DNA from: a virus
Virus record (IMG/VR): IMGVR_UViG_3300022833_000252
Location: 1 to 22,599 of that record
Length of the DNA stretch: 22,599 nucleotides
Strand: one strand, 5' to 3'
The stretch's first letter is position 1. Each line of letters begins with the position of its first letter. Positions 1 to 22,599 of the stretch are shown piece after piece. The notes beneath the pieces were generated by a model. It was not told where the DNA came from. It ran no database searches and was given only the letters and a program-made list of their open reading frames with translations. The translations under genes were made by a program, and so were the position numbers.

Positions 1-94
1 GTTGCTGAGTACTGTTTTGACTCATACCAGCATCCTGGCCTTGCTTTTGATCTAGCAAGTCTGCTAGGTCTCGTAGTATGTCAGACATTTTCAT
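1..94 (-). CDS. Small phage protein, 3' part outside window
   Basis: An open frame on the minus strand starts at ATG 94-92 and runs off the left edge, so only about 31 N-terminal residues are visible. They begin MKMSDILRDLADLLDQ and continue with a Gln-rich stretch. AAGGA lies about 10 nt upstream, overlapping the end of the neighbouring gene (stop 107-109). It is the third member of a minus-strand series with the genes at 107-313 and 313-594. The start looks like an amphipathic helix. I do not recognise the family and cannot judge function from this fragment. Confidence 0.6.
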   Translation of the reverse strand, partial: MKMSDILRDLADLLDQKQGQDAGMSQNSTQQ

Positions 95-106
95 GTTTTA
101 TTTTCC

Positions 107-313
107 TTATGTTGTCCAAGGACGTCCTATTACTAGACCGCCTGTATTGGCATTGTCAACTACTGCATCATCACTGTACTGTGTTGGTAGTTGCGTAATA
201 TTGTATGTTGCTCTAGCATTACCATCAGTTGCTCGCTTGGTTGCAGCCAAATCTAGTTTAGCCTTCTGCTTGAGTTCTTTAGTTGCTAGTTCCGAAATGC
301 CGTTTGCTGCCAT
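107..313 (-). CDS. Small conserved-looking phage protein
   Basis: This 68-residue protein starts at ATG 313, which shares one base with the stop codon of the upstream gene (TAATG), so translation is probably coupled. AGGTGG sits 8 nt before the start. The first 30 residues are charged and helical (SELATKELKQKAKLDLAATK). The rest is polar and ends in a Gly/Arg/Trp tail. There is no signal peptide or membrane segment. Its place between two other small genes suggests a structural or assembly module, but I do not recognise the family. Confidence 0.65.
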   Translation of the reverse strand: MAANGISELATKELKQKAKLDLAATKRATDGNARATYNITQLPTQYSDDAVVDNANTGGLVIGRPWTT

Positions 314-594
314 TACTTCATACCACCTAGCTGTTTAATACGAGCTAGTTCATCGACGGGCTCTACTTCTTTGGCTTTCATGTAGTCACGGGCTGTGTCT
401 AGATAGTCAACGGCCTTAGTGATCTTGGCCTGCACCCACTCTGGTAAGTTTTCATCAGCACTTAAAATGCTGCGTAGTTCTTCAGCTGCATCTGCTGCTG
501 TGGTTAGATCCTGCCGGGCCATTTTGCCTTCTTGATCATATTCTGCTCGATCGCCCGTATCATGATCGTTAGCTGATAGTTTGATAATGTCCAT
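313..594 (-). CDS. Phage protein with acidic helical core
   Basis: This 93-residue protein starts at ATG 594, with AGAGGAT 6-7 nt upstream. The central part (AAEELRSILSADENLPEWVQ, then AKITKAVDYLDTARDYM) resembles a segment I recall from small hypothetical proteins of marine T4-like phages. There it follows the same order: helical repeat, LPEWVQAKIT, then a DTARDYM helix. The protein is soluble, acidic and helical. It heads a minus-strand run of three small genes. A possible T4-type late promoter variant (CTAAATAT) lies just upstream, in the 41-nt gap to the divergent hemA gene. Function is unknown; a minor virion or assembly role is only a guess. Confidence 0.75.
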   Translation of the reverse strand: MDIIKLSANDHDTGDRAEYDQEGKMARQDLTTAADAAEELRSILSADENLPEWVQAKITKAVDYLDTARDYMKAKEVEPVDELARIKQLGGMK

Positions 595-635
595 AATGAA
601 ATCCTCTGTTAAATATTTAGTTAAATACAGTCACT
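595..635. promoter_or_regulatory. Divergent intergenic region with late-promoter-like octamers
   Basis: The 41-nt gap between divergent genes carries CTAAATAT on the minus strand and TTAAATAC on the plus strand. Both resemble the T4-type late element TATAAATA, and they sit around a TAAATATTTA palindrome. No TTGACA/TATAAT pair is visible. The plus-strand element is so close to the hemA ATG (636) that the leader would be about 10 nt or less and lacks a Shine-Dalgarno sequence. Confidence 0.4.
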
Positions 636-1838
636 ATGATTAATAAACAACCCTTCAAAGAGCTGATTGCAGGACTTAAAGAAAACGGAAAGTACCGAGT
701 ATTTAACGATATCCTACGTGAAAACGGCAAGTTTCCCCAGGCTATTTGGTACGGACCGTACAATATTAAGAATATTACCAATTGGTGTTCTAATGATTAT
801 CTAGGAATGGGACAGAATAAAGTTGTACTCGATGCCATGCACACAGCATTAGACATGACTGGCGCAGGTTCGGGTGGTACTCGTAATATTGCAGGAACAA
901 GTCACTATCACGTAGCACTAGAACACGAACTAGCACAGCTACATAACAAGACCGGTGCATTATTGTTTACTTCGGCCTATGTGGCCAACGAGTGGTCTTT
1001 AATTGCGCTAGCTAAAATTATCCCTAACATTCAGTTTATCAGTGATGCAAACAATCATAACAGTATTATTGTGGGTATCAGCCACAGTAGAGCTAGCAAG
1101 CAGGTTTTTAAGCATAACGATTTAAAAGATCTAGAGGACAAGTTAGTCAATGCACAACTCACAGGGCATGTTCCTTGTGTTGTGTTTGAGTCAGTCTACT
1201 CAATGGATGGCGATGTTGGACACATCAAAGAGATCTGCGATCTAGCAGATCGTCACGGTGCTATGACATATATCGACGAAGTTCATGCAGTAGGACTTTA
1301 TGGACCCCACGGTGGTGGGAAAGTTGAAGAGCTAGGGCTAGAATCCCGTATTGACATAGTCAATGGTACATTAGGGAAAGCCTATGGAGTCCAAGGCGGC
1401 TATATTGCTGCCGATAAAGAAATAGTCGACGCCATCCGTTCAGTAGCCGCTGGGTTTATCTTTACTACCAGCATGAGTCCTGTAACTTGTGCAGGAGCCT
1501 TGGCTGCTGTTAAGTATCTAAAGGATCATCAAGAGCTGCGTGATCTGCATCAAGAACGTGCTCGCAAGCTCAAGCACCGATTAGTTAAGAACGGCATACC
1601 CGTGATGGAATGCAGTGACAGTCACATTGTTCCTGTATTTGTGGGCGATGCTAAACGTGCTAAGGCAATGAGTGACCGATTGTTAACTGAACATAACATC
1701 TATGTTCAAGCAATAAACTTTCCAACGGTTGATGTGGGAACAGAGCGGTTACGTTTTGCACCTACTCCGTTCCACGACGATGGATTGATTGAAGATCTAA
1801 TTGTTGCTCTAAAAGAAGTGTTTAGTAGCGTTGAGTAA
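636..1838 (+). CDS. hemA: 5-aminolevulinate synthase (ALAS, Shemin pathway)
   Basis: This 400-residue PLP enzyme should condense glycine with succinyl-CoA to 5-aminolevulinate, the first step of tetrapyrrole synthesis in Alphaproteobacteria. It runs collinear with my recollection of Rhodobacter capsulatus ALAS and keeps the same numbering for key residues: Arg21 (succinyl-CoA carboxylate), Asp214 and His217 in YIDEVHAVG, and the PLP lysine Lys248 in [20 protein letters not shown] (78-88) and [17 protein letters not shown] near the C terminus distinguish ALAS from related alpha-oxoamine synthases (KBL, BioF). The length is normal and no frame break is seen. No Shine-Dalgarno precedes the ATG. 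The 3' end overlaps convergent hldD by 17 nt. Bacteria with the C5 pathway lack this enzyme, so it hints at an alphaproteobacterial host or gene donor. Confidence 0.95.
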
Positions 1839-2688
1839 CATTTAAGTAATTGAAGTATTCTTTAATACCATCTTCTATATTAACAAATCCGTTAACATCA
1901 ACACCTGCTGCTTCTAGATACTCTGTAGAAGCGCAGGTGCTCTTTTGATACTGTGCTTGAAGATCAGCAGGCATGGGGATATACAATTTGTCACCCATCA
2001 CTGCATCTAGGCAACAGTCAGCCACATGGTCAAAACTGACTGCATTGCCTGTACCTAGATCGTACAGTCCTTCTTTGTAGTTGTTTAGAAAGTGATAGAC
2101 TGTGCGGGCAATATCTTCAACATAGATAAAGTCTCTAAAGTATTCGTCACTGCGGTCAAATATGTTGATTGCCTTTGTTTCAGTAAGTTGCGTGTGCCAT
2201 TGGTAAGGAGTACTTGCCATGCGGCCTTTGTGATATTCGTTCGGCCCATAGACATTAAACAAGCGTAGTACTACTCCGTGTGTAATTTCTTGTTCGCTAG
2301 CCAACTTGCTAAAGGCGTAATGATTTAGAGGACCTGCACCATTGCCATAGACTGCTGCTGAACTGGCAAAGATAAACTTAACAGCATTCTCTTGGCATAA
2401 ATCGTGCCACTGGCGTGTGCGTAGAACATTAGTTTGATAGATGCTGCTCCAGTCACGTTCAAGTGTAGAACTGTTAGCACCGAAGTGTATAACAGCATCA
2501 AAGTCTTTAATGTCAGTGTCCATCTCTTTAGTTGAGTGCAAGCCTAGATATTTTTTGCCTACTAAGTTTTTATACTGATCACCGGTAGGCAAGTCATCAA
2601 ACAAGTAGACATCTTCAATACCCTGCTTGTTTAGATAGCCTAATATCACACTGCCAATAAAGCCGCCGGCACCTGTTAATGCTATCAT
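1822..2688 (-). CDS. hldD: ADP-L-glycero-D-manno-heptose 6-epimerase
   Basis: This 288-residue extended short-chain dehydrogenase should convert ADP-D-glycero- to ADP-L-glycero-beta-D-manno-heptose. The NAD(P) motif TGAGGFIG is at residues 5-12. The catalytic pair is Tyr124-x3-Lys128 (HYAFSK), with Ser/Ala residues in FASSAAVYG upstream. The HldD-specific stretch [16 protein letters not shown] is intact, as are [11 protein letters not shown] and [11 protein letters not shown]. The ATG at 2688 fits the family start, has GGAAG 7 nt upstream, and overlaps the kinase stop as ATGA. A TTG further upstream (2703) is less likely. It is the last gene of the minus-strand operon and converges with hemA. 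The segment between the VYG and Tyr motifs is shorter than in E. coli HldD. Confidence 0.93.
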
Positions 2689-3434
2689 TCTAGTTCTTCC
2701 CAAGTTGGAGCATATGCTCCTAGATGTTGGACTGTAACGCTTGCTGCCCTGATAGCATACTCAATTGCAGTAGCGATGTCTCGCTGTATTAGATACTCAC
2801 AGACTAATGCTGCTAAGAATGTATCCCCGGCGCCGCACACATCACTTACTTCTACCCTAGGAGCAGGAAAGGATAACTCGTGGGAAGGAACCATTGCTCC
2901 TTTGCTACCGAGTGTTACAATAAGTCCAGAACATTCTGTTTTGATCTTGCTGTACTCTAGTTCGTTGATCTTTACCCATGCACCTTGCATCCGTTCAAGG
3001 TCAGTCTTCTTTGTATCTATAAACACAGGTATCTTAGTTTGTATAGCTTGCTCAATCAACTCGTATGATACTGTTCCTTTAGCATAGTCGCTAAACACAA
3101 TAGCATCATATCCCAACAATGTATCGTTGCTAAGGCGGATCGAGTGACTTTCGACATCGTTGTCTATGCGAACAATCTGTTGCTTGCTGCGGATATCTAT
3201 CAGTCTGGTCTTTGTGCTAGTTTCTTCGTGTAAGTAGTTTACCCGACATCCTAATGCTTCTAGGTTACGAGCAACGTTGCCGGCCATGCCGGGCTTGTGT
3301 TCTTCGTGCGAAAATTTAAACACAGGAACTGGTGCTTCCGGACTGATGCGATCAACGGTACCGTATTGGTAAACGTCTACGCAATCATCCCCTACTAATA
3401 ATACGTTGTATGATGTTGGTTGTTGAGTGTTCAT
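2685..3434 (-). CDS. hldA: D-glycero-beta-D-manno-heptose-7-phosphate kinase, short form
   Basis: This PfkB-family sugar kinase of 249 residues matches the N-terminal kinase half of HldE (RfaE domain I), which adds phosphate to C1 of heptose 7-phosphate. Visible landmarks are LLVGDDCVDVYQYG, RISPEAPVPVF (30-39), PGMAGNVARNL in place of PGGAANV, SDYAKG (115-120), and the catalytic GAGDTF with Asp204. The family is usually about 310-320 residues. Here roughly 25 residues are missing after LGCRVNYL and a further stretch before GLIVTLGSKGA, giving a compact kinase. The start overlaps the preceding nucleotidyltransferase gene by 50 nt, with GAGAG 6 nt before the ATG. The stop overlaps the hldD start. 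Substrate assignment rests on similarity and operon context. Confidence 0.87.
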   Translation of the reverse strand: MNTQQPTSYNVLLVGDDCVDVYQYGTVDRISPEAPVPVFKFSHEEHKPGMAGNVARNLEALGCRVNYLHEETSTKTRLIDIRSKQQIVRIDNDVESHSIRLSNDTLLGYDAIVFSDYAKGTVSYELIEQAIQTKIPVFIDTKKTDLERMQGAWVKINELEYSKIKTECSGLIVTLGSKGAMVPSHELSFPAPRVEVSDVCGAGDTFLAALVCEYLIQRDIATAIEYAIRAASVTVQHLGAYAPTWEELE

Positions 3435-3786
3435 CTATTCTCTCAAAATATTCTATGCGTTTAGCATATTCGCTGCCTATCACAGTCTTACCCTTCCAGT
3501 CGCTGCCTACCATCATCACAGCAGGACGGAACTGATTAACTAACATTGCAAGCTCTAGATCACTGTCAAATATTTGTACTTCGTCTACTGCCTTTAGATT
3601 AGACAACATTGCCTTGCGCTCACCCATAGTATTAATAGGACGAGTTGGGCCTTTTAATTTAGCCACACGCTCGTCGCTGTCTATAGCAACTATTAAGTAA
3701 GTTCCTAGGCTACGAGCAGTGTTTAGCAGTCTAACATGTCCTGAGTGCAGTATGTCAAAGGTACCGTTTACAAATACAGTTGTCAT
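3385..3786 (-). CDS. hldC: Heptose-1-phosphate adenylyltransferase
   Basis: This 133-residue nucleotidyltransferase matches the C-terminal half of HldE (RfaE domain II), which transfers AMP from ATP to heptose 1-phosphate. It has the family signatures NGTFDILHSGH (7-17, the HxGH motif), a GERKAML stretch, DSDLELAMLVNQFRPAVMM, VGSDWKGKTVIG, and a C-terminal STTNIIQRI for the ISSTxI motif. In E. coli the two activities are fused as kinase then transferase. Here they are separate genes in the reverse order. The start overlaps the gmhB stop as ATGA, and the end overlaps the kinase gene by 50 nt. A different nucleotide or sugar phosphate is possible, because closely related enzymes include glycerol-3-phosphate cytidylyltransferases. 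Confidence 0.9.
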   Translation of the reverse strand: MTTVFVNGTFDILHSGHVRLLNTARSLGTYLIVAIDSDERVAKLKGPTRPINTMGERKAMLSNLKAVDEVQIFDSDLELAMLVNQFRPAVMMVGSDWKGKTVIGSEYAKRIEYFERIDEHSTTNIIQRIISRG

Positions 3787-4436
3787 GACAATGATTCTAC
3801 AAATGTTGCAAGATCATCAAACACTTTGGTCCTATGCTTGATATCTTTATAAGTCCACTTGTTTAATTCTTTCTCTGTTTCTAGGCCGTGACCTGTACGA
3901 ACAAGGACAGGAACTGCGCCGACTTTATGTGCTGCCTTGAGGTCGGACAGTTTATCACCTACAAAATATCCTTTGTTGAATTTAATGTGTTTAATTTCTT
4001 CCTCGCATCGTTTAAACATTCCGGTATTTGGTTTAGCAAATATATCACTTTTTAAATTAGTATTGCTATAAAATAATCCGTCTATGCTGGAGCACCCTGC
4101 CTGACCTAATAGTTGAAACATATATTCATGTACTCGTTCAACATCCGTTGAAGTGTACAATCCTTTTCCAATTCCGGCTTGATTAGTGATCACAACAATT
4201 TTGTGACCCATTCTCCGTAGTTTAGCAATTGCTTCTAGGCTACCGGGTATTGGTATAAAGTCTTCTACGCGATAAGTGTAGGTTCCACGATCGATATTGA
4301 TGACGCCATCTCGGTCCAGTCCTACAACACATTTAGGGGCAATGTTTTTACTATCATAGACTGATGTTCCTTCATCTGTATTGAAACTAGGATCCTGTAC
4401 AGGAGGAACATCAGTAGTCCATTTAATTTTAGACAT
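3783..4436 (-). CDS. gmhB: D-glycero-beta-D-manno-heptose 1,7-bisphosphate 7-phosphatase
   Basis: This 217-residue HAD-superfamily phosphatase should remove the 7-phosphate in ADP-heptose synthesis. The nucleophile motif is LDRDGVIN (Asp41 nucleophile, Asp43 acid/base). It is followed by motif II ITNQAGIGKG (Thr84-Asn85-Gln86), Lys135 in FAKPNTGM and the metal-binding GDKLSD (161-165). About 35 residues precede the HAD core, more than in E. coli GmhB. The Cys-rich zinc loop of E. coli GmhB is absent: the equivalent stretch YSNTNLKSDIFAKP has no Cys or His. The gene starts 8 nt inside the cupin gene and its stop overlaps the next start as ATGA. Histidinol phosphatase is the main alternative, but the heptose operon favours GmhB. 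Confidence 0.88.
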   Translation of the reverse strand: MSKIKWTTDVPPVQDPSFNTDEGTSVYDSKNIAPKCVVGLDRDGVINIDRGTYTYRVEDFIPIPGSLEAIAKLRRMGHKIVVITNQAGIGKGLYTSTDVERVHEYMFQLLGQAGCSSIDGLFYSNTNLKSDIFAKPNTGMFKRCEEEIKHIKFNKGYFVGDKLSDLKAAHKVGAVPVLVRTGHGLETEKELNKWTYKDIKHRTKVFDDLATFVESLS

Positions 4437-4821
4437 CTAACTGGTTAGCTGAGGTTGTATTCTGACTATCTCCCGGGATAATTCGGTAGTTGTCTTCCAC
4501 ACTATCAGGCGTGCTAACTTCAAATATCATCGAGTTAGGTTTTATAGCAATAAGTTGGTGCGGCATCATAGGAGGATTGTGCCAAGTATCGCCCTCATTT
4601 AATATCTTTTCAATATAGGTAGCTGTAGTTGTGTCGCAGTAGATTAGTTTAAATTGCCCTGCATTAACAAACCAAGTTTCATCTTTATCTTTGTGGAAGT
4701 GCATAGAAAACTTTGCACCTTCTTTTTCAAATACTAAAATTTTACCTGCATATTTGTCGTTAGTGGCCCAAATGATTTCGTAACCCCAACCTTTGTCTAC
4801 TTTGCCTTGCAGTCTTTCCAT
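4429..4821 (-). CDS. Cupin-fold protein, mannose-6-phosphate-isomerase-like
   Basis: This 130-residue single-domain cupin has motif 1 in MHFHKDKDETWFVNAG (His-x-His, then Glu and Gly at cupin spacing) and motif 2 in GDTWHNPPMMPHQL. The set His, His, Glu, His could bind a divalent metal. It is as short as the stand-alone cupins related to the C-terminal domain of type II phosphomannose isomerases. Its place inside the ADP-heptose operon suggests a role in sugar-phosphate isomerisation or epimerisation. It is not related to GmhA (a SIS-fold isomerase), so it cannot be assumed to replace that missing first step. The ATG at 4821 shares one base with the clpP stop (TAATG). The substrate is unknown. 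Confidence 0.8.
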   Translation of the reverse strand: MERLQGKVDKGWGYEIIWATNDKYAGKILVFEKEGAKFSMHFHKDKDETWFVNAGQFKLIYCDTTTATYIEKILNEGDTWHNPPMMPHQLIAIKPNSMIFEVSTPDSVEDNYRIIPGDSQNTTSANQLDV

Positions 4822-5441
4822 TATACTCTGTTCTCCATAATCTTGTCAGCAAGGCCGTAGTCAATTGCTTCCTGTGAAGATAAGAATGTGTCAAACTTCA
4901 TAGTCTCAAACAATTCGTCATAAGTCTTACCTGCTGTGTTGTGACGCACATACAATTGTGTAAGACGTTCGTTAATACGTTTGCTTTCTTCGAAGCTGCG
5001 ACGTGCATCTTCGAACTGCAAATCTTGTACATGGACACTACCGCTAGTACCACGTGTGCCAGAGCTGACACGATGGATCATTGTACGTGCTTCTGGTAGT
5101 ACATAACGCTTGCCTGCGGCTCCTGCTTGCGCTAGGAATGATCCCATACTACAGGCCTGCCCCATAACATAGGTAGCTACTGGACACCGGATAAACTGCA
5201 TTGTATCATATATAGCTAGTCCAGCAGTGACGCCGCCGCCTGGGCTATTAATGAACAAGCTGATTTCTTTGTCTGGGTTTTCGCTTTCTAAGAACAATAG
5301 CTGGGCTACAATAGTATTAGCCATATTGTCTTCTACAGGACCGTTGAGCATAACAATGCGCTCTTTTAACAATCGGCTGTAGATATCATAGGCACGTTCA
5401 CCTTTGCTCGTCGACTCTACTACCATTGGGATTAAACTCAT
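4821..5441 (-). CDS. clpP: ATP-dependent Clp protease proteolytic subunit
   Basis: This 206-residue ClpP is full length. The catalytic triad is visible: Ser98 in [11 protein letters not shown], His123 in MIHRVSSG and Asp184 in [12 protein letters not shown]. The glycine-rich [18 protein letters not shown] is the usual oxyanion strand, and the N-terminal region [23 protein letters not shown] is canonical. The AAGGAATCAGA leader gives a good ribosome site. No Clp ATPase is encoded in the window, so it would have to pair with host ClpX/ClpA or act as a peptidase. It is second in the minus-strand operon, 16 nt after the epimerase gene, and its stop overlaps the cupin start. It is unlike phage prohead proteases of the ClpP/S49 type, because it looks like a standard housekeeping ClpP. 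Confidence 0.95.
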
Positions 5442-5457
5442 TCTGATTCCTTGTTGT

Positions 5458-6369
5458 TTATTGTTTAATAATAAGCTCTTTGACTCGTGCTGTCAACCAG
5501 TCCACAACCTTTATGGTTGGCTGGTATCCTAACTGGTGTAGTCGTGTGATGTCTGCACAGGTTATGTCTACTGCTCCGATTCGATCTGGCACTCTAATCT
5601 GTCTGCGGCTAACTGTATCTGCCAATTCTTGTACGCTAACTGTTTGTCCCGTACCTATGTTGTAGATGTCGCCGTTTTTACCGTGTTCCATAATGATCTC
5701 AAGAGCTTGGATCGCATCACTGACATGCACAAAGTCTCTACGCTGTTTGCCAGTACCATCTATTATCAATGGTAGATTTTGTTCTGCCATGCTTAGGAAC
5801 TTGGCAATAGCCAAACTGTATTTGCCATAGTTCATGTGTTCGCCGTACATGGTAAAAGGACGCACTATCACTAGTTCCGTGTTGCCTTTGATTGTCTGTG
5901 CAGTAAGTGCCATTTCGGCAGCAGCCTTGCTGACAGCGTAAGGATTAGTTGGCTGCAATCTATCTGTTTCTTTACTTGCACCTTCTATGCCGTTGCCGTA
6001 GACACTGCTAGAACTAAAGTAGATGAACTTTTTAACGCCATGTTTTTGGGCTGCGTTGAACAAACTGTGACTGCTAACAATATTAGTATTGTAGTAATCA
6101 GCATACTCAGTCCAACTAGCATTAATACGTGTACGAGCAGCACAATGTATTACAATGTCTACATCGGCTAACAAGAATTCATAATACGCAGAATCCTCGC
6201 GAAGGTCTGCTTGATTGATACTGTGATGCCATTTGACCAATGTACCATTTTCAGCACTAAACAGATCAGCAGGCAGGTCTATGCCAATTAGGTCAAATCT
6301 GTGCATCCAAGCATCAACCAAGTTGCGTCCAACGAATCCGTCTACACCTGTGATTAAAATTCTCTTCAT
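5458..6369 (-). CDS. NAD-dependent sugar epimerase/dehydratase (GalE-like SDR)
   Basis: This 303-residue extended SDR has the nucleotide motif TGVDGFVG at the N terminus (residues 7-14). The catalytic Tyr144-x3-Lys148 is in [11 protein letters not shown], with Ser residues in YFSSSSVYG (117-125). [20 protein letters not shown] and [15 protein letters not shown] are typical of UDP-glucose/UDP-GlcNAc 4-epimerases. The exact substrate cannot be read from sequence. It is the first gene of the minus-strand heptose/clpP operon. The ATG lies exactly 6 nt after a TAAAAT -10 box, with TTGCAA at 17-nt spacing, so the mRNA is predicted to be leaderless. No Shine-Dalgarno is present, consistent with that reading. 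Confidence 0.9.
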
Positions 6370-6375
6370 ATATGT

Positions 6376-6404
6376 ATTTTAGCAGAAAAACTCTTGCATT
6401 GCAA
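6376..6404 (-). promoter_or_regulatory. Sigma70-type promoter of the minus-strand operon
   Basis: Reading on the minus strand, TTGCAA (6404-6399), a 17-nt spacer and TAAAAT (6381-6376) precede the epimerase ATG at 6369. The predicted start of transcription falls on the ATG. A 13-bp inverted repeat CTTGCATTGCAAG (6393-6405) covers the -35 box and could be an operator. Confidence 0.65.
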
Positions 6405-6430
6405 GCAATATGAGTATAGAATTAAGGTTC

Positions 6431-6440
6431 CAATAAATAC
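6431..6440 (+). promoter_or_regulatory. Possible late promoter element before HNH gene
   Basis: CAATAAATAC on the plus strand is one mismatch from TATAAATA and lies about 21-28 nt before the HNH start codon at 6461. A classical sigma70 promoter is not evident here; TTGCAT/TATAGA at 15-nt spacing is the best alternative. Confidence 0.35.
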
Positions 6441-6460
6441 TTCTTTATAAGTTGAAGGAT

Positions 6461-6970
6461 ATGTCAGTACTATTATTAAACGCAGACGCCGCCCCAGTTA
6501 GTATCTTGCCGTTGAGCACGGTCGGCTGGGAAGAAGCTATACGCTACATTGTTTTGGACAAGGTAGAAGTGTTGGCTTGGTATGAGGATTGGGTTGTTCG
6601 TTCCGAACACTGGAGTACTCGCGTGCCTGCAATCATCATGCTCAAAGAATACCAAAAGCCAAAGAACACAATGCGCCTAAGCAAGCGTAACATCTTCTTG
6701 CGAGATCAATACACTTGCCAATATTGCGGAGTACATTGTACAGATTCATCGGCCACATTGGATCACGTTATGCCACAAAGCAAGGGCGGCAAGACCACTT
6801 GGGAGAATAGTGCATTAGCCTGCAAACCTTGTAACTACAAGAAGGCAGCATCAACCAAAATGAAACCATTTACAAGACCTCACAAGCCTCATTACTGGGA
6901 ACTAGTCGAGAAACGTAAGAAAATGGGCTTTAATTTGGCACATTCAAGTTGGGCTGATTACCTAAATTAA
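6461..6970 (+). CDS. HNH endonuclease
   Basis: This 169-residue protein matches the HNH proteins that begin with a VLxLNADxxPxSxxPLS segment followed by a WxxAI helix. The zinc/HNH core is clear: Cys86-x2-Cys89 (CQYC), Asp101-His102 in LDHVMPQSKGG, Asn116 in TTWENSALAC and Cys121-x2-Cys124-Asn125 (CKPCN). These residues should bind zinc and the catalytic metal for DNA cleavage. I chose ATG 6461 because it starts at the family's usual N terminus. AAGGA ends only 1 nt before it, which is unusually close; a TTG at 6452 has no ribosome site. The gene is divergent from the sugar operon. It may be a homing or host-DNA-degrading enzyme, and no intron is visible next to it. Confidence 0.88.
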   Translation: MSVLLLNADAAPVSILPLSTVGWEEAIRYIVLDKVEVLAWYEDWVVRSEHWSTRVPAIIMLKEYQKPKNTMRLSKRNIFLRDQYTCQYCGVHCTDSSATLDHVMPQSKGGKTTWENSALACKPCNYKKAASTKMKPFTRPHKPHYWELVEKRKKMGFNLAHSSWADYLN

Positions 6971-6973
6971 CGG

Positions 6974-7002
6974 TTGACAACCATGTAGTTTCCTGCTATA
7001 AT
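6974..7002 (+). promoter_or_regulatory. Consensus sigma70 promoter
   Basis: TTGACA (6974-6979), 17-nt spacer, TATAAT (6997-7002). It begins 3 nt after the HNH stop. The leader to the ATG at 7076 is about 67 nt and contains TAACC-TACTA-GGTTA (7044-7058), a small hairpin or operator just upstream of AAAGGAAAC. Confidence 0.9.
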
Positions 7003-7075
7003 TGTTACACAGTTTGAGAACATTTCGTTATAAACTGCACAATGATTAACCTACTAGGTTAGAAAAGGAAACTAT

Positions 7076-8185
7076 ATGGCTACTACTCGCCGACGCGCTG
7101 TTGCGCACAATGCTCTGCAAACTTTTATGCAGAATTTCAATAATCCCTTTACTGTTGAACCTGCGTTCATTGACTGTAAAGAGATGAGTAAAAACTACAA
7201 AGACGGACTTGTTCCCCTGAGGGACATTGCTAAGGCAGTTGATGCGGTTATCGGTCCTTGGCAGGGACGAATCAATCAATACTTTAGGTTGATTAACTTA
7301 ACTCCATATTTTCAAGAAATACCAATAGATCACGTCTTTAGTCATCCGGCATTCAATCGAGACACAAGTCCGAATCATTGTGCAAAACTAGAAGCAGATT
7401 GGTTTGATCAGTTCGCTATGGTATCACTTGGTCTTAAAATGCCAGTCAAGTATGGCAACATTGTGCTGAATGCAGATAGTACTCATACAAGTACAAATCG
7501 AATCCGAATGGGCGCAAACATGTTGCCATTCTGGATTGCTGATGTTCCAGATCAAGGAGACTTTGACTCTACATTTGCGCTTGCATTGCTTATGGCTGGC
7601 CATTTGTTCTTGGCTATTAATGTGCGTAACAAACGAGGCGTTGATATTTTTGATCAACACTTTATTAAGGTAGCTACTGGTATCCACCCTGCTCCACAAA
7701 TTGATGCAGTTATTAACAAGGTAGCAGGCGTGGTTATTAAGCGGGCAGGTAACAAGATTACTGGTGCTATTCATAACTTAAACGAAACATATCAAACGTT
7801 TGACCTGGATGCTAGTACTGCACATCCAGGCCGTTTATTGCAGACTAGCCTAACGTGGTTAGCAACTAACTTCAGGCATCAAAGTATTGATGGTTGTTTG
7901 TTGACTAGCTTTGCTATGTTTATACAAGAAAATGAAGATGCTGGTATTAAGTTTACACAGAATCAGACAACTAACCTAGCAAAGGAATTGTCGCTGCGAT
8001 ATAATACTGCAAACAGTGCTCAATTAGAAATTAAGAAAGCCTGTTTGTTGTTAAACAAATCACGTCCGGGCTACACAGCACTAGACAGTAACTATGTTGT
8101 TAGCAACGGATTGTTGCACATTGCAAGGAAAATTGGATTGCCTTGTGTTCGCGATCAATTGGCACAATGGGAACAAGGATTCTAA
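7076..8185 (+). CDS. Hypothetical protein, possibly ParB/DUF6551-like
   Basis: This 369-residue soluble protein starts at ATG 7076 with AAAGGAAAC upstream, behind a consensus promoter. I do not firmly recognise it. The region about 85-200 has the order seen in ParB-like (DUF6551-type) phage proteins: a hydrophobic DQFAMVSLGLKMPVKY strand, IVLNADSTHTSTNRI where the family has DGQHR, a PFWIADVPD strand, then ALALLMAGHLFLAINVRNKR, which resembles the family's LF...N..R segment. The key GQHR residues are replaced by DSTHT, so if related it is degenerate. The C-terminal half is helical. It is cotranscribed with the gene at 8187, with a 1-nt gap. The ParB relationship is inference only. Confidence 0.75.
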   Translation: MATTRRRAVAHNALQTFMQNFNNPFTVEPAFIDCKEMSKNYKDGLVPLRDIAKAVDAVIGPWQGRINQYFRLINLTPYFQEIPIDHVFSHPAFNRDTSPNHCAKLEADWFDQFAMVSLGLKMPVKYGNIVLNADSTHTSTNRIRMGANMLPFWIADVPDQGDFDSTFALALLMAGHLFLAINVRNKRGVDIFDQHFIKVATGIHPAPQIDAVINKVAGVVIKRAGNKITGAIHNLNETYQTFDLDASTAHPGRLLQTSLTWLATNFRHQSIDGCLLTSFAMFIQENEDAGIKFTQNQTTNLAKELSLRYNTANSAQLEIKKACLLLNKSRPGYTALDSNYVVSNGLLHIARKIGLPCVRDQLAQWEQGF

Positions 8186-8186
8186 T

Positions 8187-8573
8187 ATGGCTTGGTACTA
8201 CACATTTAATCCTCTAGTGGTGCCTGAAGGCTTGCTGCACACTAAACCAGGCATTACTAATAGTTTTCCTCTTGGTCGACTGGGCAAGTATCAACTACCT
8301 TACGGACCGTTTTGGGAAGCAAGCTATACTTGGTTGTGCTATCACGAAGATCCAGCTGTGATTAAGTGGATCGAAGATAGTGTACTAGGGCACTTTCGTC
8401 ATCGTTGCTGTACACTTGGTGCAGGTATGACAGAATGGCTCATGCTCACTTCTTGGCAAGACGTTCGAGACTATGTCCTGTTAATCTGTAACGGCACTGG
8501 CATTACTATTATTGATTACGGTCCCGGACCGTGGACTGCTGTAAGAATTCAAGCCGAGTTACAAAGTAACTAA
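8187..8573 (+). CDS. T5orf172/GIY-YIG-like protein (tentative)
   Basis: This 128-residue protein starts at ATG 8187 with AAGGA 7 nt upstream; the frame is open further upstream inside the previous gene, but that start is not credible. The order KPGITNSFPLGRLGKYQ, then a hydrophobic strand, then AVIKWIEDSVLGHFRHRC and GMTEWLMLTSWQDVRDYV resembles T5orf172/MUG113 domains (KxGxT...R, E...H..F, EWF). That family is related to the GIY-YIG nucleases. The expected catalytic residues are only partly present (Arg in LGRL, Glu in WIED), so activity is uncertain. It lies downstream of, and is likely cotranscribed with, the 7076 gene. Confidence 0.7.
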   Translation: MAWYYTFNPLVVPEGLLHTKPGITNSFPLGRLGKYQLPYGPFWEASYTWLCYHEDPAVIKWIEDSVLGHFRHRCCTLGAGMTEWLMLTSWQDVRDYVLLICNGTGITIIDYGPGPWTAVRIQAELQSN

Positions 8574-8579
8574 TTGTGG

Positions 8580-8608
8580 TTGACAATTGTGTTTATAAAT
8601 AGTATACT
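8580..8608 (+). promoter_or_regulatory. Sigma70 promoter with embedded late octamer
   Basis: TTGACA (8580-8585), 17-nt spacer, TATACT (8603-8608). The exact T4-type late element TATAAATA occupies 8594-8601 within the spacer. The site serves the 21-residue microprotein at 8638. Confidence 0.85.
8594..8601 (+). promoter_or_regulatory. T4-type late promoter octamer within an early promoter
   Basis: TATAAATA occupies the 3' part of the spacer of the 8580-8608 sigma70 promoter, 37-44 nt before the microprotein ATG. The two elements overlap and could switch expression from early to late. Confidence 0.5.
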
Positions 8609-8637
8609 AAACTTGTTCATTTAAAAAGGAGAACATC

Positions 8638-8703
8638 ATGGCATATCGTGCAAAAAATGGTAGCGTTAAAGCAGCAGCTCGTCGAGCATTGCGTAGAAAG
8701 TAA
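8638..8703 (+). CDS. Basic 21-residue microprotein
   Basis: A 22-codon gene has its own promoter (8580-8608), a strong AAAAAGGAG ribosome site 7 nt before the ATG, and a strong intrinsic terminator 20 nt after the stop. The peptide starts MAYRAKNGSVKAAARRALRR and ends in Lys. It has at least eight Lys/Arg and no acidic residue, and looks like a short amphipathic Ala/Arg helix. Such a peptide could bind nucleic acid, RNA polymerase or membranes; nothing in the sequence decides which. The complete expression unit around it is the main reason to call it real. Confidence 0.75.
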   Translation: MAYRAKNGSVKAAARRALRRK

Positions 8704-8722
8704 TCATAGCAGCTTAACCGTT

Positions 8723-8749
8723 AAAAAAGCACCCCAGGGGTGCTTTTTT
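8723..8749 (+). terminator. Intrinsic terminator
   Basis: GCACCCC-AG-GGGTGC hairpin flanked by A6 and T7, a bidirectional-looking terminator ending the microprotein unit. Confidence 0.9.
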
Positions 8750-8772
8750 ACGTTCCTCGTTGAACGAATCAG

Positions 8773-8801
8773 TTGACAGCTAGCCCGTTTGATGCTATAA
8801 T
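8773..8801 (+). promoter_or_regulatory. Consensus sigma70 promoter
   Basis: TTGACA (8773-8778), 17-nt spacer, TATAAT (8796-8801). It is followed by the recurrent leader pattern ATATACATATTAACAGCAA and then AAAGG before the ATG at 8829. Confidence 0.92.
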
Positions 8802-8828
8802 ATATACATATTAACAGCAAAGGCAATC

Positions 8829-9173
8829 ATGCGTTATATTTTGGCAATGTGGAATCAAGAAGGGTTTGAGTGTCTGCAAGACATTACAGACAAGCATCCT
8901 GATAACTTTGAGAAGGGTCAAATTATGGACATCCTCAAAGCACAATCCAACCCACTCAGCCAGCAGCTATCCACAATGAAGCTACGTGCTGGATACAATA
9001 GTCAGCGATGCTACGAAATCTATGTGTTCAGTACAAATGATGCCCTAGAGTTCAAAGACCTTGAAGATTGGATGAACACTGACCCACAAAGCCTAGTTGA
9101 ATGGATCCGTGTTAATCACTACTCCAAAGTTTATAGCGACTACCGCCCAAAACACAAAATCAAAATCGTTTAA
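8829..9173 (+). CDS. Conserved phage hypothetical protein
   Basis: This 114-residue protein has its own consensus promoter and AAAGG 8 nt before the ATG. The N terminus RYILAMWNQEGFECLQDIT and the middle LRAGYNSQRCYEIYVFST match a hypothetical family I recall from T4-like marine phages. The end (DPQSLVEWIRVNHYSKVYSD) is helical. It is soluble with no recognisable catalytic motif. It lies 8 nt before the DNA ligase gene and is probably cotranscribed, which suggests a link to replication or nucleotide metabolism but proves none. Confidence 0.82.
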   Translation: MRYILAMWNQEGFECLQDITDKHPDNFEKGQIMDILKAQSNPLSQQLSTMKLRAGYNSQRCYEIYVFSTNDALEFKDLEDWMNTDPQSLVEWIRVNHYSKVYSDYRPKHKIKIV

Positions 9174-9181
9174 GGAATATA

Positions 9182-10504
9182 ATGCGCACCCAACCACAAG
9201 ATATTATTGCTCGTCTAGAGGCAGACAACAGTCGCCTGGCTAAAGAAGCTATCCTTGCAGAAGCTATGGAAGAAGGACTTGATGAGTTCTTTGAAGGTCT
9301 AGTTATGAGCCTAGACAAGCTGTACACCTTTGGTGTTAAAGTAGTTCCGTCTAAAGAATCTGCAGGTGGGCAGGGGCTGGCCTGGGCACAATTTAAAGAA
9401 CTAGCACTAGCCCTACGCAAGCGTGAGCTTACAGGACATGCGGCTCGTGATGCTATCGAATTGGCTATGGGGGTGGCCACCCAGGAGCAATGGAATGGCT
9501 GGTACCGTCGCATCCTTATCAAGGACATGCGAGCAGGCTTTGGTGAAAGCACTGTAAACAACGTGTCTAAAAAGAGCAAGAAAGAACAGTACAAGATTCC
9601 AGTGTTCGAATGTATGCTGGCCCATGACGGTGCTAAACACGAAAAGAAAATTGCTGGAAAAAAGCTACTAGAAAAGAAACTAGATGGTGTACGCTGTCTT
9701 ACAGTTGTAGACTTCGAAGCTCGCTCTGTTACTATGTACACACGTAATGGCAAAGAGCTTGTGAACTTTCCGCATATTGTCAAGGCCTTTGAAGACAACA
9801 TGGATAACTTTGGTCGTAGCTACGTGTTTGACGGTGAAGTTATGTCTAGCTCATTCCAAGAGCTTATGACCCAAGTACATCGTAAAAGCAACGTAGAAGC
9901 CTCTGATGCTGTGCTTAACCTGTTCGACATCTTGCCCTTGGTAGAGTTCAAGCAGGGCGAGAGCACCATGGGTCAGCGTAGGCGCTCAAATTTCCTTAAG
10001 GCCAACTTCAGCCAGATCTTTGCAGATGCAGGCTGTATTATCATTGTTCCGCAGATTGAAGTAGATCTGGACACAATGGTAGGCATGGTAGAGTTTCAGG
10101 ACTTTAACAAGCTGATGGTCGAGCAGGGCTACGAGGGTATCATGATCAAAGATGTAGATGCCCCCTACGAGTGCAAGCGTTCAGCAAGCTGGCTCAAGCA
10201 GAAGCCCTTTATTGAAGTATCACTGGAGGTAATAGATGTTGAAGAAGGTACTGGACGAAATATCGACAAACTTGGAGCTTTGGTTTGCTCCGGCATAGAC
10301 GATGGGAAGCAAATTACAGTCAATGTTGGTAGTGGCTTTAGTGACGTTAATCGAGATGAGCTTTGGGCTTGCCGTGATACTCTTGCTGGCCAGGTTGTTG
10401 AAGTAAGGGCTGATGCAGTCACGCAGAATCAGGATGGCACGTATAGCCTACGCTTTCCTAGATTCTTACGCTTCCGTGGATTTGTCAAGGGTGAAAAGAT
10501 CTAG
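9182..10504 (+). CDS. ATP-dependent DNA ligase
   Basis: This 440-residue ligase should seal nicks in phage DNA. Motif I is KKLDGVR with the adenylated Lys166. TRNGKELVNFPHI is motif III-like, FDGEVM (Glu219) is motif IIIa, EGIMIKD is motif IV, and WLKQKPFIEV covers motif V. The N-terminal helical region (1-150) and the OB-fold tail (EVSLEVIDVEEGTGRNIDKL, then RFPRFLRFR) fit viral ligases of the T4 gp30 type, though this one is about 45 residues shorter than T4 gp30. AAGGAATAT precedes the ATG. The gene is convergent with the YqgE-like gene, and the two stop codons share the palindrome CTAG (10501-10504). Confidence 0.95.
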   Translation: MRTQPQDIIARLEADNSRLAKEAILAEAMEEGLDEFFEGLVMSLDKLYTFGVKVVPSKESAGGQGLAWAQFKELALALRKRELTGHAARDAIELAMGVATQEQWNGWYRRILIKDMRAGFGESTVNNVSKKSKKEQYKIPVFECMLAHDGAKHEKKIAGKKLLEKKLDGVRCLTVVDFEARSVTMYTRNGKELVNFPHIVKAFEDNMDNFGRSYVFDGEVMSSSFQELMTQVHRKSNVEASDAVLNLFDILPLVEFKQGESTMGQRRRSNFLKANFSQIFADAGCIIIVPQIEVDLDTMVGMVEFQDFNKLMVEQGYEGIMIKDVDAPYECKRSASWLKQKPFIEVSLEVIDVEEGTGRNIDKLGALVCSGIDDGKQITVNVGSGFSDVNRDELWACRDTLAGQVVEVRADAVTQNQDGTYSLRFPRFLRFRGFVKGEKI

Positions 10505-11061
10505 AGCCAACTGTCTACAGCCTGGGCTCCGCTTAGTACTGTAGACGCTGTCCATAGGTCTTCTTGGGCTGATTCATATACCCACTCAGGCCCAGGGTTA
10601 CTGGCCACTAGCCAACTATTCTGCTTGCCCCCGGAACTAAGGCCATCTAGCTCTGCTTGTAGTTGTCCGGGTGCCCACGAGCAATAGCCAAGCATCATAC
10701 GAAACCGCTGGGGGTAATCGCCGTTGCTCATAGCTTCAAACATACTGATGTTAGAAGTCATACTCCAGTCTTCGTTGATTTCTTCTGTGTAGTCATCTAG
10801 ACTCCATTCTGAGTCATGTAACATCCACACAGTACCTGGGCTCATAGGGCCACCCCAGTACAAGGGAAAATTTAAATTGATATCAACCCCTGCTTCAACC
10901 ACTATGTCCTGTAGTGTATACTCAGTAGGTTTGTTTAAACATAGGGCAAATGTGCCCCTGCTTACTGCGTGTGTGAGCATTATCACCGCGTCATTAAAAC
11001 GCAGGTCTATCATGCCCGGAGGTGCTATAAGAAGATCGCCTGCGCGTGCAGTTACTGTCAT
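10501..11061 (-). CDS. YqgE/AlgH (UPF0301) family protein
   Basis: This 186-residue protein follows the YqgE/AlgH pattern: DLLIAPPGM at the start, FNDAVIMLTHA, GTFALCLNKPTEYTLQDI, YWGGPMSPGTVWMLH, MTSNISMFEAM and MLGYCSWAPGQLQAEL. The cellular function of the family is unsettled: AlgH was first described as an alginate regulator in Pseudomonas, and structures show a conserved surface pocket. It is not an enzyme I can assign. AGGAG is 7 nt upstream of the ATG. It is the last gene of a minus-strand run of four (lipoprotein, two small proteins, this). A late or lysis-related setting is possible, but only as inference. Confidence 0.88.
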   Translation of the reverse strand: MTVTARAGDLLIAPPGMIDLRFNDAVIMLTHAVSRGTFALCLNKPTEYTLQDIVVEAGVDINLNFPLYWGGPMSPGTVWMLHDSEWSLDDYTEEINEDWSMTSNISMFEAMSNGDYPQRFRMMLGYCSWAPGQLQAELDGLSSGGKQNSWLVASNPGPEWVYESAQEDLWTASTVLSGAQAVDSWL

Positions 11062-11089
11062 TGTGTTTAGCTCCTATTGTAAGATTATT

Positions 11090-11329
11090 TTATGACCAGT
11101 CTGGCAAGGGTCCACCGTACTTTTTGCCCTTGATTTTTTTACCTCTAACCTTGACTCTATCGCTGCCTACTTTGTGACTCTTGCCACCATCACGGCTACG
11201 ATAGCCCTGACTTTTGCAGGAACTTAATTGGCTAGCACCCAGAGCTGAGTCTGGCTTGCCACTTTGACAGAGACCGCGACTTGCAGGTTCTTCGTCTACT
11301 AAACGGTCTACAACTTCAAATATTTTCAT
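11090..11329 (-). CDS. Small basic phage protein (KxYGGPLPDW tail)
   Basis: This 79-residue protein begins MKIFEVVDRL. A segment follows with Cys residues and the order ASRGLCQSGKPDSALGASQ, CKSQGYRSRDG, and a lysine-rich KVRGKKIKGKKYGG end. I recall the same pattern of CxSxxxSxLGxSQxxSCKxQGxRxR with a basic GKKxKxKKYGG tail in small proteins of T4-like marine phages, often near structural genes. It has no signal peptide or membrane segment. The ribosome site is weak. The start is 3 nt after the previous stop, so it is probably translated by coupling. Function is unknown; nucleic-acid or capsid binding is suggested only by the charge. Confidence 0.8.
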   Translation of the reverse strand: MKIFEVVDRLVDEEPASRGLCQSGKPDSALGASQLSSCKSQGYRSRDGGKSHKVGSDRVKVRGKKIKGKKYGGPLPDWS

Positions 11330-11332
11330 AGT

Positions 11333-11566
11333 TTATGCTACCATACTTATGGCCATTACAGCCGTGACCAACATGTTCTTTAGTTCAACATTGTCCGCTT
11401 GTTTATTTAACTCCGCTGCCGAAACCAGATTTTGTACCAACTCCTGATACTCTGATTGCGATAGCCCTCCACCCTGATACTGATCGTTAATGGCCAGTGC
11501 CATAGCTGCCCGTGTTTCTGCCCATGGCCGTCCACATGTACTTAGTTGTTCCAATTGTTCACGCAT
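11333..11566 (-). CDS. Small hypothetical phage protein
   Basis: This 77-residue protein starts at ATG 11566 with AGGGAG 7 nt upstream; a TTG one codon earlier is less likely. The ATG shares one base with the lipoprotein stop (TGATG), so translation is probably coupled. The sequence is helical: REQLEQLSTCGRPWAETRAA, a QGGGLSQSEYQELVQNLVSA turn and helix, and a hydrophobic end MLVTAVMAISMVA. The tail is short for a transmembrane helix but could contact a membrane or a partner. Its place directly behind a lipoprotein gene could suggest a two-component envelope pair such as a spanin. However, it lacks the N-terminal anchor of an i-spanin, so I do not call it one. Confidence 0.72.
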   Translation of the reverse strand: MREQLEQLSTCGRPWAETRAAMALAINDQYQGGGLSQSEYQELVQNLVSAAELNKQADNVELKNMLVTAVMAISMVA

Positions 11567-11949
11567 CAATATCTCCCTAATACAGCCTTGGCGGCTCTTT
11601 CGCTTGTTTGTGTTAACAGCAGCTTGTTCAGTTCGCAGTAAGCCAAACTACCATCTCCACGCAGAACCCATCTCGCCACTATCTCCTGCATGGGCAGTAC
11701 TACTCGTATAACGTCCTGCTGCAAGAACCCTTTGGCACGACTGTACTCCATAAACCATGTTAAATCCTGCTGTATAGGCAGAATCTGTGCAGGCTGTGGC
11801 TGAGCACAATCTATGGCTATGACCTTGACTCGAACGTCTATTACTCTAGCACTTTGATTATGATCCCAAAATGAGGGAATCCAAGCTGTGACTGTGCTGC
11901 ACCCCGAAAGGAAGACTGTGATGCAGACCAGCAGGTTGTTCATACACAT
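11566..11949 (-). CDS. Phage lipoprotein
   Basis: This 127-residue protein starts at ATG 11949 (or MNNLL at 11943) with a short signal peptide (NNLLVCITVFLSGC) and lipobox LSGC. It should be exported and lipid-anchored. The mature part VIDVRVKVIAIDCAQPQPAQ, then TWFMEYSRAKGFLQQDVIRV, a VLPMQEIVARWVLR helix and a second Cys, resembles a lipoprotein family I recall from T4-like phages. Two Cys outside the lipobox (IDC and AYC) could form a disulfide in the periplasm. It heads the minus-strand run ending with the YqgE-like gene, and its stop overlaps the next start. No clear ribosome site or promoter is seen. An envelope role in lysis or superinfection exclusion is possible. Confidence 0.78.
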   Translation of the reverse strand: MCMNNLLVCITVFLSGCSTVTAWIPSFWDHNQSARVIDVRVKVIAIDCAQPQPAQILPIQQDLTWFMEYSRAKGFLQQDVIRVVLPMQEIVARWVLRGDGSLAYCELNKLLLTQTSERAAKAVLGRY

Positions 11950-11963
11950 ATTTAACTCAATGG

Positions 11964-11992
11964 TTGCAGTTTCAGAGTTTTTCCTGTATAAT
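11964..11992 (+). promoter_or_regulatory. Sigma70 promoter giving a predicted leaderless mRNA
   Basis: TTGCAG (11964-11969), 17-nt spacer, TATAAT (11987-11992). The ATG of the next gene is at 11999, exactly 6 nt after the -10 box, at the expected transcription start. Confidence 0.8.
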
Positions 11993-11998
11993 ATACAG

Positions 11999-12574
11999 AT
12001 GACCACACACTATATACACCCCCTGAACAAGCACCAGTTGATCATTAGAGACATACTGTGTGCGCACAACCCCAAGTACCAGGGCCGTGAACAAGAGCTA
12101 ATGGAAGATTGGGGGCTGTTCAATGTGGAACGTATAGTGGAAGAACAGATGGCTGCGCTGGGTGGATATGATCGTGTGGATGCCACGGGCTATGACAATT
12201 CAGACTACTCGGAAACCAAAACAGGCACTGTTCGCCGCCATGATCGAACTGCCACTATCACCAGCATATTGACCGAACGAACACGCACTGCCAAAGTAGG
12301 TGACATACGTGCTGTGATGTACAATGAGTTTACTGAAAGACTGGACTACTTCTTTCTGCCCAAAGCCTATTGGGAAACTATCAGAGAATACGGTAAGAGC
12401 AACAGTGACATACTGCGTGCCCGTTACAGTCCCAGCACAGATAGCATACACAAATGGCAGGACCATCGTGTGGATAGTTTTCTAGAACTGGCTGTTAAAC
12501 TGTCAACAGTGTCTAGTCCATACGAATACCGAGAACTAGATACTCCAAAGAATACCTTATTCGACTGGACATGA
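11999..12574 (+). CDS. Hypothetical protein, paralogue of 15161 gene, possible PD-(D/E)XK fold
   Basis: This 191-residue protein starts at ATG 11999; the frame is open upstream, but the promoter position makes earlier starts unlikely. It aligns along its length with the product of 15161-15673: FNVERIVEEQMAALGGY versus FNVERLVEESLAAVGPY, then a D-rich stretch ending in ETKTGTVR versus DSKTASIR, then GDIRAVMYN and LDYFFLPKAYW versus GALRCTIYN and LRYYFLPKRMW. The Asp66/Asp69 ... Glu72-x-Lys74 arrangement between two strands fits a PD-(D/E)XK nuclease core, with a helix Glu (VERIVEE) upstream. This is an inference; no family name is certain. Expression is predicted from a leaderless transcript. 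Confidence 0.82.
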   Translation: MTTHYIHPLNKHQLIIRDILCAHNPKYQGREQELMEDWGLFNVERIVEEQMAALGGYDRVDATGYDNSDYSETKTGTVRRHDRTATITSILTERTRTAKVGDIRAVMYNEFTERLDYFFLPKAYWETIREYGKSNSDILRARYSPSTDSIHKWQDHRVDSFLELAVKLSTVSSPYEYRELDTPKNTLFDWT

Positions 12575-12583
12575 AGCCGTAGT

Positions 12584-12609
12584 TGCGCCGAGCGCCCGCG
12601 CAGATTTTT
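12584..12609 (+). terminator. Possible intrinsic terminator
   Basis: TGCGC (12584-12588) pairs with GCGCA (12598-12602) across a 9-nt loop, followed by GATTTTT. It lies 10 nt after the 12574 stop and touches the stop of the convergent gene. The stem is short. Confidence 0.45.
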
Positions 12610-12824
12610 CACACACGATCTAGTTCAGGTGCAGCACGAAGTAGAGGAAAAGCCAGCACTAGGACACAGCAGTATTTCGGGGGAATCCAAAAAAGATATA
12701 GTCCCTGATCCCGTATTTCAACTAGACCAGAATGCTGTTGTACCAGCTGCCATACTGCTTCGGGATCTGATGCTGCCCAATAAGGTAACTTGTAGCAGCA
12801 TAGTTTAGTTAGTTTCTCAGTCAT
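12609..12824 (-). CDS. Small hypothetical protein
   Basis: This 71-residue minus-strand frame starts at ATG 12824. The composition is protein-like: LPYWAASDPEAVWQLVQQHS, then VEIRDQGLYLFWIPPKYCCV and a hydrophobic LVLAFPLLRAAPELDRV end. The order (aromatic strand, helix, strand, FW-P turn, hydrophobic helix) looks like a small folded domain rather than an antisense artefact, and no plus-strand gene overlaps it. A TATACT -10 box lies at 12844-12839 on the minus strand, but no -35 or Shine-Dalgarno is seen. It converges with the 11999 gene. I do not recognise the family. Confidence 0.55.
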   Translation of the reverse strand: MTEKLTKLCCYKLPYWAASDPEAVWQLVQQHSGLVEIRDQGLYLFWIPPKYCCVLVLAFPLLRAAPELDRV

Positions 12825-12887
12825 ATCTAGCTGTATATAGTATAACTATGTGTGTAGAGAATACTATACTGAGAGAACCTAAACACA

Positions 12888-12977
12888 ATGAATACTAAAT
12901 TAACCACCTTGATAGTGAGCATAGCAGCAGCCTTGATCTGGATCGCAGGTTACTTAGCAGGCTCTGCACAGCTCTAA
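12888..12977 (+). CDS. Possible 29-residue membrane micro-ORF
   Basis: The frame begins MNTKLTTLIVSIAAALIWIA and ends GYLAGSAQL: one transmembrane helix with a short positive N terminus. It starts 18 nt after a TATACTGAG element (12865-12873). GAGAGA lies about 10 nt before the ATG, a weak ribosome site. The first three codons (ATGAATACT) are identical to those of the micro-ORF at 13461. Small membrane peptides are common in phage early regions, but coding is not proved. Confidence 0.4.
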   Translation: MNTKLTTLIVSIAAALIWIAGYLAGSAQL

Positions 12978-12978
12978 C

Positions 12979-12994
12979 TAGTGTATATACACTA
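12979..12994. repeat. 16-bp perfect palindrome
   Basis: TAGTGTATATACACTA is fully self-complementary and lies 1 nt after the stop of the 12888 micro-ORF, immediately before a TATACTGAC element. The size and symmetry suit a dimeric DNA-binding protein. Confidence 0.6.
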
Positions 12995-13067
12995 TACTGA
13001 CTATACACACTATATACAATATACAGCATATACCACGAAGGGGGTGGCTGTAGTGTAGGGTAGAGTA

Positions 13068-13147
13068 CGGTGAATCCAGGTTGGCAACGGTGAATCCAGG
13101 TTGGCAACGGTGAATCCAGGTTGGCAACGGTGAATCCAGGTTGGCAC
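13068..13147. repeat. Four tandem 20-bp repeats (iteron-like)
   Basis: The unit CGGTGAATCCAGGTTGGCAA occurs at 13068, 13088, 13108 and 13128. The first three are identical and the fourth differs only in its last base. The 20-bp period places every copy on nearly the same helix face and is not a multiple of three, which argues against coding. There are no spacers, so this is not a CRISPR array. Confidence 0.95.
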
Positions 13148-13177
13148 CATTTGAACTATGCCTCTCACGCCATTGTT

Positions 13178-13207
13178 CAAGATTGTGCAAAAAAGTGCAA
13201 GATTGTG
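13178..13207. repeat. Direct repeat pair at 20-bp phase
   Basis: CAAGATTGTG occurs at 13178-13187 and 13198-13207, exactly 20 bp apart, 31 bp after the tandem array. The shared 20-bp phase suggests the two repeat sets are read by related or cooperating proteins. Confidence 0.7.
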
Positions 13208-13460
13208 TGATATTCTGGACCAAACGACTCAAACGGTTGGGTTTACAGGGTCTAGATCGCCTGGTTCTCCACAGTTTTACCACCATGATTCTGTCGATTC
13301 TACCGTGTTCGCGACCTCTTTATCCTGCTCTACGGTTAACCCACAGTGGCCCCGCTGCGCATATACAGTAATAATCACGCTATACTGACTATACAGTATG
13401 TGGTCACAGGCAGTATATAGTGCGTATACTATATCTAGACTAATATCACTATATACTAGC

Positions 13461-13565
13461 ATGAATACTTTGTTTTTAACACTGTGGATCTGTACTGCGT
13501 GGTTTGGGTTCTCAATGCTGTATATACTGATCATTATCTTAATCTGTTCTCTGTATCTCGGTTAA
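13461..13565 (+). CDS. Possible 34-residue membrane micro-ORF
   Basis: The frame begins MNTLFLTLWICTAWFGFSML and continues with an Ile/Leu-rich segment, so nearly the whole peptide is hydrophobic (one or two membrane helices). It lies downstream of TATACT elements (13425-13430 and 13452-13457). There is no Shine-Dalgarno, so translation is uncertain. It shares the ATGAATACT start with the micro-ORF at 12888, which suggests related small membrane peptides. The stop codon lies in the GGTTAACCC element that is also found at 13334. Confidence 0.4.
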   Translation: MNTLFLTLWICTAWFGFSMLYILIIILICSLYLG

Positions 13566-13623
13566 CCCGAATAGGCCCCGCTGCTAGGCCGTGTGTATAT
13601 ACTGAGCATATAGTAAATACAGT

Positions 13624-13782
13624 ATGAACGAACATGATTATCCCCGCGAATGGCCTGCTGTGGTCTTGAGGATTGTGGCAGCACGAGGTCTTTACTATGC
13701 TCTAAGGCATATTAGCTGCACAGTCGCGAACAGACTGGGATACCAGAGCCTGCCTGGAACGGCTAGAAGATCAGTGGCCTAA
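13624..13782 (+). CDS. Possible 52-residue basic protein
   Basis: The frame begins MNEHDYPREWPAVVLRIVAA and continues with Arg-rich helical sequence (LYYALRHISCTVANRLGYQS), ending RRSVA. It starts 20 nt after a TATACTGAG element (13598-13606) and has no clear ribosome site. It ends 34 nt before the consensus promoter at 13817. A basic amphipathic helix is visible, but no family is recognised. Confidence 0.4.
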   Translation: MNEHDYPREWPAVVLRIVAARGLYYALRHISCTVANRLGYQSLPGTARRSVA

Positions 13783-13816
13783 ATAGCCTAAATGGTAAAG
13801 ACCCCGCTGCTAGGGG

Positions 13817-13845
13817 TTGACATTTCCCTCGATGTGTAGTATAAT
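13817..13845 (+). promoter_or_regulatory. Consensus sigma70 promoter
   Basis: TTGACA (13817-13822), 17-nt spacer, TATAAT (13840-13845). It is preceded by a CCCC-GCTGCTA-GGGG hairpin (13802-13816) that abuts the -35 box. It probably drives the 13877 gene, both tRNAs and the 14304 gene. Confidence 0.92.
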
Positions 13846-13876
13846 ATATACTTACTAAGCAACAAAGCAGAACTAG

Positions 13877-14122
13877 ATGACAATGCCAGATGAACGCTAT
13901 CGTGCTGTACAGTGGACGGCTCAGTTTCTACAGCGACTAGCGGGTGGGGAATATCCCCGTATACCCAAGGCAGTTCGTGAGGAAGCAAGAAGTCTGCTGC
14001 GGCATTATCCGGGCGCGTGGGACCTGCAACGTGCTGCTGATGCAGCGCCGGAGGTATTTCAAACCCACATGGAACCTTTGCACAAGATGGTGCTGCAATA
14101 TGCACAGGATCAAGAAGAATAG
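13877..14122 (+). CDS. BPSL0761-like small protein
   Basis: This 81-residue protein begins MTMPDERYRAVQWTAQFLQR and continues with PRIPKAVREEARSLLRHYPG. This is the arrangement I recall for the BPSL0761 family of small helical proteins of Beta- and Gammaproteobacteria (TMP-ER--AV---FL, then R--AR-LLRHYP). Function of the family is unknown. The C-terminal tail (about residues 55-81) is extra relative to the short family members I remember. The gene has a consensus promoter and the recurrent ACTTACTAAGCAACAAAG leader but only a weak ribosome site. It lies just upstream of two tRNA genes. It looks like a bacterial gene captured by the phage. Confidence 0.8.
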   Translation: MTMPDERYRAVQWTAQFLQRLAGGEYPRIPKAVREEARSLLRHYPGAWDLQRAADAAPEVFQTHMEPLHKMVLQYAQDQEE

Positions 14123-14128
14123 CACACA

Positions 14129-14203
14129 GGGCCGATAGCTTAATGGTAAAGCAGCGAACTCATAATTCGTTGAGTCTTGGTTCAATTCCAAGTCGGCCCA
14201 CCA
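14129..14203 (+). tRNA. tRNA-Met (CAU anticodon), or Ile2
   Basis: Full cloverleaf with encoded CCA. The acceptor GGGCCGA pairs with TCGGCCC (14193-14199), the D stem is GCTT/AAGC, the anticodon arm is GCGAA-CTCATAA-TTCGT with CAT at 14161-14163, and the T arm is CTTGG-TTCAATT-CCAAG. The paired G1-C72 argues against initiator tRNA. If C34 is lysidine-modified it would read AUA as Ile, and the sequence alone cannot exclude this. Confidence 0.95.
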
Positions 14204-14209
14204 AATTTC

Positions 14210-14284
14210 CCGGCGTTCGTTCAACGGATAGGACATAGAGCTTCTACCTCTAGAATGTGGGTTCGATTCCTGCACGCCGGACCA
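14210..14284 (+). tRNA. tRNA-Arg (UCU anticodon)
   Basis: Full cloverleaf with encoded CCA. The acceptor CCGGCGT pairs with ACGCCGG, the D stem is GTTC/GGAC, the anticodon arm is TAGAG-CTTCTAC-CTCTA with TCT at 14243-14245, and the T arm GTGGG-TTCGATT-CCTGC has two wobble or weak pairs. It decodes AGA/AGG. It lies 6 nt after the tRNA-Met and probably belongs to the same transcript. Confidence 0.95.
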
Positions 14285-14303
14285 AGTTAACTTAAGGATA
14301 CAG

Positions 14304-14558
14304 ATGTCAGAATACGATTCAGGTAAAGCAGCAGAACAGCAGGCAGCAGCCATTAGAGAAAAGCGAGAGTCACGGCTAGCAGGCGAAGCAGCTATGGCGG
14401 CCTTTCTAGCTGAGGGCGGAAAGATTCAGAAGATCGCTAACAATGTATCGGGCAGAGTGGAAGGTGCCAGCTACTCAGCATGGGGCAAGCCCAAGAAGAA
14501 GGCTGCTGCCACGGAACAGCACAGCGCGGCAGATCACAGCCCGGACGGGGACGAATAA
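14304..14558 (+). CDS. Small hypothetical protein with FLAEGGKIQKI motif
   Basis: This 84-residue protein starts at ATG 14304 with AAGGA 6 nt upstream, 19 nt after tRNA-Arg. An N-terminal charged helix (KAAEQQAAAIREKRESRL) is followed by AAMAAFLAEGGKIQKIANNV, a pattern (FLxxGGKIxK) I recall from small proteins of marine phages, then a lysine-rich PKKKAA and an acidic end. It is soluble and probably partly disordered. It is the last gene of the 13817 transcript and is closed by an intrinsic terminator. No function can be assigned. Confidence 0.75.
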   Translation: MSEYDSGKAAEQQAAAIREKRESRLAGEAAMAAFLAEGGKIQKIANNVSGRVEGASYSAWGKPKKKAAATEQHSAADHSPDGDE

Positions 14559-14564
14559 CCACTG

Positions 14565-14586
14565 AGCCCTTAGGGGCTTTTCTTTT
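14565..14586 (+). terminator. Intrinsic terminator
   Basis: AGCCC-TTAG-GGGCT hairpin (14565-14578) followed by TTTTCTTTTT-like sequence, 6 nt after the 14558 stop and just before the next -35 box. Confidence 0.85.
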
Positions 14587-14589
14587 TGG

Positions 14590-14618
14590 TTGACAGAGTG
14601 TTCAAAGTGTCGTATAAT
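14590..14618 (+). promoter_or_regulatory. Consensus sigma70 promoter giving a predicted leaderless mRNA
   Basis: TTGACA (14590-14595), 17-nt spacer, TATAAT (14613-14618). The GIY-YIG gene ATG is at 14625, exactly 6 nt after the -10 box. Confidence 0.9.
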
Positions 14619-14624
14619 ACTGTT

Positions 14625-14975
14625 ATGGAGACAAAAAACACACCCCGTAAGAAGCGAGTCGACCGTACGCACATCATCTATGAGCTGCGTGTAGGTGGTG
14701 CCAGCTACATTGGTGTCACTGCAAAGACTGAAAGCACTGTGAACAAGTCAGTGCTAGCTCGTGCAGCCAAGCACTGGTACCGTGCCAAGACAGAGAACAA
14801 GGCATGGCGGCTGTGTGCAGCACTGCGCACACTCAGAGACAAGAGCGAGATCGAAGTATACGTGTGGGAAACACTGAGAGGCAAAGCTGCTGCCCATCGA
14901 CGCGAAGTAGAGCTGCGCCGCGAGTTGAAGCCCACTCTCAACACAGATGTCCGGAACGATCACTTATACAGATAA
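14625..14975 (+). CDS. GIY-YIG nuclease-like protein
   Basis: This 116-residue protein has the GIY-YIG hallmarks: HIIYELRVGGASYIGVT (first strands), an Arg-containing helix LARAAKHWYRA and the helix Glu in HRREVELRRELKPTLN. The domain starts about residue 17 and fills the rest, with a basic N-terminal tail. It should cleave DNA if the Tyr, Arg and Glu are active. The ATG at 14625 coincides with the predicted transcription start and has no Shine-Dalgarno, so translation from a leaderless mRNA is predicted. The frame is open upstream into the promoter, which is why longer versions appear in automatic calls. There is no NUMOD domain, unlike the 21852 gene. Confidence 0.85.
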   Translation: METKNTPRKKRVDRTHIIYELRVGGASYIGVTAKTESTVNKSVLARAAKHWYRAKTENKAWRLCAALRTLRDKSEIEVYVWETLRGKAAAHRREVELRRELKPTLNTDVRNDHLYR

Positions 14976-15022
14976 TGTCTTACAATTGTCACCGTGCCAT
15001 CTATTATGATTACCAAGGCTGA
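14975..15022 (+). CDS. Possible 15-residue micro-ORF
   Basis: ATG 14975 shares a base with the GIY-YIG stop (TAATG) and reads 15 codons starting MSYNCHRAIYYDYQG. It overlaps the next micro-ORF at 15006. It may serve only to pass ribosomes to that frame. No family is recognised. Confidence 0.25.
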   Translation: MSYNCHRAIYYDYQG

Positions 15023-15098
15023 TAACCCTGTGACAGTGCTGGCATTCTATAATGGGATTCTTACCATTTTAGGTGCTACAGATGTTCGCGGCGACTAG
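15006..15098 (+). CDS. Possible 30-residue micro-ORF
   Basis: The frame begins MITKADNPVTVLAFYNGILT and ends ATDVRGD, followed 3 nt later by the next -35 box. It is mildly hydrophobic in the middle. There is no ribosome site, but translation could be coupled through the 14975 micro-ORF. It fills the only gap between the GIY-YIG gene and the next promoter. Confidence 0.35.
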   Translation: MITKADNPVTVLAFYNGILTILGATDVRGD

Positions 15099-15101
15099 AG
15101 G

Positions 15102-15131
15102 TTGACATCATAGTACGAGCGGCAGTATAAT
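15102..15131 (+). promoter_or_regulatory. Sigma70 promoter
   Basis: TTGACA (15102-15107), 18-nt spacer, TATAAT (15126-15131), followed by the ACACTCATACACACACC leader and AAGGAG. Confidence 0.88.
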
Positions 15132-15160
15132 ACACTCATACACACACCAAGGAGAACATG

Positions 15161-15673
15161 ATGAGTAAGAACCTAGTATTGATGAGAGATGTAATAACCC
15201 AGTATCATCCAGAGTTTAGGAAAAGCAAGGACCTGCGAGCCTACGGCCTGCAGCATCCTGACATCTTCAATGTAGAACGACTGGTTGAAGAAAGCCTTGC
15301 TGCTGTAGGCCCTTATCAGTTTATTGATGCTGCTCATGCTGACTTCAGTGATGGCACAGACTCAAAGACAGCCAGCATACGTGTTAATCCTGCGGTCGCC
15401 GGTGGCCGGAGTCATGGTGGAGAAATCAGCGGTGTAGAAACAGCAGGTGGTGGACGCAAGATAGGGGCACTTCGCTGCACCATATACAATCCGCACAAGG
15501 ACCAGCTGCGCTACTACTTCTTGCCCAAGCGCATGTGGCAAAGCCACATCACACTGCATCCCAGCTCAGGCATTGGCAAAATCATGTACACCTATCATCG
15601 AGAGCATGATCACATCGTTAAGTTTCATGGCTACGAGTGTGCCAGCTTTGTAGGCTTGGCCATGGCACGTTAG
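15161..15673 (+). CDS. Hypothetical protein, paralogue of 11999 gene, possible PD-(D/E)XK fold
   Basis: This 170-residue protein has tandem ATGs at 15158 and 15161. AAGGAG is 6 nt before the second, so I start there. It shares with the 11999 product the FNVERLVEE helix, an Asp-rich segment with DFSDGTDSKTAS and the KIGALRCTIYN...LRYYFLPK strands. The Asp67-x-Lys69 in DSK, preceded by two Asp residues, fits a PD-(D/E)XK nuclease core. A Gly-rich insertion (about residues 78-100) follows. It has its own promoter and ends just before the next one, so it is a single-gene unit. Nuclease activity is inferred from the motif order only. Confidence 0.82.
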   Translation: MSKNLVLMRDVITQYHPEFRKSKDLRAYGLQHPDIFNVERLVEESLAAVGPYQFIDAAHADFSDGTDSKTASIRVNPAVAGGRSHGGEISGVETAGGGRKIGALRCTIYNPHKDQLRYYFLPKRMWQSHITLHPSSGIGKIMYTYHREHDHIVKFHGYECASFVGLAMAR

Positions 15674-15676
15674 GAG

Positions 15677-15705
15677 TTGACAGCTTTGCCAAAAGCTGCT
15701 ATAAT
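15677..15705 (+). promoter_or_regulatory. Consensus sigma70 promoter with palindromic spacer
   Basis: TTGACA (15677-15682), 17-nt spacer, TATAAT (15700-15705). The spacer carries CAGCTTT-GCCA-AAAGCTG, a 7-bp inverted repeat that could be an operator. It is followed by the recurrent ACTTACACAGCAACAAAGGA leader. Confidence 0.92.
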
Positions 15706-15735
15706 ATACACTTACACAGCAACAAAGGACACAAG

Positions 15736-15909
15736 ATGACAAATCCAATTCCATGCAGTGGCATGTTTGCCACACCAAAGACTCAAGCGGACCTGTTCGC
15801 TTACCTACAGAAGTTTTCGGGTCCAGAGCGAGCATTGGCTATGACTGTGGCCATGATAACAATGAACCTGTGCAACAAGATGGTAGACGACGCAGTGGAG
15901 ACAATATGA
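15736..15909 (+). CDS. Small hypothetical protein
   Basis: This 57-residue protein starts at ATG 15736 with AAAGGA 8 nt upstream; longer frames read back into the promoter and are not credible. It begins MTNPIPCSGMFATPKTQADL and continues with a FAYLQKF segment, a helix rich in Met/Ala/Thr (LAMTVAMITMNLCNKM) and an acidic end. Two Cys are present. Its stop overlaps the next start as ATGA, so the two are translated together. I do not recognise the family. Confidence 0.65.
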   Translation: MTNPIPCSGMFATPKTQADLFAYLQKFSGPERALAMTVAMITMNLCNKMVDDAVETI

Positions 15910-16142
15910 TCACGCCAAGCGCTCTCAAGACACTGACCACGTTCACTGCTGTGGCATTGACCAACGCTATCCGAGCAGCAGGCTACAAGCGTCCTGCATT
16001 CCAGCACAGCATGTTCGTGGGCATCACAACTGGTGGACAGTTTGCCTACAAGGTAGAGTACATGGAAGACAACAAGCTACAGATTAACAAAGTGTTCCTT
16101 AGCTATGACCCTGCTGCTGGTAGGGTTTCTGCAGACTACTGA
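15906..16142 (+). CDS. Small hypothetical protein
   Basis: This 78-residue protein starts at ATG 15906, overlapping the previous stop, and so is probably expressed by coupling. It has a Thr/Ala-rich helix (LKTLTTFTAVALTNAIRAAG), then GITTGGQFAYKVEYMEDNK and INKVFLSYDPAAGRVSADY, a beta-hairpin-like C-terminal half. Its stop (16140-16142) is directly followed by the next -35 box. It is soluble, and no catalytic motif or family is recognised. Confidence 0.65.
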   Translation: MITPSALKTLTTFTAVALTNAIRAAGYKRPAFQHSMFVGITTGGQFAYKVEYMEDNKLQINKVFLSYDPAAGRVSADY

Positions 16143-16171
16143 TTGACAAGCTGTCCAAAAGTTGTTATAAT
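16143..16171 (+). promoter_or_regulatory. Consensus sigma70 promoter
   Basis: TTGACA (16143-16148), 17-nt spacer, TATAAT (16166-16171). It starts at the base after the previous stop codon. The leader contains ACTTAAACAGCAACAAAGGA, nearly identical to the one at 15707. Confidence 0.92.
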
Positions 16172-16202
16172 TAATACTTAAACAGCAACAAAGGACTAAG
16201 TC

Positions 16203-16364
16203 ATGCGTACATACATTGCATTCTATAAAGGTCAGCAGAAGCCCATCGTTGCTGACAGTTCGTATGCTGCTCAACAGATGGCAGCGCTGCTCTACAAGGC
16301 AAAGAAGAGCTACGAAGTCACAGTGGTGCTGGCAGATGTAGCCGTTGACACTGCCGCACTGTGA
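16203..16364 (+). CDS. Small conserved-looking phage protein (53 residues)
   Basis: The frame begins MRTYIAFYKGQQKPIVADSS and continues YAAQQMAALLYKAKKSYEVT, then a hydrophobic strand VVLADV. The order (strand, turn, helix with YAAQQxAA, KAKKSY, strand VTVVLAD) matches small proteins I recall from other large phages, where they are widespread and of unknown function. AAAGGA is 9 nt before the ATG and a consensus promoter lies upstream. The gene is followed by a strong inverted repeat. Confidence 0.78.
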   Translation: MRTYIAFYKGQQKPIVADSSYAAQQMAALLYKAKKSYEVTVVLADVAVDTAAL

Positions 16365-16368
16365 AGTT

Positions 16369-16399
16369 ACAATAACCCAGTGGTTGACTGGGTTATTGT
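16369..16399 (+). terminator. 12-bp perfect stem-loop overlapping the next promoter
   Basis: ACAATAACCCAG (16369-16380) pairs fully with CTGGGTTATTGT (16388-16399) around the loop TGGTTGA. A short T-rich tail follows. The loop and stem contain the -35 box of the next promoter, so it could act as a terminator or mRNA stabiliser and also affect initiation. Confidence 0.75.
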
Positions 16400-16412
16400 T
16401 TGATGCTATAAT
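16384..16412 (+). promoter_or_regulatory. Sigma70 promoter inside a stem-loop
   Basis: TTGACT (16384-16389), 17-nt spacer, TATAAT (16407-16412), with the -35 box in the loop of the 16369-16399 inverted repeat. It drives the 16442 gene. Confidence 0.88.
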
Positions 16413-16441
16413 ATACACTTACACACACTAGGAGCGACACT

Positions 16442-16699
16442 ATGAGTGCATTACAAAACTATGTAGACCAAAAGAATCAATGGAGTGCCATCTTTGGTGA
16501 TGCGCCCCTCAGCTTGGCCCTGAGTGCAGACCGTCAGCATATCGCAGGCATGTTGGACAGCGACCTTAGTCCAGAGAACTTGAGCTGTGATGGCGAGCTC
16601 AGCGGTGCAGAAGAGAGCCGCAGATACCGTGTGCTCCGCGCCGCGGCCCTGGAATTAAAGGCTGTGGATCCTACTGTTAAATTTTACGAGTTTGGTTGA
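16442..16699 (+). CDS. Small hypothetical protein
   Basis: This 85-residue protein starts at ATG 16442 with AGGAG 8 nt upstream. It is acidic and mostly helical: MSALQNYVDQKNQWSAIFGD, then LSLALSADRQHIAGML, an acidic SPENLSCDGELSGAEES turn, and YRVLRAAALELKAV with a VKFYEFG strand at the end. Its TGA stop lies inside the next -35 box. No family or function is recognised. Confidence 0.72.
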   Translation: MSALQNYVDQKNQWSAIFGDAPLSLALSADRQHIAGMLDSDLSPENLSCDGELSGAEESRRYRVLRAAALELKAVDPTVKFYEFG

Positions 16700-16724
16700 C
16701 TGATGGTCCAACCAGTGTTATAAT
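16696..16724 (+). promoter_or_regulatory. Sigma70 promoter overlapping a stop codon
   Basis: TTGACT (16696-16701) contains the TGA stop of the previous gene; 17-nt spacer, TATAAT (16719-16724). Confidence 0.88.
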
Positions 16725-16750
16725 ACCAATACTAGCAACAGGAGCACAGT

Positions 16751-16966
16751 GTGAAAAACTTCAGCATGTACACAGAGTCGGGCAATGATGCAGTGGCAGC
16801 GGTTGTGCGAGAGGCCAGCATACTTCAATATGATTGGCCCACCACACTTACTGCATTGACCAACTTGGCCGAAAGATTCCCCGAAGACTTTGGTGAAGCA
16901 ACCGATACAGCCGTGCGTGAATGTGTGTATAACACACTTGGATTCAACTCACCCTTTTATGTGTAA
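16751..16966 (+). CDS. Small hypothetical protein (GTG start)
   Basis: This 71-residue protein starts with GTG 16751, with AGGAG 8 nt upstream, behind its own promoter. The sequence has a Ser/Gly N terminus, a helix (DAVAAVVREASILQ), a WPTTLTALTNLAERFPEDFG helical segment and an ECVYNTLGFNSPFYV end. It is acidic and soluble. The sequence looks like an alpha-helical domain of unknown family. It is a single-gene unit in the promoter series. Confidence 0.7.
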   Translation: MKNFSMYTESGNDAVAAVVREASILQYDWPTTLTALTNLAERFPEDFGEATDTAVRECVYNTLGFNSPFYV

Positions 16967-16970
16967 GGTC

Positions 16971-17004
16971 TTTGGTTGACGATTAATCCAAAAGCTGTTA
17001 TAAT
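16971..17004 (+). repeat. 34-bp promoter repeat, copy 1
   Basis: Positions 16971-17004 are identical to 17357-17390. The repeat covers the -35 box, spacer and -10 box, so both promoters carry the same core. Confidence 0.95.
16976..17004 (+). promoter_or_regulatory. Sigma70 promoter
   Basis: TTGACG (16976-16981), 17-nt spacer, TATAAT (16999-17004). It drives the 17037 gene. Confidence 0.9.
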
Positions 17005-17036
17005 ATACACATAGCAAAGCAAAACAGGAGTTGAAA

Positions 17037-17336
17037 ATGTCTAAGTTAACTGAATACACAATTGAAATCTACAAAGCAGACAAGCGTATCAAACGTGATG
17101 AGCGCCACGGCAAAAACAAGGCAGGCTTGCGTTTTATTAAAGTGATGGACTATGCCCCCAGCACCAAAGACTACATTGAGTGTCTTGCAGAAGACTTTCG
17201 TAGGGATGGCGTGGTAGCCAACGTGTTTGAAACTTTTGTGACCAAACAAAACTTAATGGGTGGCATAGAGTTTCAAGAGCGTTATGACACGCCCTACTAC
17301 TGTAGCCCAAGCTCAGAAACTTACTGGAGCATGTAA
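17037..17336 (+). CDS. Small hypothetical protein
   Basis: This 99-residue protein starts at ATG 17037 with AGGAG 6 nt upstream; an in-frame TTG at 17031 overlaps that spacing and is rejected. A strand (EYTIEIYKADKRIKRDERHG) is followed by KAGLRFIKVMDY, then KDYIECLAEDFRRDGVVANV and FETFVTKQNLMGGIEFQERY. This is an alternating strand-helix-strand layout that suggests a small alpha/beta domain. It is basic in the N-terminal third. It ends with a Ser/Tyr-rich tail. No family is recognised. It is flanked by two identical 34-bp promoter cores. Confidence 0.75.
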   Translation: MSKLTEYTIEIYKADKRIKRDERHGKNKAGLRFIKVMDYAPSTKDYIECLAEDFRRDGVVANVFETFVTKQNLMGGIEFQERYDTPYYCSPSSETYWSM

Positions 17337-17356
17337 TACCCAAGTACTACAAACTT

Positions 17357-17390
17357 TTTGGTTGACGATTAATCCAAAAGCTGTTATAAT
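17357..17390 (+). repeat. 34-bp promoter repeat, copy 2
   Basis: Identical to 16971-17004, 386 bp downstream. Recombination between the copies would remove exactly the 17037 gene and leave one intact promoter. Confidence 0.95.
17362..17390 (+). promoter_or_regulatory. Sigma70 promoter
   Basis: TTGACG (17362-17367), 17-nt spacer, TATAAT (17385-17390). It drives the 17427 gene. Confidence 0.9.
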
Positions 17391-17426
17391 TAACACATAG
17401 ACAGCAACACACACTAGGAGCACTAA

Positions 17427-17903
17427 ATGGGAACTCGCGGAACTATTGCTTTAGAATACGCAGACGGCACAGTAGAGCAAGTTTACTGCCATTGGCATAA
17501 TTATTTGTCCGGCACAGGCGCTATCCTAACTAATCACTACATGGACCCGTTCAAAGTGCAGCAACTGTTGGACTTGGGGAACCTCAGTACACTGGGCGAA
17601 GAGATTGGTGTTAAGCGTCCGTTTGATGCACCTGGCAAGTACGGCAGCGATGAGTACCTTGCGTTCCAATCCAAGTGGGCTGGACAGTGCCTGTTCTATG
17701 GTCGTGATCGCGGCGAGTATAGCCAGCAGAGCAACAAGTACGACAGCATCCAGGAATACTTTGACCTATGCCAGCAAGAGGAATACGACTACATCTTGCG
17801 CAAGCTCAACGGTATAGCTGCGTGGTTCGTACGCTGTAACGCTACAGACGGCAAGTGGGTTTCAATGAGCGAAGCAAAGGCTACAGAAGCAGTTGTGGCG
17901 TAA
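17427..17903 (+). CDS. Conserved phage hypothetical protein (MGTRGTIALE family)
   Basis: This 158-residue protein has AGGAG 8 nt before the ATG. The start GTRGTIALEYADGTVEQVYC followed by HWHNYLSGTGAILTNHY and KVQQLLDLGNLSTLGEEIG is a pattern I recall from a hypothetical family widespread in T4-like and jumbo phages (TRG-IA-------VYCHWDGY-S-VG--L--HY). A C-terminal part with EYFDLCQQEEYDYILRKL and the Trp-rich AAWFVRCNATDGKWVSM completes it. The conserved Cys/His/Trp of the CHW motif is present, but I know of no proven activity. It is a single-gene transcript. Confidence 0.85.
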   Translation: MGTRGTIALEYADGTVEQVYCHWHNYLSGTGAILTNHYMDPFKVQQLLDLGNLSTLGEEIGVKRPFDAPGKYGSDEYLAFQSKWAGQCLFYGRDRGEYSQQSNKYDSIQEYFDLCQQEEYDYILRKLNGIAAWFVRCNATDGKWVSMSEAKATEAVVA

Positions 17904-17921
17904 TTACAACAGCCGCTGGGG

Positions 17922-17950
17922 TTGACAACAGCTTCATTTGGCAGTATAAT
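17922..17950 (+). promoter_or_regulatory. Consensus sigma70 promoter
   Basis: TTGACA (17922-17927), 17-nt spacer, TATAAT (17945-17950), then ACACTTAAACAGCAAATAGGAG. It drives the three-gene unit 17983-19476. Confidence 0.92.
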
Positions 17951-17982
17951 AAACACTTAAACAGCAAATAGGAGCGAAAACT

Positions 17983-19056
17983 ATGTCAGCAGTTATTCAA
18001 ATCAACGATGGTACCTACAAGATCCGTGGCCGCGAGACCAGCATGAGCGGTGTACGCTTTCAACTTGTAGATGGTTTCAAGTTTGGCAGCACTGGCGGGT
18101 TCGTTACAGTAGAAGGCGGCAGCGCTAATCCCAGCAATGCAGGCATTCCAGCTCGCAAGATCAAGATCAAGTGTGATGGTGTAGACAGCTACATTGTTGT
18201 GTCAGGCGATGTGTCAGCAACTCCAGCAGGAGACAAGAGCTTGGAACAGATCAAAGTCAGTGATGCAGTTGTGTCTAAAGAGACAGACGAAGAGATTGTT
18301 GAGCGCCTACGTGCTCGCTTTGAAGTACTTACAGACATGACCAAGGCTGTGAAAGAAGGCAATGTGCGAGCAATGATTGTCACAGGCCCTCCAGGCGTAG
18401 GCAAGAGCTTTGGTGTTGACGAAGTGCTCAGCAAGGACGACCTGTTCAATGCACTAGGTGACCGTAAGCCACGCTATGAGATTGTGAAGGGTGCTATGAG
18501 TGCCATTGGCCTGTACAGCAAGCTCTACGAGTACAGTGAGAAAGGTAACGTTATCGTGTTCGATGACTGTGACTCAGTACTGTTAGACGACCTTAGCTTG
18601 AACATTCTCAAAGCAGCTTTGGACACTAGCAAGAAGCGCACTATCTCTTGGAACACTGACAGCCGCATCCTGCGAAGCGAAGGCATTCCAGACAAGTTCG
18701 AATTCAAAGCAGGTGCTATCTTTATCACCAACATCAAGTTCGAGAACGTTCGTTCTAAGAAATTGCAAGATCACTTGGCAGCGTTAGAAAGCCGTTGCCA
18801 CTACATTGATCTGCAAATGGACACTGATCGTGAAAAGTGCCTGCGTATCAAGCAGATTGTAGTTGACGGCATGCTGGACAGCTACGAGTTCAATGAAGTT
18901 CAGCGTGATGAGGTAGTAGACTTTGTTATGGAGAACCGTGCCAAGATGCGTGAGTTGAGCTTGCGCACTGTGCTCAAGGTTGCAGACCTGCGCAAGAGCT
19001 TTGCCAACAACTGGAAGAGCATGGCTGAAGTCACAATCATGCGGAGGGGTGCATAA
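17983..19056 (+). CDS. AAA+ ATPase
   Basis: This 357-residue protein has a Walker A motif in VTGPPGVGKSFG, a Walker B motif in NVIVFDDCDSVL, an ITN sensor-1-like stretch (IFITNIKF) and a downstream Arg in ESRCHY that could be an arginine finger. The first 95 residues form a separate beta-rich domain (YKIRGRETSMSGVRFQLVDG, then repeated strands). An ATPase with an extra N-terminal domain and no nuclease motif is typical of phage AAA+ proteins of unknown role. AGGAG is 8 nt before the ATG. The stop overlaps the next start (TAATG). The target complex is not evident. Confidence 0.9.
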   Translation: MSAVIQINDGTYKIRGRETSMSGVRFQLVDGFKFGSTGGFVTVEGGSANPSNAGIPARKIKIKCDGVDSYIVVSGDVSATPAGDKSLEQIKVSDAVVSKETDEEIVERLRARFEVLTDMTKAVKEGNVRAMIVTGPPGVGKSFGVDEVLSKDDLFNALGDRKPRYEIVKGAMSAIGLYSKLYEYSEKGNVIVFDDCDSVLLDDLSLNILKAALDTSKKRTISWNTDSRILRSEGIPDKFEFKAGAIFITNIKFENVRSKKLQDHLAALESRCHYIDLQMDTDREKCLRIKQIVVDGMLDSYEFNEVQRDEVVDFVMENRAKMRELSLRTVLKVADLRKSFANNWKSMAEVTIMRRGA

Positions 19057-19301
19057 TGGATTTAGGATTTGGCCCAGCAAGAACATGTCAGTTCATTGGC
19101 GCAGAACAAAAGGCGTGGCCGTACACGTTCTGCGGCAAAAAGAGTATCGGCGGCAAGAGCTACTGTGAAGATCACTATTGGGAGATCTACAAGAAGGGCA
19201 GTGCCACAGCAGGTCGACGGGCAGAGAAAGAAGTCGACAAAGAAATCGCTGAACTGAAGCTTCAACAGGAAATTAACGAAATGGAGAATGACAATGCTTA
19301 A
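19056..19301 (+). CDS. Small protein with GcrA-like zinc motif
   Basis: This 81-residue protein starts at ATG 19056, sharing a base with the ATPase stop. The stretch CQFIGAEQKAWPYTFCG followed by KKSIGGKSYCEDHYWEIY has the C-x(n)-FCG-x(n)-G-x-x-YC-x2-H order of the C-terminal region of GcrA, an alphaproteobacterial regulator that binds sigma70. Three Cys (residues 10, 26, 37) and one His are positioned for zinc. The DNA-binding N-terminal domain of GcrA is absent, and a coiled, charged C-terminal tail (RRAEKEVDKEIAELKLQQEI) replaces it. The GcrA relationship is my reading of the motif and needs a profile search. Confidence 0.8.
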   Translation: MDLGFGPARTCQFIGAEQKAWPYTFCGKKSIGGKSYCEDHYWEIYKKGSATAGRRAEKEVDKEIAELKLQQEINEMENDNA

Positions 19302-19476
19302 AATTATTCTAGGTATCCTGTTGATCGTTGTGCTGGTTGCCATTGGCCCAGTCATTACCATCTGGGCGGCGAACACTTTGTTCCCTGCATTGGAGATCCC
19401 TTACACTATCGGCACTTGGTTGGCTGTGGTTATCTTCGGTGCGTTCCTTCGAGCTAATGTTTCTGTAAAGAAGTAA
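19294..19476 (+). CDS. Small membrane protein with two predicted helices
   Basis: This 60-residue protein starts at ATG 19294, 7 nt after GGAG; the ATG at 19288 is less well placed. Helix 1 is LKIILGILLIVVLVAIGPVI, and helix 2 lies about residues 38-52 (TWLAVVIFGAF). Between them, NTLFPALEIPYTIG is a loop pattern (NTLF...IPYT..TW) I recall from small membrane proteins of large phages. The C terminus is basic (VSVKK). It is translated from within the end of the previous gene. It resembles small holin-like or inner-membrane phage proteins, but there is no lysis gene next to it. Confidence 0.8.
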   Translation: MLKIILGILLIVVLVAIGPVITIWAANTLFPALEIPYTIGTWLAVVIFGAFLRANVSVKK

Positions 19477-19493
19477 ATTGGTAAACCGCAGGG

Positions 19494-19522
19494 TTGACAT
19501 TCAACGCTGTGTGTTATATACT
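19494..19522 (+). promoter_or_regulatory. Sigma70 promoter
   Basis: TTGACA (19494-19499), 17-nt spacer, TATACT (19517-19522). It drives the 19567 gene. Confidence 0.88.
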
Positions 19523-19566
19523 AATTAAATGCTGTGAAATAACAGCTTTACAAAGGAAACTTAAAC

Positions 19567-19839
19567 ATGAAACGTATTTCTAAAGATACAAAGACATTCA
19601 AAGTCTTTCAAGCACTTTACAATGGTGCAAAACTAACACCAGCACAGGCCAAGAGTGATCTAGGCGTTGGTAACTTGGCTGCAGAAGCTAGCCGCTTGCG
19701 TCAAAATGGTTATGCCATCTACGCTAAGAGCCGCAAAGCAGGCAACGGTGTTATGGTCACTGAATATGAAATGGGCAATGCCAGCCGTGAGATCGTGGCA
19801 CTGGGCTACAAGGCCAAGTCAATGGGCATCACCCTCTAA
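19567..19839 (+). CDS. Winged-helix-like DNA-binding protein (tentative)
   Basis: This 90-residue basic protein has AAAGGAAAC upstream of the ATG. The layout KRISKDTKTFKVFQALYNGA, KLTPAQAKSDLGVGNLAAEA, SRLRQNGYAIYAKSRKAGNG, then VMVTEYEMG matches a short winged-helix family I recall from marine phages: a helix, a turn-helix with LGVGNLAAEASRLR as the recognition helix, then a two-stranded wing with YAIY and EYEMG. The Arg/Lys-rich face supports DNA binding. Given the many promoters nearby, it could be a repressor or activator, but no operator is identified. It is a single-gene unit. Confidence 0.78.
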   Translation: MKRISKDTKTFKVFQALYNGAKLTPAQAKSDLGVGNLAAEASRLRQNGYAIYAKSRKAGNGVMVTEYEMGNASREIVALGYKAKSMGITL

Positions 19840-19885
19840 GGGGTTTTCAAACACATACCGTAGTCGCTCCCGGGGCAGTGTTTAG

Positions 19886-19915
19886 GACTGTGGTAGAAAT
19901 GCCACAGTCTTTTTT
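19886..19915 (+). terminator. Intrinsic terminator
   Basis: GACTGTGG (19886-19893) pairs with CCACAGTC (19902-19909) around TAGAAATG, followed by T6. The 46 nt between the 19839 stop and the hairpin hold no gene. Confidence 0.92.
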
Positions 19916-19940
19916 CTTGGCTGGAACTCCAACAAAGTGG

Positions 19941-19969
19941 TTGACAATCGGGATAAATTATAGTATACT
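19941..19969 (+). promoter_or_regulatory. Consensus-like sigma70 promoter
   Basis: TTGACA (19941-19946), 17-nt spacer, TATACT (19964-19969). It drives the 19999 gene. Confidence 0.9.
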
Positions 19970-19998
19970 AGCGTCATAGTAAGAACTTAGGAGCGAAC

Positions 19999-20634
19999 AT
20001 GTTTACAGCAGATCAAGTTTGGGGATTGGCAGTGGCAGCTGACAGAGTCAACGGCGGCTACTTCAAAGAAGATGTATACGTGATGGAGAATCAGTGCACC
20101 AAGCGTATCACACAGGCCAACAAGATGATGCTGAAAGAATGGCTGCGAACAGATGCTGTGACCGAAGCTACTGCCGCAGACATCGAGCGAGGACGTGAAG
20201 TTCGACACTTCTTCAACGGCTTCCTGCTTAAACAGCTATCGGGCAAGATCAACGAGTTCGAGCAGCAGGCTCTGCGTATTGCACAGATGGATGAGTTCAC
20301 CGGCCGTAACCTACTAGAGTTTGCCATTGTCAGCTGCCTGCCTGCTGCTATGGTCCGTGAGCAAGAGCGTAAGGATCTAACCAGCGACATCCGCAACTCA
20401 ACCCAGCTCACAGGCAATGTGGGAGACAAGATCCAGGGCGAAGTAGAAGTTGTCAAGTGCTACTACAGCAAAGACTATGACAAGTATAGGGTTACTGCAA
20501 AACTGGTTGACAGCTTCGTTGATTTCTGGTATAATAGTAACTTAGAAGCAGGCACTAAGATCTGTATCAAAGCAAAGATTAAAAGTGTTCGTGGCGACAA
20601 CACTACCCAACTTAACTTTGTAAAAAGAGCTTGA
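19999..20634 (+). CDS. Phage protein with possible OB-fold C-terminal domain
   Basis: This 211-residue protein has AGGAG 5 nt before the ATG. Residues 1-130 are helical (TADQVWGLAVAADRVNGGYF, VTEATAADIERGREVRHFFN). The C-terminal part GDKIQGEVEVVKCYYSKDYD, KYRVTAKLVDSFVDFWYNSN, then AGTKICIKAKIKSV and TQLNFVK has the strand order of a small OB-fold (G..I...V.V.......Y.V.A....F......G....I.A.V......TQLN.V). This could bind single-stranded nucleic acid, an inference. A perfect TTGACA-N17-TATAAT sequence lies within the gene (20507-20535). The stop codon lies inside the next -35 box. Confidence 0.85.
   Translation: MFTADQVWGLAVAADRVNGGYFKEDVYVMENQCTKRITQANKMMLKEWLRTDAVTEATAADIERGREVRHFFNGFLLKQLSGKINEFEQQALRIAQMDEFTGRNLLEFAIVSCLPAAMVREQERKDLTSDIRNSTQLTGNVGDKIQGEVEVVKCYYSKDYDKYRVTAKLVDSFVDFWYNSNLEAGTKICIKAKIKSVRGDNTTQLNFVKRA
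20507..20535 (+). promoter_or_regulatory. Perfect sigma70 promoter sequence inside a coding region
   Basis: TTGACA (20507-20512), 17-nt spacer, TATAAT (20530-20535), within the OB-like domain of the 19999 gene. No ATG follows before the next gene. Any transcript from here would read into the 20707 ATPase gene with a long leader. Confidence 0.6.
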
Positions 20635-20659
20635 CAACTAGGGTGATTGGTGTTATACT
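20631..20659 (+). promoter_or_regulatory. Sigma70 promoter overlapping a stop codon
   Basis: TTGACA (20631-20636) contains the TGA stop of the previous gene; 17-nt spacer, TATACT (20654-20659). It drives the MoxR-type ATPase. Confidence 0.9.
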
Positions 20660-20706
20660 ATTAACACTGAGAAAGCAAATTGTAACAACTGAGAAGGGTC
20701 TTTATT

Positions 20707-21792
20707 ATGTCAAAGTCAGCAGATATTAGTGTTCGTCAAGTGGGTCCAAAGAGTGCCAAGCGTTCTATCGCTAAGGCAATCCAGAAACGTCGCCCAGTGT
20801 TCCTGTGGGGTCCTCCAGGTATTGGTAAGTCAGATATCGTCAAGCAGATTGGCGAAGACGCAGGCCGCGAAGTCATCGACGTTCGTCTAGCCCTGTGGGA
20901 ACCTACTGACATCAAAGGTATTCCTTACTACAACAGCGACCTAGGCACTATGGTGTGGGCGCCTCCAGCAGAGCTGCCTACAGATCCAACTAGCACCGCA
21001 ATCATCTTCCTGGATGAGTTGAACAGTGCTCCTCCAGCTGTGCAGGCTGCGGCCTATCAGTTGATCCTGAACCGTCGTGTTGGTACTTACAAACTGCCAG
21101 ATGGTGTTGACTTGGTTGCCGCTGGTAACCGCGAAGGCGATCGTGGTGTGACATATCGTATGCCAGCTCCACTGGCTAACCGTTTCGTCCACTTGGAAGC
21201 AAAGGTAGACTTTGATGACTGGCAGGACTGGGCCACGCTGAACAAGATCCACTCAGAGGTCGTAGGCTATGTGGGCTTTGCCAAGCAAGATCTGTATGAC
21301 TTTGATCCTAAGTCTAGCTCAAAGGCATTCGCTACTCCACGTTCATGGAGCTTTGTGAGCGAGCTGTTGGAAGATGACGACACTGACAACGACACGCTGA
21401 CTAACTTGATCAGTGGTGCAGTTGGTGATGGCTTGGCTGTGAAGTTTATGGCTCACCGCAAGATTGCAGGACGCTTGCCTAAAGCAGAAGACATCATTGA
21501 TGGCAAGGTCAAGGACCTGCAGATTAAAGAGATCTCAGCAATGTACTCTTTGACTGTGAGCTTGTGCTACGAGTTGAAAGACCGTTCAGAGAAGAAAGTC
21601 AAGAACTGGGACGACGGTGCTGACAACTTCTTCCGCTACATGATGGACAATTTCCCAACTGAGTTGGTAGTGATGGGTGCGAAGACAGCGTTGACAAACT
21701 ACAACCTGCCGTTGGATGCTACAAAGATGAAGAGCTTCGAAGAGTTTCATAAAAGATTTGGCAAATATGTGCTCGTGGCAATGGAAAATTGA
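20707..21792 (+). CDS. MoxR-family AAA+ ATPase
   Basis: This 361-residue protein has Walker A in WGPPGIGKSDIV, Walker B in AIIFLDELNSAPP, sensor 1 in LVAAGNREGD and an Arg in APLANRFVHLE, the layout of MoxR/RavA-type ATPases. PAELPTDP after Walker A, and QAAAYQLILNRRVG, match this group. MoxR proteins remodel partner proteins and usually sit beside a VWA-domain gene. No VWA gene is in the window, and the next gene downstream is an inverted endonuclease gene. GAAGGG is 9 nt before the ATG. The helical C terminus (DNFFRYMMDNFPTELVVMGA) is typical of phage members. The target is unknown. Confidence 0.92.
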   Translation: MSKSADISVRQVGPKSAKRSIAKAIQKRRPVFLWGPPGIGKSDIVKQIGEDAGREVIDVRLALWEPTDIKGIPYYNSDLGTMVWAPPAELPTDPTSTAIIFLDELNSAPPAVQAAAYQLILNRRVGTYKLPDGVDLVAAGNREGDRGVTYRMPAPLANRFVHLEAKVDFDDWQDWATLNKIHSEVVGYVGFAKQDLYDFDPKSSSKAFATPRSWSFVSELLEDDDTDNDTLTNLISGAVGDGLAVKFMAHRKIAGRLPKAEDIIDGKVKDLQIKEISAMYSLTVSLCYELKDRSEKKVKNWDDGADNFFRYMMDNFPTELVVMGAKTALTNYNLPLDATKMKSFEEFHKRFGKYVLVAMEN

Positions 21793-21815
21793 TTTAGACC
21801 CAGTTTTCCATTGAG

Positions 21816-21849
21816 GGTGGGTACTGTCTCAGCAGTAGCCCACCTTTTT
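21816..21849 (+). terminator. Intrinsic terminator
   Basis: GGTGGGTACTG (21816-21826) pairs with CAGTA-G-CCCACC (21833-21844, one bulged G) around TCTCAG, followed by T5. It separates the MoxR gene from the convergent endonuclease gene. Confidence 0.85.
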
Positions 21850-21851
21850 CC

Positions 21852-22511
21852 TTATGTAGGGTGCCGTGATGCTAACATCTTAGCTCTATGTCCGTCACTC
21901 CATAAGCGTCCACGCACCCACTCCGATCCGGGACATTGTTCTACTAACGAATTGCGAGTGCCGTCGTTCCACCAATGGAACTTCTTACCATAGTTGGGAT
22001 TGTTCTCCCCAGACTGAGCCGCCGACATCTTCTTACGGGACTCGGGTGTGTGTTTAGATCCCTTACGAGCTTCACTTATTTTACGACGACTCTCGTCAGT
22101 GAATGCTTTTCCTCCCCAATTGGGATTCTTCTCTCCACTGCTGTTAATACTCATACGCTGTTTGGCATCTTCGGTATGCTTCTTACCGTTCATTGTCTTG
22201 CCTTCGTTGATAAACTTCTTATCACCATTGTTCTTGTTTAGCCAGTGAGGAGTACGGGCAGCATCCAATCGACGGAGAACACGATGTTCCCACAGCAATG
22301 CTGCTTCTCTGGTAGTAAATGTTTTTCGGACTTGTGTTGTAAAAGCACCACAGCCGTGTTGAGCGATCAGTTGACGTACAACCTTAGAGCTTGTATAATA
22401 ACTGTTCCAAAGGTCTGTGGGGTTGCAGCCTCGTTTGGTACGAACACCATAGTACTGTTGCCCTGTGGGCAGAAATGTTATGAGATAGGTGTAGGGAGTG
22501 TAAATATTCAT
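21852..22511 (-). CDS. GIY-YIG homing endonuclease with NUMOD3 repeats
   Basis: This 219-residue protein has an N-terminal GIY-YIG domain (PYTYLITFLPTGQQYYGVRT, then DLWNSYYTSSKVVRQL, and WEHRVLRRL containing the Glu). NUMOD3-type helices follow (KHTEDAKQRMSI, FTDESRRKISEARKGSKHTP, SRKKMSAAQSGENNPNYGK), which bind DNA in homing enzymes. It ends with WWNDGTRNSLVEQCPGSEWV, a C-terminal motif common in phage GIY-YIG genes. It is free-standing, with no intron signal visible. The ATG at 22511 has AAGGA about 10 nt upstream and a T4-type late octamer 63-70 nt upstream. It is inserted tail-to-tail after the MoxR gene. Confidence 0.93.
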   Translation of the reverse strand: MNIYTPYTYLITFLPTGQQYYGVRTKRGCNPTDLWNSYYTSSKVVRQLIAQHGCGAFTTQVRKTFTTREAALLWEHRVLRRLDAARTPHWLNKNNGDKKFINEGKTMNGKKHTEDAKQRMSINSSGEKNPNWGGKAFTDESRRKISEARKGSKHTPESRKKMSAAQSGENNPNYGKKFHWWNDGTRNSLVEQCPGSEWVRGRLWSDGHRAKMLASRHPT

Positions 22512-22573
22512 GCTGATAGTTCCTTATAAACTGTTAGAGAGGGTGGATGGTGGTACATCGCGATCCTCACTCT

Positions 22574-22581
22574 TATTTATA
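22574..22581 (-). promoter_or_regulatory. T4-type late promoter octamer
   Basis: TATAAATA reads on the minus strand at 22581-22574, 63-70 nt before the endonuclease ATG at 22511. It is an exact match to the T4 late -10 element. Late promoters before GIY-YIG homing genes are known in T4. Confidence 0.6.
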
Positions 22582-22599
22582 CGTTCTAAGTGCAATGGA

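Follow-up and report, generated by a model that had tools for sequence, protein, structure and literature searches.

We report that a freshwater phage carries, in one operon, homologues of the kinase, nucleotidyltransferase, phosphatase and epimerase of the ADP-heptose pathway together with a cupin (Table 1). This cassette likely serves to provide (carbamoylated) heptose for phage-encoded glycosylation, either on tail fibres or on a host surface glycan. The more specific reading, to which we give an even chance, is that it is a heptose-activation cassette feeding a phage GT9-like transferase and a carbamoyltransferase, with a tail protein (or a host glycan) as acceptor. The basis of this proposal is gene content, conservation, selection, co-occurrence and gene order, from which we infer the substrate, the nucleotide, the reaction of the cupin, the activity of the transferase and the acceptor. 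The window analysed was the whole stretch of 22,599 nucleotides (positions 1 to 22,599 of IMG/VR record IMGVR_UViG_3300022833_000252).

Table 1. Predicted genes of the operon in the window.
Predicted product	Coordinates	Strand	Length (aa)	Remarks
HldD-like ADP-heptose 6-epimerase	1822..2703	-	293	TTG start; alternative ATG five codons downstream
Compact HldE-N/HldA-like heptose-7-phosphate kinase	2685..3434	-	249	
HldE-C/HldC-like heptose-1-phosphate nucleotidyltransferase	3385..3786	-	133	phrog_7878
GmhB-like HAD phosphatase	3783..4436	-	217	
Cupin, candidate ketose/aldose isomerase in GmhA's stead	4429..4821	-	130	Conserved cassette member
ClpP-type serine protease	4821..5441	-	206	PF00574, E 4.3e-65; same operon
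Second SDR-type nucleotide-sugar epimerase/dehydratase	5458..6369	-	303	PF01370, E 2.7e-52; first gene of the operon, optional

Organization of the operon and identity of its enzymes

A preliminary description had placed four overlapping genes for ADP-heptose synthesis at 1822-4436. This arrangement was confirmed: all the ORFs lie on the minus strand, and the four heptose-enzyme genes overlap by 19, 50 and 4 bases in the order epimerase, kinase, nucleotidyltransferase and phosphatase. The interval covers these four enzymes, but it left out the cupin gene (4429-4821) of the same overlapping operon. The ClpP-type protease is probably outside the sugar pathway, and its gene adjoins the cassette only in the lineage of the window type. 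The second SDR gene was found at its position (5458-6369) only in the window and in the near-identical relative L001. The T4-type late promoter motif TATAAATA was not found upstream of the operon, and its counts over the whole window were at chance level.

The assignment of the four enzymes to ADP-heptose synthesis held at the level of the module, since the best curated-family match of each belongs to this same pathway; none of the four (0/4) reached the curated NCBIfam cut-off. The best match of the epimerase was ADP-heptose 6-epimerase TIGR02197 (E 5.8e-70; 236 bits, below the cut-off of 274.6), and the protein aligned over its full length to the HldD structures 1EQ2/2X6T, its best solved structures. 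In the alignment to HldD it keeps the positions of E. coli Y140, K144 and K178, that is, YxxxK and the second base Lys178; the roles of these residues in a two-base mechanism were reportedly established by Morrison and Tanner in 2007. The kinase best matched heptose-7-P kinase TIGR02198 (E 1.5e-46; 159 bits, below the cut-off of 345), relative to which internal segments of its 249 aa are shortened. Its AF2 model (pLDDT 89.6) had HldA 4E84 as top PDB match (Z 27.4, 244 aligned, 35% identity), with all ribokinases ranking lower; its catalytic motif GAGD is invariant across 32 homologues, and in marine phages it is fused to the nucleotidyltransferase in HldE order. For the nucleotidyltransferase, which carries the HSGH motif and a C-terminal STTNII, heptose-1-P adenylyltransferase TIGR02199 (E 5.6e-36; 123.5 bits, below the cut-off of 181.5) came ahead of glycerol-3-P cytidylyltransferase TIGR01518 (9e-20). 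Its PDB ranking was headed by ethanolamine-P cytidylyltransferase 3ELB, followed by the putative cytidylyltransferase 5X9Q. The phosphatase best matched heptose-bisphosphate phosphatase NF006506 (E 4.7e-43; 146.8 bits, below the cut-off of 178) and, in PDB, GmhB 4PNH (E 3e-24), and contains the HAD motifs LDRDGVIN, TNQ, AKP and VGDKLSD. Thus the catalytic motifs are intact, as had been described, including the HldD-type catalytic residues.

Conservation and distribution of the cassette

Cassette genes were found in 60 IMG/VR loci and in about 31 catalogued phage records. Over 69 loci, the protein cluster of the kinase was present in 69/69, that of the nucleotidyltransferase in 68/69, that of the epimerase in 66/69 and that of the cupin in 62/69; in about 29/69, neither HAD type was found near the kinase. 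Strong purifying selection acts on the cassette genes (omega about 0.05-0.33 where dS was unsaturated), and the recurrence of the same genes under such selection in many loci excludes an origin as chance ORFs. The cassette also occurs in freshwater phages, where its gene neighbourhood differs from that in cyanophages. Two Neomarinimicrobiota matches (L279 and L280) adjoin a 2125-aa phage-like structural ORF and were therefore set aside as cellular homologues, since they look like misbinned phage. A paper on phage AlaS makes no mention of heptose or of the neighbouring cassette genes.

The cupin and the isomerase step

GmhA had been noted as missing from the pathway and a search for its gene in the phage sequence proposed. 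No GmhA (SIS fold, PF13580) was found in the window nor in any of the 71 related viral records searched (71/71), many of which are fragments. The protein annotated as "phosphoheptose isomerase" in cyanophages looks like a HAD-type phosphatase, so this database name is misleading and is corrected here.

The cupin was counted as a cassette member because it is present in all the catalogued phage records that bear the phage-type kinase (31/31). Its metal ligands, HxH(x4)E plus His, are nearly invariant. Its Pfam matches were Cupin_1/Cupin_2, with MannoseP_isomer matching weakly in 28/29 members; against PF01050 (type II phosphomannose-isomerase-like) the window cupin scored 18.7 bits, below the gathering score of 23.6, and the best member gave E 5.5e-6. 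The cupin could be the replacement of GmhA, and the label "nearly complete" given earlier to the pathway may then understate it. It might equally well be that the GmhA of the host supplies heptose-7-phosphate and that the cupin catalyzes some other step. Cupins are functionally diverse; the fold search was generic, with matches to numerous cupins, among them the phosphomannose, phosphoglucose and lyxose isomerases, and oxalate decarboxylase and quercetinase cupins scored level with these sugar isomerases. Against a role other than isomerase speak the constant company of the phage-type kinase, the type II phosphomannose-isomerase motif that the cupin has in common with CpsB of E. coli (hhalign E 3.7e-4), and Parcubacteria that have cupin, kinase and nucleotidyltransferase and show no GmhA in their incomplete genomes.

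A probable GT9-like transferase and a carbamoyltransferase in related phages

A search for GT9 transferases, also proposed in the preliminary description, yielded a GT9-like protein in the tail-fibre region of related phages, outside the window, with a carbamoyltransferase as partner; its assignment to GT9 is weak. For classical GT9 enzymes, only weak PF01075 matches were obtained in related phages, and these led to the family phrog_8954. In 79/80 loci its gene is directly followed by that of a NodU/WapO-type carbamoyltransferase, and in nearly all 80 loci the pair sits within a conserved tail-fibre block, in which the order of these two genes and of those for tail fibres and virion proteins is conserved. 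By hmmscan of four members against PF01075, that of S-CAM1 reached 22.0 bits (gathering score 22) and the three others 13.2-19.8. By hhalign the family matched WaaF/WaaC/WaaU with E 3.1e-4 and a probability of only 39%; the control hhalign with the GT4 enzymes WaaG and WaaB was negative, and the profile had no relevant match among PDB sequences. A 415-aa PF01075 match in the relative G043 belongs to a different family and was set aside. The carbamoyltransferase (NodU/CmcH) of the relative G045 scored above the gathering score for both PF02543 (102.6 bits) and PF16861 (191.7 bits).

The kinase was present in 19/30 large contigs bearing the transferase and in 1/16 control contigs (Fisher p 4e-4, uncorrected for shared descent). 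No kinase was seen in 12/31 transferase-bearing contigs, which are fragments. Close matches to the transferase in catalogued phages all fell in records carrying cassette genes (23/23), and two relatives with the window's own operon type, G045 and G021, carry phrog_8954. Some cassette-bearing cyanophages are without it and have other transferases instead. The link between pathway and transferase appears to be new, the separate parts being already known in cyanophages (2010, 2021).

Proposed pathway and use of the sugar

According to our proposal, the operon enzymes would convert a C7 sugar phosphate into a nucleotide-activated (most likely ADP-) glycero-manno-heptose. The isomerase step would be carried out by the co-conserved cupin, through phosphomannose-isomerase-like chemistry, or by host GmhA. 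The kinase would add the C1 phosphate, the HAD phosphatase would take off the C7 phosphate, and the nucleotidyltransferase and the epimerase would complete the activated heptose. This sugar would be used by the GT9-like glycosyltransferase and by the carbamoyltransferase, its obligate neighbour, both of which the relatives encode in their tail-fibre block, so that (carbamoylated) heptose would be placed on a phage tail protein or, as the next most likely acceptor, on a host surface glycan. We consider rather unlikely the most far-reaching form of this proposal, virion heptosylation, in which T4-like aquatic phages would possess a complete GmhA-independent pathway, with the cupin as sedoheptulose-7-phosphate isomerase, and would attach carbamoyl-heptose to their own tail fibres by means of the GT9-type transferase and the carbamoyltransferase.

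Possible, if on the unlikely side, is a role of ADP-heptose in remodelling the LPS, O-chain or capsule of the host, whereby superinfection would be blocked or the infected cell concealed; the transferase pair would then act on a host glycan and not on the virion. It is the published reading of LPS-type genes in cyanophages (PMC7824862) and pelagimyophages (PMC7029224), several glycosyltransferases lie inside the S-SM2 and P-TIM68 clusters, and LPS is the target of known bacterial GT9 enzymes. Marine Synechococcus LPS, however, contains neither heptose nor Kdo (PMC4515613), and the pair is located in a structural tail-fibre block. Since phages of marine Synechococcus nevertheless carry the cassette, a role as donor for the LPS inner core, the default of the preliminary description, is doubtful for cyanophages.

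It is improbable that the cassette yields some other activated sugar, or a secondary metabolite derived from a sugar, with the likeness to heptose enzymes being ancestral only. In favour of this are the sub-threshold scores of all four enzymes, the shortened kinase, the thiamine-dependent E1-like genes and Zn alcohol dehydrogenase that accompany the cassette in S-SM2, P-TIM68 and two Parcubacteria, and the secondary metabolite proposed for one cyanophage cluster (Iyer et al., 2021; PMC7824862). However, four different enzymes indicate the heptose pathway, the catalytic residues of HldD are kept, the partner transferase resembles GT9 enzymes, and for the carbamoyltransferase there is a heptose precedent, WapO, which carbamoylates heptose of the LPS core (PMC8005017). 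A donor for phage DNA-base glycosylation, suggested in the preliminary description and in line with possible DNA protection by phage glycosyltransferases (PMC7029224), is highly improbable, as the surroundings of the cassette showed no linked gene for DNA-base modification and the candidate transferase is encoded among tail genes. Non-functional filler DNA retained for headful packaging, raised explicitly in 2010 for cyanophage LPS-type genes, when their being functional or filler was left undecided (PMC3037559), is rejected because of the low dN/dS, with intact frames and a gene set conserved over many phages.

The freshwater phage and its relatives may thus sugar-coat their own particles or the host surface. 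Purifying selection, freshwater occurrence and a probable transferase located among tail genes turn the vague label "LPS gene" into a testable pathway, which predicts a mass tag on virion proteins and names the cupin as a candidate for a new enzyme at the first step towards heptose.

Comparison with known systems

The phage operon shares with the E. coli-type ADP-heptose pathway (GmhA, HldE, GmhB and HldD) homologues of the kinase, nucleotidyltransferase, phosphatase and epimerase in which the catalytic motifs are preserved. It differs in having no GmhA, a compact kinase encoded separately from the nucleotidyltransferase, a cupin as an added fixed member, and enzymes that all score below curated cut-offs. 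In Pseudomonas, the LPS core genes hldE, waaC, waaF and wapO likewise combine heptose synthesis, GT9 heptosyltransferases and a heptose-acting carbamoyltransferase, whereas the phage transferase belongs to a distant, separate family (phrog_8954) and lies in a tail-gene block. Other T4-like phages, the pelagimyophages and SynMITS9220M01 (PMC7029224, PMC7378029), also have rfaE-like and heptose kinase/epimerase genes; these were listed as single genes, and what such phages have annotated as "phosphoheptose isomerase" was HAD-like in the present analysis. The cyanophage LPS-type cluster T4-GC 303-308 (P-SSM2, S-SSM7 and S-CAM1; Sullivan, 2010; Iyer, 2021) contains the same kinase, nucleotidyltransferase, cupin and epimerase families, and in several of these cyanophages the GT9-like gene and the carbamoyltransferase directly adjoin the cassette and tail fibres. 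By comparison, GmhB is full-length in the window phage, in place of the mini-HAD of the cyanophages, and the cassette there has genes for 5-aminolevulinate synthase and ClpP as neighbours, while in relatives of this phage the transferase pair lies far from the cassette.

Organization of the Probable Heptose Operon

Four overlapping genes of ADP-heptose synthesis with intact key motifs had been proposed in the preliminary description of the window, a virus record of 22,599 bases, and both points were borne out. For each gene the best curated-family match was to the ADP-heptose pathway (NCBIfam); since none of the four enzymes reached its NCBIfam cut-off, they are termed here pathway-like and not formal family members. 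Searches of solved structures concurred: the top matches were HldD (epimerase), HldA (kinase) and GmhB (phosphatase), and the top two for the nucleotidyltransferase were cytidylyltransferase entries (3ELB, 5X9Q). All four carry catalytic signatures. The kinase has GAGD, the nucleotidyltransferase HSGH and STTNII, and the phosphatase DRDG, TNQ, KP and GDKLSD; in the epimerase, NHYAFSK and HKG align with E. coli Y140, K144 and K178, residues reported to be catalytic (Morrison and Tanner, 2007). No late promoter motif was seen in front of the operon.

Features of the window and of two related loci
Feature	Position	Strand	Remarks
5-Aminolevulinate synthase	636-1838	+	exceeds TIGR01821 cut-off (573 bits); convergent with epimerase gene, 17-base overlap
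HldD-like epimerase	1822-2703	-	overlaps kinase ORF by 19 bases
Kinase	2685-3434	-	overlaps nucleotidyltransferase ORF by 50 bases
Nucleotidyltransferase	3385-3786	-	overlaps phosphatase ORF by 4 bases
GmhB-like phosphatase	3783-4436	-	most upstream of the four genes first described
Cupin	4429-4821	-	upstream of phosphatase ORF, same direction
ClpP protease	4821-5441	-	upstream of cupin, same direction
Second nucleotide-sugar epimerase	5458-6369	-	upstream of ClpP, same direction
AlgH/DUF179-like protein	10501-11061	-	PF02622, E 9.6e-31; adjoins ATP-dependent DNA ligase (9182-10504)
tRNA-Met(CAT), tRNA-Arg(TCT), adjacent	14129-14284	+	
'Phosphoheptose isomerase', phrog_1238	L062 (cyanophage locus) 12713-13057		~110 aa; likewise at other cyanophage loci
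Tail-fibre protein	L164 (related locus) 1459-6534		upstream of transferase pair; five carbohydrate-binding CBM_5_12 stretches

The kinase, at 249 aa, is far shorter than HldA. An AlphaFold model built from 32 phage homologues (pLDDT 89.6) matched HldA 4E84 best (Z 27.4, 244 aligned, 35% identity), with Foldseek E-values of 7e-22 (4E84) and 2e-23 (HldA 4E8Y); outside HldA, the best match reached 6e-15. Since HldA is its closest structural match, the kinase as modelled is a compact HldA and not a ruined gene. Fusion of kinase and nucleotidyltransferase into a single ORF, in HldE order, is seen in several marine phages.

Kinase relatives are encoded at 60 IMG/VR loci. Adding the window and eight loci from cyanophages gives a set of 69, in which the cluster contained the kinase in 69/69, the nucleotidyltransferase in 68/69, the epimerase in 66/69 and the cupin in 62/69; window-type loci additionally contained GmhB, ClpP and the convergent 5-aminolevulinate synthase. 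Against four relatives, where synonymous change was unsaturated, dN/dS was ~0.05-0.33. The synthase is kept beside the cassette in ~20 loci; phage AlaS has been published without these cassette neighbours (PMC11480375). The ClpP-type protease is full-length and lies within the sugar operon of window-type phages, and the second epimerase leads the operon, a position seen only in the window and its near-identical relative L001.

The Isomerase Step

The absence of GmhA noted earlier was confirmed, and searching beyond the operon did not recover it: a search that detected the E. coli positive control returned no SIS-fold GmhA from the window or from 71 related viral records, of which eight are whole cyanophage genomes. 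Cyanophage proteins annotated as 'phosphoheptose isomerase' belong to phrog_1238 and carry the HAD-type motifs DIDGTI, T/SAR, GKP and IDDK; judged by these motifs, the GmhB step is their more likely role, and papers citing such a protein as an isomerase may be misled, since it reads as a small HAD phosphatase. Three loci lacking both GmhB and this mini-HAD (L014, L043, L056) encode a different ~160-aa HAD near the kinase (DMDGVVADF/DMDDVIADF).

The cupin, annotated in cyanophages as 'cysteine dioxygenase', has almost invariant HxHx4E and His ligands; its alignment with the E. coli CpsB domain matches the same motif. A weak match to the phosphomannose-isomerase C-terminal family was obtained for 28/29 members; by structure matches the fold is generic. 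Among 50,697 catalogued phage records, 35 contain the cupin, including 31/31 with the phage-type kinase, a count leaving out four divergent kinase matches, 28-32% identical, from one faecal phage, one Salmonella record and two records of uncultured phages. Conversion of fructose-6-P to mannose-6-P and of sedoheptulose-7-P to manno-heptose-7-P is the same chemistry, and therefore replacement of GmhA by the cupin is plausible. Two Parcubacteria contigs contain cupin, kinase and nucleotidyltransferase, one also an epimerase; their genomes showed no GmhA and a single SIS match, within a 596-aa ORF that is likely GlmS. Assignment of the cupin as the isomerase is tentative, its chance being somewhat below even.

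In CPR bacteria (Parcubacteria loci L284 and L287) and in the cyanophages S-SM2 and P-TIM68 alike, cassette genes are accompanied by genes for a Zn alcohol dehydrogenase and for thiamine-dependent E1/transketolase-like proteins. At two loci filed as a Neomarinimicrobiota MAG (L279, L280) the cassette adjoins a 2125-aa phage structural ORF; these are probably misbinned phage.

Destination of the Sugar

Phage-encoded glycosylation fits the data best: a heptosyltransferase-like phage enzyme would attach the sugar and a carbamoyltransferase would add a carbamoyl modification. The search for GT9 enzymes (the heptosyltransferase family) suggested by the preliminary description yielded a candidate in related phages, albeit by a weak match: in large relatives it pointed to phrog_8954, a family with no described function on record. 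The C-terminal motif of this family, GCDSxGQHxAYA...P...GST, could be aligned with WaaF/WaaC/WaaU (hhalign E 3e-4 at a probability of 39%; the GT4 control was negative). In 79/80 IMG/VR loci phrog_8954 is followed by a NodU/CmcH-type carbamoyltransferase. The block order is fixed: a long tail-fibre protein, two small tail-like proteins, 1-3 copies of a glycine-rich ~330-aa protein, a 217-aa protein, phrog_8954, the carbamoyltransferase and large virion proteins. P-SSM2 and S-CAM1 share this order with the cassette directly behind; in G045 and G021, relatives with the window-type operon, the pair lies far from the cassette. The kinase occurred in 19/30 large contigs chosen for phrog_8954 versus 1/16 controls selected on an unrelated gene, a phage ATPase (pooled Fisher p 4e-4, uncorrected for shared descent); the contigs are fragments.

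Because the transferase pair sits in the tail-fibre block, a virion acceptor is favoured, with host-surface glycans close behind. The LPS inner-core role mentioned earlier is unlikely for marine Synechococcus phages, since heptose is absent from the LPS of these hosts (PMC4515613), yet their phages have the cassette.

A literature search that covered few subscription papers turned up no publication connecting the cassette with phrog_8954 and the carbamoyltransferase. Parts of the cassette have been reported: T4-GCs 304, 305, 307 and 308 co-occur, their function being left open (Sullivan et al., 2010; PMC3037559); cyanophage sugar clusters contain PfkB kinases, nucleotidyltransferases and cupin 'sugar isomerases' (Iyer et al., 2021; PMC7824862); and heptose genes are mentioned for SynMITS9220M01 (PMC7378029) and rfaE for pelagimyophages (PMC7029224). 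In Pseudomonas, the carbamoyltransferase WapO modifies heptose of the LPS core (PMC8005017).
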